From a virus: 52,212 nt of DNA. Under the pieces are notes generated by a model that saw nothing but the letters and a program-made list of their open reading frames with translations, had not been told where the DNA came from and made no database searches. Position numbers and translations under genes: made by a program. The stretch is from positions 1 to 52,212 of the IMG/VR virus record IMGVR_UViG_3300049830_000248; one strand, written 5' to 3'. This document shows, piece after piece, positions 1 through 52,212 of the stretch. How positions within the stretch are numbered: the stretch's first letter is position 1; each line of letters opens with the position of its first letter.

Positions 1-5
1 TGACG

Positions 6-176
6 ATGAATAAAAATCCCGCAGCCGTGGCGCTCGGCAAAATGAAAAGTGCGGCCAAGTCGAAAGCTGCCCGCGAGAACGGCAAGCTCGGCGGTCGCCC
101 GCGCAAACCAAAGCGTGTGGCTCGGAGTGCTAACGCCGCGCTCTGCGAAGTGGCGGACAAGACGCGACCGAATTAA
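6..176 (+). CDS. small basic GKLGGRPRK-type protein, cassette gene
   Basis: 56-residue, Lys/Arg/Ala-rich protein with the motif ARENGKLGGRPRKPKR, often seen in short phage and mobile-element proteins and possibly nucleic-acid binding; function unknown. Its last 14 or so residues (NAALCEVADKTRPN) are encoded by the attC-like palindrome that follows, so the native C-terminus was probably replaced or extended when the cassette was joined. The same tail pattern (SEVAD) occurs in the unrelated protein at 6110-6430, which ends in a related palindrome. The cassette's left border is off the contig. Confidence 0.55.
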   Translation: MNKNPAAVALGKMKSAAKSKAARENGKLGGRPRKPKRVARSANAALCEVADKTRPN

Positions 177-220
177 CCGATGCCGTGGCCCGCCACTTTC
201 GCAGCAGCAAGTGGTTAGAG
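129..220. repeat. attC-like site E1 (integron recombination site)
   Basis: Left core GCTAACG (129-135), left arm 145-156 (GCGAAGTGGCGG), right arm 190-202 pairing with it except for one extra unpaired base, right core GTTAGAG (214-220). The arm sequence and part of the loop (ATTAACC.ATG) are shared, in reverse orientation, with the palindrome at 6063-6158, so the two sites are related. Confidence 0.75.
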
Positions 221-241
221 GCGAATAATCGTAATACAAAT

Positions 242-574
242 ATGAAAAATGCAATCGAATGGTTCAAAGAAAAAGGCTTTGACGCTAACTGGAATGGAAA
301 AATAAAGCTGAAGGACATCATCGCTCTGCAAAATGACGCTGCGAAATCCGCGCTGATGACGGCGCAAATGGTCGCGTCCGAAGTCATCCAAAAAGAGGCT
401 ACGAAGTATGCCGTCATCGGCGACCCGATACCCGGCCCACCGGCTGAAATGTCACTGTCAGGACTCCAATACAAAGTCACGAGTGCAATCGTGGCGATGG
501 CGGACAAACTGGAATACATACCTGAAGCCTCTAACGTAGAACTGAGCGACCGGCGCGAGAACAATCAACGATGA
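242..574 (+). CDS. hypothetical cassette protein (110 aa)
   Basis: Starts 28 bases after the GTTAGAG core with an A-rich leader (aatacaaatATG) and no Shine-Dalgarno. MKNAIEWFKEKGFDANWNGKI opens a soluble, mostly helical protein with no family I recognise. The cassette is bounded by complementary cores GTTAGAGGC (214-222) and GCCTCTAAC (527-535). The C-terminal residues from NVELSDRR onward read into the E2 palindrome, so they are probably not part of the ancestral protein. Confidence 0.65.
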   Translation: MKNAIEWFKEKGFDANWNGKIKLKDIIALQNDAAKSALMTAQMVASEVIQKEATKYAVIGDPIPGPPAEMSLSGLQYKVTSAIVAMADKLEYIPEASNVELSDRRENNQR

Positions 575-639
575 CCGCTACTCTACCAGCATCCGAATTG
601 CAGAGGCCCGCGCCGGTTCGCTCCAGTGATTTGTTAGCG
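529..639. repeat. attC-like site E2
   Basis: Left core CTCTAACG (529-536), left arm 544-557 (GAGCGACCGGCGCG), right arm 609-623 pairing perfectly except for one extra base, right core GTTAGCG (633-639). The loop contains the ATG of the next reading frame (571). Confidence 0.78.
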
Positions 640-1380
640 CGTCCGGCCCGAATCGTTGCGCTGTCTGGCGGGAAGGACTCAACGGCGATGGCACTCGGAC
701 TCGCGGAGCGTGAACCAGACGAATACGAATACTGCATCACGCCGACCGGACGTGAACTGCCGGTGATGGTGGAACACTGGAAGCGCCTCGAATGTCTGCT
801 CGGCAAACCGCTCATCAAAGTGCCCGCGCCGACGCTGGTGGAACTCATCATCAAATACAAAACGCTCCCGAATCACCGGATGCGCTACTGCACGCGCCAA
901 GTGAAAATCGAGCCGTTCCAAATCTACGCGGCAGGCAAAGCTCCGGCGGTGTGCTATGTAGGAATCCGCGCCGACGAAGCGGACTCACGCGAAGGAACTG
1001 ACCACACGGGCATCGTCGGCGTGACGCAAGACTGCCCGCTCGTGCGATGGGGCTGGGACATAAACGACGTGAGGAACTACCTCCGCAAGCGCGGTGTGGA
1101 AGTGCCGGAGCGAACAGACTGTGACATGTGCTACCACCAGCAACTCGGCGAATGGTGGCGGCTGTGGCGCGACCACAAAGACCGCTGGCAGGAAATCGAG
1201 GCACTCGAAGCGTGGACAGGGCACACGCTGCGGAGCGAGCAACGCGACACCTGGCCGGCGAGCCTGAAAGAACTCGCCAAGAAATTTGAGGCTGGATACG
1301 TGCCGAAAGGAGCAGCGCAAACAAACCTCCGCCTCGACGTGTCCGAGCGGTCAACAATGTGCGCGTGGTGTGCTCGATGA
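571..1380 (+). CDS. PAPS-reductase-like PP-loop (adenine nucleotide alpha-hydrolase) protein
   Basis: PP-loop nucleotide-binding motif SGGKDST at about residues 33-39, followed by the pattern TPTGRELPVM of phage phosphoadenosine-phosphosulfate-reductase-like proteins. Two Cys pairs near the C-terminus (CDMC about 189-192; CAWC at the very end) suggest a metal or Fe-S site. Family members act in sulfate activation, tRNA or DNA thiolation, or other nucleotide chemistry; the substrate here cannot be told. An ATG at 571 lies inside the attC loop. A TTG at 631, directly at the right core, is an alternative start that removes the attC-encoded N-terminus. Cassette cores: GTTAGCGCG (633-641) and CGCGCTAAC (1401-1409). 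Confidence 0.8.
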   Translation: MTATLPASELQRPAPVRSSDLLARPARIVALSGGKDSTAMALGLAEREPDEYEYCITPTGRELPVMVEHWKRLECLLGKPLIKVPAPTLVELIIKYKTLPNHRMRYCTRQVKIEPFQIYAAGKAPAVCYVGIRADEADSREGTDHTGIVGVTQDCPLVRWGWDINDVRNYLRKRGVEVPERTDCDMCYHQQLGEWWRLWRDHKDRWQEIEALEAWTGHTLRSEQRDTWPASLKELAKKFEAGYVPKGAAQTNLRLDVSERSTMCAWCAR

Positions 1381-1400
1381 ACACGAGACGCAACATCCGG

Positions 1401-1528
1401 CGCGCTAACGCAAAGGCCAGCAACGGCGGGGGACAATGAACGATGAACGCAGAACCGATATTGGAATTGGAACAAGGTGACGAACGCACGGCGCACCCGC
1501 CGTTGGCTGCGCCGCTTGGTTCTGCATC
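1401..1528. repeat. attC-like site E3
   Basis: Left core CGCGCTAACG (1401-1410), left arm 1419-1430 (AGCAACGGCGGG), right arm 1496-1508 with one extra base, right core GTTCTGCATC (1519-1528). A 20-codon frame (1377-1439) and an ATG at 1443 lie in it but look incidental. Confidence 0.75.
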
Positions 1529-1547
1529 CCCGCGTGACAAGCACATC

Positions 1548-1970
1548 ATGTCAGTAATGGGAAGCTCGAAAGACATGACGTGGCCGACACCGACGGAATG
1601 GTTCGACTACCTCGACCTCGAATTTGGCTTCACGCTCGATCCGTGCTGCGAACACGCGACGGCGAAATGCGCGAAGCACTACACGCCAGCCGAAGATGGA
1701 CTGGCGCAACCGTGGAAAGATGAACGTGTCTTTATGAATCCGCCGTATGGCCGCGAAATCGGCGCGTGGATGAAGAAGGCATACGAGGAAGCCCGCGACA
1801 ACGGCGCACTGGTGGTGTGCTTCGTGCCTGCTCGCGTGGATACAAACTGGTGGCATAGCTACGCTGCGAAAGCCACAGAAGTCCGCTATCCAAAAGGGCG
1901 CGTGAAAAACCCGGACGGCGTGGCATGGCCGTTCCCAATCGCGGTGATAATCTACCGCCCGCGACTGTGA
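1548..1970 (+). CDS. phage N6-adenine DNA methyltransferase (Dam family)
   Basis: About 140 residues. TWPTPTEWFDYLDLEFGFTLDPCCE and the catalytic FMNPPYGREIG identify the phage-type Dam family, whose members methylate adenine N6 in DNA, usually for protection from restriction or to mark phage DNA. The upstream ATG at 1443 would prepend 35 residues read from the E3 palindrome. ATG 1548 was chosen because it lies 29 bases after the right core, like other cassette genes, and begins just before the family's domain. Cassette cores: GTTCTGCATC (1519-1528) and GATGCAGAAC (1969-1978). Confidence 0.88.
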   Translation: MSVMGSSKDMTWPTPTEWFDYLDLEFGFTLDPCCEHATAKCAKHYTPAEDGLAQPWKDERVFMNPPYGREIGAWMKKAYEEARDNGALVVCFVPARVDTNWWHSYAAKATEVRYPKGRVKNPDGVAWPFPIAVIIYRPRL

Positions 1971-2072
1971 TGCAGAACGCTCGTGCTGACCTACCCCGCA
2001 TTGACGATGTGGCCCGCGAAAGCGGATGTGAGGGGAACAATAGGGGTTAGGTCCGGCACGTTGTTAGCAGGC
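1969..2072. repeat. attC-like site E4
   Basis: Left core GATGCAGAACG (1969-1979), left arm 1982-1997 (CGTGCTGACCTACCCC), right arm 2043-2060 with two extra bases and one mismatch, right core GTTAGCAGGC (2063-2072). Confidence 0.72.
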
Positions 2073-2083
2073 GAATTTGAGAT

Positions 2084-2236
2084 ATGAAACAAAAACCGAA
2101 AAGCAAAAAGGCCGACTCTTTGAAGTGGGCAATCGGCCAGCTTGAAAAGATGGCGGCGGAAGAAACAGACCCAAAACTGAAAGCTCTCTGGCTGCGAAGT
2201 GCGGCTGCTGGCTACGAACGAAAGGCAAGGCAATGA
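2084..2236 (+). CDS. small hypothetical cassette protein (50 aa)
   Basis: Short helical, charged protein (KKADSLKWAIGQLEKMAAEE) starting 12 bases after the right core of E4. It ends in an ATGA overlap with the next gene, so the cassette at 2063-2577 carries two translationally coupled genes. Function unknown. Confidence 0.6.
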   Translation: MKQKPKSKKADSLKWAIGQLEKMAAEETDPKLKALWLRSAAAGYERKARQ

Positions 2237-2604
2237 CCGAAGAACTGAAATCAAACACTCCGAAAACGGACGCATACGACAAAGACAACTGGCGTGGCAA
2301 CTCCGCTGGCTGGCGCGAGCGATCAATCACCATCGAGGACGCTCTGGACTTCGCACGCAAGCAAGAATACTCGGCGGCGTGCGCCGAAAAGCTCCTGCTC
2401 GAAATCGGCCATGCGATAGCCGAACGGCTCGAAAAAATCCGCATAGACTCCGACAAAGAACCGCACCGCCGAAACGCAGAGTGCGACATCAAAACCGAAG
2501 ATATGCTGGATATGATAACGCGCAGCATCCACACCTATAAACTCACTCAATCCGACGACGTGGCCGAGCCTGCTAACGTGAAGTCCTGCGGTGGCGGGGA
2601 ATAA
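2233..2604 (+). CDS. hypothetical cassette protein (123 aa)
   Basis: Charged soluble protein (about residues 1-113 with WRERSITIEDALDFARKQE and a helical tail), similar in style to small phage early proteins that I cannot assign. The last 9 residues (NVKSCGGGE) are encoded by the E5 palindrome. Coupled to the 50-residue gene upstream by an ATGA overlap. The opposite strand carries only a Ser-rich shadow frame. Confidence 0.65.
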   Translation: MTEELKSNTPKTDAYDKDNWRGNSAGWRERSITIEDALDFARKQEYSAACAEKLLLEIGHAIAERLEKIRIDSDKEPHRRNAECDIKTEDMLDMITRSIHTYKLTQSDDVAEPANVKSCGGGE

Positions 2605-2696
2605 ATCTATGAGCGCAAAATCACCAGTTGAAATTGAGGCGAGCGGCGAGCGTAAAAAAATCACGCCATCCGCAGCGACGCTTGGTTCGGCAGCTC
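2568..2696. repeat. attC-like site E5; point where the contig end rejoins
   Basis: Left core GCCTGCTAACG (2568-2578), left arm 2586-2596 (CTGCGGTGGCG), right arm 2664-2675 with one extra base, right core GTTCGGC (2685-2691). 2574-2700 is identical to 52086-52212; the two copies diverge leftward exactly at the AAC core. Confidence 0.8.
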
Positions 2697-2941
2697 CCAC
2701 GTTCTGCGCTGGCTGTGACTGGTGGAAACCGCGTAGAACGGCAGACGGCATGACCGGACTCGTCGGGTGGTGTGATGCCTTCAAGAAAACAACCAATGCG
2801 ACTCACGGTTCGCGCTGCACTGCGTGGACTCGCTGGCAAGAGCCGCCGAACGATGAAGCCAGCGAACCCGGAACTATGACTCACGACAACCCAAAACCCG
2901 AAGCGGCGAACCCAAGGCGTAATCCGGGTTCGCTGCGCTGA
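2609..2941 (+). CDS. Cys/Trp-rich hypothetical cassette protein
   Basis: 110 residues starting at the ATG in the loop of E5 (leader AATAAATCTATGAGCG, identical over 16 bases to the portal gene start on the other strand at 12806). After an attC-encoded N-terminus comes CAGCDWWKPRR...GWCDAF...SRCTAW, spaced Cys/Trp that suggest a small metal-binding fold. There is no other ATG before residue 50 or so. The C-terminus again reads into the next palindrome (E6). Cassette cores: GTTCGGCAGCTC (2685-2696) and its near-complement at 2840-2851. Confidence 0.6.
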   Translation: MSAKSPVEIEASGERKKITPSAATLGSAAPTFCAGCDWWKPRRTADGMTGLVGWCDAFKKTTNATHGSRCTAWTRWQEPPNDEASEPGTMTHDNPKPEAANPRRNPGSLR

Positions 2942-2955
2942 CTGGTTAAGCATCC
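2840..2955. repeat. attC-like site E6
   Basis: Left core GCCGCCGAACG, perfect 12-base arms 2861-2872 (AGCGAACCCGGA) and 2923-2934, extended outward with one extra base at 2936 on the right side. Right core GTTAAGCATCC (2945-2955), whose reverse GCTTAAC fits the classical RYYYAAC consensus. Confidence 0.75.
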
Positions 2956-2972
2956 CGAACAACAACACAAAT

Positions 2973-3155
2973 ATGAAACTGAAAAAAATAATGATACTGG
3001 AACTGACCGAACTCGAAACCGATGCAATCAAAACGCTCATCGGCAGAACGTCCGAGAAGGCGCGACTCGACCTCGGCCTGACTCTCGCTCAATCCAACAC
3101 TGTGTCTGACATCTACGACCACCTTCCGAATCTGGATGATGGCAAGGATGCTTAA
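2973..3155 (+). CDS. small hypothetical protein in the intI-proximal cassette
   Basis: 60 residues (MKLKKIMILELTELETDAIK...), leader acacaaatATG. Helical and acidic; no family recognised. Its TAA stop lies inside the core GCTTAAC. The unit is flanked by an 11-base inverted pair, GTTAAGCATCC (2945-2955) and GGATGCTTAAC (3146-3156), which mark the cassette nearest intI. Confidence 0.6.
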   Translation: MKLKKIMILELTELETDAIKTLIGRTSEKARLDLGLTLAQSNTVSDIYDHLPNLDDGKDA

Positions 3156-3182
3156 CAATCATTAACAAACTTCTGTTCGTAT
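3146..3182 (-). other. candidate attI-like site next to intI
   Basis: Between the last cassette and the intI start there is a core site (GTTAAGC on the minus strand, matching GTTRRRY) but no partner hairpin. A further GTTAAT lies 7-10 bases upstream on that strand. A hairpin-less core beside a divergent intI is the expected place and form of attI. The assignment is inferred from position and absence of a palindrome. Confidence 0.45.
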
Positions 3183-4151
3183 ATGAGAATTGAAACCGCC
3201 TTGGAAACATTAAGGGATGTGATTCGCAGGAAACATTTCTCTTTGGCTACGGAACGGAGTTATCTCATGTGGGTGTCACGTTATGCGAGATTTGTTTCTG
3301 ACCTTGCCCGCAGGAATTGCCCGCAGGGATTGCCCGCCCAAAAGTTAGAGGCGTTTCTTACACAACTCGCCCGTCAGGACGTTTCAGCCTCAACTCAAAA
3401 TCAGGCGTTCAATGCGCTAATCTTTTTTTACCGCGAAGTCGTCAAGGTCGAGGTTGGAAACGTAAATGCGTTGCGCGCCAAGAAGCCTGTGCAATTGAGA
3501 TTCGCGCCCGAATTTTCAGAGGTAAAAAAACTGCTCGAATCAGTTCAGGACATTGGAGGCTATCCTACCCGCCTGATTGTGAAATTAATTTACGGTTGCG
3601 GCCTGCGCGTTTCCGAGCCGCTGAATCTTCGCGTGAAGGACGTTTTGCTGGAAGATTCCAAGCTGGTGATTTGCGGAGCGAAGGGCGGAAAAGATCGGTT
3701 TATTTCAATCCCCTGCTCGCTGGCTGGAGAACTGAAAACGCAACTGGCTTTTGCAAAATCGGTTCAGGCGCAAGACCGCACCAATTTGGTTCCAGTTGCT
3801 TTGCCTGGATTGCTGGCGAAGAAATACCCGCATTGGCAGTTCTCTCCGAAATGGGCGTTTTTGTTTCCTGCCCGGACGACTTGCCAACATCCGCGCGAAG
3901 GATTTAATGTCCGATGGCGTTGCCACGAGGCGAATGTTCAGCGGGCGGTTCGGGCAGCGGCGCGGCCTTTGGGTCTGGACATCACGCCGCACCACCTACG
4001 CCACGCCTACGCGACCCACTGTTTGAACAGTGGGCACAATCCGCGAGCGATTCAACAGGCGATGGGTCACAGCCAGCTAGAGACAACGATGGGCTACCTC
4101 CATGCCGAAGCCATGAGCGTTAAATCACCTTTGGAATTTCAAACTCACTAA
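3183..4151 (+). CDS. intI: integron-type tyrosine recombinase (IntI family)
   Basis: 322 residues. N-terminal SAM-like core-binding domain (about 1-95, with TQNQAFNALIFFYREV typical of IntI). Catalytic domain from about 105: R142 in YGCGLRVSE, K170 in GGKDR, H270/R273 in TPHHLRHAYATH, H296 in MGHSQLETT, nucleophile Y305 in GYLH. The integron-specific insertion is present at about 206-230 (VALPGLLAKKYPHWQFSPKWAFLFPA), and the C-terminus has VKSPLEF as in IntI. These features separate it from ordinary phage or XerC/D integrases. IntI joins attI and single-stranded folded attC sites to insert, excise and shuffle cassettes. It lies immediately downstream of the cassette array, on the same strand as the cassette genes, and 4 bases before the RecE-like gene. 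Confidence 0.92.
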   Translation: MRIETALETLRDVIRRKHFSLATERSYLMWVSRYARFVSDLARRNCPQGLPAQKLEAFLTQLARQDVSASTQNQAFNALIFFYREVVKVEVGNVNALRAKKPVQLRFAPEFSEVKKLLESVQDIGGYPTRLIVKLIYGCGLRVSEPLNLRVKDVLLEDSKLVICGAKGGKDRFISIPCSLAGELKTQLAFAKSVQAQDRTNLVPVALPGLLAKKYPHWQFSPKWAFLFPARTTCQHPREGFNVRWRCHEANVQRAVRAAARPLGLDITPHHLRHAYATHCLNSGHNPRAIQQAMGHSQLETTMGYLHAEAMSVKSPLEFQTH

Positions 4152-4155
4152 AACC

Positions 4156-5241
4156 ATGTTCAAAAACGCAAAAATCTTCTCCATCGGCGCGAATCCAGAA
4201 GAATACCACAGCCAGCCAGCCGAGCGCGGTCAATCCAACTATGTGATGTCGTCATCCGCGCTGCGGATGTTCGCGCTCTGTCCGTCGAAGTGGCGGAATG
4301 GATGGGAGCTTCCGCGCTCCGCGTCCCTCGAATACGGGAGCTTGTTTGATACGCTCATGCTGACGCCGGAGCAGTTTGACACGCGTTACGCGTTGATTCC
4401 AGCCACTTACGATTCGGCGGCGATGAAGTGTCCGAAGTGCGGCTCGGTGTCCGAGGCTGCATCCTGCCGCGCCTGCAAGACCGAGCGCGAGCCGACGACG
4501 ATTCAAAAGCCGTGGAACGGTAATTCGGACACCTGCCGGGCGTGGCTGGACGCGCAGAAGGCCACTGGACGCGAGGTAGTGTCCGCTGACGCCCTGGGGG
4601 ACGCGCAGAGCGCGGCAAAGAGGCTTCTGGCCGACGACCAGCTTAAACGGTTCATCGAAGCCTGTGACAAGCAGGTTTGGCTGACTGCTGACTGGCACGA
4701 CGAAAACACCGGCATCATCGTGCCGGTCAAATGCCTTCTGGACTTGGCGGGAAAGGCAGACAGCGCGTTTGCGAAATCCCTTGGTGATCTGAAAACCACG
4801 AAGAACGCCGCTCCTTTGGCGTGGGCGAAGTGGGCGCATTACGCTGGTTACGAGATTCAGGCCGCTTGGAACACCGACATATTTGTAGCCGCATCGCAGC
4901 GCGAGATTACGAACTTTTGCTTTGTTCTGTCCGAAAGCGAATTCCCTTTTGAAACTGGCCGGCGCTTCATGTCACAAGACCTTCTTGAGCCGGGGATGGA
5001 CACGGGCGACATCGCATCGGGGCGGCGGCAATACCTTGGGATGCTCAAAGGGTATTGCAAATGTGTCAAAAACAACTTCTGGCCGGGATTTGACGACACT
5101 GACGAGGCGAGCGCGGACGGTTGGACGCTGGTTTTACCCGAACCTTACGCAGAACAACGCCGGATGTTCGCTCCGAAATTCAATTATGAGACGGGCGACA
5201 CGGAGGAGGCGGAAGAATCCGACCCAGATTTAATCCCTTAA
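4156..5241 (+). CDS. RecE-like PD-(D/E)XK exonuclease
   Basis: 361 residues. SALRMFALCPSKWRNG, EYGSLFDTLMLTPEQF and the catalytic pattern LLDLAG...GDLKTTKNA (about residues 194-217) fit phage RecE/exonuclease VIII-like nucleases (DUF3799 group), which resect double-strand ends for a single-strand annealing protein. The expected partner is the ERF gene at 49086-49958, upstream in the circular map; the integron separates the two. Residues about 95-112 hold a four-Cys cluster (CPKCG...CRAC), a zinc ribbon that looks inserted between the first conserved block and the nuclease core. Confidence 0.82.
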   Translation: MFKNAKIFSIGANPEEYHSQPAERGQSNYVMSSSALRMFALCPSKWRNGWELPRSASLEYGSLFDTLMLTPEQFDTRYALIPATYDSAAMKCPKCGSVSEAASCRACKTEREPTTIQKPWNGNSDTCRAWLDAQKATGREVVSADALGDAQSAAKRLLADDQLKRFIEACDKQVWLTADWHDENTGIIVPVKCLLDLAGKADSAFAKSLGDLKTTKNAAPLAWAKWAHYAGYEIQAAWNTDIFVAASQREITNFCFVLSESEFPFETGRRFMSQDLLEPGMDTGDIASGRRQYLGMLKGYCKCVKNNFWPGFDDTDEASADGWTLVLPEPYAEQRRMFAPKFNYETGDTEEAEESDPDLIP

Positions 5242-5400
5242 TTCCTGACCTGCCAGCCTGACCGTCTCGCGCATGGCCTCAAACCACTCTTTAGGCGTTC
5301 GGACGCGGGAAACGGGCGTTGGCGAGCGGCGCGGAGCCTTCTGACGCGGTTCGGGCTGGTCGTCATCCAGCCACCAGAACCGTTTATTTCCTGATTTCAT
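5230..5400 (-). CDS. small hypothetical protein (56 aa)
   Basis: MKSGNKRFWWLDDDQPEP... with a basic Pro/Arg-rich centre and a helical end (EWFEAMRETVRLAGQEL). Convergent with the RecE-like gene, overlapping it by 12 bases. Last gene of the leftward early cluster. No family recognised. Confidence 0.5.
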   Translation of the reverse strand: MKSGNKRFWWLDDDQPEPRQKAPRRSPTPVSRVRTPKEWFEAMRETVRLAGQELRD

Positions 5401-5411
5401 AATTTTATGGG

Positions 5412-5651
5412 TTAAGGTTTGGGTAATAGGTAGATGGTCTTGCCACACTCGCAGGCCAACGGCTTTCCGAACGCCTGTTGCCAAAGAAGCGTCTGTTGGT
5501 ATGGCATCACCGAAACCTTCTGGCCGCTCCGGTCGTGGCCGGTGTATTTCGCGCACGAACCAGCGCACTCCACGCAGAGCAGCGCGCCGTTGTCGCCGGA
5601 GTAGATGACGCCTGCTTTCAACACTGGCGTCGTATGGTCGAGCGGTCTCAC
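5412..5651 (-). CDS. zinc-ribbon-like hypothetical protein
   Basis: Starts at GTG 5651 in a GTGA overlap with the 31-residue frame upstream (MRPLDHTTPVLKAGVIYSG...). Four cysteines in two clusters (CVECAGSC; CECG near the end) suggest metal binding. An in-frame ATG at 5699 would add 16 residues. Function unknown. Confidence 0.55.
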   Translation of the reverse strand: MRPLDHTTPVLKAGVIYSGDNGALLCVECAGSCAKYTGHDRSGQKVSVMPYQQTLLWQQAFGKPLACECGKTIYLLPKP

Positions 5652-5743
5652 GATTGCACCGCCTTTCCTTCGGTAAACATGACGGAATAATTGACCCATC
5701 CAAGCGCGCTTACGCCTTTGTATTGTCGAGTTTCAGTTTTCAT
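5648..5743 (-). CDS. very small hypothetical protein (31 aa)
   Basis: MKTETRQYKGVSALGWVNYS..., beginning just after the cassette junction at 5755 and overlapping the next gene by GTGA, which supports translation. No recognisable function; may only serve coupling. Confidence 0.35.
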   Translation of the reverse strand: MKTETRQYKGVSALGWVNYSVMFTEGKAVQS

Positions 5744-5744
5744 T

Positions 5745-5763
5745 TTTGTTAGTCGTTGGAGTG
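5745..5763 (+). other. cassette junction core without hairpin (secondary insertion site)
   Basis: Core GTTGGAGTG (5755-5763) is complementary to CACTCCAAC (6063-6071), bounding a cassette of about 400 bases. The flank TTTTTGTTAGTC before the core resembles the intI-proximal flank (minus strand TTTGTTAATGATT before GTTAAGC). No palindrome is present, as expected for an attI-like or secondary site. Confidence 0.45.
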
Positions 5764-6048
5764 CCGGTCGGCACGTTCAGTTTCTTCGATGCTGCTCGGC
5801 GACGGAGCGGAGATAGCTTCCGCGTTCTCCCTGCCCACAGTTTCCGATGGGCTAGTTCGCTGTTCCGCCGCCGAGAAGATTTTCGGAGTGTGATTTCGGA
5901 CATAGATGCCGAGCGCGTCAGGGTAGTAGCACCCGTCGCGGTCACACTTGTTGATTAGCTCTTTCATCAGGTCGGGCAGCCAGCAGGCCGGAGCTTCTAC
6001 GATCTGCCGCTGTAGTTCTTCGATTGTTATTTTCATATTTATTTTCAT
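5749..6048 (-). CDS. hypothetical cassette protein (99 aa)
   Basis: Begins MKINMKITIEELQRQIVEAPACWLPDLMKELINKC; helical with scattered Cys. The start lies in an AT-rich stretch with two in-frame ATGs (6048 and 6036). The Pro/Ser/Glu-rich C-terminal third looks unstructured. The gene fills the single cassette between the junction at 5755 and the palindrome at 6063-6158. Function unknown. Confidence 0.55.
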   Translation of the reverse strand: MKINMKITIEELQRQIVEAPACWLPDLMKELINKCDRDGCYYPDALGIYVRNHTPKIFSAAEQRTSPSETVGRENAEAISAPSPSSIEETERADRHSND

Positions 6049-6062
6049 ATTTATTTTCCGGT

Positions 6063-6158
6063 CACTCCAACCAATCGCCGAAGCGAAAGTGGCGGGCGAT
6101 GGCCATTGGTTAATCCGAACGTCTCCCGTCCGCCACTTCGCTTGGCTCGGCGTTGATC
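6063..6158. repeat. attC-like site Ex (second locus)
   Basis: Core CACTCCAAC (6063-6071), arm 6083-6095 (GCGAAAGTGGCGG, with the extra base), arm 6130-6141, core CGTTGATC (6151-6158). It is a reverse-orientation relative of E1, with the same arms and a similar loop. Orientation relative to the adjacent genes (minus strand) is the same as in the main array. Confidence 0.7.
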
Positions 6159-6430
6159 TTGAGCGTGTCGAGGTTGCGCCAAGCCGTCTTGCCGTTGCGC
6201 TCGTTCTTCACCAGCGCGCGGGCAACCCCATACGCAAGCTTGAAATCCGTAATGGTTACGAGGGTTTCCTCAACCGCGCCAGCATACAGCAGGGCGGTTG
6301 AGCCGATGAGTTTCTGCGATTCGATTGTGGTCATAAGTCGCCCACCGCGAATCTGGTCGTTGATGTGGTTCGCAATCAACTCGGCGTTTGGCCCGATGAT
6401 CTCTATATTGCTTCCAAGTATCGTTTTCAT
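6110..6430 (-). CDS. hypothetical early protein with attC-encoded C-terminus
   Basis: 106 residues, MKTILGSNIEIIGPNAELIANHINDQIRGG...; the middle (LIGSTALLYAGAVEETLVTITDFKLAYG) resembles a small phage nucleoid or host-interaction protein but no family is recognised. The final residues (NAEPSEVADGRRSD) are read from the palindrome Ex, so a cassette insertion probably replaced the original stop. A TTGACA promoter lies upstream. Confidence 0.6.
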   Translation of the reverse strand: MKTILGSNIEIIGPNAELIANHINDQIRGGRLMTTIESQKLIGSTALLYAGAVEETLVTITDFKLAYGVARALVKNERNGKTAWRNLDTLKINAEPSEVADGRRSD

Positions 6431-6478
6431 ATCAATTCCATTGGTTAATTGTTGATTCCAGTTTTGCCTAGCACCGAT

Positions 6479-6507
6479 AAACTACCATTGTGCCGAATAG
6501 GTGTCAA
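6479..6507 (-). promoter_or_regulatory. sigma70-type promoter for leftward early genes
   Basis: On the minus strand TTGACA (6507-6502), 17-base spacer, TAGTTT (6484-6479), about 50 bases upstream of the ATG at 6430. The -35 matches the consensus fully; the -10 is weaker. Confidence 0.6.
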
Positions 6508-6534
6508 CGTCTATTTCATCTTTTCTTTATCCCC

Positions 6535-6563
6535 TTGACTTTTCCAGCCGCTACGCCGATTTT
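6535..6563 (+). promoter_or_regulatory. possible sigma70 promoter for rightward gene
   Basis: TTGACT (6535-6540), 17-base spacer, GATTTT (6558-6563); the predicted start point is only a few bases before ATG 6573, so a nearly leaderless transcript would result. Confidence 0.4.
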
Positions 6564-6572
6564 CCCGCTGAT

Positions 6573-6965
6573 ATGCCGCTATTTACCGTTGAAAACGCCG
6601 CCGAACTTGGACGCAAAGGAGCTATTCGCCGCAAGGAGCTAATCGAGCAGCGGAAGGCCGAAGCCAAGCAAGCCGAATTTGAACGCGCCACACCGGAGCC
6701 AGAAGCGGCGATTGAGCGGACTAAACGGCAACTGTCGAAGGTGGATGACATGATAGATGCCGCACTGGAGGAGGATGACGCCGACCTGTTTTTACGCCTC
6801 TCTGCCGCCAAAGAGCGCCTCTGGAAGCTGGTTTCCCCGACCGCTGGCGTCCTGAAACAGCCTCGTGGTCGTCAAGATCGGCTCCGGCCTGCAATCGCGC
6901 CGATGTCCGAGCAGCAGCCAGCGACACCACAAGCGGAAACTTCGATTTCTGCCAACGCCTCTTGA
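6573..6965 (+). CDS. coiled-coil small protein, possible small terminase or regulator
   Basis: 130 residues from ATG 6573 (MPLFTVENAAELGRKGAIRRKEL). An N-terminal AAELGRKG segment is followed by a highly charged coiled coil (about 20-60) and a Gln/Pro/Ala-rich tail. The start pattern resembles N-terminal DNA-binding segments of phage small terminases or Nu1-like proteins, but that is only resemblance. A GTG at 6501 would extend it across the promoter. Confidence 0.5.
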   Translation: MPLFTVENAAELGRKGAIRRKELIEQRKAEAKQAEFERATPEPEAAIERTKRQLSKVDDMIDAALEEDDADLFLRLSAAKERLWKLVSPTAGVLKQPRGRQDRLRPAIAPMSEQQPATPQAETSISANAS

Positions 6966-7059
6966 TTTGCCAATGTTTTTGTGCGTGTTTTGAATTGCCA
7001 AAAGCGCCTCACGAAACCAGCATGAACATTGATTGAATAATTATAGACACACAATAGTC

Positions 7060-7089
7060 CTTGTGTTCACTTGTGTTTTCTTGTGGTGT
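7060..7089. repeat. iteron-like tandem 10-base repeats
   Basis: CTTGTGTTCA, CTTGTGTTTT, CTTGTGGTGT in direct, uninterrupted succession beside an AT-rich segment. One helical turn per repeat fits a protein-binding iteron set, possibly an origin or operator. Confidence 0.45.
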
Positions 7090-7519
7090 CCAAGACCAGG
7101 AACTTTTGATGGAGGCAAGGAATCTCTTTGGCTGGCCGAGGGGGTGGGACGGGTGACGGGGGGAGGGGGAATCACAGCGACGATGGCGCGGCGTGACTCC
7201 CCCTTTTCACACGAGGAATAAAAATGGAAGGGATTGTAGAAAGGAGGATGAATCTTTTGTGGACATAGTTCGCCCCTAAATGGAAGGGAAGCCGCTGTTG
7301 TTCGGAGAGCTTCCGCAGCGGGTGTCACCGGCCCTTTGCTCACAAGACGCTGGTGCGCCTTTGGGGAGGGACGAATGTTAATGCGGAGAGTTCGGGTGCG
7401 GGGCGATTTCGGGATGTGAAAAGCCGGTGCAAAGACTGGCAGATCGTTCCTATTGTTGAGCGGGCAACAACACCACGATGAGGCGGGTATCCGAGCCTGG
7501 CGGATGCAACCGAGGACGC

Positions 7520-7556
7520 AAAAAACCCGTGCCATCTTTGAGGGATGACACGGGTT
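7520..7556 (-). terminator. rho-independent terminator, leftward
   Basis: Stem AACCCGTG (7524-7531) with CACGGGTT (7549-7556), inner CATC/GATG pairing, followed on the minus strand by six Ts (7525-7520). No leftward gene is obvious upstream of it, so it may end an antisense or non-coding transcript, or shield the origin region. Confidence 0.6.
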
Positions 7557-7766
7557 ACAATGTTCCGCCAGTTCTGCCAACGCCCTGAAAAGGACGCCGG
7601 CATATTCTTAAAGTTGGTGGCTGGTGGAACCGACATTGTGATGAACTAATCGCATAGGCAGGAGAAAAAGTAAAACAGTTCTTGCACGCAGGTTGCGTGG
7701 TGTGGTAGAAATGGGTGTCAGCGCGAGTTGACCCGGTTGGAAGCCGGAAAAAAAGAGTGCAGGCTA

Positions 7767-7898
7767 ATGAAAACAACCACCAACGAAAATTCTGTGCGTC
7801 ATCTGGCGCAATCGGTAAACCTTCACGGTCGCAAGGCCGGGCTGCGCTCGCCGCTTCCAACGTCGGGTGACGCACAGAGGATTTGGAGGCAGGTATGA
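7767..7898 (+). CDS. small hypothetical protein (43 aa) coupled to HNH gene
   Basis: MKTTTNENSVRHLAQSVNLH... basic small protein ending in an ATGA overlap with the HNH gene start at 7895. The DNA contains a perfect 11-base inverted repeat (TCTGTGCGTCA at 7791-7801 and its complement at 7868-7878) and a GCAA-capped hairpin (about 7833-7846), so it might instead or also be a structured RNA. Confidence 0.45.
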   Translation: MKTTTNENSVRHLAQSVNLHGRKAGLRSPLPTSGDAQRIWRQV

Positions 7899-8170
7899 GC
7901 GAAAAATCAGGCACGGATAAAATGTCGGCTCACTGGCCGCCGTCGTATCGCGGAAGAATCCCCGTCAAGGTGCGTATGGCCTGCGTGAGTCGAAAACACA
8001 TTCATTGGAAAATCAAGCAGTCCATTTGGGCATCGCCGTGTGCTTCGTGTGGTTCTGGCACTAATGTTCAGATAGACCACATAATTCCAGTTTCAAAGGG
8101 TGGAACAAGCACGCAAGAAAATCTTCAACCTTTGTGCGGAATTTGTAATGGAAGAAAGGGGAACAAGTGA
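7895..8170 (+). CDS. HNH endonuclease
   Basis: 91 residues from ATG 7895, which has a good Shine-Dalgarno (GGAGG at 7885); the in-frame TTG at 7883 was rejected. HNH core CASCGSG...IDHIIPVSKGGTSTQENLQPLCGICNGRKG, with two CxxC zinc-binding pairs around the HNH catalytic segment. In phages this type acts in packaging or as a homing nuclease. It overlaps the next gene by 4 bases (GTGA), so it belongs to the replication operon. Confidence 0.82.
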   Translation: MSEKSGTDKMSAHWPPSYRGRIPVKVRMACVSRKHIHWKIKQSIWASPCASCGSGTNVQIDHIIPVSKGGTSTQENLQPLCGICNGRKGNK

Positions 8171-8844
8171 ATAAACCACCAGCCTTTCAGTTCTACGCCG
8201 ACGACTTCCTTGCCGGAACCGTCACCATGTCGAACGAAGAACGTGGTCTGTTCATCACCCTGCTTTGTCGCCAATGGTCACAAGGGTTTGTTACAAAATC
8301 GGAGATTGAAAGGATTAGCAAAGGTATGGCTGTGCCATCGATTACCCATGTCACAGCCAAGTTCAAGCCATCAGGAAAAGACCAGTTTCAGAACGAAAGA
8401 TTGGAGTTGGAGCGTAAAAAACAGGAAGAATACCGAAAAAACCGCTCAAATTCAGGAAAAATAGGTGCTTTATCAAGATGGCACAGCCATAGCACAGCCA
8501 TAGCACAGCCTATGGCAAACGATGGCTCTCCGTCTCCGTCTCCGTCTCCGTCTTCAGAAGAAGAGAGAGAGAGTGGCGCACACACTCACTTTCCTGAAGC
8601 TCAAATCCCGTCATGGTCTGAATTCTGGACATACTGCCAGTCTCAAGCCTGCCTTCTCCCAGCGGAATGGTATGCCCGCGACAAGTTCGAGGCAGCGGAG
8701 TCTGACCATTGGAAGGGAAAAGGCAACTGGCGGGCGTATGCCCGGCGGTGCAAAGGCTGGTGGGAATCAGACGGCAGACCAATGCAGCCCAAGAAAAAGG
8801 TTGGAAAAATAGATGCCAGCGCACCAGTGGGAGGGCGTTTCTAA
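8167..8844 (+). CDS. DUF1376-like replication protein
   Basis: 225 residues, GTG start in a GTGA overlap. The N-terminus, PPAFQFYADDFLAGTVTMSNEERGLFITLLCRQW, is the DUF1376/YdaU signature found in phage replication initiator or helicase-loader proteins. A Ser/Pro/Glu linker (SPSPSPSSEEE) follows at about 120-133, then a C-terminal domain with W-rich segments (FWTYCQ, WKGKGNWRAYARRCKGWWES). It overlaps the helicase start by one base, consistent with a loader-helicase pair. Confidence 0.75.
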   Translation: MNKPPAFQFYADDFLAGTVTMSNEERGLFITLLCRQWSQGFVTKSEIERISKGMAVPSITHVTAKFKPSGKDQFQNERLELERKKQEEYRKNRSNSGKIGALSRWHSHSTAIAQPMANDGSPSPSPSPSSEEERESGAHTHFPEAQIPSWSEFWTYCQSQACLLPAEWYARDKFEAAESDHWKGKGNWRAYARRCKGWWESDGRPMQPKKKVGKIDASAPVGGRF

Positions 8845-10115
8845 TGGACAAACTGCCGCCATACGCGCCGGAGGCTGAGAAGTGCATCATCGGGTCATGC
8901 CTGATTGATCCGAAGATTCGCCTTCCAGAATGTCAAATGGTCATTACCAACTCGGAATTCTTCTACCAATTCCAGTGTCAAATTGTTTGGGATACCATCA
9001 ACGCAATGAGTCTGGAAACAGTGAACTTTGTCAGCGTCATCCAAAAGCTGCGGGACGGGACGCCCGAACAGAAATCGGTCACGCTGGAATTTATGTCGGA
9101 ATGTCAGGACATGGTGACGAGCGCAGCCAACCTTCCGACGTGGCTTGAGGAGGTCGAAAAAAAGTTCATCGCGCGCAAGGTGATTTCGGTCTGCACCCGT
9201 GCGGTGGCGTCCATGTATGAGGGTGGGGACGTGATGGCGATGCTGGACGGCATTGAATCATCCGTGCTGGGAATCAGGCCGGCGGAACGGAATACGAAAG
9301 ACATCAAATCACTCATGCGCGAAGCAACCGGACTGATTGAACAGCGTTCGCAGAATTGGGACTTGGTGCTTGGACATGAAACAGGGTTTTCCGATCTTGA
9401 CCGAAAGACTGACGGCATCCACGGCGGCGAGTTCATCGTCATCGGCGCACCTACGAGTTGCGGCAAGACCGCGCTCGCGCTTAACATCATCGTTCACAAC
9501 GCGCTTAATGGCGTTCCGTCCGGTATCTTGTCGGCTGAAATGCTGCCGGTGAAGCTGGCTCTGCGCTCGCTCTGCGCTGAATCGCGCGTTAACTTCAAAC
9601 GCATCGCCGAAACGGACGTTTCAAAGATGATTGCCAACATCGGGCGCATTGCAAATTCACCCATTCACATGGACACCATCAACGGCTTCACCATCGGCCA
9701 GGTGCGGGCGCTCGCGCGCCGGATGAAGCAGTTGCACAGAATCAAGATTCTGGCGATTGAGAACATCCAGCTATTGCAGGGCAAAGGCGACACGCGCGAG
9801 CAGCAGATTTCTGACATCAGCCGGGGCATGAAAGGCATCGCGCTTGAATTGGACATTGCCGTGCTTGGATTATCTCAATTGAACGACGATAACCGCCTGC
9901 GCGAGTCACGCGCCATTGGGCATGATGCGGATTCGGTTTGGATCATCGAGAACGACGGCCCGTGGCAACCAGCCATCCAGCCGGTAAAGCTGAATGTGGA
10001 GAAATGCCGGGACGGGGAGACAGGAATAGTGCCGCTGATGTTTTTTAAGGAACATACACGGTTTGAACAACCGTCGAAGATTGCAGATGACGACGTGCCA
10101 AACGGAGAAGATTGA
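8844..10115 (+). CDS. replicative DNA helicase, DnaB family
   Basis: 423 residues. N-terminal DnaB-N domain (APEAEKCIIGSCLIDPKI) and a RecA-type ATPase: Walker A GAPTSCGKT at about 203-211, SAEM segment after it, LAIENIQLL as Walker B region, and LGLSQLN as sensor/H4 motif. It unwinds the phage fork as a hexamer. ATG overlaps the preceding stop (TAATG). Longer frames beginning at 8709 run through the previous gene and were rejected. Confidence 0.9.
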   Translation: MDKLPPYAPEAEKCIIGSCLIDPKIRLPECQMVITNSEFFYQFQCQIVWDTINAMSLETVNFVSVIQKLRDGTPEQKSVTLEFMSECQDMVTSAANLPTWLEEVEKKFIARKVISVCTRAVASMYEGGDVMAMLDGIESSVLGIRPAERNTKDIKSLMREATGLIEQRSQNWDLVLGHETGFSDLDRKTDGIHGGEFIVIGAPTSCGKTALALNIIVHNALNGVPSGILSAEMLPVKLALRSLCAESRVNFKRIAETDVSKMIANIGRIANSPIHMDTINGFTIGQVRALARRMKQLHRIKILAIENIQLLQGKGDTREQQISDISRGMKGIALELDIAVLGLSQLNDDNRLRESRAIGHDADSVWIIENDGPWQPAIQPVKLNVEKCRDGETGIVPLMFFKEHTRFEQPSKIADDDVPNGED

Positions 10116-10118
10116 ATT

Positions 10119-10508
10119 ATGAAAATACTGCAACCGATCATCCAAATTATACGCGATGCAAAGACCTTCCGTCTGACAATGCGCGAATGGCTGGGCGAAG
10201 GGGGTCATCCGGTTCATGCCACAGTTTCACAGAACAGAGCAGAAATGTGCTTCCTTTGCCCTCACAACCAGACTGCGCCGATGGAACTTCCGGCCTCCAT
10301 CCTCAACCGCCATTTTCAGGCAAAGGGCAGGATGAAACTGTCCGTTCATGGCGAGGAAAAACTTCGCACCTGCGAACTGTGCAACTGCCATCTTCCGTTG
10401 AAGGTTCATGTCCCGCAGGCGTTCATCCGCCAGTATCAGCGCGAGGAAGTGCGCGAACGCATCAAGGCCGGCAAGCCGGAGTGCTGGCAATTACGCAGTG
10501 CCGACTGA
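10119..10508 (+). CDS. zinc-binding hypothetical protein
   Basis: 129 residues with CFLCPHN (about 44-50) and CELCNC (about 89-94), plus an isolated Cys near the C-terminus; probably one or two zinc sites. Follows the helicase by 3 bases, last gene of the rightward operon; convergent with the portal gene (18-base overlap). Function unknown. Confidence 0.65.
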   Translation: MKILQPIIQIIRDAKTFRLTMREWLGEGGHPVHATVSQNRAEMCFLCPHNQTAPMELPASILNRHFQAKGRMKLSVHGEEKLRTCELCNCHLPLKVHVPQAFIRQYQREEVRERIKAGKPECWQLRSAD

Positions 10509-12806
10509 TTCCTGCTCCGGTGTCGCGGCTGCCACCGCCTGTGCGCGGTGGATTTCTGCCCCAGCCTGGATGTCCTTGCGCCGCTCCTCGCCAGCCAAAG
10601 CGATGTCCTTGTGTTGCGCGGATTGGCGGGCGTTCTGATCTTTGATGTGCATGGCCTGTGCCGCCTTTGCAATCTTCGGGTCGGGCATGGGCATTTGGGA
10701 CGGTTGCAGCCCCGCCTGCGCCTCAATCTGGCGTTTTACATCATCCGGCACGTCCTTGTAGGACATGGTTTCAAAAATCTTCGTCCGGCTTTCACCCTGC
10801 TGCTGCTTCTGCATTTCCATCTGCATTTTCTGTTGCAGTTTTTTAAGTTCGTTGTCCATCTGGTTCTTCGACTTCAAAAACTCTTTCATCTTGGACTCGT
10901 TTCCAGTGTCACCCTGCATCCCTTGAATGAGCGATTGCACGAACGCGGACACGTTTTGCAGGCCAATCATTTCGTCCGGCGTCGGAACCTTGGTGGTGGA
11001 TTCGACCTTGACGATGTAGCGGACGGCCAAATCGAGCAGGGTTTGAATCTGCTGGACGACACTCAAGCCTTCGGGGATTTGCGGTGGCATACCGAGCATC
11101 ATTTGAGTAAAGGCGTTTGCAGCGGCAACGCTGGCGTCAGAAACAGTCTTGGCCGCGCCCTTGACCCAGCGGCGGGCGCGCTTCGCCCCGACCATTTGAA
11201 CGGCGGCATCATGCAAAGCCTCGGCCTGCGCCGACGGGTCGAGCATGGGACGAAGTTGCAGCGCGTTTTGAGATTCCACCATCGCCATCGTGGGGTTGCC
11301 GTTGCCCAAAGGCATCGTGATTTCAACACGCCACTTCTTGATGTCGAGCCATTCGGACGGGATACCTTCTTTTTTACAAGTTTCCTGAAACTCTTTCACG
11401 TCGTCATCATCGGAATTTTGGAGCGTGAACCGGCGGCAGATTTCTTTACAGGCGAATTTTTCGTAGATGGCGGCGGTCAACATGAGTCCGGACAGCATGG
11501 CGTTGTTTTGCTGAACCTTCACGCCCGTTTCAAAGGCGGTCTGCTCGCGTGCCGTGCCATTGTCAATGCTCTGCGTGTAGGACGTGGACGCCTCGCTCTG
11601 CAACTGCTTGGTCTGCGCCAGGACGCCTTCCACGAGATCGGCGTCCACCTGATGCCGCTCATTGGACGGCACGATGGAAACGCCCGGCTTAATTACGCCA
11701 AGATTTTGGAACATCTGCACCTGGGCGCGGGCGCGGTCAACCGGGTCGTTGATTCGGAGCAGTATGTTGAACTGGTCAAGCGTGTGTTGCAAAAGTTTGC
11801 ACCGTGTAAAATCCGTCCAATAGCACGGCTCGAACAGCGCAAATCCAAGCGACCGGACGGAATGGTAGAGGAACGGGGCTTTGTTGTTCAGATCGCCGAA
11901 CTGAACATGGATGATTTGCCGCCAGTTGTCGGCGACCGCGCCATCGCTTTCGCAGATGAACGTGTCAGCGGTGGCCGCACCCGTGCCAGACGTGTTCTTT
12001 TCCGGCACAACCTTGAGATTCCATTTGCCGCCATCTTCGCGGTGGTAAAAATGCCAGAGATTGATTGTCGGCATAGCATCGCCCGACCAGTAACCGGCGT
12101 TCTGCTTGCGAAGCTCCTCAAATTTTTCCGGCACGGTCTGAAAATCGTAATTATTCTCGGCCATGACCGTGTTACACTCCTTGATGTTGGCGAGGATGTC
12201 CGCGACGGCCTTCGTGTCCCACTTGAATTTTCCACTGACCGTCGAAAACGCCTTGCGCGAAAGTTCTCCAGGCGTGTAGGGGACGCGGACGGCGAACCAT
12301 GTCAGATTGCGAAAACTCAATTCAGTGTCCGTCGGGACGCGCAAATCTTCGATGGCGACGTAGCGTGGCAACCAAGAGTATTTGTCCTCCCACATGACCG
12401 CGCCGATGCCGTGAGAAACCACGCCCGCCCATTTTGAACGGTGAACCTCGAAGTATTCCAAGGCGCAATCTCCCTCCTTCATCGAATCGTTAATCGCCTC
12501 GGTGATGATGCCCTCCCAATTCGCACGGTTTTCTTCCGGGGCTTTCGGTATGGACACATTGAAGAAAGTGACCGGCGACATGAAGTTGGTTATGTATTGC
12601 CTGCGGGCGTGAGAGAGCGCGCCCATGAGTTCGCCCCAACGGTTGTAAATCTTCATGTTGAGGCGTTTTGCCTCATCCTCGTCCAGCAACGGCTCGTTGT
12701 TCGCAGCCTTGTTGATAAGAACGCGGTTCTTGCCGCGCGCCATTTCGGTTTCATCGCCTGCGCGGATGGTGGCTAAAACTTTGTCCGGCGTTGTCCAGTC
12801 GCTCAT
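10491..12806 (-). CDS. podovirus-type portal protein
   Basis: 771 residues, large soluble protein with a portal-like body (AIEDLRVPTDTELSFRN, FLYHSVRSLGFALFEPCYWTDFTRCKLLQHTLDQFN) and a long helical, Gln/Met-rich C-terminal tail (about 640-771) as in portal barrel or tail domains. It sits two genes downstream of the terminase, the usual neighbour. The start ATG has the recurrent leader AATAAATCTATG. Assignment rests on context and general resemblance rather than on a diagnostic motif. Confidence 0.72.
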   Translation of the reverse strand: MSDWTTPDKVLATIRAGDETEMARGKNRVLINKAANNEPLLDEDEAKRLNMKIYNRWGELMGALSHARRQYITNFMSPVTFFNVSIPKAPEENRANWEGIITEAINDSMKEGDCALEYFEVHRSKWAGVVSHGIGAVMWEDKYSWLPRYVAIEDLRVPTDTELSFRNLTWFAVRVPYTPGELSRKAFSTVSGKFKWDTKAVADILANIKECNTVMAENNYDFQTVPEKFEELRKQNAGYWSGDAMPTINLWHFYHREDGGKWNLKVVPEKNTSGTGAATADTFICESDGAVADNWRQIIHVQFGDLNNKAPFLYHSVRSLGFALFEPCYWTDFTRCKLLQHTLDQFNILLRINDPVDRARAQVQMFQNLGVIKPGVSIVPSNERHQVDADLVEGVLAQTKQLQSEASTSYTQSIDNGTAREQTAFETGVKVQQNNAMLSGLMLTAAIYEKFACKEICRRFTLQNSDDDDVKEFQETCKKEGIPSEWLDIKKWRVEITMPLGNGNPTMAMVESQNALQLRPMLDPSAQAEALHDAAVQMVGAKRARRWVKGAAKTVSDASVAAANAFTQMMLGMPPQIPEGLSVVQQIQTLLDLAVRYIVKVESTTKVPTPDEMIGLQNVSAFVQSLIQGMQGDTGNESKMKEFLKSKNQMDNELKKLQQKMQMEMQKQQQGESRTKIFETMSYKDVPDDVKRQIEAQAGLQPSQMPMPDPKIAKAAQAMHIKDQNARQSAQHKDIALAGEERRKDIQAGAEIHRAQAVAAATPEQESVGTA

Positions 12807-12810
12807 AGAT

Positions 12811-13131
12811 TTATTGGTTTGTCGGCGTTCCGCACGTCGCGCAAAAAGGTTTTACGAAGGGGTGTCCGGCGTGGGTGGTGGTGAAAGATTCCGGCGAGTC
12901 CCAGCAATAGGCGGGGTTGTTGCCAAGGCGTCCGCAGTTGAAGCTGTCAACATCTTCAAGGGACTCGGCAAGACTTCCACGCGGAAGATGGTTGGCGATA
13001 CGAAACGAACTAACAGTCTTGGCGAGTTGTTCAATGACCGGCTCGGCCTTGAACCGGAAAAAGATTCCAAACGCCTGCTCATAGCAAAAATTGCCGGGCG
13101 GATTGTTGTTGTAGGATTTCAGTTGCCACAT
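12811..13131 (-). CDS. small conserved-type head/packaging protein
   Basis: 106 residues from ATG 13131 (MWQLKSYNNNPPGNFCYEQ...), beginning just after the terminase stop; the frame is open to 13173 but the earlier start overlaps the terminase. It contains SFNCGRLGNNPAYCW and a CATCG pair at the end. The arrangement terminase - this gene - portal suggests a packaging or adaptor role, unproven. Confidence 0.6.
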   Translation of the reverse strand: MWQLKSYNNNPPGNFCYEQAFGIFFRFKAEPVIEQLAKTVSSFRIANHLPRGSLAESLEDVDSFNCGRLGNNPAYCWDSPESFTTTHAGHPFVKPFCATCGTPTNQ

Positions 13132-13133
13132 GG

Positions 13134-15890
13134 TCAATGCTTCAAAAGTCCCGCTTGAATGGCATCGTCCCATTCTTTCACTTCCTTGTCAAAATAATCC
13201 TCATCATCTGCATTGTTGGATTTCACGTCGCGTCCGATGCGTTCAATCTTGAATCCCATGCGCCTTGCGCCTTCGATTGCGATGGCAAACCAGTCGTAAA
13301 GGTCGGGGCTTTTCTTTACCCGCTCTTTCATGTCATCCTTCGATTCGACTTCAACCTTGTTGCCGGCAACAACTTTGAACAACCGCAACTGACCCTCCTG
13401 CGCGACATTGGCCGGCAGGTTTCGCACTTGGTTTGACTCAATCGCCTCACGGGTAGAGAACCACATTTCCGTGACGAACTTTGAATAATGCTCGTCACAC
13501 CGTTTCAGCCGTTTTTCACCCTCCTTTTCGTCAACAAACAAGTCGAACCGGACTGGCCGCGTTGTTGTCCTCGCACCGGAGTCAACCGGCTGCGGGCAGC
13601 TGGCTCCAAAAACCTTTGCAAAAGAGTTTCCAAGAGTCCCGCGCCCAAACGAGTCGTAAAAAATGTTTTCAGGCTTCAAGTCCAAGCGTTCGGACTGCTG
13701 CTTGATGAATTCTGCAATCTGATCCTCTGCATCCAGGCTGGAATTAAGCCGGATTGGAATTATCTCTGGTGTCCCAACGGAAAAAATCAAATTGCCGTCC
13801 TTGTCCTCGCCAAACTCGCACTCGCCACCAACGCAACGGTCGCCGCCACCGTATGCTGGATCAAGCGCATAAATTTTTGTTCGTGGAGTCCCTTTCCAAA
13901 TCGCGGATTTGAAAGCGCCATGCCGTTCACACAGTCCGATGGTGATGACGCGGTTTGAAACCATGCCGCGCGACGGCTTGCCGATGCCCTGCTGATAAAC
14001 CTGCCACGAGTCGGCCCCATAGGTGTCAATCAGCTTTTGAACGTAGCCGGAATTTGCCAAAAACGGGAAACTATCCTTCGGCTCGTCGTTGTTCGGCGTG
14101 TCGCGCCCGTCGTAGGCCACGCAAAAGGCGTTGAGCCAGCGCGAACGCCAAACTTGCGTCTTGCCGTTGTCAATGAAAGTGTCCCAACCTCCTGGCGGTT
14201 CGCTGGCGACACAAAGCGGGTCGGAAATGTCGGTCGGATTTCCGGCCATTACCCCTTTGAACCGCGAGTTTGCCATCCAGTTTGTGTAACCGTCCAACAG
14301 CGAAGGCTGCATCACCGCGCAGTTGTGGACTAAAAAACCATTTACGGAGTAGCTTGGATGTCCGGCAACCGCGAGATTATAGACCGAAGTTCTGCCTTCA
14401 CAATCTGCGGCGTCAGAATGACTCGCTTGTTCGCATATCTCAACACTGTCCACCCAAGCGAAGCTAGAAAATTCGTTTTCTTCGCGTCTTGCTCCTGCCG
14501 CGCAATCGTGTTGTGTGATGCTCCGTCTAATTCCACCGCCAGTTTCTTTTTCGGAAATGCAACATCCACTTTGTAGTGCGTCGGGTAGCCGCTCCCCGCT
14601 GGCATTTTCGTTTTGACTGGAAAATTGTTCTTGGCTCGCGGAGAGAATGTTTTGAGGAGAATCAATTCTGCCTTCGTCGGCCCTGTTCCATTTCCGCCGC
14701 GAATAGTAGGCTTGTGACCCGCCGCCTTCAACCGCCTGCTTATATTGCGATTGATTTCCAACTTCTGTTTGTCCGTCAGTGAAGCGCGGAAATCCTGAAA
14801 CCCTTGCTCCATCTTCTCCCGCATATCCGCATAACGCTCCGGCTGCTCCGCAAACAGCTTCTTGCGAGCTTTCTGAATCTTTTGGGAACGCTCCGGCGTG
14901 TAAAGTTTCTTGCGGTAGTCCGGTTGCGCTGCGAACCACTTCCCTTTGCAGGACAGCCCGCAGAACATCCGATTGGGCGGGATTAAAACCCCACAGCGGC
15001 GACATTTCTTTTCCTGACAAGATTTGATTTGCTTCATGCGCCGTTATCATAACACAACCCTGGTCAAGCTCAAACGCTTTTTTCCATCCGAATTGTGTCA
15101 GGACAGGATGCTCTGGTGTGCAGACGATTTCTTTTCCATTGCTGATTTTTATTCTGACAAGATTTCTGGCGGCGCGCTTCATAGTTGCAATTACCCTTGA
15201 CGCACCAACGGCAGAAAAAACCAAGTCGCCAGTTCGGATGGATTCAATCGGCCTTTTTCCGTGTGGCGTATCAACCAAAGTCCCCGCAGGGAAACACTCG
15301 TCTCCGTAGTGTTTAAGGATGCCATCATTTTTCCCCGGCGAACTTGGAGCCTTCACGCCCTGAAACTTCGACATCCCGACAAATCGCCCGCCGCTGACGC
15401 AGGGGACGCACACGATTCCTCGGTCTATCTGCCGCGCAAATTCACCATCCTCATCAATGTCATCGCTGACAATCGCCATCTTGGATTCAAGAATGTGGCC
15501 GGGCAACCACGGAAAGCGGGAGCGGCCACGGTTGAACAGCCATTTGATGCCTCGCCCCCAGATGCGGAGTTCGAGCGACCGGATGTCAGTCGAAGAAATC
15601 AAAGCCAGAGAAGTTTCGGGAAAACACCAGAAATCAATCAGCGCATGGCATGACATCAAATAAGTCTTTGAAGCGTTCGCGCAGCCAAGAATCACCGTCA
15701 CCTGATTTTCTACGATACCTGCCATGCCCAACTCAAACCAGCGGTGTTGCTTGTCCTCCGGCCAAAGCAGGGAGTGTGCTTTCAGGTAGTGCTGGACTGT
15801 GGACGGCTTGCCATAGTCGCGCCGAATCATGGCGAATTCAATTTCCAGCGGGTCAGCACCATCCGGCCAGTTCAGATTATATTTCTGCAC
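13134..15890 (-). CDS. terL: terminase large subunit interrupted by an intein
   Basis: 918 residues as translated, 593 after splicing. ATPase: atypical Walker A ILGCANASKT (about 67-76, Ser where Gly is usual before Lys); Walker B ending GDE at 196-198, where the intein starts; coupling motif VMAGNP after the intein. Nuclease domain: LDPAYGGGDR, YDSFGRGTLG and a late Asp (SPDLYDWFAIA). It cuts and packages phage DNA. The intein lies exactly behind the catalytic Walker B acidic pair, so the enzyme is inactive until splicing. Confidence 0.88.
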   Translation of the reverse strand: MQKYNLNWPDGADPLEIEFAMIRRDYGKPSTVQHYLKAHSLLWPEDKQHRWFELGMAGIVENQVTVILGCANASKTYLMSCHALIDFWCFPETSLALISSTDIRSLELRIWGRGIKWLFNRGRSRFPWLPGHILESKMAIVSDDIDEDGEFARQIDRGIVCVPCVSGGRFVGMSKFQGVKAPSSPGKNDGILKHYGDECFPAGTLVDTPHGKRPIESIRTGDLVFSAVGASRVIATMKRAARNLVRIKISNGKEIVCTPEHPVLTQFGWKKAFELDQGCVMITAHEANQILSGKEMSPLWGFNPAQSDVLRAVLQREVVRSATGLPQETLHAGAFPKDSESSQEAVCGAAGALCGYAGEDGARVSGFPRFTDGQTEVGNQSQYKQAVEGGGSQAYYSRRKWNRADEGRIDSPQNILSASQEQFSSQNENASGERLPDALQSGCCISEKETGGGIRRSITQHDCAAGARREENEFSSFAWVDSVEICEQASHSDAADCEGRTSVYNLAVAGHPSYSVNGFLVHNCAVMQPSLLDGYTNWMANSRFKGVMAGNPTDISDPLCVASEPPGGWDTFIDNGKTQVWRSRWLNAFCVAYDGRDTPNNDEPKDSFPFLANSGYVQKLIDTYGADSWQVYQQGIGKPSRGMVSNRVITIGLCERHGAFKSAIWKGTPRTKIYALDPAYGGGDRCVGGECEFGEDKDGNLIFSVGTPEIIPIRLNSSLDAEDQIAEFIKQQSERLDLKPENIFYDSFGRGTLGNSFAKVFGASCPQPVDSGARTTTRPVRFDLFVDEKEGEKRLKRCDEHYSKFVTEMWFSTREAIESNQVRNLPANVAQEGQLRLFKVVAGNKVEVESKDDMKERVKKSPDLYDWFAIAIEGARRMGFKIERIGRDVKSNNADDEDYFDKEVKEWDDAIQAGLLKH
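14322..15296 (-). mobile_element. intein in terminase (325 aa)
   Basis: N-terminal splicing block CFPAGTLVDTPHGKRPIESI with nucleophile C199; block B VCTPEHPVL with T/H; C-terminal block SVYNLAVAGHPSYSVNGFLVHN followed by the +1 Cys of the C-extein. All splicing residues (Cys1, TxxH, penultimate His, final Asn, +1 Cys) are present. The middle (about 230 residues) has no recognisable LAGLIDADG motif in this frame; instead the same DNA encodes a nuclease in another frame (14342-15037). Confidence 0.9.
14342..15037 (-). CDS. Vsr/DUF559-like homing endonuclease nested out of frame in the intein
   Basis: 231 residues on the same strand as the terminase, shifted frame. N-terminal zinc finger CRRCGVLIPPNRMFCGLSCKG, a basic helical region, then a DUF559/very-short-patch-repair-like nuclease core: YKVDVAFPKKKLAVELDG, RQEQDAKKTNFLASLGWTVLRY. 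Such nucleases cut an intein-free allele to drive homing. The start ATG lies after splicing block B; the stop falls in the C-terminal splicing block, so about 230 codons are read in two frames. No strong Shine-Dalgarno precedes it. Confidence 0.8.
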   Translation of the reverse strand: MKQIKSCQEKKCRRCGVLIPPNRMFCGLSCKGKWFAAQPDYRKKLYTPERSQKIQKARKKLFAEQPERYADMREKMEQGFQDFRASLTDKQKLEINRNISRRLKAAGHKPTIRGGNGTGPTKAELILLKTFSPRAKNNFPVKTKMPAGSGYPTHYKVDVAFPKKKLAVELDGASHNTIARQEQDAKKTNFLASLGWTVLRYANKRVILTPQIVKAELRSIISRLPDIQATP

Positions 15891-15941
15891 GACGCAAAAT
15901 AGCCGTTGTCAAATCGCGGTGCAAGTGCTATGGGTTGACGC

Positions 15942-16160
15942 ATGGGTTTATACGTCTTAACTCCGGTCTGCCAATCCTGCTCCACGTCCACGACGCAGGC
16001 AACATCCCAAAACCCCGTGATGACCTACGACGTGACGCTTGGGACACCCGCCGCGCAACTCATCGTGCCGCCATTTCCGAACCTGCCTTGCCACTTGGAT
16101 GAAGTGAACGGCGTCGGCTCGGCCTACACTTGGAACATCACCAAACAAGCCTGGAACTGA
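15942..16160 (+). CDS. small hypothetical structural-region protein
   Basis: 72 residues, MGLYVLTPVCQSCSTSTTQ..., beta-rich and Thr/Pro-rich with a C-terminal aromatic end (YTWNITKQAWN). First gene of the long rightward tail operon; the next gene starts one base after its stop. Divergent from the terminase. No family recognised. Confidence 0.55.
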   Translation: MGLYVLTPVCQSCSTSTTQATSQNPVMTYDVTLGTPAAQLIVPPFPNLPCHLDEVNGVGSAYTWNITKQAWN

Positions 16161-16161
16161 C

Positions 16162-17247
16162 ATGAAAAAAATTATGCTCGCGGTGCTGCTCGCCTTCTCG
16201 TTCTTTCACCGGGCGCACGCCGCTTATCCTTCCTACACCGATCTGACGAATGTTTGCAACGCCCTGATTGCGGCGTCCGGCGGCGGCGGGAGCGGCGGAC
16301 TCGGCGCGGGTGTTCCGGTGAAAAGCCCGAACCTCTACTGGACGAATAACGTCTTTCGCTCATTCTGGACAACCAACGCAAATTTCACGAACGCGCAGGT
16401 CGGTCTGGCCTCAAGCAATTTTTATGTCGCACAAATCACGATTTCAAATTCGGCGGCAACATCCATCACCGACACGTTTCCATTCAAGGTATTTTCGGTT
16501 TCAGCAAAAACCAACGTGGGCGCGGTGCTGATTGGGGCGGGGGCGGTGGTTGATCTGCAATTCTATTACAACGGGTCGGGTGCATATTTCGTGGTTGACC
16601 ACGGGGCAAACAATCCGGCGCTGACCGCGCTGGCGGCTTCTGGAGCGGCTGGCAGCAGCGGCGTATTGACGCTCAACGCTGGGACATTGCAGGTGAATCC
16701 CGGCGTCCAACTGGCGACGAATGTTCCATCTGGAATCAGCATCACCAATCCAGTCATCGCTACCATCACGACGGCGGCGACAGAATTCCTCGCGCAGCAA
16801 ACCGGCGACACTTTTGGAACATCAAGGCTGCATCTTCAAAACCGGACACCGAACTACGGCGCATTGCTGGAAAATCTAGCCTTCGACTTGTGTGATCTGG
16901 CGTTGATTGGCAACACCGCAAATCAAGGCAACCTGCGGTTTGAACACCGGAGCGGCAGCGTGACCAGCGGCAACATCAGCGGCGAACTACAAGGCTGGCT
17001 CAACAATGCAAGCATCCAGACATTTGCCTTTGGGTCAAACAGCGCCAGCATTTACTCGCCGCTTTACTCGCCGCAAATCATAATCACCAACATCGGTCTG
17101 ATTTACGGGTCGAACACATGGAACATCGTGAGCGTGACGAACCGGATGCCGAATTTTTCTTTCCAGACATTGAACAGCAACGGGCAGGCGCTCGTTTCGG
17201 TTTCGGTTTCCAACGGCGTGACTCGCATCAAACAGCTTGCCCCTTGA
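16162..17247 (+). CDS. secreted-type tail fibre/appendage protein
   Basis: 361 residues. Sec signal peptide MKKIMLAVLLAFSFFHRAHA (about 1-20), a Gly-rich linker (about 36-47), then Asn/Thr/Ser-rich beta repeats (TNVFRSF, SNSAATSITDTF) resembling fibre or phage adhesin proteins. A signal peptide on a phage structural-region protein is unusual. Overlaps the following gene by 4 bases. Confidence 0.6.
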   Translation: MKKIMLAVLLAFSFFHRAHAAYPSYTDLTNVCNALIAASGGGGSGGLGAGVPVKSPNLYWTNNVFRSFWTTNANFTNAQVGLASSNFYVAQITISNSAATSITDTFPFKVFSVSAKTNVGAVLIGAGAVVDLQFYYNGSGAYFVVDHGANNPALTALAASGAAGSSGVLTLNAGTLQVNPGVQLATNVPSGISITNPVIATITTAATEFLAQQTGDTFGTSRLHLQNRTPNYGALLENLAFDLCDLALIGNTANQGNLRFEHRSGSVTSGNISGELQGWLNNASIQTFAFGSNSASIYSPLYSPQIIITNIGLIYGSNTWNIVSVTNRMPNFSFQTLNSNGQALVSVSVSNGVTRIKQLAP

Positions 17248-18767
17248 AAAACATCGCGCTCATATTGCTCCTGCTCGGCACACTGGCGGCGCAAGGCGCA
17301 ACCAACAACGCGGCTTCCTGCTCATTCCTTGACGTAACCAACGCCATCGCGCACTCGGTTTATGGCGACACAGTTCTACTTCCGGCTGGCACGGCCACAT
17401 GGTCAAACACGGTGAACATGACGGGCATCACCCTGCAAGGTTCGGGGACAAATCTTACCATCATCGCCGATGGCACGGCGCAATTCGCGTATTTGGCAAC
17501 ACTGCAACTCAACGTCATTGCAAATTATCCGACGCGCGTGACCGGCATCCAGTTCACCATCTTCACGAACAGCTACAACAATTACAAAGGGATGATTGCG
17601 GTGTATGGGCAGCAACCGACATGGCGGATTGACAACAGCTTTTTCAACTACACGGGTGCGAAATCAATCCTTGTCGGAGATTCATCCTACGGACTGATTG
17701 ACCACAATTATTTTGCAGGCAACACGAAGCAATACATCGAGGCGTTCGGCACGGCCTACGGCGATGCGTCATGGGCGGCGGCGGACACGTTTGGGACAAC
17801 CAACACGCTTGTCATCGAGGACAATGTTTTTGTGGACTCAAACAGGTTCGGATCAATTGACTGCGATGCCGGCGGAAGAATTTGCGTCCGGCACAACACG
17901 TTCACGGGAACATTTTTCACCGTTCACGGAACTGAAAGCGGATTGAGGTATCGCGGTTGCCGCCAGCTTGAGGTCTATAATAATTCTTTCTACTATCCGT
18001 CATTCGCGCCTTCCGACGATTTTTACACTGGTTGCGACATTCGCGGCGGCGCAGCGATGATTTTTTCAAACACCTTCACAGGCTTCAATTCTTCCATCAA
18101 CCTGAACCAATACCGCGAGACGGACAACGACCCGAACTTTGCACCGTGGTATGGGGCGAGCGGCATCAACGGTTACGACAGCAATTCCGTCGTCCTGCTT
18201 TCTGGGACAGCCGCCGCGACCAGCAACCGGCTCTACGTCGCCATCGCCGCATGGGCGACCAACCAGTTTTACGGTGCGACGGTCTATAATTCCAACAGTG
18301 TGAACGGTAACAAGGTTTTTGGCATGGTAATCAGCAACGACAACCGCACGATGTATTTCAAAACGTCGAGAACTGCGGCGTATCAATTTTACATCACCAA
18401 CGGCGACCCTTTCTCCATTCACACAGCATATCCGACTATTGACCAGCTAGGCTATGGGCGAAGCGATCTGATGACGGGCGCAGTTCCGCCTGCCGTGTGG
18501 CCGAACCAGCAAAAAAGCCCGTGTTATTTTTGGTCGAATACGGTTGCCACATGGACTTACGCCAGCGTTTATACAACCAATGACGGGGCGGCATCCAGCA
18601 GCTACCCGAACGTGCTTTTGAACCGAGACTTTTTCAACACGACGAATCCGGCTTACACGCCGCTGATTTATCCGCATCCGTCCATTGGCACGAACGCCGC
18701 CGCTGCGCCGACGTTCTCCGGTGGATTGTTGCAACCCATCGGACAAAATTCAACGGGGGTATTTTGA
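17244..18767 (+). CDS. right-handed beta-helix protein with signal peptide
   Basis: 507 residues if started at TTG 17244 (TTGA overlap with the previous stop), giving a clear signal peptide KNIALILLLLGTLAAQGA. The frame is open to an ATG at 17118, but that part reads inside the preceding gene. The body resembles pectate-lyase-type parallel beta-helices (repeated GNT, VIEDNVFVDSNRFG, HNTFTG). Likely a polysaccharide-binding or depolymerising tail component. Confidence 0.65.
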   Translation: MKNIALILLLLGTLAAQGATNNAASCSFLDVTNAIAHSVYGDTVLLPAGTATWSNTVNMTGITLQGSGTNLTIIADGTAQFAYLATLQLNVIANYPTRVTGIQFTIFTNSYNNYKGMIAVYGQQPTWRIDNSFFNYTGAKSILVGDSSYGLIDHNYFAGNTKQYIEAFGTAYGDASWAAADTFGTTNTLVIEDNVFVDSNRFGSIDCDAGGRICVRHNTFTGTFFTVHGTESGLRYRGCRQLEVYNNSFYYPSFAPSDDFYTGCDIRGGAAMIFSNTFTGFNSSINLNQYRETDNDPNFAPWYGASGINGYDSNSVVLLSGTAAATSNRLYVAIAAWATNQFYGATVYNSNSVNGNKVFGMVISNDNRTMYFKTSRTAAYQFYITNGDPFSIHTAYPTIDQLGYGRSDLMTGAVPPAVWPNQQKSPCYFWSNTVATWTYASVYTTNDGAASSSYPNVLLNRDFFNTTNPAYTPLIYPHPSIGTNAAAAPTFSGGLLQPIGQNSTGVF

Positions 18768-18768
18768 C

Positions 18769-21700
18769 ATGGAGCGAAGGATATACGCATACCTGAAATC
18801 TTTCCCGAAGGGGATGAACAGCAATGTTGACCCGTTGCTGCTTCCGAACGACCAGCTTTCGTTCGCCTCAAATGCGACGGTGCGAGGCGATTTTATTTCA
18901 CAGCGACCGCCGTTCTACAACATTTCGTTGAGCTACGATTCGGCGAACACGAGTAGCCATTTTCAGGCCGGACTGTTCCAGGGCGCGGCGTATTACCGGA
19001 CAACCACCAACGGACTCATCATGGTAGCCGTGGCTGGCAGGCTATTCCAAATCGCGGTGAACGCCGACCAGACTGCGCTGGTTTCGGAAATTGCGCTTCC
19101 GTCGGTCAACTCGCCAACGGCGGTTCAGAATTGGCTTTGGCAGGCGGAAAACTTTCTGATCTGGAATGACGGCGTGAACCTGCCGATTTTCTACGATGGC
19201 AACATCACGCGCCGTTCTTACGGTGCAGCACCGACGCAACTCGGTTCGGCGGCGGTGTCGTTCACTGTGCCAGCGCAAAACCAATACGTCAGCGGTGACG
19301 TTCAGTTGAATAACGCATGGACGGCAGGCGTTGGCATGGTCTTGATTGGTCAGGCGCTTTACTACGTCCAGAGTTTCTACGGTGGTTCAATCGGTGGCCG
19401 AATCACGATTGGGCTGAACGCCATCACCTATTCCGGCGGCGACCTGCTAAATCCAGGCGCGGCAATTTCGTTGAACAACAAAAACGCGGGGACAATACTC
19501 GCGGCGACGGATAACAGCCTTGCGGCCATTACGAACTTTCCGCCGATTGCGGTTCAGGGAACTCCTGGCAATGCACTCACATTGAAGGTGGTTTCAGACA
19601 CCGCTTCTGGAATCGCCAGCACGGTTGCACTTGGAACGGCAGTAAGCGGCAGCGCAAAGTATTCTGGAACTATTGTTTCTGCCAAAGTCGGGGGCGTTGA
19701 CATTGGAAGTTGGCCGGCAAATGCAGCGGCACAAATGACGATTACTCTGCAAGGCCCCGCCGGAGGAATCGGGGTTCAAAATGTTGGAAGAAACGTGACA
19801 TTCACAAACTCTTTCGGTGGCCCCGCAATCTATGCCAGCGGAACTTTTATATCTACCAATGGAGTCAATACGGTAACTTTTTCGCTCGACTCATTGCTTG
19901 GTGGTCAAGTTGCCGGCGGCGGTGTTCCGCCAATAGGAACCATTCCTTTTTGCGTTATTGGAGGTTTTACTGGGAGCGGTTTTGTAGTCACAAATTGGGG
20001 AACATCTACTTGGCCGACGTCTGGAATATCACAAGTTGACATCACATTAAGCCAAACATTTTCTGGCGCGATCAACGACATTCTTCAAGTCGGAACCGCG
20101 ACGATGAAGGTGATTGCCCAATCTGGCGCATTGGTGACTTGCCAGATGGTCAGCAATTCGACAGGGGTAGCGGTTCCAATCGGCGGACTTGTAGTTAACA
20201 ACACAAAAGCATCGGCCACACCTGTAAATTACGGGTCTAGCATATTGGTTGTGCCAACAATACCAGCCGTAGGTAGCCAATTCTCACTCGACACAACCGT
20301 TGTGGCCGCAACGCCCGTCGTCGGCCAGATTCTTTATTTCAACACCGTCAACGCGGGCGCAGGCGGAGTTGTTGTCGCCGTCGTATTGGCTTCGTCAGGT
20401 GGTGTAATCGGACAGGCATTGAATTATTTCCGCCTGACACTTTCAATCCCGTTCGCGGGCAACGTGAGCGATTCAATCCACGTCGGCTCCGGCAATACGC
20501 TGGCGACGCTGACCGTGACCTCAAAAATCAGCGCGAGCATCATCCAATGTCAGATGACGAACACGCCGGTCAGCGCGCTCATCCCCATCACCAGCGCGAC
20601 ACCGACGGCGAGCCAGATTGTCGTGAACGATTCCGCAAGCGGTGCGCTTACCGGAGTTGGCACTTATCCTTTGACCGACGGCGGTTCGCCTGCCAACGCA
20701 TTAAATCCAGTTCCAGTCTCATCCTCGTTCACGCTCCAAACACTGCCCGGAACCACTTCCGCCGCCGTCGGTCAGATTGTGCAGATCAGCACGAGCCTCG
20801 GTGCAACCGATCTGTTCCAAATCGTATCTGTCAGCGGTGGCAGCGTCGGGACGCAGCCAAAAATCCGCGTCCAGAACATCAACGACATCGAGGGCAGCAC
20901 CGTCAACGCCGGGACGTTCATCTATTCCGTGCCAGAATTTGACGTGTCCAAGATGGGTGTTTATGGCATGGGCCGGAATTGGGTTGCGCTGGCCGACGGC
21001 ACAGAGTTTGTCGCGGGCGACCTCGTGGGCGCGACGACCGGAACGCAGTTTTACAAATACAAGGATGCCGTCCTGAAAGTATCGCAGAATTATTTCCTCG
21101 CTGGCGGCGGGACGTTTTCCATTCCCGGCAGCGGCGAACAAATCCGCGCGATGCAGTTCACGGCCCGTCTTGACGCATCGCTTGGACAGGGTGCGCTTCA
21201 AGTATTCACCGATGACACAGTTTTTTCCTGCGAAGCACCGACTGACATCACTGTTTGGTCAAAGCTGGCGAGTCCGATTTTGATTGAAGGGCTGATTGGT
21301 TCAGGGGCGATTTCGCAAAACGCCGTTGTTCAGAACAACGGAGATTTGATGTTCCGGCTTTCGGATGGCGGCGTCCAGTCAATGCTGATGGCGCGGCTCG
21401 ACTTCCATAAATGGGGCAACACACCAATCAGCAAGGAAGTGACGCGCAGCATCGTGAACGACCCGCCCGCGCTCTATCCGTTCACTAGCATGGCGGTGTT
21501 CAACAACCGGATGTTGATGACGTGCAAGCTGGCGCAAGCGGCGCGCGGAGTTTATGGCGCGGCGATGGTGTCGCTGAACTTCGACCCGATAAGTTCACTG
21601 GCCGGCAAAGCGCCGACGGTCTGGGAAAGCGAATGGTCTGGATTAAATGTATTACAAATAATCACCGGCTTTTTCAACGGGTCAAAACAGTGTTACGCGC

Positions 21701-22176
21701 TCTGCCTTTCCAACGACCTGACAAAAATCGAGCTTCACCAAATCCAGCAGGACAACGCGGCGACCGTGGACAATGGCAACAGTCCGATAACATGGTTTTT
21801 CGAGTCGCCAATGCTCTGCGGCGACAACCCAAACCAACCGCGCCGATACAAGCGGCTCGTGAACGGAGAATTTTCTTTCCACAACATCACCGCAGATGTT
21901 TCGTATCAATTCTTTTACAGCACCGACCAAAATCCGGCGTGGATTCCGTGGTATTCGTCCGTCATCAAGTATCAGGGGGCATCCGACCCCGGCTACCGCC
22001 GTCGCATCCCGATTGGTATGCCAAGTCCAACCGTGTTTGATCCGACAAACAATCAACCGACGCGCGAAGGTTATAATTTCCAGATAAAAATTCAAATCAC
22101 CGGCAGCGGGACACCGACAGACATCAGAATTGCCTGCGACGAGATTGACCAGCCGGAATTTGCCCAGCCAAAATGA
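18769..22176 (+). CDS. large tail protein, putative tail tube/host-specificity component
   Basis: 1135 residues from ATG 18769 (MERRIYAYLKSFPKGMNSNVDPLLLPNDQL). N-terminus LPNDQLSFASNATVRGDFISQRPPF is of a kind common near phage tail-tip or tubular proteins. The central 500 residues are repetitive, Gly/Ser/Val/Thr-rich beta structure. The C-terminal part (about 860-1135: EQIRAMQFTARLD, VYGAAMVSLNFDPIS, YKRLVNGEFSF) looks globular. No catalytic motif seen. Confidence 0.6.
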   Translation: MERRIYAYLKSFPKGMNSNVDPLLLPNDQLSFASNATVRGDFISQRPPFYNISLSYDSANTSSHFQAGLFQGAAYYRTTTNGLIMVAVAGRLFQIAVNADQTALVSEIALPSVNSPTAVQNWLWQAENFLIWNDGVNLPIFYDGNITRRSYGAAPTQLGSAAVSFTVPAQNQYVSGDVQLNNAWTAGVGMVLIGQALYYVQSFYGGSIGGRITIGLNAITYSGGDLLNPGAAISLNNKNAGTILAATDNSLAAITNFPPIAVQGTPGNALTLKVVSDTASGIASTVALGTAVSGSAKYSGTIVSAKVGGVDIGSWPANAAAQMTITLQGPAGGIGVQNVGRNVTFTNSFGGPAIYASGTFISTNGVNTVTFSLDSLLGGQVAGGGVPPIGTIPFCVIGGFTGSGFVVTNWGTSTWPTSGISQVDITLSQTFSGAINDILQVGTATMKVIAQSGALVTCQMVSNSTGVAVPIGGLVVNNTKASATPVNYGSSILVVPTIPAVGSQFSLDTTVVAATPVVGQILYFNTVNAGAGGVVVAVVLASSGGVIGQALNYFRLTLSIPFAGNVSDSIHVGSGNTLATLTVTSKISASIIQCQMTNTPVSALIPITSATPTASQIVVNDSASGALTGVGTYPLTDGGSPANALNPVPVSSSFTLQTLPGTTSAAVGQIVQISTSLGATDLFQIVSVSGGSVGTQPKIRVQNINDIEGSTVNAGTFIYSVPEFDVSKMGVYGMGRNWVALADGTEFVAGDLVGATTGTQFYKYKDAVLKVSQNYFLAGGGTFSIPGSGEQIRAMQFTARLDASLGQGALQVFTDDTVFSCEAPTDITVWSKLASPILIEGLIGSGAISQNAVVQNNGDLMFRLSDGGVQSMLMARLDFHKWGNTPISKEVTRSIVNDPPALYPFTSMAVFNNRMLMTCKLAQAARGVYGAAMVSLNFDPISSLAGKAPTVWESEWSGLNVLQIITGFFNGSKQCYALCLSNDLTKIELHQIQQDNAATVDNGNSPITWFFESPMLCGDNPNQPRRYKRLVNGEFSFHNITADVSYQFFYSTDQNPAWIPWYSSVIKYQGASDPGYRRRIPIGMPSPTVFDPTNNQPTREGYNFQIKIQITGSGTPTDIRIACDEIDQPEFAQPK

Positions 22177-23468
22177 GAAGCATCACCTTGCCAACACCAT
22201 TGCAGCCGATACAGGTTTTCATTGAGAAAATCGAGGCATTGCAATACGACAACGTGAACACTGTGAACATCGGTGCGGGCGGCAATGCGACCGCCTACCC
22301 GGTTGCGGTGACGGACGCCACGGATGCGGCGGCGATGTTGCAGCAAATCAACAACGCCATCAACTCAACGGCGATTTCAACTTTCATCACTGGAAATCCA
22401 GTGCCAACAACTGCGCCCGTCGCGCCCGTCGCCACGCCCGATTACGGCCAGACAAAAATCACATGGAACCAGATGGCGTCAAACTACGCCTTCCGCGTTT
22501 ATCGCAGCGAAGCCAGCGGCAGCGGTTACGCGGCCATCGGTGATACCAACGTCAATTCGTTTCTCGACCAGAACATCACACCCGGCGTCACCTACTACTA
22601 CGTTGTGACCACCTACACGGCTCGCGGTGAAAGCGGGTATTCGACCGAAGTGAACGGCGCGAGCCTGATACCGGCTGTTCCGGCGGGATTGCTGGCAACA
22701 GCAGACCTTTATCAGTCCGACCTGACATGGGGTGCGGTGACGGCGGCAGGCAGCGCGGCCTTCACCGATGCGGACGTTGCCTACGAGATTTACCGCGACG
22801 GAAATTCGCTGACAGCATCCGACCCGACCAGCTACAACGATTCCGCGTTGACGGCTGGACAATCATATTCCTACACCGTCGCCGCCGTCATCAACGGAGT
22901 TTCCAGCGCGCAATCAGTTGCCTCGGCCTGCACACCTACCGCCCTGGCTGCACCCGCTGGAATGGTGGCTTCTTCTGGCATTTACAGCGCGGACATTTCT
23001 TGGAGCGCAGTCGCCGGGGCGCTGGGTTACAACGTGTATCGCTCCGTTGTCAGCGGCACGGGCTATGTCATGGTCAGTCAATCAGCAACCCCAGGATTCA
23101 CTGACACCTATCTGCGTTCCGACACGGTTTATTATTACGTCGTCACGGCGACAGTCAACGGCGGCGAAAGCGTGGTGTCAACCGAATCCTCCTGCCAGCC
23201 GACGACGGTGACAATCAACGCCGCCTCGCCGAATCCGGCGAGCATCAGCGGCAGCACGATTACCTTCACCGGGACGGGCTTTGACCCGTCACAACAGGCA
23301 TTGCTGAAATATGGCACGGTTCAGATCGCTTACCTTCAAGTTGTGTATCTCGACGCCACACACTTCACCGTCATCACGCCGGGCGGATTGAGTGCTGGCG
23401 ACGTGCAATTTTATTACGAAGTGAACGGAAGCGACTACACAATACCGTTTTTGGTTGCATTTCAATAA
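22173..23468 (+). CDS. fibronectin type III / IPT domain tail protein
   Basis: 431 residues. After about 65 residues come three FN3-like repeats (about 70-165, 168-250, 255-345), each with the YxVYRS/YEIYRD and YYYVVT/YSYTV strands, then a C-terminal IPT/TIG-like domain (INAASPNPASISGSTITFTGTGF). FN3 and Ig-like modules on phage tails bind surface carbohydrate. ATGA overlap with the upstream gene. Confidence 0.8.
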   Translation: MRSITLPTPLQPIQVFIEKIEALQYDNVNTVNIGAGGNATAYPVAVTDATDAAAMLQQINNAINSTAISTFITGNPVPTTAPVAPVATPDYGQTKITWNQMASNYAFRVYRSEASGSGYAAIGDTNVNSFLDQNITPGVTYYYVVTTYTARGESGYSTEVNGASLIPAVPAGLLATADLYQSDLTWGAVTAAGSAAFTDADVAYEIYRDGNSLTASDPTSYNDSALTAGQSYSYTVAAVINGVSSAQSVASACTPTALAAPAGMVASSGIYSADISWSAVAGALGYNVYRSVVSGTGYVMVSQSATPGFTDTYLRSDTVYYYVVTATVNGGESVVSTESSCQPTTVTINAASPNPASISGSTITFTGTGFDPSQQALLKYGTVQIAYLQVVYLDATHFTVITPGGLSAGDVQFYYEVNGSDYTIPFLVAFQ

Positions 23469-23487
23469 ATTAACACGAAGATAAATC

Positions 23488-24501
23488 ATGCTGACGCTGG
23501 GACAGGTCAAAAATAGCACGGTGGCAAACATTGCTGGTGTCAATGTGAACGACGCGCAATTTTACGGCTACGTCAACGATGCCGTGCGGATGTTGATGGA
23601 CTTGGGCGATTGGTGGGGTTCGGTTGTGTCCATGACAGGTTACGTCGCGCAGGGCTGCATCACCTGGCCGAAACAGATTGACGCTGTTCTGGCGATGAAC
23701 ATAAACGACCGCTCGGTTCAGATTTCAAACCAATGGTATTCCTTCACGCCGATTCGCGGGACTTACGCGGGGCTGGCGCAAAGTTACGGCTGTTCGTGTG
23801 ACGACTTCATTTCGCGCTGGGGAACTTACGGGACGCAGGACAGCATCATCGAGTTTGCGGGGACGCAACCGATGTTCGACCCGCCAACCCCAGCCGACCC
23901 ATTTCGCATCCAAGTGACCGCCGACAACTCGGCAGATTACGGCAAGACCGTCACCATCTATGGGCAGGATGAAAACGCGCAGGAAATTTTCGCCACCCGC
24001 GACGACGGCAGCACCCAACGCGGCGTTCCATTCGTGCTTTCGCAGGCCGGAACAATTTCAACGCAGGTCTTTTCCACCGTAACCGCCGTCACGAAGGACA
24101 TCACCGTGAGCCTTGTGCGCGCTTGGAAATACACGACCGCCACAGGGCGCGTGTGCGCGATCTGGTCGGGCGGTCAAACTTCGCCGCAGTTCCTTTTCAG
24201 TCGCCTTGCCAATGTGCCGCAGAACACGACATTTTGCTTGAGCGCGCTGGTCAAGCTGGGATTCGAGCCGGTGACGCAGGACTCGGACATCCTGCCGCTT
24301 GGAAATCTGGACGCCATCAAGATAATGATTCAGGCCATCCGCAAGCGCGAGGCTGGCGACATTGACGGTTCGGTGAACTTCGAGAAGGATGCCATCCGCC
24401 GGCTGAACATGGAGTTGAATTCGCGCCTGCCAGTTGACCAGATGCCCATTGTTCAAGAACCGTTCGGAAGCCAATACCCTGTTCATCGGAGGATTTACTG
24501 A
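23488..24501 (+). CDS. putative head-tail/tail tubular protein
   Basis: 337 residues, MLTLGQVKNSTVANIAGVNVNDAQFYGYVNDAVRMLMDLGDWWG: an N-terminal helical segment typical of gp11-like tail tubular or adaptor proteins in podovirus-like genomes. The beta-rich middle and a C-terminal helical KIMIQAIRKREAGDIDGSVNFEKDAIRRLN resemble phage adaptor proteins. Location among tail genes supports this; no signature motif. Confidence 0.55.
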   Translation: MLTLGQVKNSTVANIAGVNVNDAQFYGYVNDAVRMLMDLGDWWGSVVSMTGYVAQGCITWPKQIDAVLAMNINDRSVQISNQWYSFTPIRGTYAGLAQSYGCSCDDFISRWGTYGTQDSIIEFAGTQPMFDPPTPADPFRIQVTADNSADYGKTVTIYGQDENAQEIFATRDDGSTQRGVPFVLSQAGTISTQVFSTVTAVTKDITVSLVRAWKYTTATGRVCAIWSGGQTSPQFLFSRLANVPQNTTFCLSALVKLGFEPVTQDSDILPLGNLDAIKIMIQAIRKREAGDIDGSVNFEKDAIRRLNMELNSRLPVDQMPIVQEPFGSQYPVHRRIY

Positions 24502-24531
24502 TATGACTAAAACCAAAGACGCAATAAAAAT

Positions 24532-25230
24532 ATGGCGACCTCATACAATATAAGCCCAAGTCCGAGGGCTGGACAGGGTTCCTTCGGCATGGTTCCCGGC
24601 AGCATCGGCCTTCCACCCTCCATTTGGGAACAACTCAACCAGAACATTCCGAACTACGGTGCGCTGACAAACAGCGCGACGGGCAACATTCAGAGCGAAC
24701 TGAACGGCACATTGTCGCCATCCACCATGTCGGCCATCGGCAACTCGGCGGCGGCGCATGGAGTTTCTCTTGGACAACCCAACAGCGCCATGTCGAATCT
24801 ATTCGGCTACAACGTCACGGGCAACACGGTCGAAGGATTGCAGCATCAAGGCATAGCCGATTACGAGAATTTGACCGGAACACTTGGGCCAACCCAGCAA
24901 AACCCGCAGTTGTTGACGAACATTGCGGAAACGAACGCGGTGAACAATTCTGCGCCCGACCCCGGTGCGGCAGCGGCTTACTATAAGACTTTGTTTGATT
25001 CCTACATGAGGCCGGCTGCTGGCACAGGGCGTTATTCCGCCCCCGCTCCAACCTCTTTGTATTCTGGCGGTGGAAATCCGTGGGCGGGGATGGGGTTTGC
25101 GAGTCAAGGCGGCTACGGTGGAGGCAGCATAGCAGGCGCGCAAGGCGGATTTGCTTCTGGCATCGGCCCAGTGATCTCAACCGGCGCGGACTGGTATAGC
25201 CAGCCGTCCTACGGCGGGGAGGGCTATTGA
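24532..25230 (+). CDS. low-complexity hypothetical virion protein
   Basis: 232 residues, Gly/Asn/Ser/Tyr-rich (GGYGGGSIAGAQGG near the C-terminus). A-rich leader aaaaatATGGC. It lies before a coiled-coil protein and the giant ejection-type protein, so an internal virion or tail role is likely. Confidence 0.5.
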   Translation: MATSYNISPSPRAGQGSFGMVPGSIGLPPSIWEQLNQNIPNYGALTNSATGNIQSELNGTLSPSTMSAIGNSAAAHGVSLGQPNSAMSNLFGYNVTGNTVEGLQHQGIADYENLTGTLGPTQQNPQLLTNIAETNAVNNSAPDPGAAAAYYKTLFDSYMRPAAGTGRYSAPAPTSLYSGGGNPWAGMGFASQGGYGGGSIAGAQGGFASGIGPVISTGADWYSQPSYGGEGY

Positions 25231-25231
25231 T

Positions 25232-26095
25232 ATGGAAGTCCCGCCCTGGCTACAAATCACGCCGTCATCCTACCTTAACGCGATGGAGGCCGGGGCGCAC
25301 ATTGGGTTGCAACGGCAGCAGATGGCGGCGGCAGAACGCGAGGCGCAGATGCGCGATGCCATTTCACAGCGCGAACTGCAACAACGGGCGATGCAGGAGC
25401 AGGCTTCACTTGGGTTGCAACGGAACAGCCTGATGCAATCCGGCCAAGAGGCGGCTGGACGGCTCGCGTTGGGCAACAGGGAGGCCGACAACAGCGCGGC
25501 GGCTGCGCTGATGAATAATTCCATGCGCGGACAGGAGCTTGAACGGCAGACCGCGCAGCAGGAGGCAACGCGGGCATTGGAGGAGGCGCGGTTGAATCAG
25601 TCCGGCGATTTGGGCGAGCAACGGCTGGATGCGATACGGCAGCGGAACGAGGATTTGAACAAATACAACACCGACCGCAATCAGAACCGCTCCGATTGGC
25701 TGGACTTGCGCGAAAAGCAGCTACAGAGAAACCCCGGCTACTTAAACTTTGTGAAAGTCACGGAAAAAGACGGGAATGAAACCAAAACCCGCTGGGTTTC
25801 GAAGGATGAATACGACGCGCAGAATTCTGCGCCTGCGCCCGACTACGCGGCCAGCGCGCTCAAGCCGACGGGCGATTTTTACGGCAACAAGTTTTTTAAC
25901 GGCCAACAGCCTCCGGTAACGCTTGGCGAACAGCCGGCCACATCGCCAGCAGCAACCTCACTGGATGGAAAAACCGTGGTTTCAAAGAAAACGCCGCCAA
26001 CCGCCGCCATCGCAAAACTTCTTACTCATCCAGAACTGGCCGCTCAATTTGACGAATGGTATGGTGAAGGAAGCTCTGCAAACTATCTCAAGTAA
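25232..26095 (+). CDS. coiled-coil virion/ejection-type protein
   Basis: 287 residues. Residues about 20-150 form one long Gln/Arg/Glu/Ala-rich coiled coil (LQRQQMAAAEREAQMRD, RELQQRAMQEQ). The C-terminal part has a conserved-looking PGYLNFVKVTEKDG...TRWVSKDEY, then a Pro/Ala linker. Its stop overlaps the next ATG (TAATG). Internal virion proteins of podoviruses show this layout. Confidence 0.55.
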   Translation: MEVPPWLQITPSSYLNAMEAGAHIGLQRQQMAAAEREAQMRDAISQRELQQRAMQEQASLGLQRNSLMQSGQEAAGRLALGNREADNSAAAALMNNSMRGQELERQTAQQEATRALEEARLNQSGDLGEQRLDAIRQRNEDLNKYNTDRNQNRSDWLDLREKQLQRNPGYLNFVKVTEKDGNETKTRWVSKDEYDAQNSAPAPDYAASALKPTGDFYGNKFFNGQQPPVTLGEQPATSPAATSLDGKTVVSKKTPPTAAIAKLLTHPELAAQFDEWYGEGSSANYLK

Positions 26096-29000
26096 TGGCG
26101 AATCCGTTCGCAGAATTTGATTCTGACACGGCGGTTGCAGAAGCACCGCCATCTGCCAACCCGTTCGCAGAATTCGACAACCAGGCAGCACCATCCAGCG
26201 ACATTGACGACCTGAATTCCGGCGACCCTATCCGTGTAGCCAACGCACAGGCGTCCATGCTCGGCAACGCCGGCAGGATGCTCGACACCGGACTGGCGGC
26301 GCAGCGTCAGAGCGATGCCAATGACGTTGCCAGAATCAAGGTTTCACCAACCGAAATTTCCAAGCTCGAAGGCAACACGCCGGACGAGACTTTTGAGCAT
26401 TATCAGGAGCGAAATCCGACCCCAAGCCAGTTGACGGCGGCGCGACTGCTTCCATTGGCCGATACGCCGGAGAAAAAACAGCAGCTTGCGCGGTTCATTC
26501 AGGACAAGAATTTAGACCTTCCGGTTGGCAGCGCGGCAGGCGACTTATACAGGTCTGTTTCACAAGGCCCGTTGCCAGATGGCGAACATCTTTTGCAGGC
26601 GCATCCGACCAGCGCAATCGGCAAGACCGCGCTGGGTGTCGAGCATGGCGTCGAAAATCTTGGCAACTTTTTTCTGTCCCCGTTCGGCATCGCCACGCTC
26701 GGCATCGGAGAATTGCCGGTGGTGGCGCAGCGGGCGGTTGCGCTCGGTTTTTCGGCGCAGATGGCGAGCCAGTTGCCGGATCAATCCATCGAATTGTTGC
26801 GCGAGTTGAACAAACCTGAAAAGGACTGGACAAAAATCGGCGAGCTTGTGACCGAGGCGGCGGGTGGAGCAGGCTTTGCCGCATTGGGTGCGGCGCACGG
26901 GCTTGCGCCCAAGACAGACTTCATCGCGGCGCGACTGGCGAAGGAATTGAACAAGGCGAAACTGACGCCCAAATCAATGCCCGTGACACCGATTGTGCAG
27001 TCTGTAAACGCCGCGCCTGCGCCGGATATGCCGCCAGACCCTAAAAAGTTTGTTCCAGCAAAGCCGCCTTTCCAGCCAATAAATCCAACCCCGCCAGCCC
27101 CTAAAACTGACGCAGCGGAAACCTTCAATTCGATGCTGGATTATTTCGCAAAGTCGAAACCGAACAAGGGCGACTTGCGCGGTCTGATTCAAGGCGGAAA
27201 AGAAATCGGATTGTCCGAATCGGAAGTTCTGGCGCAACTGGCAGAGCGGACGAAAATTTCTCAACCCGAAGTCGAAAAACCTTTGTCGCCAACCGCAACA
27301 CGCGGCATCGAAAAACTCGTCGAGCTTTCGCCGGAAGAAAAGTCCGACCCGCGTATGGACGAACCGGGCGTAACGCGCAAGGCAACGCCGAACACCATTA
27401 CCGTGCAGTTTCGAGATCGGAATTCAATTCCCATCGGCGAAGCTGAATTAACACCTTCTGGCGATTCACTTTCACAGGCGCAGCGAGTCGTCAACCGCAT
27501 CAGAACAGAGGCCGGAAACAACCCAAACGTCAGCATCAGGGAGTCGGCTGGCGTCCTGACAGACGAGCGCGGCCACGGCATAATTCATTTTACGGATTCA
27601 CCGAACGGAGCGGCTTTTGCAAAAGTTGAAGATTTAATAAAGGCGAGACAGCAAACCAAAGAACCGCAGCCCTCCGCGCCAGCAGCGCAACTGGCGAAGC
27701 GCAAGAAGGGCTTCACTGGATTGGGCGCGGCGGGCAAGAAAGTTGCGGTGGTGGATCAGTCCGGCGAAGTGATGCAGGGAAAGCCAGTTGAGCGCAAGGT
27801 GACTGAAATTATTGGAGAGAAGCCAAATCCCGAAAACCTTTCGCGTCCATCGCCGGCTACATCCGACCATGAACAGCTTTTGGCATCTGCCGACCTTGCC
27901 AACCGCCAAGCAAGGCTTGATGAGGAGCAGGCTTTTAAGGATTTCGAGTCAGCAAAGGAGAATAAGAAAAAAGCCTATTCCAAAGGCGATTACGAAAAAG
28001 CAAATAAGCTGCAACTGAAAGTTGATGCCGCTGAAAAGCGATGGCTCGAAATGTCCGACAAGACTTCCGAGGCGATGATTAAAATTGCAGACTTGAAAGA
28101 GCGGACGGAATGGGATTCTGCCGAGCCGTTCAATCAGGAGATTTGGCGTGATTATCAAAAGCTGGACAAACTTCCGAAAGGCAAAGAGCGCGACAGCGAG
28201 CGGCAACGCTTGCTGGACAAGATTGAAGAAGAATGGACTCGCCAGACGATTGCCATCATGGGCGACAAAGAACGCGGCGAGTCTGCCGTCCGTGGTATTC
28301 ACACACTGAACAGCGGCGTCCTATCTCGCCCGCTCGAAAAGAGCAACCAGATTTCCAATTTGGCAAAAACCGCCGCCCGCACTTACGAACAACGTGAGGC
28401 GAAAAAAGCTGCCGAGAGTGAGATTCAGGGGATGGATTTGGCGTGGCAGGAAAAGCCGAAATTTAACGACTACGATTCTGTCGGTGAGATTCAAAACAAG
28501 CTCGAAAAAGCCCGCGCCGCAAATGCTGTCAATCGCAAGGCAAAATCGGCGGAAGAAAAACGTCAAGCGGACGACGCCGCGAAAGAATCTGCCGATGAAG
28601 CGATTAAGGCCAAAGAATTATCCAAGTCAGGAAAACTCGTCTGGCGCAGGATTGGAAGCAAAGCTGATCCCGTTGGAAAATGGCAACCGATGGAAGGCAA
28701 AAAGTTTTTCCATGCTCAACTGCCTGGAATTGAAATGGGCATTTTCAAGGATGCCTCCGGCTGGGTCATCTCCGAGCAGACGACTGGACACAAATTGGCG
28801 GGCGGCAAAACAATGGAAGCGGCGAAGTCTGAATTGGCTGCAAAGGCCAGCCAGTTCGGTGTTGCCAAGATTAAAGAGTTAATCGCAACTGCGTTGAAAG
28901 ACGCTCCGCCGAAGCCGGTCATTGAGGGCGATGTCGCCACTCCACCCGCCGCCGTCGCCAAAGTCGCCGAACACATTGCCGAGGTCGCAAGCGGCGACAA

Positions 29001-32000
29001 GGTTGCCAAGCCAGAGGCCGCGCTGGACGCGACGACGGGCGTTCGCGCCGCGAAGGAAATCAAGAGTGAGTTGGTTCAGCGGTTGGAGAAGGCGATTGAG
29101 GATGCGCCCGCAGCAACTGACGATCAAGCGGCGGCGTTGAACAACACGCCGAAGCTGACCAGCTACAAAGACTTTATCAAGGAAGGCGAAAAAGGAACGA
29201 ACGAGCAACGCATCAGAGCAACAAAAGAATCGGATGTTGAAAACTCGAAACGCCGCGCCGCTTGGGTTGAAGCCATCAAAAAGGAAAATGGATTAACCCA
29301 AGTCACGATTGACATTCCGGGCGACGGAACTTTTACCGTCTGGAATACCAAGCAGGCTTTGCAGGAGGTTTTAGACCGCGCTAAAAAACTTTCCACCGCA
29401 ACCGAAAGCAAGCAGCCAACCGCCTTTACGAATGTTCGTCCAACTGGAAACATCCCCGCCGACGTTTGGGTTGAATCCAGCGAGCCAACCCATAAGGTCA
29501 CTGTCAGCGCGGGCAACATCAAGACGCAGGAGCCGGGCAAGCGGATTGAGATAAAGGGACTCGAAGGAAAAGAGCTTTACCTGACTTCGAATGGCAAAGA
29601 GTTCAAGATTACCGAGCCGCAGACTGGTTTCAGCATCGGGCGCGGCGCAAAAATCTCCGATGCCGTAAAAGACGCAGAGCAAATTCACGAACGCCTGAAA
29701 GAAAAGAAAATGGGCTACGATGAAGTTGTGAAGCGTAATGTTTCCGCCAACGGGAAACTGCCATCGCCAGAGCCGATTCAGAAACCATCCCCCATCACCG
29801 AGGCGCAGGAAATGGGCGGGGATGTTCACGAAGTTCGGCAAGGGCCGGGCGGACGCTCCTACCGCGCAAAATCATCGGATGAACAGCCGGAAAGCTACGA
29901 TGCCACTTCGCTCAAAAATGCCGTCGCCGAAATGGAGCGCGTCACCCACGGATTGCCCGAAGCTCCTGAAACTGAAAAGCGTGACATGGGCAAGGCGTGG
30001 ATTAAGGCTGGCGAAACGCTTGTTCAAAAACCGCACGAAGCTGAACGCATCCTTGGCGAACTTCAATCCGATCCTTCACGCGGACTGACCGACAGCGAAT
30101 CAGCCATCTTGCTTCGCCATAAAGTCGGCTTGGAAAACGCCTTGAACGACGCAGCGGAAAGAACATGGACGGCAGAAACCGCCCAAGGCAAACGTGCCGC
30201 GCAAAACGAAGTGCAGGAATTGAGCAACAAGCTGAAAGAATTTCTCGACTTGGTTAAGGCACGCGGAAGTGAGTGGGGGCGTGAAGGTCGTTGGCGTCAG
30301 GCGATGGCAAAAGAAGATTACTCATTTGCCACGCAAGAGCGACTTTATCGCGCCGCAAGAGGCGGAGAAGATTTGACCAAAACGCCCGAAGGTATGGCGC
30401 AACTTGAGCGCATCCAGAAAGACGCAGAGGCATTAAAAAGAAATGACGACGAGATTGCGCGATTGCGGGCTGAAAATGCAGCCAAAGAAAAAGCCATCGC
30501 ACAACTAGAGGCACAGAAAGTTTTGGATGACGCCTTGAAGGGAACGCCAGTGGCCGCGCCCGTCGAGCCATACATTCAGACGCTTGTTAAAAAAGTGGTG
30601 AAGTCCATTGAGAATCAAGCCAAGGACGCCCGCGATCGCATTAAAGCGCGGCGTTCCGAAGGCAGAACATTCAACGACCCAACCGCGATAGTCACGCTCG
30701 GAAAGTTCACTACCGAGGACGTAGCCGACGCCGCCATCATCGGGGCGGAATACTTGGCGCATGGAATTGAAGATTTTGCCGCTTGGTCAAAGGTGATGAA
30801 AGACGAGTTTGGGGAGAAGATTCTGCCAAAACTCAAAGAAATTTTCGCAAAATCAAAATCATTCACTGAAAAAACAGTGATAAAAGAAGTGCTTCCGAAA
30901 GACCGCGACAAGGTTAGAAAATCCGTCAAGAGCATGACGGTTGATGAGCGACAGGCGCGGGTTGAGGGCATGATTAAAAAACGTCTATCCGAAGGCGAAA
31001 AAGATTCCGTCACGCCACTGGTTCAAGGCTTGGCGCGTCTGTTTGTCGAACGCGGCGTGAAAGACCGCAATGAACTTTTAGACAAGGTTCACGGTGTTCT
31101 TGAATCCATTGACCCCGCCATCACCCGCGATGAAGCGATGGACGCCATCAGTGGTTATGGCGATTACAAGCAGCTTTCCAAAGACCGCGTGAGTGTCCAG
31201 TTGAGGGATTACAAGCGGCAGTATCAGATTCTTGGCGCGTTGCGGGACATGGAGGCAGGCAAGCCATCCCTGCGTTCTGGAATTGAAAAAACCAAGTGGA
31301 CAGAAGAACAGGGCAAACTTTTGAAGCAGTTGAACGAGGCCAAGTTCAAGTTTCAAGTGCCAATCACTGATCCTGAAACACAGTTGAAATCCGCGCTCGA
31401 CACAGCCAAAACCCGCGTCGAAGGCCAGATTAAAGAATACCAGCGGCGATTGGATGAATCCGATTTCGAGAAAAAGCCCCGCCGCGAACTTGTGCGCGAC
31501 CCGAAACTTTTGGAGTTGGAATCGCAGCGCAACAAAATCAAGAACCGCTTTATCGAAGCGCGGATGGCAGCAGAGCGGGCGCAACGCAACTGGTTTCAAA
31601 AGGCAACGGGGGCGATTGCCAACCTGAATCGCGTCTCCATCTTGGGACACGTTTCTGTCCTTGAACATTTGTCCGGCGCGGCACTCGAAAACTTTGCCAC
31701 CCGTCCAGTTGGAACTGCGATTGCCCAACTTATGCGATTCAGCAAGACGCTTGATGACATCCGCAGAAAAGCGGTTTATGAAGGCAGTCTTGGCGGAGAA
31801 CGGGCTGGCATTGCGGGGACGCTCAAATCCTACGCCGCGTTGATGGCGAAATTAAAGACCGGCAAGAGCGAACTGGACTGGTTGCACGATGCCAAAACTT
31901 ATCCGAAAGAATTTGCTCAAATCGTCCAGAATTGTCACGGCGCAATAAAAGAGCCGGTGCGTCAGGGAATTTACGCGCGCTCAATGGAGCTTCGCACGAA

Positions 32001-33060
32001 AGCCGCTGAAAAAATGGGTTTAGACCCGCAGCATGACGAGGTGCTTGCCAAGGTTCTTTCGCAAGAGGCATACAACGACGCCAACATGGACATCTTCATG
32101 GGCGACAATTTTCTTACGAAGGCGTTGCACAACAACGTCGGTGCGTATCTTCGCGGACAAAAGGGCGACCCCGGACTTGCAAAGTTCACAGCCGACGTGC
32201 TGGACATCTTGTTTCCAATCGTGAACGTCAGCACAAACTTGGCAATCAGAAAGTTTAGGCTGGCGGCTGGACTACCAGAGGCGGCAGTCAGAATCGGCGT
32301 AGCAAAAGCGCGGGGAGAGCTTGCCAACGGAGCGGAGAAATTGACGCCGCGCGATGCGGAGCTAATCACCCGCGCAATGAAATACGGATTATTTGGCATC
32401 GCCCTTGGAATTTACGCATGGCGAAACAAAGACCAGTTCGGCGGAATTTATGTTCCCGGCGCAAACGCTCCAAAAAATAAAAAGGTGAAAACCGGCGACA
32501 TCGCCCTGCCAGATGGTATGTATTTTGACCACATCAGCCATCACTTCGCACATGGGCCAGTGGGCGGCTACATGAATCTGATTGCCGATGCTTCGCGCCT
32601 TTATGATTCAGAAGTGAAGGGTAATAAAAACAGTCCGTGGAGCGCGGCATCCGACGCGGCATTTTTTGCCATGTTCGCCGGCGTGAAAGATTTGCCAGCA
32701 TTTTCAACTGTGGCGCGTCTTGCTTCTCCATTCAAAACCGCCGGTCAAAAGGCGGGTGAAATGGTTCGCAATATGTTTATTTTCGGTGGTCTACAAGATA
32801 TAGCTGCACATGCAGACCAACCCAATTTGACGCTAGCAAAGTTTTTTACCGGAACACCGACTCCAAGAAGCCCAAAAACATTTGTTCAAGAAATCGAATC
32901 TGGAATCCCTGTTCTGCGCGAGACTGTGCCAGCCAAAGGCGGTCAGGCATCTGACTCCGACCAAAACGCCAGTTTTTTCCACAAAAACGCCAGTTTTTTC
33001 CACAAAAGTTTTTTCCACAAAAACGCCAGTTTTTTCCACAAAAAACCCGCGTCACCGTGA
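26095..33060 (+). CDS. giant internal virion / polyvalent ejection protein (2321 aa)
   Basis: Begins with a repeated NPFAEFD motif (residues 2-8 and 22-28), common at the N-terminus of phage internal virion proteins. A hydrophobic, Gly/Ala-rich segment (about 175-215 and 250-275) could insert in membrane. A long charged helical region with many KAAE/KELS repeats spans about 600-1800. The C-terminal 500 residues (NLNRVSILGHVSVLEHLSG...YGLFGIALGIYAWRN) resemble the large helical C-terminal domains of phage polyvalent proteins. No lysozyme or transglycosylase motif found. The last 30 residues are a NASFFHK tandem repeat. Confidence 0.65.
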   Translation: MANPFAEFDSDTAVAEAPPSANPFAEFDNQAAPSSDIDDLNSGDPIRVANAQASMLGNAGRMLDTGLAAQRQSDANDVARIKVSPTEISKLEGNTPDETFEHYQERNPTPSQLTAARLLPLADTPEKKQQLARFIQDKNLDLPVGSAAGDLYRSVSQGPLPDGEHLLQAHPTSAIGKTALGVEHGVENLGNFFLSPFGIATLGIGELPVVAQRAVALGFSAQMASQLPDQSIELLRELNKPEKDWTKIGELVTEAAGGAGFAALGAAHGLAPKTDFIAARLAKELNKAKLTPKSMPVTPIVQSVNAAPAPDMPPDPKKFVPAKPPFQPINPTPPAPKTDAAETFNSMLDYFAKSKPNKGDLRGLIQGGKEIGLSESEVLAQLAERTKISQPEVEKPLSPTATRGIEKLVELSPEEKSDPRMDEPGVTRKATPNTITVQFRDRNSIPIGEAELTPSGDSLSQAQRVVNRIRTEAGNNPNVSIRESAGVLTDERGHGIIHFTDSPNGAAFAKVEDLIKARQQTKEPQPSAPAAQLAKRKKGFTGLGAAGKKVAVVDQSGEVMQGKPVERKVTEIIGEKPNPENLSRPSPATSDHEQLLASADLANRQARLDEEQAFKDFESAKENKKKAYSKGDYEKANKLQLKVDAAEKRWLEMSDKTSEAMIKIADLKERTEWDSAEPFNQEIWRDYQKLDKLPKGKERDSERQRLLDKIEEEWTRQTIAIMGDKERGESAVRGIHTLNSGVLSRPLEKSNQISNLAKTAARTYEQREAKKAAESEIQGMDLAWQEKPKFNDYDSVGEIQNKLEKARAANAVNRKAKSAEEKRQADDAAKESADEAIKAKELSKSGKLVWRRIGSKADPVGKWQPMEGKKFFHAQLPGIEMGIFKDASGWVISEQTTGHKLAGGKTMEAAKSELAAKASQFGVAKIKELIATALKDAPPKPVIEGDVATPPAAVAKVAEHIAEVASGDKVAKPEAALDATTGVRAAKEIKSELVQRLEKAIEDAPAATDDQAAALNNTPKLTSYKDFIKEGEKGTNEQRIRATKESDVENSKRRAAWVEAIKKENGLTQVTIDIPGDGTFTVWNTKQALQEVLDRAKKLSTATESKQPTAFTNVRPTGNIPADVWVESSEPTHKVTVSAGNIKTQEPGKRIEIKGLEGKELYLTSNGKEFKITEPQTGFSIGRGAKISDAVKDAEQIHERLKEKKMGYDEVVKRNVSANGKLPSPEPIQKPSPITEAQEMGGDVHEVRQGPGGRSYRAKSSDEQPESYDATSLKNAVAEMERVTHGLPEAPETEKRDMGKAWIKAGETLVQKPHEAERILGELQSDPSRGLTDSESAILLRHKVGLENALNDAAERTWTAETAQGKRAAQNEVQELSNKLKEFLDLVKARGSEWGREGRWRQAMAKEDYSFATQERLYRAARGGEDLTKTPEGMAQLERIQKDAEALKRNDDEIARLRAENAAKEKAIAQLEAQKVLDDALKGTPVAAPVEPYIQTLVKKVVKSIENQAKDARDRIKARRSEGRTFNDPTAIVTLGKFTTEDVADAAIIGAEYLAHGIEDFAAWSKVMKDEFGEKILPKLKEIFAKSKSFTEKTVIKEVLPKDRDKVRKSVKSMTVDERQARVEGMIKKRLSEGEKDSVTPLVQGLARLFVERGVKDRNELLDKVHGVLESIDPAITRDEAMDAISGYGDYKQLSKDRVSVQLRDYKRQYQILGALRDMEAGKPSLRSGIEKTKWTEEQGKLLKQLNEAKFKFQVPITDPETQLKSALDTAKTRVEGQIKEYQRRLDESDFEKKPRRELVRDPKLLELESQRNKIKNRFIEARMAAERAQRNWFQKATGAIANLNRVSILGHVSVLEHLSGAALENFATRPVGTAIAQLMRFSKTLDDIRRKAVYEGSLGGERAGIAGTLKSYAALMAKLKTGKSELDWLHDAKTYPKEFAQIVQNCHGAIKEPVRQGIYARSMELRTKAAEKMGLDPQHDEVLAKVLSQEAYNDANMDIFMGDNFLTKALHNNVGAYLRGQKGDPGLAKFTADVLDILFPIVNVSTNLAIRKFRLAAGLPEAAVRIGVAKARGELANGAEKLTPRDAELITRAMKYGLFGIALGIYAWRNKDQFGGIYVPGANAPKNKKVKTGDIALPDGMYFDHISHHFAHGPVGGYMNLIADASRLYDSEVKGNKNSPWSAASDAAFFAMFAGVKDLPAFSTVARLASPFKTAGQKAGEMVRNMFIFGGLQDIAAHADQPNLTLAKFFTGTPTPRSPKTFVQEIESGIPVLRETVPAKGGQASDSDQNASFFHKNASFFHKSFFHKNASFFHKKPASP
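32965..33042 (+). repeat. 21-base tandem repeats encoding NASFFHK
   Basis: Three full 21-base units and one 15-base unit (lacking the first six bases) at the end of the giant gene, in frame, encoding NASFFHK-NASFFHK-SFFHK-NASFFHK. Each unit has a run of six Ts flanked by As, prone to replication slippage. Confidence 0.85.
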
Positions 33061-33072
33061 GGCAACGCGGGT
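33038..33072 (-). terminator. rho-independent terminator for the leftward scaffold operon
   Basis: Stem ACCCGCGT (33045-33052) with ACGCGGGT (33065-33072), 12-base loop, followed on the minus strand by a T run (33045-33038). Lies just past the stop of the scaffold-like gene. Confidence 0.75.
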
Positions 33073-33090
33073 GAATCCATTATCTCTGGT

Positions 33091-34272
33091 TCAGCCCTGA
33101 ACCGCCTCGGTGAGTCCCTTGCCCCAATCTTCTTCTCCGGTTGGTGCATCTCCACCACCACCGCGCCGCGTCTTGCCGGGAGCCGCGCCTTTCAATTCCT
33201 CAATCTGCGCCTCTGCCGCCGCCAGCTTCTCATTGAGGCGGGTAATCTGCAATTTCTGAACCGCAAACGCACCGACACGCTGCCGGATATGGGCATCGCG
33301 CAGCACCTTCTTTTGAACGAAGTCGGCGCGGTCTGCCGCCTTGATTTCCGCATCAAACACTGACAAGGCGTGTTTTCTGGCTTCCACCGCATCGGCGTCC
33401 GTCGGGTCGTCTTTGTAATCGGCAACGGATTCAGCCAGTTTCGAGTTTGTTTCCTTCCACTTGGCAACCACGGTTTCGCGCTCTTTCACATGGTTGGCGA
33501 CTTCCTGCTCGTTGCGGGTTTTGAACTGCGCTTTTTCTTCCTCAAGCGCAGCGGCGCGGGCGGTATCCAAGTCCAGCAGCTTCTCGCGCAGTTGCAGGAC
33601 ATAGTTTGCCGTCGTGCCGAAAAGTGCGTTGGCCTGTTCAATCGCCTTGCCGACTGGCAACTGGTAGATGGCGGCAAAATCCTGCCATGTTGCGGCACGG
33701 GTCGTTCCATCATCGGGATTGGTTACAGACAACTCGGTGATCTGCTTCCGGGCGCGCTCGGCGGCGGTGCTGAACGGTTTCTCGAACTTCTCTTTGAATT
33801 CGGGGCTGGCTTCCTGCTTGGCAGCGCGCAACTCCGCAAGGGCGGCGTCACGCTCTTTTTCAACCGCCGTTAACCGTCCGGTCAAAGCCGTGGTGTCCTT
33901 GCCCGCCGCCTCGTATTCGGCGATTTTCTTTTCAAGCGCGCTCTTGGCAGTCGTGGCGGTCTGCGATTCGAGCTTCAAAGCCTTCACGCGCTCGCGCAGT
34001 TCCTTCGGCGCGAGCTTGTCAATGTCGTCCAGTGGGGCGGTGGTCGCGGCGGCGGGCTTTTCGCCCGGCTTCGGAGCGGCGGCAGGCGCGGCCTTCTTTG
34101 GCGGTTCAAACGGGTCGTCGCTGGCGGTTTCAGCCGGCGTAGATGGCGGCGCGGCGGCGGATGGGGTTGGCGCAGGCGCGGCGGTAGGTTTCGGTTGGGC
34201 GGCAGCGGCAGGCGCGGCAGGCGCACCACCAGCGGTCGCTACGGGGTCGAGGAGCAGGCGATTCAGTTTCAT
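33091..34272 (-). CDS. scaffold-like coiled-coil protein
   Basis: 393 residues. An Ala/Pro-rich disordered N-terminus (about 10-85) is followed by a long coiled coil (about 90-365: ESQTATTAKSALEKKIAEYEAA, RLNEKLAAAEAQIEELKG), fitting phage scaffolding proteins. The C-terminal tail EEDWGKGLTEAVQG shares EDWGKGLT with the small protein at 40944-41201, next to the capsid gene. ATGA overlap with the upstream gene. Confidence 0.65.
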   Translation of the reverse strand: MKLNRLLLDPVATAGGAPAAPAAAAQPKPTAAPAPTPSAAAPPSTPAETASDDPFEPPKKAAPAAAPKPGEKPAAATTAPLDDIDKLAPKELRERVKALKLESQTATTAKSALEKKIAEYEAAGKDTTALTGRLTAVEKERDAALAELRAAKQEASPEFKEKFEKPFSTAAERARKQITELSVTNPDDGTTRAATWQDFAAIYQLPVGKAIEQANALFGTTANYVLQLREKLLDLDTARAAALEEEKAQFKTRNEQEVANHVKERETVVAKWKETNSKLAESVADYKDDPTDADAVEARKHALSVFDAEIKAADRADFVQKKVLRDAHIRQRVGAFAVQKLQITRLNEKLAAAEAQIEELKGAAPGKTRRGGGGDAPTGEEDWGKGLTEAVQG

Positions 34273-34547
34273 TTTGTTTGTTCAGTTTCAACGGTTTTAC
34301 GGTGGACTTCCAAATCGTGATTCAGGCCGGGCTTGGCAAATTCAGGCCCAGCGCTGTCCTTCTGTGAAAGTGTCAGCAACACTTCCTTGAAAAATAAAAC
34401 ACCGGCTCTTTGCTGCGAGTCTGGGCAAGCCTCAAGCGTCACGGCGGCGGCATGAAGCAGCACGGCGTCAAATTTTGGATCACCAGCGATGGATGCCCAC
34501 CATTCGGCGAGTGGTTTTTGATTAAGAAACTGATTTTTAGCGTCCAT
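34269..34547 (-). CDS. small hypothetical head-region protein
   Basis: 92 residues, MDAKNQFLNQKPLAEWWASIAGDPKFDAVLLHAAAVTLE..., helical. Coupled to the scaffold-like gene. No family recognised; the 94 bases up to the next gene contain no further gene. Confidence 0.55.
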   Translation of the reverse strand: MDAKNQFLNQKPLAEWWASIAGDPKFDAVLLHAAAVTLEACPDSQQRAGVLFFKEVLLTLSQKDSAGPEFAKPGLNHDLEVHRKTVETEQTK

Positions 34548-34641
34548 AATTTTTTCTGGTATTTTTGATTTGTTGCTCTTTTGTACCCCATCTAATGTTT
34601 TTAGTCCATCCGTTTTTTAGACATTCAAGTTTTCTCATAAA

Positions 34642-35262
34642 TCATATTGGGATGTAGGTGTCAAACTGGTCTGCAATGCGCGGTAGGACGGTGAATACTT
34701 TCAACTGCGGAAAGGTATGGAACGCCAGCGAAATGTCAATGGGCGCATAAACCTTGCGCTGCGTCCGCAACATCACTGGCAGGGCTTTCTTGGCGATGAT
34801 GCTGGCGTGGCCGCACATCGGCCAGCGCACGTCAAAAACCTCCCCGGCAATATGCTTGGTCGGTTTCTTATCGCAACAGCATGAGCCAAGCATGAGGATG
34901 TCGAAGTCCGGCGGCGCATCGCGCAACGCGCGCTCGGTGCGTTCACGCCAGTCAGGTGCAAACTTTGCATCCCATTCGAGCGTGAGAAAGTGTGAATCTG
35001 GCAGCAGGTTTAGCGCAGACCAAAGCGAATAAAAACTCAACCAAGAGGCAACCGGCTTTGCGCCGATGCAGTAGCCGCTGCCAGGATTATCAACCTCGTA
35101 GGTGTGGGTTGTTACCAGACCGGACAGGTTCGCGTTGAAGCCGTTGAATTCCTCGGCGTCAATTCCGACCTCGCGGAAGTGGTTTTGAATCGCCAGTGTG
35201 CGTTCCGGCATTTCTTGAAGCGTCACGACGAACGGACGGATGTTGTAATCTCCAATTTTCAT
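34642..35262 (-). CDS. glycosyltransferase family 25-like protein
   Basis: 206 residues from ATG 35262 (MKIGDYNIRPFVVTLQEMPERT); the longer frame upstream lies inside the previous gene. VVTLQEMPERTLAIQNHFREVGI, an LEWDAKF metal/nucleotide segment and HASIIAKKAL follow the GT25 (LPS galactosyltransferase-like) layout. Last gene of the leftward glycan operon; acts on a sugar acceptor, probably surface or virion glycan. Confidence 0.7.
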   Translation of the reverse strand: MKIGDYNIRPFVVTLQEMPERTLAIQNHFREVGIDAEEFNGFNANLSGLVTTHTYEVDNPGSGYCIGAKPVASWLSFYSLWSALNLLPDSHFLTLEWDAKFAPDWRERTERALRDAPPDFDILMLGSCCCDKKPTKHIAGEVFDVRWPMCGHASIIAKKALPVMLRTQRKVYAPIDISLAFHTFPQLKVFTVLPRIADQFDTYIPI

Positions 35263-35846
35263 TTCTGCACCCTCGCAGGGTTTCCAAAAACGGTTGTTCC
35301 ATCTGGCACGTTCTTGGTGACTACCGCGCCCATTCCCACAACGCAATCGTCGCCGATGGTGATGCCGTCCCGAATCATTGCGCCCAAGCCAATCGTTGTT
35401 CGGCTACCGATCTTGACGCGCCCGCCCGTAATGACGCCTGGGCAAAGGTGTGAGTAATCACCAATGCTGGAATCATGCTCCAAGATTGCGCCCGTGTTGA
35501 TGATGCAGAAGTTTCCAACAAATGAATTATTTCCGACCACGGAATTAGCCGCCAAAAACGTGCCGACACACTCAAGGTTCGCGTGAGTTGCCGTTGGATG
35601 GATGACATTGACAAAATTAAAGTTGCTGCCAGAGAGCTTTTCACGGATGGCGTTGTCGCCGATGGCGGCGTGGGCAAACAGGCGCGACCAATCTTTTTTC
35701 GGATCGCCGACCGGATAGCCGTGCCGCATCGTGCCTACGGCGTAATGCTCGTCAAGCACACCACCGATGTCGAACGACTTGCCGCGCTTGATGGCGGCAA
35801 TGACAACACCCGCATGACCGCCTGCGCCGAGGATGACGATTCTCAT
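35259..35846 (-). CDS. PglD/NeuD-like sugar O- or N-acetyltransferase
   Basis: 195 residues. N-terminal nucleotide-sugar domain MRIVILGAGGHAGVVIAAI, C-terminal left-handed beta-helix with hexapeptide repeats (IGDYSHLCPG, VKIGSRTTIGLGAM, ITIGDDCVVGMGAVV) and the ending VFGNPARV. The family transfers acetyl from acetyl-CoA to an amino or hydroxy sugar. Overlaps both neighbours by 4 bases. Confidence 0.85.
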   Translation of the reverse strand: MRIVILGAGGHAGVVIAAIKRGKSFDIGGVLDEHYAVGTMRHGYPVGDPKKDWSRLFAHAAIGDNAIREKLSGSNFNFVNVIHPTATHANLECVGTFLAANSVVGNNSFVGNFCIINTGAILEHDSSIGDYSHLCPGVITGGRVKIGSRTTIGLGAMIRDGITIGDDCVVGMGAVVTKNVPDGTTVFGNPARVQK

Positions 35847-36481
35847 GGGATTTGATTATACACCGCAAATTGTGAAAGCAACGGGTAGGGGATTTTCTTG
35901 TCCTCGTTCTGAATCTTTGTGCCGTCAAGGTTGTAAAACTGCTGGATGAGCAGAAGCCCCTGCGCGGCGATCTGCGGCATCATGTAGCAGTTCCGGCCAA
36001 TCATCGTGAACTTGTCCACATGATACGAACACTCATCACGGCCAGAGTTGCGCGCTTTCTTGAACCATTTGTAATCCTCCTCATTGTCGCAGAGAATCGC
36101 GCCGCCTTTGCCGAGCTTCAAATGCTTGTAAGCACCCGTGAACGAAATGCACATGAGTTGCCCCGGCAAATACATATCGGCGGTGAACCGCAGCGCGGAG
36201 TCCCAGATGCGCGTCGGCACAAGCGGATACATTCCGACGATGCACTTGCCATCAACGTGTGACCAATCAACCCGCGCGCCGGCCAGAATTATCTCGCACG
36301 GCACAGATGGATAGGTGCGTTCAGGAATGGTGATGGTCTTGCCTTTGACCTTCTCGCGCATGAGGCAAAGCCAGAGCGCATTTGAAGCATTATCCACCGC
36401 GACGGCGTAGGGTGCGCCAGTGTAGCGGCACAATTCGGCTTCAAACATTTCAGTCACGATATGCGGGCCTTGCGCGCTCAT
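35843..36481 (-). CDS. DegT/DnrJ-type aminotransferase-like protein (shortened)
   Basis: 212 residues from ATG 36481 (MSAQGPHIVTEMFEAELCRY). AVAVDNASNALWLCL and ISFTGAYKHLKLGKGGAIL match the substrate-loop and PLP-lysine regions of DegT/DnrJ/EryC1/StrS sugar aminotransferases. The usual length is about 370 residues, so this is a compact or reduced member. With the adjacent acetyltransferase it would make an acetylamino sugar. Starts in an ATGA overlap. Confidence 0.75.
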   Translation of the reverse strand: MSAQGPHIVTEMFEAELCRYTGAPYAVAVDNASNALWLCLMREKVKGKTITIPERTYPSVPCEIILAGARVDWSHVDGKCIVGMYPLVPTRIWDSALRFTADMYLPGQLMCISFTGAYKHLKLGKGGAILCDNEEDYKWFKKARNSGRDECSYHVDKFTMIGRNCYMMPQIAAQGLLLIQQFYNLDGTKIQNEDKKIPYPLLSQFAVYNQIP

Positions 36482-37431
36482 AGATTCAAGTCCTTCTCCG
36501 AAATTTTCACCAGCATCGAAGCAGAATCGTTGCACCCGCAACTAGCGAGCCATCCGCCTTCATGCTCAATCGCGCCGCAAACAAAAACCACATTCGGCTT
36601 GTGATGATGCCGCGACGTATCGCCGCCGAGTTCCGACCCGCGCAAGATTGGACGCTTCGACACCGCGAGCATTTGAAACGGCGGCTCGGCCTTCATCAGC
36701 ATCGCTCCCAGATAATACCGATGGCGCAGGGGTGGCATTTCGTTCCGCATGGATGAATGAAAAAACCGAAGCAGTTTTCCTTGATACGGCAGCGGCACAG
36801 TCCCTCCTCGAATCTCGCCGAACGGCCAGCGCAACCCAGGAGTTTTCATTTCTCGCTTGTCCGCTGGCGTGTAAATCACCTGTTCGGGGATGTTGCGATA
36901 GATGATGTTCAGTTCATCGCCCCACGGCAGCGGCAGATGATTCTTTTCCATCGTCTGACGGTCGGGCAACCAGTATTCAAAGGCGTCGGATGCGCGCCAA
37001 TGGTCGGGCTTCGCCAGCTTGATGCACTTCGTCGAGGACGCCGGAAACGTAGGCCATGTTGACGAGACATAGCAAATCCAAAGCTCTTTTTTCCAGACAA
37101 AGGCGCGGGCATCTTCACAGGAATTGTCATCGCGCAAATCCAACTCTTGATTGCTGGTGACAATGAAATTGTCATCAAGTTCGGCGATGGCAAGCTTGGT
37201 CGCCGCCGTGGTGTCAGGATGGAAACGATAGACCATGAGCAGCTTTCCTTGAAACCGAATGATGGAGGGGTTGTAAGCACCCGCGAACAATCCTTCAACA
37301 ACCGTCGTCGGCAACTGCTCGGTGACGGCAGGCCATTGGGAAACGATGTTGTGCTTGGCAAGGAAGGCGTCCATTTCGCGCTTGTTATGCACGATGCGCG
37401 GCGGAACGAATTGTGTTTTAATTTCAGACAT
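36478..37431 (-). CDS. GH130-like glycoside phosphorylase/hydrolase fold protein
   Basis: 317 residues from ATG 37431 (MSEIKTQFVPPRIVHNKREMDAFL). Five-bladed propeller features: GAYNPSIIRFQGKLLMVYR, SCEDARAFVWKKELWICYV, and HHKPNVVFVCGAIEHEGGWLASCGCND near the end. This resembles the beta-mannoside phosphorylase-like group, which makes or breaks mannosidic bonds with phosphate. Catalytic identity not verified. Overlaps the upstream gene by 8 bases. Confidence 0.6.
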   Translation of the reverse strand: MSEIKTQFVPPRIVHNKREMDAFLAKHNIVSQWPAVTEQLPTTVVEGLFAGAYNPSIIRFQGKLLMVYRFHPDTTAATKLAIAELDDNFIVTSNQELDLRDDNSCEDARAFVWKKELWICYVSSTWPTFPASSTKCIKLAKPDHWRASDAFEYWLPDRQTMEKNHLPLPWGDELNIIYRNIPEQVIYTPADKREMKTPGLRWPFGEIRGGTVPLPYQGKLLRFFHSSMRNEMPPLRHRYYLGAMLMKAEPPFQMLAVSKRPILRGSELGGDTSRHHHKPNVVFVCGAIEHEGGWLASCGCNDSASMLVKISEKDLNL

Positions 37432-38683
37432 TCCGGTAAATCCCTCCGATTTCTTTTGCTCCATTCATCTTGAATAATTCCAGCAAGACCCTGCTCCAAT
37501 ACGAATCAGTCCCCATTACCATGTCTGGAATTTCTGGGAGTATTTTCTGCCAGAATTCGACCGGAGCGGCAAATAGGTCAACGCAGGGAAAGAATTCGTC
37601 GTTGCCTTTTTTGTCTCGGTTCATGCGAAAAGCGTAGCAGGGATACGGAACATTAAATAAAACATCCTGCGTATCTTCTCTTGTTAAAACGGCGTAATCA
37701 TCCTCACAAACTTGAAGAAACATTCTAATTGCGCCGCGCAGCATCGGAAAATGCTCTTTGTCTTGCAGGCAGTTTGCAGAATCCCGAAAACAAGCCCCAG
37801 GCTGAATTGCAAAGTGCTTAATGGTATCACCCTTTTTCAACCCACCATGATAAGCGTGGAAAAATCTGGTTTCTAAACCTATGTCATCAATCGCCGTGAA
37901 CAACTCCAAAGCGCGTTTCGGAAAATCAACATACCGGCAATGAAAGTGATGCGAAGGACGCCACGCCGAACCGTGCCAATAAAGCGGCTCGCTCTGAATC
38001 AGCGCCATCACCGGCAGCGTCGGCACGGCATACGCCAGATGCAGATGCGCCGTGTCCACCGTCACAATGCAATGCGCGGCCTCATAAAGCCCAAGCAGAT
38101 CATAAAACCTTTCGGCCTTGATGGTCGTAAGGTCAATAATGTTGAAATTCGGATAGTTGATTTGCAGAATCTTCAAGAGCAAATCGCGGTAAGGGAATGG
38201 CGATGAAACCGAGTCTGCGGCCACGAGCAGTATCTTTTTCTTCTTGCCCGCACCAAACCAGCCCTTCGGCATCCAACCTTTTTCCCGCTCTTTGTCCCTC
38301 TTATCGAACACCAGTGGCAGCTTGCCCCAATCCTTGAGCATCCCAGCCAGCTTCCATTGCTCGCGGTTGTGCGCGTCCGTCGCCGCGTGTTTTTGGCCTG
38401 CCGGCTCGTAAGCGTATTTCAAGACTACATCCTTCGGCGCGTTGGTCTGCGTGACGACGACATTGGGGCAAAGTTTCTTGGCCTGCTCGAACGCATCTGG
38501 AATTTCCCACGGATTTCCGTCGAAAACAATTTTCTCGACGTAGGAACAACCGTCGAGGACGGAAGCGAATTCGGCGCAGGCCATGATGCCGACTTTCAAA
38601 CCCTTCTGGGAGTCGGCGTAGGCCATCGGCAAAATGGAAACCAAATCGCCAGTTTTCGAGAGTTGAAGGTAAATCTTGTCCAT
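37424..38683 (-). CDS. GT9-like heptosyltransferase fused to a second domain
   Basis: 419 residues. N-terminal half has the GT9 (LPS heptosyltransferase) pattern: KTGDLVSILPMAYADSQKG at the start and AHCIVTVDTAHLHLAYAVPTLPVMAL at about 208-233. The C-terminal third (about 295-419: IKHFAIQPGACFRDSANCLQD, PYPCYAFRMNRDKKGNDEFFPCVD, MVMGTDSYWSRV) is unlike GT9 and may be a second transferase domain. Probably the key enzyme building the phage-encoded glycan. Confidence 0.65.
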   Translation of the reverse strand: MDKIYLQLSKTGDLVSILPMAYADSQKGLKVGIMACAEFASVLDGCSYVEKIVFDGNPWEIPDAFEQAKKLCPNVVVTQTNAPKDVVLKYAYEPAGQKHAATDAHNREQWKLAGMLKDWGKLPLVFDKRDKEREKGWMPKGWFGAGKKKKILLVAADSVSSPFPYRDLLLKILQINYPNFNIIDLTTIKAERFYDLLGLYEAAHCIVTVDTAHLHLAYAVPTLPVMALIQSEPLYWHGSAWRPSHHFHCRYVDFPKRALELFTAIDDIGLETRFFHAYHGGLKKGDTIKHFAIQPGACFRDSANCLQDKEHFPMLRGAIRMFLQVCEDDYAVLTREDTQDVLFNVPYPCYAFRMNRDKKGNDEFFPCVDLFAAPVEFWQKILPEIPDMVMGTDSYWSRVLLELFKMNGAKEIGGIYRNV

Positions 38684-38931
38684 CAGTTACTCGCTGGTTT
38701 TGTTGTGCCAGAATCCGAACCAGCCACGCCTGCCAGCGGTTGCGGCTGGAACAGCTTTCCGTCGGTGTCACAAGGCGCACCCTTCTCACGCACATGGCTG
38801 CACGGCACAAAGAACGGTTCGCCCATGACAACATCGAGAAGTTGAAATTTTCGGCAGCGCGGTTGGTCGTCCTTGGCGGCGGGGACGAAGTAAGCGCAGT
38901 TTTTGCAGAATGGTGGTGTTTTGTTTTCCAT
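38683..38931 (-). CDS. small Cys-rich protein
   Basis: 82 residues: FCKNCAYFVPAA...PRCRKF...VPCSHV, with five or more spaced Cys suggesting a zinc fold, and a disordered C-terminus. Directly heads the glycan operon (next gene starts at its stop). Leader AATAATCTATG. Function unknown. Confidence 0.6.
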   Translation of the reverse strand: MENKTPPFCKNCAYFVPAAKDDQPRCRKFQLLDVVMGEPFFVPCSHVREKGAPCDTDGKLFQPQPLAGVAGSDSGTTKPASN

Positions 38932-38934
38932 AGA

Positions 38935-39120
38935 TTATTTCGGTTCGGGGTTTTCGGCCATGCGGCGGCGAAGTTCGTTGATTGCGTAACGTCCGACGGG
39001 ACGACCGCTTTCCCATCCCTCGTAGGTTCGCTGGCTAGCGCCGAGGATTTCGCCCATGTTCTTTTGTGGCCTTGCGCCGCGCCACTTTTTCAACTCTTTT
39101 GCGAACGGAGTTAATTTCAT
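38935..39120 (-). CDS. small HTH regulator
   Basis: 61 residues, MKLTPFAKELKKWRGARPQKNMGEILGASQRTYEGWESGRP: a minimal Cro/C1- or antitoxin-type helix-turn-helix (NMGEILGASQRTYEGWESG). Preceded at 39134-39146 by a dyad that may be its operator. Upstream of the glycan operon and divergent from the capsid gene, so it could control either. Confidence 0.7.
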   Translation of the reverse strand: MKLTPFAKELKKWRGARPQKNMGEILGASQRTYEGWESGRPVGRYAINELRRRMAENPEPK

Positions 39121-39133
39121 TTCGGCGACTATC

Positions 39134-39146
39134 ACGCAAACTGCGT
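39134..39146. promoter_or_regulatory. operator-like dyad upstream of the HTH gene
   Basis: ACGCA-AAC-TGCGT, a perfect 5-base dyad 14 bases before the HTH start. On the minus strand it lies between TTGCAT and GATAGT (17-base spacing), a plausible promoter, fitting autorepression. Confidence 0.4.
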
Positions 39147-39318
39147 AATCATGCAAGTGGTAATTTTGGGAATCGGTGGTAAATCTGAATTCAGAGCAAC
39201 GTAGCAGTCGCCGTTCTTGCTCCGGCAAAAGGTAGAACCGGACTCCACCACCCGGACAGGCAAATTCCCGAAAAACAACCGCCATGCTCGCGCATAGGCA
39301 CAACCAAAAGCAAATTTT

Positions 39319-40881
39319 ATGGCATTGACCTCAACACAGTGTAGCCAGTTCAACGACTATCTCGGTCGCCGCCCCTATCCGTGGGACAAGCGCATCGCCA
39401 AAGACCGTTACCCGCAGGAATTCATCTACGCGGGTATGTATTCCACGAAGAAGTGGGATAATTTCACCGAGACGCAAACACTCTGGGAACAGGTTCACGT
39501 CGCCCGTGCGAATGACCCCGGCCTGTGGGCGCAGTTCTTCACCGACCCGTGCCTGGGGACTCCGTGCAAAACGGACATCCGCTACATCGGCCACGGCGTC
39601 ACGCAGAAGAAATTCGGTCGTTACCGGCAGGAATACCGGACTTCCGTGTTCTGCCTCGACCAACTCAACTCCATTGAGGAAGCGCCGGCAAAGCTGGACA
39701 TCATCGTGGCCGGCTACAAGAACATCCCCGAAGAAGTCGCGGGCGGTTTCATCCGGCAGTTGTCACTCGTGAACGCCGGGGCAGTTTCCGAGGGCGGCGG
39801 TCTGTTCCTCGCGGGTCTGGCCGACAGCTCTGGCAACCCGGTTGCCATTGACTTTGATGCCTCGCTGCTCGCCATCAGTCACGGCGGCAACGCCGGCACG
39901 GACAACGGAATGTTCATCAACCTCAACGCCAATGGCGCGTTGACATCGCTCGTCACGAGCGGCGTCATTTCAGCGGCTACGACCGCCGCCCTCGTCGCCA
40001 AGATGGGGCAGTTGACGATGGAATACCTCGCCAATCAGCAGGAAGATTTGGCGATTGCCGGCTATCACGACCAGAAAATGTCTGTGGGCGGCAAGTTCGA
40101 GATCACGATGGACGGCACGACCAGCCGCAATCTCACGTCGGCGAATCAGGCGTTGACCGCGCTCTACAAGGCGACGGACTTCACCAAGACTGGTCAGTTC
40201 TACGGTTTGGGCGTTCAATCCGGCTGCGGCGACTGGCTTTTCAAGCGCGACAATATGCAGATGCGTTTCGCGTTCCGGGCCGATCTGGACGGCAAGAAGC
40301 TGGACAGCGGTTCGCTGGCGAACGCGGTCTGGCTGGAACAGGTTCAGCCGTTCGAGAACATCGCGGCCACCTTCGGCATCAAGCCGCGCCCGAACGCCCG
40401 CTGGAAGTCCGCTCCGGTGCGCCTCTACCATTGCTACAACCGCGATGCGCGCGAGGTTTATGTCGGCGACATTACTTCGGTCAACTCCGAAATGAAGTTC
40501 GGCCTGGCTCGCTCGTTCATGGGCAAATGGTCTTGGAAACATCCCGATTACTTCGTGGCCGTTGACCCGCTCACCGGCTCAAACTGCAGTTACGACAACG
40601 TGAAGCAGAATCAGGGCTTTTTCCTCGCCGAATACGACTTGGGCTGCAAAACGCTCTATCCGAACATCGAACGATGGATCATGGCGCTCGGCGAAGCCAC
40701 TCCGTATGTGCGCCGTCCGAACACCGTCACGCCGACCACGGCTCCGGCGAGCAAGACGGATTACCAAGCGTTGCTGGCCTACAACGCGCATTGCGCGGAC
40801 AACCCGACTTATTGGGGTGATTCGAGCATCGCGGAGCAGATGGAGTCGGATTACAACCCGCTCCTGCCGGACAACGATTGA
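39319..40881 (+). CDS. putative major capsid protein
   Basis: 520 residues, soluble alpha/beta protein without signal peptide. Regions such as DFDASLLAISHGGNAGTDNGMFINLN, YHDQKMSVGGKFEITMDG and a C-terminal ERWIMALGEATPYVRRPN are compatible with a phage capsid. It is followed by the small protein sharing the scaffold's C-terminal peptide. Assignment is mainly by size, position and the absence of another candidate. Confidence 0.6.
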   Translation: MALTSTQCSQFNDYLGRRPYPWDKRIAKDRYPQEFIYAGMYSTKKWDNFTETQTLWEQVHVARANDPGLWAQFFTDPCLGTPCKTDIRYIGHGVTQKKFGRYRQEYRTSVFCLDQLNSIEEAPAKLDIIVAGYKNIPEEVAGGFIRQLSLVNAGAVSEGGGLFLAGLADSSGNPVAIDFDASLLAISHGGNAGTDNGMFINLNANGALTSLVTSGVISAATTAALVAKMGQLTMEYLANQQEDLAIAGYHDQKMSVGGKFEITMDGTTSRNLTSANQALTALYKATDFTKTGQFYGLGVQSGCGDWLFKRDNMQMRFAFRADLDGKKLDSGSLANAVWLEQVQPFENIAATFGIKPRPNARWKSAPVRLYHCYNRDAREVYVGDITSVNSEMKFGLARSFMGKWSWKHPDYFVAVDPLTGSNCSYDNVKQNQGFFLAEYDLGCKTLYPNIERWIMALGEATPYVRRPNTVTPTTAPASKTDYQALLAYNAHCADNPTYWGDSSIAEQMESDYNPLLPDND

Positions 40882-40943
40882 GCGACGGTCAACCTTTGGG
40901 CGGGCTTGGGTGAACCAAGCCCGCCGTCAACCAATTCAAAAAT

Positions 40944-41201
40944 ATGATGACCGACAATCAAACGGGCGACGACGCTGGGGCAGCTTTGGCCGCTCCTGCT
41001 GCACCGGACGCCAGCGGCGGAAACACCTGCACCGTTCCGGTGGACTTGCTGCCAAACGCCAAGGTTGGGGACGAATTCAAGGTGCAATCCATCGCGGACG
41101 GCAACGTAACGCTCTCTTGCGAGGCGGCGGATGACGAAAGCGGTGAGGATTGGGGCAAGGGTCTGACACAGGCCGCTGCGCCCGGAGAGGAGGGGATGTA
41201 A
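40944..41201 (+). CDS. small capsid-associated protein with scaffold-like C-terminal peptide
   Basis: 85 residues; Ala/Gly-rich N-terminus, a short beta domain (TVPVDLLPNAKVGDEFKVQSI), then SGEDWGKGLTQAA, matching the end of the scaffold-like protein (33091-34272). The peptide could be the capsid-binding tag. Start at tandem ATGs after an A-rich leader. Confidence 0.6.
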   Translation: MMTDNQTGDDAGAALAAPAAPDASGGNTCTVPVDLLPNAKVGDEFKVQSIADGNVTLSCEAADDESGEDWGKGLTQAAAPGEEGM

Positions 41202-41202
41202 C

Positions 41203-41625
41203 ATGGCCTTTGGAGCAAAAACACTTGTTGCTATTTCCGCGCCATCAATTCCACCAACGAGAACGAGCGCGGACAATCTGCTGACGGACATCGCCAAGTT
41301 CAATGCACTCACGTTGATTGAAAAGAAAGCCATCATGGTTCTTTGCTTGGCAGCAGAAGTAAATGCCACGCAGAGCATCGGCAACTACTCTCCGGCGTCT
41401 GGCTCAAAACTTGACGCATTGATGCAGGATTCAAATGCTTACATTGGCAACGTGCCAACCTCGGACTTGCTTTCGGCGCAGGCGGCAATCATGTGGCAAA
41501 ACTCGGCGAGTGGTTTGTCGAGCGACATTGACACTCTACGCGGGCAGGTTCAAGGGCTTGTTCAATACAGCGAGGAAGAACTTGACCGTTCGCTGCTTTA
41601 TTTGCGCTTGCTGAACGTATTCTAA
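41203..41625 (+). CDS. small helical hypothetical protein (140 aa)
   Basis: MAFGAKTLVAISAPSIPPTRTSADNLLTDIAKFNALTLIEKKAIMVLCLAAEVN..., helical. Starts one base after the previous stop. Probably a head or decoration protein by position. Confidence 0.5.
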   Translation: MAFGAKTLVAISAPSIPPTRTSADNLLTDIAKFNALTLIEKKAIMVLCLAAEVNATQSIGNYSPASGSKLDALMQDSNAYIGNVPTSDLLSAQAAIMWQNSASGLSSDIDTLRGQVQGLVQYSEEELDRSLLYLRLLNVF

Positions 41626-41628
41626 TTT

Positions 41629-41832
41629 ATGGACGCCGCCACCCTGCTTTCTGGTGCGATGGCAGGCGGCGCGGACGGATTAAGCCCGCGCGACTGCCTG
41701 CTTTGTCTGGCCTACGATTACGCCGGCGGAAACTCTGCGGCAACACAGCTTGCTACCGCCGTCGCCAGCGGATGCGACAGACTTTCAGACGGCGATTTAC
41801 AGAAATGCCTGGCTTCGGTCTTGAATCCTTAA
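41629..41832 (+). CDS. small hypothetical protein, paralog 1
   Basis: 67 residues, MDAATLLSGAMAGGADGLSPRDCLLCLAYDYAGG...CDRLSDGDLQKCLASV. It shares the pattern MDA.T.L..A...G.D.LS.RD...C with the next gene, and contains the LSxxDLxxC unit twice. Confidence 0.5.
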   Translation: MDAATLLSGAMAGGADGLSPRDCLLCLAYDYAGGNSAATQLATAVASGCDRLSDGDLQKCLASVLNP

Positions 41833-41836
41833 AACT

Positions 41837-42073
41837 ATGGACGCCACAACCACACTCGCATCGGCCATCAGCAACGGTTACGACCGTCTCTCTGACCGCG
41901 ATCTGAAACTCTGCATCCTTCAAGGGGCTTCTGCTGGCGGTGGCGGCACGGGTGCAACATTCGGCAACTATGCCGGCATTGCGCCCAATTTCACACCTAG
42001 CGGGGGAACCGGGCTGGCGGTGGACACTTCAAACGGAACAATCTGGTCTTATTACAACGGTGCTTGGCATTGA
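41837..42073 (+). CDS. small hypothetical protein, paralog 2
   Basis: 78 residues; the N-terminal 30 (MDATTTLASAISNGYDRLSDRDLKLCILQG) are related to the previous protein. The C-terminal part (GGTGLAVDTSNGTIWSYYNGAWH) resembles a short fibre-tip motif. Probably a capsid decoration or fibre part. Confidence 0.5.
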   Translation: MDATTTLASAISNGYDRLSDRDLKLCILQGASAGGGGTGATFGNYAGIAPNFTPSGGTGLAVDTSNGTIWSYYNGAWH

Positions 42074-42077
42074 TTTT

Positions 42078-43799
42078 ATGAAAACATTCTTTTTTTTTAT
42101 CTCGGTTTTGTTGATGCCGGTTCTCGCTGACGCGGGGGTTGTGCTGAATACTCTGACCACAAACGCCAACCCTTCATTTGGAATTCAATCGGCTGGTGGT
42201 CAAGTTTATTCAACCAACTTCTTGACTGTTGCTCCTAATGGGATTTTGGCTACCGCTGCCCGTAATGGTGCGCCTTATCCAAATCTGTCAAGTGCGGTAA
42301 GCAACGCGCTAAATTTTGATACCATTTATGTGAATGGGATAACCAGTGACACGAATATGTGCGTGTTCACAAGTCAGAGCAATGCAATCATTTTTAACAA
42401 CGCGGCGAGAATTAACTACAACGGTGGTTCTTTTAATGGTGGCTCTTACGACTCGTTCTGCTATCTAAAGTTCGTCAACGGACTTCGAGTTTATTACGCC
42501 GACATAGAGCCTGTGGATTTCGGCCACTATTCAACGGTTACAGGGCCATTTACCAACGGTGTCGGAACAACGAATGTTTTGTTCTACGGATGCAAGCTCG
42601 TGGGGGTTGCTGATACGATTTACGACCGTTCGGCTAAACTTCAAAAGAATGTGGTGTTTGACTCCTGTTGGTTAGAATCGCAGTATGATATGTTTGCTAC
42701 TTTTAATTCTAGTGGCTTTATCTCTAACCCAAACTCAGATTATACGTTTAAGAACTGCGATGTTGTGTTAAATACGAATTGGGGTTCTAGTATTGGTGAC
42801 AAAGCTTGTTTTCGCAATAATGGAGCAAGTGTAAGTGTTCTCATTTCAAGGATTCACGCTTCAAACACAGGAACAAGTGTTGTGCATTCATTTGTAAATG
42901 ATGCTTATACAAGCTCTAAACTAACAACACTAAACAACATTCTTTATGTAGAGACTAATTCGGCGGCAACTTCCTATGACGACTTTACTTTGCTTGGTGG
43001 TTTTGGCGACCCTATTAACACCACGGCAGGGGGTAATCTACGCACAGACGGACAGCAACTTGTATTCAACAACGCTGGTTTCGAGACGATTCTTTTCCTT
43101 CCGTCTGCTTTTGGTGCGCTGTCATTCCCAATGGCGGATGTCAACTCTGGTCAGTGGCTAATGCTTCCGGCGACTGATGGTAATGGTAGTTTTATGATTA
43201 CAAACGCACCAACGCCAACGGGCGGAAATCCTGCGATGTTGTTCGCTTTTGCCAACCCTTCTGCGGGGACTATCAATTTTGGCGGTGGAGCGGTATTAAG
43301 TGGCAATGGCAACAGCTTTACCAATCTAAACGCGAGCAGCCTTGCGAGCGGCAGCGTTCTCCCCGCCCGTCTCGACGGCGTGAACCTGAATCTTGGCATC
43401 GTTAACGCCGCGAGCGGAACCTTTACGAACACATTCACCAATCGCGGCACGGTCTATCTGCCGACGAACACCGCGCCGTTCGCCACCGCATCAAACCCGA
43501 CCAATCAGTTCACCACGGGAGTCATCTATACAAACCTGCCGATGCAGACCGTCCTGCGTGGCGCGGCGGTGCTGACCGGCGCAACGGCTGGAACGGCCAA
43601 CATCACGCTCTGGCATACGAACAACGGCATCGGCTATCCCGTGCCGATGCAGCAGGGCGCGGGGCTTGCGTTCACCAGCGGCACGATGATAACCTTTTTT
43701 GAACCCATGTCGCCGAACGACACCTTTCAATTCGTCGCCGCGATGGGGACGGGCGCGAGCGGCTATATTACAAACGTCGTTTTGTGGAAAGTGCCATGA
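42078..43799 (+). CDS. pectinesterase-like beta-helix protein with signal peptide, AT-rich
   Basis: 573 residues from ATG 42078. Signal peptide MKTFFFFISVLLMPVLADA; parallel beta-helix with pectin-esterase-like turns (NGGSFNGGSYDSFCYLKF, VLFYGCKLVGVADTIYDRS, DYTFKNCDVVLNT). The C-terminal 150 residues are a separate beta domain. The first two thirds have markedly more A/T-ending codons than the neighbours and the C-terminal part, suggesting recent acquisition of the N-terminal receptor module. Confidence 0.6.
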   Translation: MKTFFFFISVLLMPVLADAGVVLNTLTTNANPSFGIQSAGGQVYSTNFLTVAPNGILATAARNGAPYPNLSSAVSNALNFDTIYVNGITSDTNMCVFTSQSNAIIFNNAARINYNGGSFNGGSYDSFCYLKFVNGLRVYYADIEPVDFGHYSTVTGPFTNGVGTTNVLFYGCKLVGVADTIYDRSAKLQKNVVFDSCWLESQYDMFATFNSSGFISNPNSDYTFKNCDVVLNTNWGSSIGDKACFRNNGASVSVLISRIHASNTGTSVVHSFVNDAYTSSKLTTLNNILYVETNSAATSYDDFTLLGGFGDPINTTAGGNLRTDGQQLVFNNAGFETILFLPSAFGALSFPMADVNSGQWLMLPATDGNGSFMITNAPTPTGGNPAMLFAFANPSAGTINFGGGAVLSGNGNSFTNLNASSLASGSVLPARLDGVNLNLGIVNAASGTFTNTFTNRGTVYLPTNTAPFATASNPTNQFTTGVIYTNLPMQTVLRGAAVLTGATAGTANITLWHTNNGIGYPVPMQQGAGLAFTSGTMITFFEPMSPNDTFQFVAAMGTGASGYITNVVLWKVP

Positions 43800-45037
43800 G
43801 AATCTTTTTTTACACACTTCTACTCGCGGGTTTTTGCGTTCGGGCGCAGACGAACTTTCAAGACCTGCTCGACAACGGCGTTCCAAAGACGCGGATGCCT
43901 TGGATGCCTGCCTCGGCAACCGGCGATATGTCCACCGCCACGAACCTGATTCATTTCCTGGTGATTCAGGTCAACGGCGATTATACCGTCACGGCGGCGG
44001 AGGCGAACGCCATGTGGACGACGAACGTGATTTACAAGGTGAACACCGCTGCGAGCAACATCGCGCTGACATTTCCAGCGACATTCCCGAACACGTTCAA
44101 GGCCATCAACGCCGGAACGAATCAGGCGATTATGACGGCGGCGAACGGCAACACCTTTATGCTCGCGCCTGCGGGCGGCGGAATCAGCTACATGACGACG
44201 CTTGTGAACAAGGACGTGCTGAAGTGTCAGGAGTTCTTCATGTTGACGGCGACGAACTGCGTCGTGAGCGGAGATTTCCGTCCGCTGCCGAACTTCATCT
44301 ACAACGTGACGAACAACCTGCCGCTGCTGACCGCGCTGGCCGCAGGCGATGGGAGCGCGCTGTCGGGCGTGACGGCGGCTGTTCCCGCTTCGGCCACGAA
44401 CCTTTTTCTGATTACAATTCCGGTGTCCGCCACGAACCTGTTTTTAATCACCATCCCAACATCGGCCACGAATCAATTCCTCGTCACGATACCGACCGGC
44501 GCGACGAACAGCTTCCTTGTCACCGTGCCGTCGTCCGCCACGAACCAGATGACGCGGACGAATGACGCGACTTGGTTTGACGCGAAGGGCGCGGCTACGG
44601 CCAGCACGAACGGGTTTCCTTGGGGAAGCCTCTACTACGGCGCGGCCAATCCAAGCGGGTTTATTTCCACCGTCCCGGCGTCCGCCACCAACACCTTCAC
44701 GCGGACGTTCAGCACGAACTTCGTTTCCGGCGTGCCGTTCACGAACAACTACGGGCGCGAGATTGATGTCAGTGTGGTAGTCACCAACATCTGCCCGCCC
44801 GCCGCCATTGGACGTGCGGGCATGGAATTGTGGCTGGCCTACACCAACGGCGGCGTGTTCGTCGCGGTGGATTCCCGCGTGGTCGGGACGTTCGCCTTGA
44901 GCCTCGGCAGCACGAACCAGGTTCTCCTCAAGACGAGTGTGCCGACGAACGGCGTCATCGTGTTCACGAACTTGTCCAGCGGCGGCAACAACAACGCCGT
45001 GCTGCGGAACAACAGCGGTCAAATCGTCATCAAATGA
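43796..45037 (+). CDS. secreted tail-type protein with 12-residue repeats
   Basis: 413 residues from ATG 43796 (ATGA overlap). Signal peptide MRIFFYTLLLAGFCVRA. Beta-rich body; from about residue 199 it has four to five copies of a SATNLFLITIPV-type 12-mer. The C-terminal domain (YGREIDVSVVVTNICPPAAIGRAGMELWLAYTN) is compact and may be a trimeric tip. Likely host-interaction protein. Confidence 0.55.
   Translation: MRIFFYTLLLAGFCVRAQTNFQDLLDNGVPKTRMPWMPASATGDMSTATNLIHFLVIQVNGDYTVTAAEANAMWTTNVIYKVNTAASNIALTFPATFPNTFKAINAGTNQAIMTAANGNTFMLAPAGGGISYMTTLVNKDVLKCQEFFMLTATNCVVSGDFRPLPNFIYNVTNNLPLLTALAAGDGSALSGVTAAVPASATNLFLITIPVSATNLFLITIPTSATNQFLVTIPTGATNSFLVTVPSSATNQMTRTNDATWFDAKGAATASTNGFPWGSLYYGAANPSGFISTVPASATNTFTRTFSTNFVSGVPFTNNYGREIDVSVVVTNICPPAAIGRAGMELWLAYTNGGVFVAVDSRVVGTFALSLGSTNQVLLKTSVPTNGVIVFTNLSSGGNNNAVLRNNSGQIVIK
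44390..44548 (+). repeat. 36-base in-frame tandem repeats
   Basis: Four degenerate 36-base units and a partial fifth inside the secreted tail gene, encoding variants of SATNLFLITIPV. Units differ at synonymous and non-synonymous sites, so they are old or under selection. Confidence 0.75.
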
Positions 45038-45624
45038 ATCTCCACAACTCACACAACGTCCAGCCGAAGTCGCTGTCCGTGACGGGCTGGTGCGTCATCG
45101 TCGGCCTGATCCTGCTCTGCCTGATGGCGAAGTCGCAAGGCCAGCCGTATTCCGAAAGCAATCCGCCCGTGCTGCCGGACGTTAAAATCTCGCCGGGCGC
45201 AGTCGCCACGAACGGCGCGACAGTGGAACAGGTGATGGTCGTCGGCTTCACCAAGACCGTCCGCAACGTGCCGGATTCGGAAAAGAAACAGGTATTCATC
45301 CGCTACTTCGGTCACGTCCCCAAGAACCCCGGCGCTTTCGAGATTGACCACATCATTTCCTGCGAACTCAACGGAAGCCAGTCGGTTGAAAACCTTTGGC
45401 CGCAATGCTATTCTGGCGTCTGGAACGCGCGCGTGAAGGACCATCTGGAAAACGTCCTCGCGGCGAACGTGCGGAAAGAACTCGCGGCGAACGGACACGA
45501 CGCGGCGGAAAAACTCTTGATTCGTTACCAGCAAGAGGTTTCAAATAACTGGACGAACGCCTTCGCCAAATACGTCGGCGACCCGACGAAGGCAAAAACC
45601 AAACACGGAAAGGCAACCGAATGA
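45034..45624 (+). CDS. membrane-anchored HNH nuclease-like protein
   Basis: 196 residues from ATG 45034. One N-terminal membrane segment (about 20-33, WCVIVGLILLCLMA), then an HNH core: FEIDHIISCELNGSQSVENLWPQCYSG with NARVKDHLEN after it. The topology would place the nuclease outside the cytoplasmic membrane. Located among lysis-type genes, ATGA overlaps on both sides. Confidence 0.7.
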   Translation: MNLHNSHNVQPKSLSVTGWCVIVGLILLCLMAKSQGQPYSESNPPVLPDVKISPGAVATNGATVEQVMVVGFTKTVRNVPDSEKKQVFIRYFGHVPKNPGAFEIDHIISCELNGSQSVENLWPQCYSGVWNARVKDHLENVLAANVRKELAANGHDAAEKLLIRYQQEVSNNWTNAFAKYVGDPTKAKTKHGKATE

Positions 45625-45722
45625 AAATCTCGTTCGCAAAATCGCTGCTCATCGTCATCGCCTGCGGCTTCATGGTGGTTCGCGGTCTGGCGGAACTTGG
45701 CAAAAATCACCGAGAAATATGA
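45621..45722 (+). CDS. small membrane peptide (33 aa)
   Basis: MKISFAKSLLIVIACGFMVVRG... one hydrophobic segment and a charged tail; ATGA overlaps on both sides. Could be a lysis accessory (spanin- or antiholin-like), but nothing specific identifies it. Confidence 0.45.
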   Translation: MKISFAKSLLIVIACGFMVVRGLAELGKNHREI

Positions 45723-46075
45723 CAACTGATATGCAACAACCAAGGGATAAATTCGAGGAGAGCGTGATGACCATGTTGGTCGGATTTGGAAACAAGCTGG
45801 ACGATTTGCAAAAGGCCATATTTGCCGTCGAAAAGGTTTCAGCGACATCAACCCGCGTTGACAACATCCGCATGGAAGTTCAAGCCGAGAAAGAGGAGCG
45901 CCACAAACTAGAGCGACTCATCGAAATGCGCCACGCCGAGCTTTCAAAAGAGGCAGCGGTTGAGATCGCAAAAATAAGAACATTTGTTTGGGGCGTTGGA
46001 ATGGCGTGGACATTTGTTTGCGCCATCGTCGTCGCCGGTTGGGCAATCTACACCTACACGCACCCGCATCCGTGA
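45719..46075 (+). CDS. coiled-coil membrane protein, holin or spanin-like
   Basis: 118 residues: a soluble coiled coil (about 40-85, VEKVSATSTRVDNIRMEVQ) and one C-terminal transmembrane segment (MAWTFVCAIVVAGWAIYTYT). A tail-anchored topology like this occurs in phage lysis modules. No endolysin is recognisable nearby. Confidence 0.5.
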   Translation: MTTDMQQPRDKFEESVMTMLVGFGNKLDDLQKAIFAVEKVSATSTRVDNIRMEVQAEKEERHKLERLIEMRHAELSKEAAVEIAKIRTFVWGVGMAWTFVCAIVVAGWAIYTYTHPHP

Positions 46076-46401
46076 GCGAAGAATCACACATCAAGTCCGG
46101 CGCGCTGACGAAGCTCGGCGAACTACTGGCCGACGCCGTAGGTCACTGGCTGGCGAAGGTTCTCGGCATCTTGCTCGTGCCGGTGGCTACTGGCTGGTTC
46201 GCCAGCCATCATGCCGTCGAGGCCGCGAAGGTGGACGCCGCCGTGACCGCGACCAACGCCGTGCAGAACGTCTGGCCTGCACTCGTGGGCGAGCATATCA
46301 TGGCGGAACACGAAACCATTTGGCGTCACCATGACGAGTTCGTGGCGTTTACGAACTCGGTCAGCGAAAGACTGAAAACAATCGAAACAAAAATACCATG
46401 A
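46072..46401 (+). CDS. membrane protein of lysis-type block (109 aa)
   Basis: GTG start in a GTGA overlap; one hydrophobic segment (WLAKVLGILLVPVATGWFA), then a helical tail with a possible coiled coil (HHDEFVAFTNSVSERLKTIE). Resembles holin-like single-span proteins. Confidence 0.5.
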   Translation: MSEESHIKSGALTKLGELLADAVGHWLAKVLGILLVPVATGWFASHHAVEAAKVDAAVTATNAVQNVWPALVGEHIMAEHETIWRHHDEFVAFTNSVSERLKTIETKIP

Positions 46402-46802
46402 AAGCATTAAACCAGTATGAAAAGAGAAATCGCATTTTTAGCAGCCGTGCGGCTACCATTTTATTTCTTCTCGTGGCCATCATCGTCGCGCTTCCGCTTA
46501 CCTGCCCAGCGCAGGAAGCCAACTCCATTGCCGCCGCAGGCGCAACCCACATCCCGCCAAACGTGAAGGCCGACCTTGTGAAGCTATTCAGCGACATCCT
46601 CGACTCGGTGAGTTTTACCGGCCTTGGCAGCGCGGGCTTCCTCGCATGGGTGTCCGCTCGCTTCCTGCGAAAAGGCATCCCCGACAATTTACAGAACGGG
46701 ATTCTCGGCGCGGTCTTGAAACACGCTGCGCTTGAAATCAATCCGCAGACCAAACCACAAACACCGGACGCTCCGGCACAGACAACCAAAACAACCACAT
46801 GA
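46398..46802 (+). CDS. membrane/exported protein of lysis-type block
   Basis: 134 residues; N-terminal hydrophobic segment (TILFLLVAIIVALPLTCPAQ, possible signal or lipobox-like LTC), a second moderately hydrophobic segment (FTGLGSAGFLAWVSARF), and a disordered Pro/Thr tail. Holin or outer spanin are options. Confidence 0.45.
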   Translation: MKALNQYEKRNRIFSSRAATILFLLVAIIVALPLTCPAQEANSIAAAGATHIPPNVKADLVKLFSDILDSVSFTGLGSAGFLAWVSARFLRKGIPDNLQNGILGAVLKHAALEINPQTKPQTPDAPAQTTKTTT

Positions 46803-47359
46803 AAAAAACCATCGCAATCCTCACCCTCGCCATGCTCGCCGTCGCAGGCTTCGCGCAATCCAATCCAAGCGCGTCGTTCACCGGCGCAGTTCAACAGTTC
46901 AGCGAAGCCGTTACCAGCGCGACCAACTGGACGGCCATCGCCGGCTATGGCCGCTCGACGGCTGGAAACAAGAATGTCGCGTTTGCAGACGTGGCCTACA
47001 ACTTCAACCAGAACGTCGGCATCGTCATCGGTTACGACTATCTCTGGGCGAAGGGTCAATCGCAGGCCAACGTCGTCAAAGGCGGCGTCACTCTGTCCGC
47101 AACCGTCCATCCGTTCGCGTTCCTCGGCTCAACATTCGCCACGAACATCGTCGCCACACCGTTCGTCGCCGACCTGCTGGCCACGCCGAAAAACAATTCT
47201 GGCATCGGCAACATCATCACCACCGGCATCAACTTCGATGTCTATTCTTTCAAGAACTTTGAACTCGGCGCAGGCGTCCAAATGGAACGCCGCTACGGTC
47301 AAGGCTATTGGAACGGGAATTACTGGCTCGGACATATCGGTGTCACCCGTAAGTTCTGA
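46799..47359 (+). CDS. small outer-membrane beta-barrel-like protein
   Basis: 186 residues. Signal peptide MKKTIAILTLAMLAVAGFAQ; alternating amphipathic strands (NVAFADVAYNFNQNVGIVIGYDYLW, FELGAGVQMERRYGQGYWNGNYWLG) and a C-terminal strand ending in Phe (GHIGVTRKF), the BAM recognition pattern. A phage-encoded outer-membrane protein could block superinfection or aid lysis; both are inference. Confidence 0.6.
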   Translation: MKKTIAILTLAMLAVAGFAQSNPSASFTGAVQQFSEAVTSATNWTAIAGYGRSTAGNKNVAFADVAYNFNQNVGIVIGYDYLWAKGQSQANVVKGGVTLSATVHPFAFLGSTFATNIVATPFVADLLATPKNNSGIGNIITTGINFDVYSFKNFELGAGVQMERRYGQGYWNGNYWLGHIGVTRKF

Positions 47360-47362
47360 ACC

Positions 47363-47404
47363 AAAAATGCCCGTCACCGCGAAATAGAGAGCGCGGCGAC
47401 GGGC
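47363..47404 (-). terminator. strong hairpin, possible terminator
   Basis: GCCCGTC-A-CCGCG (47369-47381) pairs with 47392-47404 apart from one internal mismatch. Five As precede it, so the classic T run is on the minus strand; on the plus strand no T run follows. Confidence 0.45.
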
Positions 47405-47412
47405 AATCTCTA

Positions 47413-47823
47413 ATGAATCCTCCGTTACAATACGAGCGCGGCTACAAGTATCAGGTTTACGCCGACTACGGCATCCAGACCGCCATTAAGGGTTACGACG
47501 TTCACGAGGATTTCTTCTCACTCGACAAGAGCGGCTGGATAATCGTCAAGCGCGGTTACGCATGGGACGGCGCGAGCGGGCCGACGATTGACACAAAGAG
47601 CAGCATGGTCAGTTCGCTGGTGCATGACGTGTTCTACCAGTTGCTCCGCGAAGGACACCTGCCGCACGACCCTTGTTTCCATATCGCCAACGAAGAGTTG
47701 CGCCGACTGTGCGAGAATGACGGAATGTGGCGATGGCGGGCGACGATGTGGTTCGACTTCGTTGAACAGTTCGGCACGGCGTTCGCCGCCGTCCAGCCGG
47801 ACAAGGTATTCACCGCGCCCTGA
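47413..47823 (+). CDS. DUF1353 protein
   Basis: 136 residues. GYAWDGASGPTIDTKSSMVSSLVHDVFYQLLREGHLP is the DUF1353 core, a family common beside phage lysis or tail genes and of unknown activity, with conserved Asp and His that could be catalytic. Last gene of the rightward block. Confidence 0.8.
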   Translation: MNPPLQYERGYKYQVYADYGIQTAIKGYDVHEDFFSLDKSGWIIVKRGYAWDGASGPTIDTKSSMVSSLVHDVFYQLLREGHLPHDPCFHIANEELRRLCENDGMWRWRATMWFDFVEQFGTAFAAVQPDKVFTAP

Positions 47824-47857
47824 AAGCGGAGTGAATCACTCTCGCTAGAGCACTTTT

Positions 47858-48010
47858 TTACATCCAAACGCACGATAACTGGTATCGCGGTGACATCGAG
47901 GAATCGTTTGACAACGGCCTGACGTGGCACCGGATTGCATCCACATCTTTTTCGGTTGCCGATGCCGCGAAGTAGTCGCGGAGAGACATTCCCGGCGCTG
48001 TTGTCGTCAT
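47858..48010 (-). CDS. small hypothetical protein (50 aa)
   Basis: MTTTAPGMSLRDYFAASATEK..., with the MSLRDYFAA start seen in many small phage proteins. Coupled to the upstream nuclease gene by an ATGA overlap. The end (SPRYQLSCVWM) looks shortened compared with proteins of that type. Confidence 0.5.
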   Translation of the reverse strand: MTTTAPGMSLRDYFAASATEKDVDAIRCHVRPLSNDSSMSPRYQLSCVWM

Positions 48011-48354
48011 TTGATTACCTCGAAAAAGTCTTTCATTGATCTTACAACTTCGTAACGGTAGCCAGACAATTCTGCGGCCAACTTGAAACCGGCCTGCTCC
48101 GGCGTCAGTTTGCCGAGCCGTGTTTTGCACTCGATAAATAGAGCCTTCGCGTTTGGCGGATAGATTTGGAAATCGGGAACGCCCTTCGCCGTCGTCGCAG
48201 CCTTGTCCATCCTGGAATGGATGTAAAGCCAGCGACGGCGTTTCAATTCAGCTTCGATGTCGTCGTGCAGCGGGCGTTCGCGTTCGACCGGCGATTCGGA
48301 GGGGGCGGCTCTGCGGCTTCGCATCATTTCGTATTCGGCGGTTGTGATTGGCAT
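48007..48354 (-). CDS. VRR-NUC family nuclease
   Basis: 115 residues. LHDDIEAELKRRRWLYIHSRMDKAAT, then catalytic GVPDFQIY...ALFIECKTRLGKLTPEQ: the PD-(D/E)XK VRR-NUC layout (D, E, K). Such nucleases act on branched or flapped DNA. The promoter at 48361-48389 predicts an mRNA beginning at or next to its ATG. Confidence 0.85.
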   Translation of the reverse strand: MPITTAEYEMMRSRRAAPSESPVERERPLHDDIEAELKRRRWLYIHSRMDKAATTAKGVPDFQIYPPNAKALFIECKTRLGKLTPEQAGFKLAAELSGYRYEVVRSMKDFFEVIK

Positions 48355-48360
48355 GACGGC

Positions 48361-48389
48361 ATCCTAGCCTTTGGCTTTTCTGGGCGCAA
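48361..48389 (-). promoter_or_regulatory. leftward sigma70 promoter, leaderless
   Basis: Minus strand TTGCGC (48389-48384), 17-base spacer, TAGGAT (48366-48361). ATG of the VRR-NUC gene is 6 bases past the -10, so transcription should begin at the start codon. Confidence 0.5.
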
Positions 48390-48409
48390 GAAAAAAAACA
48401 ACTTTTTTG

Positions 48410-48438
48410 TTGACGCACCGCTTTGGCTCTGGCATAGT
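48410..48438 (+). promoter_or_regulatory. rightward sigma70 promoter, leaderless
   Basis: TTGACG (48410-48415), 17-base spacer, CATAGT (48433-48438); the GTG start at 48445 is 7 bases past the -10, at the expected transcription start. Likely drives the rightward early genes through ERF into the cassette array. Confidence 0.6.
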
Positions 48439-48444
48439 CGCGTT

Positions 48445-48621
48445 GTGAAGAATAATCCACTAAAAGAAAAGATCAGGTTGCTGCGCGTGAAGGGTGTTCC
48501 GGTGATTGTAAAGACCCACCTTGACCGGCTCAACTGCCACAACTACGCGCGCCAGTTCAACGTCGAAATCAAAACCATCCGGCGACTGTCGGGCGGCATT
48601 GAAATCCACCGTGTTAAATGA
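48445..48621 (+). CDS. small hypothetical early protein (58 aa)
   Basis: GTG start: MKNNPLKEKIRLLRVKGVPVIVKTHLDRLNCHNYARQFNVEIKTIRRL... basic, alpha/beta, possibly DNA binding. First gene of the rightward early operon. Overlaps the next gene by ATGA. No family recognised. Confidence 0.6.
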   Translation: MKNNPLKEKIRLLRVKGVPVIVKTHLDRLNCHNYARQFNVEIKTIRRLSGGIEIHRVK

Positions 48622-48878
48622 GCGACCATCTTCAACAATCGTTCGACCGAGCGCAAAGGCAATACGACGCGCAGATGCCAGACGAGCCGCGCATGAAGGA
48701 GTGTCCGAACTGCGAAGGCGCGGGAACGGTGGAGATTGAGGCGCATGACGGTGTGCGCGAAATGCCGTGCCGAGTTTGCGACGGAGACGGTGAAGTCGAG
48801 CAGACCGCAGACGACGCCATTGACCGCGAGGCTGACGCCGCAGATCACCTAAACCAAATCGAAAAGGACGGACAATGA
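48618..48878 (+). CDS. DnaJ-zinc-finger-like small protein
   Basis: 86 residues with CPNCEGAG (about 29-36) and CRVCDGDG (about 52-59), the CxxCxGxG repeat of DnaJ zinc fingers, then an acidic tail. Could bind partner proteins or a metal; no J-domain is present. Confidence 0.65.
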   Translation: MSDHLQQSFDRAQRQYDAQMPDEPRMKECPNCEGAGTVEIEAHDGVREMPCRVCDGDGEVEQTADDAIDREADAADHLNQIEKDGQ

Positions 48879-49027
48879 AAACTGATTTCCCATTCCACCA
48901 CTCATACATCGAAAACGAAATGGCCGTGCGCCGCGCCGTCGCCAAGAAAAAACTCGCCATCATCGGGCTGTGTGTGGCGTCCACCGGCATTGGATTCGTC
49001 TTGGGAGTCGTTTTTGCTTGGGTATAA
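48875..49027 (+). CDS. small single-span membrane protein (50 aa)
   Basis: Basic N-terminal half (AVRRAVAKKKL) and one C-terminal transmembrane segment (AIIGLCVASTGIGFVLGVVFAW). ATGA overlap with the upstream gene. Possibly an early membrane-modifying or exclusion protein; unproven. Confidence 0.5.
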   Translation: MKTDFPFHHSYIENEMAVRRAVAKKKLAIIGLCVASTGIGFVLGVVFAWV

Positions 49028-49085
49028 CGCTCCTCGAAAAACCTATGAATACCGCACGTTCTGAAACCTCACAAGAAACCAGTCA

Positions 49086-49958
49086 ATGCGTATGAACAAA
49101 CCAGCCGAACAACCATCCCTCGAAATCGCCCACCTTGAAACCGGCGCGCTGGAAAAACAATCCGCGCAAACCGAAACTGAACGGATGTTCGCCATGATTG
49201 AGCGCATGGCAACCGACCCGCAGGTTGACCCGGCAAAACTCCGAGAGATTCTGTCCGTCAAACAGGCATGGGAAGCCGACGAGTCCCGAAAGGCTTTTGC
49301 CTCGGCGATGGCAAAGTTTCAATCGCTCTGCCCAATCATTGAAAAGCTGGATACGGCGAACGGGCGCGGTTACGCGCGTCTTGATCGGATTCACCGCGAG
49401 ACTCGTCCGCTTTTGCGCGATTGCGGGCTTTGGTTTTCTTGGACGGTTTGCGAGGAACGCGATGGCGGCTTGATTCACCTTGAAGGCATCTTGGGTCATT
49501 CCAGCGGGCATCAAGTCCCATGCCGCCAGTTGATTTCACTCCCCGACAAGATTTCCGGCACGAACGCCGCGCAACGTGCCGGAAGCGGACAGACATACGC
49601 GAAGCGTTACGGGGAGCTTGCAGCATTGAATGTCGTCACAGGCGATGACAACGACGGCAATTCGCGCAAGGAGCGTCCGGTAGGGCCGGCAGCGCGTCCG
49701 GCGGCTAACCCGTCCGCGCCCTCTGCGCCACAAAAAGAAACTTTTGAAGAATTGAAGAAAAAGCTGTCGAAAGAGCTTTGGGACTTACTCAAGCCGACCG
49801 TCAGCCAAGTCGCCGGCTGGAATCCAAAAACGTGGGACGGCCACAATCAGTGGCTATTCCGCGAGGACATCTTGGACGGCGGAATTCCAGAAGTCATGCC
49901 CGATCTGAAACCGGAGCGGATTGCGGCGGTTATCGGGCTGGTGAAGGAGCGGATTTAA
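49086..49958 (+). CDS. erf: ERF-family single-strand annealing protein
   Basis: 290 residues. Core AFASAMAKFQSLCPIIEK...GRGYARLDRIHRETRPLLRDCGLWFSW, followed by ISLPDKISGTNAAQRAGSGQTYAKRYGELAALNVVTGDDND, the ERF signature. It anneals complementary single strands in phage recombination, normally with an exonuclease such as the RecE-like protein at 4156-5241. Its TAA stop lies in TTTAACG, the outermost core-like site of the cassette array. ATG 49092 is an alternative start. Confidence 0.9.
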   Translation: MRMNKPAEQPSLEIAHLETGALEKQSAQTETERMFAMIERMATDPQVDPAKLREILSVKQAWEADESRKAFASAMAKFQSLCPIIEKLDTANGRGYARLDRIHRETRPLLRDCGLWFSWTVCEERDGGLIHLEGILGHSSGHQVPCRQLISLPDKISGTNAAQRAGSGQTYAKRYGELAALNVVTGDDNDGNSRKERPVGPAARPAANPSAPSAPQKETFEELKKKLSKELWDLLKPTVSQVAGWNPKTWDGHNQWLFREDILDGGIPEVMPDLKPERIAAVIGLVKERI

Positions 49959-50029
49959 CGACCCAAGCTGACGACGTGAATTGAAACCTGCGGCTCAATC
50001 GGCCCACTCCGATTGTATTGTTAGCGAGC
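49951..50029. repeat. outer boundary of the cassette array (degenerate attC or attI-like)
   Basis: Cores TTTAACG (49954-49960; GTTAAAT on the other strand fits GTTRRRY) and GTTAGCGAGC (50020-50029), but the arms between them do not pair as in the other sites. A separate small hairpin CAATCGG/CCGATTG lies at about 49996-50015. Either the terminal, decayed attC or an attI-like site. Confidence 0.5.
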
Positions 50030-50036
50030 AACGACT

Positions 50037-50372
50037 ATGAAAAAGACCATAAAAAAAGAAGTTCGGTTCTGCGACAAATGCGGAAAGGAATACTCATATC
50101 CAGACGCCTGCATGAAGTGCGGGACGGAAATGTGCTACGAGTGCAAACAGAAACACGGGAAGTCCTACAACCACGCCATCTACCTTCAAGGCAGTGGAGA
50201 CGGCTTCTACTGCAATCCGTGCGATGCGAAACTGACCGCCGCCGGAACTGACAAACGCCACAACGCCTACCGCGCCATCAAATCCCTGAAAGATGAACTG
50301 GAAGCGTGGCACACCGACTTCAAAAAACGCCAAGAGGCAGCCGAGAACGCGGTGAAGGCTCTTGCTCGCTAA
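50037..50372 (+). CDS. zinc-ribbon cassette protein
   Basis: 111 residues: FCDKCGKEY, CMKCGTEMCYECKQKHG, FYCNPCDAK, several Cx2C pairs binding one or two zincs, then a helical C-terminus (AIKSLKDELEAWHTDFKKRQE). Start 8 bases after GTTAGCGAGC; TAA stop inside the closing core GCTCGCTAAC (50364-50373), complementary over 10 bases. Confidence 0.7.
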   Translation: MKKTIKKEVRFCDKCGKEYSYPDACMKCGTEMCYECKQKHGKSYNHAIYLQGSGDGFYCNPCDAKLTAAGTDKRHNAYRAIKSLKDELEAWHTDFKKRQEAAENAVKALAR

Positions 50373-50473
50373 CGCAGACTTGAGTGGCGCGAAATAAAAT
50401 CTATGACAACCCCTGACGTTTCCGAAAAACTGAATGCGCTAATCGCGTCCACTCCAAGGACGGGTTCGGCATC
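50364..50473. repeat. attC-like site Eb
   Basis: Left core GCTCGCTAACG, left arm 50382-50392 (GAGTGGCGCGA), right arm 50443-50454 with one extra base, right core GTTCGGCATC (50464-50473). The loop carries the leader AAATAAAATCTATG of the next gene. Confidence 0.78.
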
Positions 50474-50645
50474 ACCAGAGCGCCTCCAACATCTGGGCAC
50501 AGTCCTGCGAATCAGGCTCAATCGCATCGCTGAAACCAGCGACACAAATAAAATCTGGCTCGAAGCCCGCGAATCTCTTGAAGTCTTGCGCCAACTCGAA
50601 GCTGTGATGCCGAACGCTCCGCATGAGCGAACCCCGGACAAGTGA
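50403..50645 (+). CDS. hypothetical cassette protein (80 aa)
   Basis: MTTPDVSEKLNALIASTPRTGSA..., helical (LRIRLNRIAETSDTNKIWLEARESLEVLRQLE). Starts inside the Eb palindrome. Cores GTTCGGCATC (50464-50473) and GATGCCGAAC (50606-50615) match over 10 bases. The C-terminus reads past the closing core. No family recognised. Confidence 0.55.
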   Translation: MTTPDVSEKLNALIASTPRTGSASPERLQHLGTVLRIRLNRIAETSDTNKIWLEARESLEVLRQLEAVMPNAPHERTPDK

Positions 50646-50673
50646 CGTATGAAAACCAAAAACTCTCTCGCAA

Positions 50674-50898
50674 ATGCCACCTACACCGATGAACGAACCT
50701 ATCTGCATAAAATGCAAAACACCAATGTCGCCAGTCCCGAAGCAAACGGGCATCTTGGCAAACGCGACATTCACAGTCACGGGCTTCCGGTGCGAAAACT
50801 GCGGTCACTGGAATAATCTCAAACGCAGAAAACAGAAGCAGCCCAACACCAAGCTCACAGATGCCGGGACTGTGAGCGTGAAATTGGATGAGACGTAA
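50674..50898 (+). CDS. zinc-ribbon cassette protein (74 aa)
   Basis: CIKCKTPM and CENCGHWNN, two CxxC pairs about 32 residues apart, a classical small zinc ribbon, then a Lys/Gln-rich tail. ATG 50674 or 50689 may be the start. The opening side of this cassette lacks a recognisable GTT core, so the palindrome after 50606 seems decayed. An overlapping frame (50649-50816) looks incidental. Confidence 0.6.
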   Translation: MPPTPMNEPICIKCKTPMSPVPKQTGILANATFTVTGFRCENCGHWNNLKRRKQKQPNTKLTDAGTVSVKLDET

Positions 50899-50931
50899 TC
50901 CCGGCATTCTGTGCAGCTTTTCGTTAGCGTG
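50841..50931. repeat. attC-like site Ed
   Basis: Core GCCCAAC (50841-50847), left arm 50851-50869, right arm 50899-50919 pairing over 19 positions with two extra bases on the right side, right core GTTAGCGTG (50923-50931). The left core is followed by A rather than the usual G. Confidence 0.7.
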
Positions 50932-50959
50932 TCGCGCCAAAGAATCTCGAAAAAAAATG

Positions 50960-50993
50960 TTGCGTAGCATGGTAGAAAGATGTAGCATGGTAG
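50960..50993 (+). promoter_or_regulatory. promoter with paired 12-base repeats before a cassette gene
   Basis: GTAGCATGGTAG occurs at 50964-50975 and 50982-50993. TTGCGT (50960-50965), 17-base spacer and TAGCAT (50983-50988) form a weak sigma70 promoter that overlaps both repeats, 9 bases from the ATG at 50998. The repeats look like operator half-sites or a duplicated promoter element. Confidence 0.4.
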
Positions 50994-50997
50994 GACT

Positions 50998-51285
50998 ATG
51001 ACAAAATTCTGTTACAAGAAACTATCGGAAAACGAACTGCACGAAATGGCGTTACTGCTATCTCGTGCGATTCACAACGAACAGGTCGGCATCGAAACTG
51101 AAAGCCCGGACGGTAAAAATCCCGGCTTCATCACGAAACAGCTATTCGGTGTGTGTGACGGCATGGAAGATACTACCATCCTCATCCAGCCCGAAGGCTT
51201 GAAGTGGCTGTGGGTGCGATATATGGGTGCGAAAGGCGGAAAAGCCAAGGCCGCGAAAACAAAGAAGCGTGACCGCGCACGCTAA
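50998..51285 (+). CDS. hypothetical cassette protein (95 aa)
   Basis: MTKFCYKKLSENELHEMALLLSRAIHNEQ..., compact alpha/beta with a basic Ala/Lys tail (KGGKAKAAKTKKRDRAR). TAA stop inside the core CACGCTAAC (51278-51286), complementary to GTTAGCGTG (50923-50931). Probably has its own promoter. Function unknown. Confidence 0.6.
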   Translation: MTKFCYKKLSENELHEMALLLSRAIHNEQVGIETESPDGKNPGFITKQLFGVCDGMEDTTILIQPEGLKWLWVRYMGAKGGKAKAAKTKKRDRAR

Positions 51286-51385
51286 CGACAAGCTCACGCC
51301 ATGACTACCGCGCCAACAGCGTCCGCCTCGCCGAAAACCGTCAACGCGGTAGTCATTGAGCGTGCAGCGACTGGTTCGCCATTTC
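51278..51385. repeat. attC-like site Ee
   Basis: Left core CACGCTAACG, perfect 12-base arms ATGACTACCGCG (51301-51312) and 51345-51356, outer GCTCA/TGAGC pairing, right core GTTCGCCATTTC (51374-51385). Nearly identical over 60 bases to site Ef at 51682-51789. The four unpaired bases on the left are an exception to the asymmetry of the other sites. Confidence 0.7.
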
Positions 51386-51711
51386 GGGTGCGACTCTCTC
51401 GCAAGCGCGGATGGAGGATGCCGGAAAATACTGTGGTCGTGTCGAAGCCGAGCGTGTGGGGAAATCCATTCTGGAAAGGTTTCGGCTGCCGGATGAGCGC
51501 GGCCTGGAGCTATCGCGTCCACCTGCAAGTGGCGCTCGTGCAAATACGCCTCGGCCTGCCATGCGATGAACCACACTTCGAGCGCATCGCAAAACGGCTG
51601 CCCGAACTGCGCGGGAAGAATCTCGCCTGCTGGTGTCCACTCGATATGCCGGACTGCTACTGCCACGCGGGCGTGCTGCTAGAAATGGCGAACGAAAAGC
51701 TGACCGCATGA
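51301..51711 (+). CDS. DUF4326 protein (cassette gene)
   Basis: 136 residues if ATG 51301 (inside the palindrome) is used; GTG 51388, 14 bases past the core, gives about 107 residues and fits the family better. RLSRKRGWRMPENTVVVSKPSVWGNPF and the late LRGKNLACWCPLDMPDCYCHAGVLLE are diagnostic of DUF4326, a phage-common family of unknown activity with conserved Cys/His. Cores GTTCGCCATTTC and GAAATGGCGAAC (51682-51693) match over 12 bases. Confidence 0.82.
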   Translation: MTTAPTASASPKTVNAVVIERAATGSPFRVRLSRKRGWRMPENTVVVSKPSVWGNPFWKGFGCRMSAAWSYRVHLQVALVQIRLGLPCDEPHFERIAKRLPELRGKNLACWCPLDMPDCYCHAGVLLEMANEKLTA

Positions 51712-51789
51712 CTACCGCGCCAACAACGCCTCGCCTCGCCGAAAACCGTGAACGCGGTAGTCATTGCGTGCAGTGCTGGGTTATGCCAC
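51682..51789. repeat. attC-like site Ef
   Basis: Left core GAAATGGCGAACG, arms GC-ATGACTACCGCG (about 51706-51719) and its complement at about 51752-51766 with one extra base on the right, right core GTTATGCCAC (51780-51789). Confidence 0.72.
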
Positions 51790-51806
51790 GTTAACGAAAA
51801 ATCAAT

Positions 51807-52088
51807 ATGAAAACCGGAGAAAAAGTAGTCTGCGTAAAAGGCTGGTCAATGCCGTAAGCCAACGATGCAAGTCACAAGCCAATCGTCGGAAATGTGTATG
51901 TGGTAGCCGGTGTCCATGAGTGCTACGAGACGATGGGAGGTCTGCATCTGCTCGGAATAGAAGTGCCGCACCACTGCTGCCGATGCGGTGGCGCTGCGGC
52001 GTGGAGATCCTACCACTTCCGAAAGCTGGATGAAATGAAACTCGAAGCAAAACAAAACCAACAACAGCCACAGACGCAAGTGGCATAA
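51807..52088 (+). pseudogene. cassette gene interrupted by an in-frame TAA
   Basis: ATG 51807 opens MKTGEKVVCVKGWSMP, a TAA follows at 51855-51857, and the same frame then continues to 52088: ANDASHKPIVGNVYVVAGVHECYE...HHCCRCGGAA.... The joined sequence reads like a common small phage protein (VCVxx...P..GxVYVV.G), so this is a disrupted gene, or the stop is read through. The final TAA is in the core GTGGCATAAC (52080-52089), which matches GTTATGCCAC. Confidence 0.6.
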
Positions 52089-52212
52089 CGTGAAGTCCTG
52101 CGGTGGCGGGGAATAAATCTATGAGCGCAAAATCACCAGTTGAAATTGAGGCGAGCGGCGAGCGTAAAAAAATCACGCCATCCGCAGCGACGCTTGGTTC
52201 GGCAGCTCCCAC
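52086..52212 (+). repeat. 127-base direct repeat of 2574-2700 at the contig end
   Basis: Exact copy of the E5 palindrome and part of the following cassette. The length, 127, equals a commonly used assembler k-mer, so this is most likely the graph overlap joining the contig end back to 2701. Left of it the two copies differ from the base before the TAACG core. Confidence 0.9.
52121..52212 (+). CDS. partial copy of the Cys/Trp-rich cassette gene
   Basis: First 30 codons of the gene at 2609-2941, cut by the contig end. Read through the circular join it is the same gene, not a second one, unless the cassette is really duplicated. Confidence 0.55.
   Translation, partial: MSAKSPVEIEASGERKKITPSAATLGSAAP

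Follow-up and report, generated by a model that had tools for sequence, protein, structure and literature searches.

Does a tailed phage own an integron, or does it merely carry one that belongs to a bacterium? The question is raised by a complete IMG/VR virus record of 52,212 bases, analyzed here in full as the window, in which an integron integrase gene (intI) lies beside an array of short cassettes. The original prediction, made from the sequence alone, placed this integron inside a tailed phage, and we agree: IntI, attI, attC sites, and cassettes share the contig with a TerL gene interrupted by an intein and with genes for a tail protein, DnaB helicase, ERF, and a PDDEXK (DUF3799) nuclease. 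The terminase and structural genes identify the contig as a tailed phage (Caudoviricetes). TerL was also found in 12 of the 27 relatives examined. Within the intein stretch of the window's TerL (13134-15890, - strand), another reading frame (14342-15037, - strand) accommodates an ORF of 231 aa that matches the DUF559 endonuclease domain (PF04480, 4.9e-13) and may be a homing endonuclease overprinted on the intein.

The intI product belongs to the tyrosine recombinases: it contains the insertion that is specific to IntI as well as the RKHRHY residues. As had been claimed, R142, K170, H270, R273, H296, and Y305 are all present; across 24 aligned viral sequences these are invariant except for K170, which is nearly so, and the insertion is conserved in the alignment of viral IntIs. 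The protein scores 256.2 bits with the NCBIfam profile TIGR02249, compared to 114.4 for XerC and 105.9 for XerD. This value is slightly under the curated TIGR02249 cut-off of 265, which may be expected of a divergent IntI lineage. The best PDB profile match is the integron integrase 2a3v (1.1e-69), followed by a XerC-like chain (4.4e-38).

Beside intI, the predicted dozen or so core-bounded units correspond to about 11 cassettes, delimited by GTT/AAC cores of complementary sequence and by attC hairpins with bulges; they occupy 1-3156 and 49957-52212 and flank the contig break (Table 1). In each unit, the opening bases GTT... are complementary to the closing ...AAC, and imperfect hairpins separate one unit from the next. 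Complementary cores pair at 50020/50373, 50923/51286, 51374/51693, 51780/52089, 214/535, 633/1409, 1519/1978, 2063/2577, and 2945/3156, and the two pairs named in advance (51374-51385/51682-51693 and 2063-2072/2568-2577) lie exactly where they had been placed. When complementary cores of at least 8 nt were counted per ~3.5 kb, the array regions held 5 and 6 GTT-anchored pairs, versus 0.5 and 0.6 in shuffles (maxima 2 and 3); three control regions held 0-3.

Table 1. Features of the integron and its borders in the window (R1, covariance model for attC; paired tokens are opening and closing cores)
Feature	Position	Strand	Evidence or remark
ERF single-strand annealing protein gene, upstream border of the array	49086..49958	+	Pfam PF04404, 3.6e-14
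Most distal cassette (ORF 50037-50372)	50020..50373	+	Cores GTTAGCGAGCAA/TTGCTCGCTAAC
attC, holds start of ORF 50403-50645	50367..50470	+	R1, 36.5 bits
attC	50841..50929	+	R1, 49.4 bits
Cassette (ORF 50998-51285)	50923..51286	+	Cores GTTAGCGTG/CACGCTAAC
attC	51280..51380	+	R1, 29.5 bits; 96% identical to L038 3470-3566
Cassette gene DUF4326, ORF opens in attC	51301..51711	+	Pfam PF14216, 1.1e-18; cores 51374/51693
attC, weak	51687..51786	+	R1, 15.2 bits, E 0.0033 (2.3 kb stretch, filters off)
Cassette	51780..52089	+	Cores GTTATGCCAC/GTGGCATAAC
attC, duplicate of 2571-2691, truncated by contig end	52083..52203	+	R1, 37 bits; 127-nt identity
attC	128..220	+	R1, 50.8 bits
Cassette	214..535	+	Cores GTTAGAGGC/GCCTCTAAC
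attC, internal ATG 571 opens PAPS-reductase-like gene	529..639	+	R1, 45.2 bits
Cassette gene, PAPS-reductase-like	571..1380	+	Pfam PF01507, 1.9e-7; cores 633-641/1401-1409
attC, internal ATG 1443 opens Dam gene	1403..1525	+	R1, 36.5 bits; ORF spans attC through core
Cassette gene, DNA N6-adenine methyltransferase (Dam)	1443..1970	+	Pfam PF05869, 2.4e-24; cores 1519-1528/1969-1978
attC	1972..2069	+	R1, 29.7 bits
Cassette (ORF 2233-2604)	2063..2577	+	Cores GTTAGCAGGC/GCCTGCTAAC
attC of cassette with ORF 2609-2941	2571..2691	+	R1, 34.1 bits; 127-nt exact repeat 2574-2700
attC (bottom strand = +) beside attI-proximal cassette	2845..2951	+	R1, 50.7 bits; cores 2945-2955/3146-3156
attI-proximal cassette, ORF 2973-3155	2945..3156	+	Cores GTTAAGCATCC/GGATGCTTAAC
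attI, conserved block between last cassette core (TTAAC) and intI start	3154..3182	-	Conservation and natural junctions
intI, integron integrase, 322 aa	3183..4151	+	TIGR02249 profile, conserved residues, clade placement
PDDEXK (DUF3799) nuclease gene, directly downstream of intI	4156..5241	+	Pfam PF12684, 2.5e-7
Isolated attC beyond intI, opposite orientation	6065..6158	-	R1, 49.6 bits

The attC sites were characterized using a covariance model (R1) built from 20 attC sites of viral relatives. In its alignment, 17 of 21 pairs have changed on both sides, and covariation is 0.405, versus 0.130 when shuffled and at most 0.104 when slid. On the 52-kb window, R1 bears out the covariance check suggested with the original prediction: it detects ten + strand sites at E<0.01, all in the two array halves, while the phage backbone making up the rest of the window gives no match except 6065-6158 (-). 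R1 also recognizes the bottom strands of the class 1 aadA1 and aadA2 attCs (E 5e-10 and 1e-9), and the viral sites are therefore attC in the established sense, with complementary R cores, paired arms, and one-sided extrahelical bases. Rfam at gathering thresholds returned no match in the window, nor did an exact search of IMG/VR for the window's duplicated attC. The isolated site at 6065-6158 (-) resembles 128-220 and has - strand ORFs nearby (5749-6048 and 6110-6430). In one relative (L034), four attC matches at 579-1674 (-), ~7 kb upstream of intI, make up a further array of opposite orientation.

At the other end of the recombination reaction, a conserved block, which reads ...AATGATTG|TTAAGC on the - strand, separates intI from the last cassette core, 27 nt away. 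Most relatives with enough sequence have the array directly upstream of intI, with the last core ~30-60 nt from its start. Since in these relatives the core AAC is followed by a constant A(A/G)TGATT..GCAAC block on the intI-proximal side while the opposite side varies, we identify the block as attI. It adjoins the 5' end of intI, as in ordinary integrons, and natural array junctions cut at it; the crossover would fall at G|TT. With intI present, the locus is not a CALIN, i.e., an attC cluster without intI. Blocks resembling attI (AACAATGATTAGGCGAC, AACACTGATTCAACC) also occur away from intI, at 5275-5408 and 6114-6247 of L045 and at 14994-15283 of L041, the last accompanied by an exact copy of an array cassette. 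These are possible secondary insertion sites.

In bacterial cassettes, attC lies at the 3' end of the gene, which is on the attC top strand. This arrangement, usual in integrons albeit not strictly defining, is not what we found in the viruses, where the attC bottom strand encodes the cassette genes, which point away from attC. On the viral + strand, the extrahelical bases are in the 3' half at 52 sites versus 7 (p 1.4e-9), as on aadA bottom strands, and R1 matches lie on the intI strand in nearly all cases in the first set of viral records and in 57 of 57 cases in 28 viral records not used for training; the + strand is thus the attC bottom strand. Further evidence for this polarity comes from exactly duplicated units, which run from AAC to AAC with attC at the left. 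When gene direction was scored by the longest ORF, 99 viral attCs (n=130) had a gene reading away and 11 a gene reading toward them, the latter looking canonical, versus 6 away and 27 toward in bacteria and plasmids. The window alone, which is a weak test, gave 5 away, 2 toward, and 3 undecided. Might the genes nevertheless be canonical ones on the - strand, with + strand ORFs arising by chance? Long ORFs are found on both strands of GC-rich DNA, and a greedy count in the window gave 500 aa on the + and 482 aa on the - strand. Yet Pfam matches 15 of 20 + strand cassette ORFs and none of the 10 longest - strand ORFs tested, and the Dam, PAPS-reductase-like, and DUF4326 genes of the window are all on the + strand, which makes this explanation hardly credible. 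Nor is a viral cassette a bacterial cassette turned round, because IntI would insert both in the same attC orientation.

The reversed polarity bears on expression. In 65 of the 99 away-reading viral cases, the longest frame opens inside attC. In several methyltransferase cassettes the conserved domain begins directly past the attC core, which makes initiation at start codons within attC likely. Given the gene direction, a Pc promoter at attI is unlikely. Since the array is placed between the ERF and PDDEXK genes, cassettes and intI are most likely cotranscribed from upstream phage promoters.

How did phages come by this module? A first scan of IMG/VR yielded 46 relatives and a second, overlapping scan 95 matches. 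A tree had been proposed with the original prediction: among 77 IntIs, the window falls within an all-viral clade of 23 (support 100/99), which in an enlarged tree becomes a clade of 40, with 39 viral sequences and one Verrucomicrobiota chromosomal sequence (SH-aLRT 100). We considered whether this single bacterial member is a prophage, but reading its surroundings by eye suggested ParA/ParB-type genes and an IS30-like transposase; with its intI frame shortened as well, we treat it as a chromosomal remnant. The attC type and this remnant only suggest Verrucomicrobiota as hosts. In named phages, the closest IntI shares ~40% identity, that of Virus Rctr41k (L150, KX853513) 39.7%, and only one weak attC match was found within the 20.6 kb stretch of Virus Rctr41k that was searched. 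The IntI-like gene of this virus, whose genome comes from a DAMO/AAA enrichment culture, is annotated xerD and is codirectional with its neighbors.

The IntI clade is carried by dissimilar phage backbones, and the window's remaining phage genes are hardly present in IntI relatives. An explanation by shared backbone was dropped on this ground, and the scarcity of common genes argues that very different phages either pass the integron module among themselves or retain it. The same observation weighs on the possibility that the window has recently captured a bacterial chromosomal integron as a passenger; Qi et al. 2023 (PMC9892861) documented such events in prophages of Vibrio and Shewanella. Integrons look common in Verrucomicrobiota, in which 98 of 388 genomes encode IntI relatives and 79 hold attCs matching the viral model, so that a bacterial source is conceivable. 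However, a recent capture fits poorly with a clade of 39 viral sequences and one bacterial sequence, with nearest IntIs at 39% identity in the genome collection (among the matches listed) and 44% in the 388 Verrucomicrobiota genomes, with cassette genes reversed relative to bacterial arrays, and with a module recurring in phages that have almost no other genes in common. We consider it improbable.

The arrays look mobile, as judged from their sequences. Exact unit duplications of 254, 305, 290, and 368 nt occur in L014, L024, L041, and L203, respectively (with one mismatch visible in L014). The duplicated units are whole cassettes, AAC to AAC, including attC at the left, and the second copy directly adjoins attI in two of these phages, L014 and L203. 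Two other phages, L177 and L184, share an identical stretch of 6,996 nt that includes intI and differ by 1,454 nt, corresponding to two cassettes, at AAC|G of attI: in L177 a cassette ending ...AAATCTAAC is joined directly to attI (GATGTTTCTGC...), and in L184 the 1,454 nt lie between. The contig of a third phage, L178, which is 97.5% identical, starts exactly at the AAC|G attI junction. In the window, the last 127 nt are an exact repeat of 2574-2700 starting at core TAAC, which gives one cassette two different left neighbors. Assemblers commonly use a k-mer length of 127 nt, so the window end and the L177/L184 pair look like assembly-graph branches, reflecting either repeated cassettes or arrangements that coexist. 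Array differences come solely from assembled contigs, those of the relatives being metagenomic apart from a few that may stem from isolate records. Families of attC are shared at 95-96% identity between different phages and across IntI clades too (window/L038, window/L013, and L012/L021); in 50367-50470, the first 70 nt from the core are 96% identical in L013. The DUF4326 gene seemed to have a 96% match in L038, but the similarity turned out to be confined to attC. In L217, a stretch of about intI length is present twice (2557-3479 and 5851-6773, 92% identical), one copy lying over the intI match.

Short cassettes moving as units are in line with site-specific recombination by IntI, which the natural junctions would reflect. 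Alternatively, the system may be a relic with an inactive IntI, the array differences being due to homologous recombination between repeated attCs or to assembly error. Contig ends do often fall in or near arrays (13 versus 4 on the other side, p 0.049), attC families are repeated, and the intI of L006 has an in-frame stop. But the junctions are at the AAC core rather than scattered over the repeats, the units duplicated at 100% identity comprise entire cassettes that in two phages lie beside attI, and the intI reading frames other than that of L006 are open and conserved. A relic is therefore unlikely in our opinion.

What the cassettes carry was foreseen in part by the original prediction, which proposed DNA-modification genes. 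A PAPS-reductase-like protein is encoded in the window and among its relatives alike. The window further has Dam, DUF4326, and small proteins without assignment; the relatives further have DNA methyltransferases of the C5 and N6/N4 types, a GNAT enzyme, and a DNA-modification protein of the Mom family. Although this list is a biased census, because cassette ORFs were chosen for length, the cassettes appear rich in DNA methyltransferase, PAPS-reductase-like, and Mom genes. Evasion of host restriction is the most economical reading of this cargo and most likely its role.

We therefore regard as highly probable the reading that the window harbors a phage-borne integron of mainly viral lineage, with attC-then-gene units and an exchangeable pool of modification genes. 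IntI would act on the + strand of attC (in canonical terms the bottom strand) in its folded form and recombine it with attI beside the intI start, so that cassettes would be gained at and lost from the intI-proximal end, and phage DNA replication could provide the single-stranded DNA for attC folding. The mobile unit would be an attC hairpin followed by a gene (AAC|attC-GTT...gene...AAC|), hence the gene is reversed compared to bacterial cassettes and often starts in its own attC. The exchangeable pool would abound in modification genes, DNA methyltransferases among them, and such viruses may gather and shuffle tools against bacterial defenses. We also favor, with less assurance, a more far-reaching view of a virus-owned integron, in which attC forms the 5' end of the gene and supplies its start codon, phage promoters drive expression, and the cassette pool would be antisense, and hence silent, in bacterial integrons. 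If true, 1) phages, lytic or temperate, own a dedicated gene-acquisition platform that goes beyond a host-derived passenger, 2) phage swapping of anti-restriction genes and the separateness of viral and bacterial cassette pools become testable, and 3) so does the birthplace of cassettes, a long-standing question in integron biology.

How does this integron compare to known systems? Like archaeal integrons (Ghaly et al. 2022, PMC9668308), it represents a separate lineage outside bacterial IntIs, but in the excerpted text of that paper archaeal arrays have a bacterial structure and none is described as viral. With Treponema-type integrons (PMC3607928), it shares codirectional intI and cassette genes; however, Treponema intI is transcribed toward attI, whereas here the intI 5' end faces attI and the reversal, relative to attC, concerns the cassette genes instead. 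Bacterial integrons (class 1, Vibrio, and Verrucomicrobiota) agree with it in the IntI extra domain, in an attI placed at the 5' end of intI, and in attC hairpins with two extrahelical bases, in keeping with cross-detection of class 1 attCs by R1, but their genes are on the attC top strand with attC 3', rather than on the bottom strand with attC 5', often with the start codon. The assumption that integrons are mainly known from chromosomes, transposons, and plasmids needs amending, since phage integrons are precedented: Qi et al. 2023 (PMC9892861) described three complete ones, carried by temperate phages or prophages and derived from integrons of the host or of class 1; they also reported 17 phage CALINs, with virulent phages among the carriers. 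No report of a phage-native integron lineage or of reversed cassettes was found in the open-access journal literature searched. The original prediction missed the reversed genes and the virus-dominated IntI lineage, which are the most unusual traits of the system. The integrons of Qi et al. 2023 (PMC9892861) resemble ours in having IntI, attI, attC, and cassettes, including methyltransferase cassettes, in phage genomes; in contrast to their host or class 1 origin, the present system has a near-wholly viral IntI clade, recurs on many backbones, and has reversed cassette genes.
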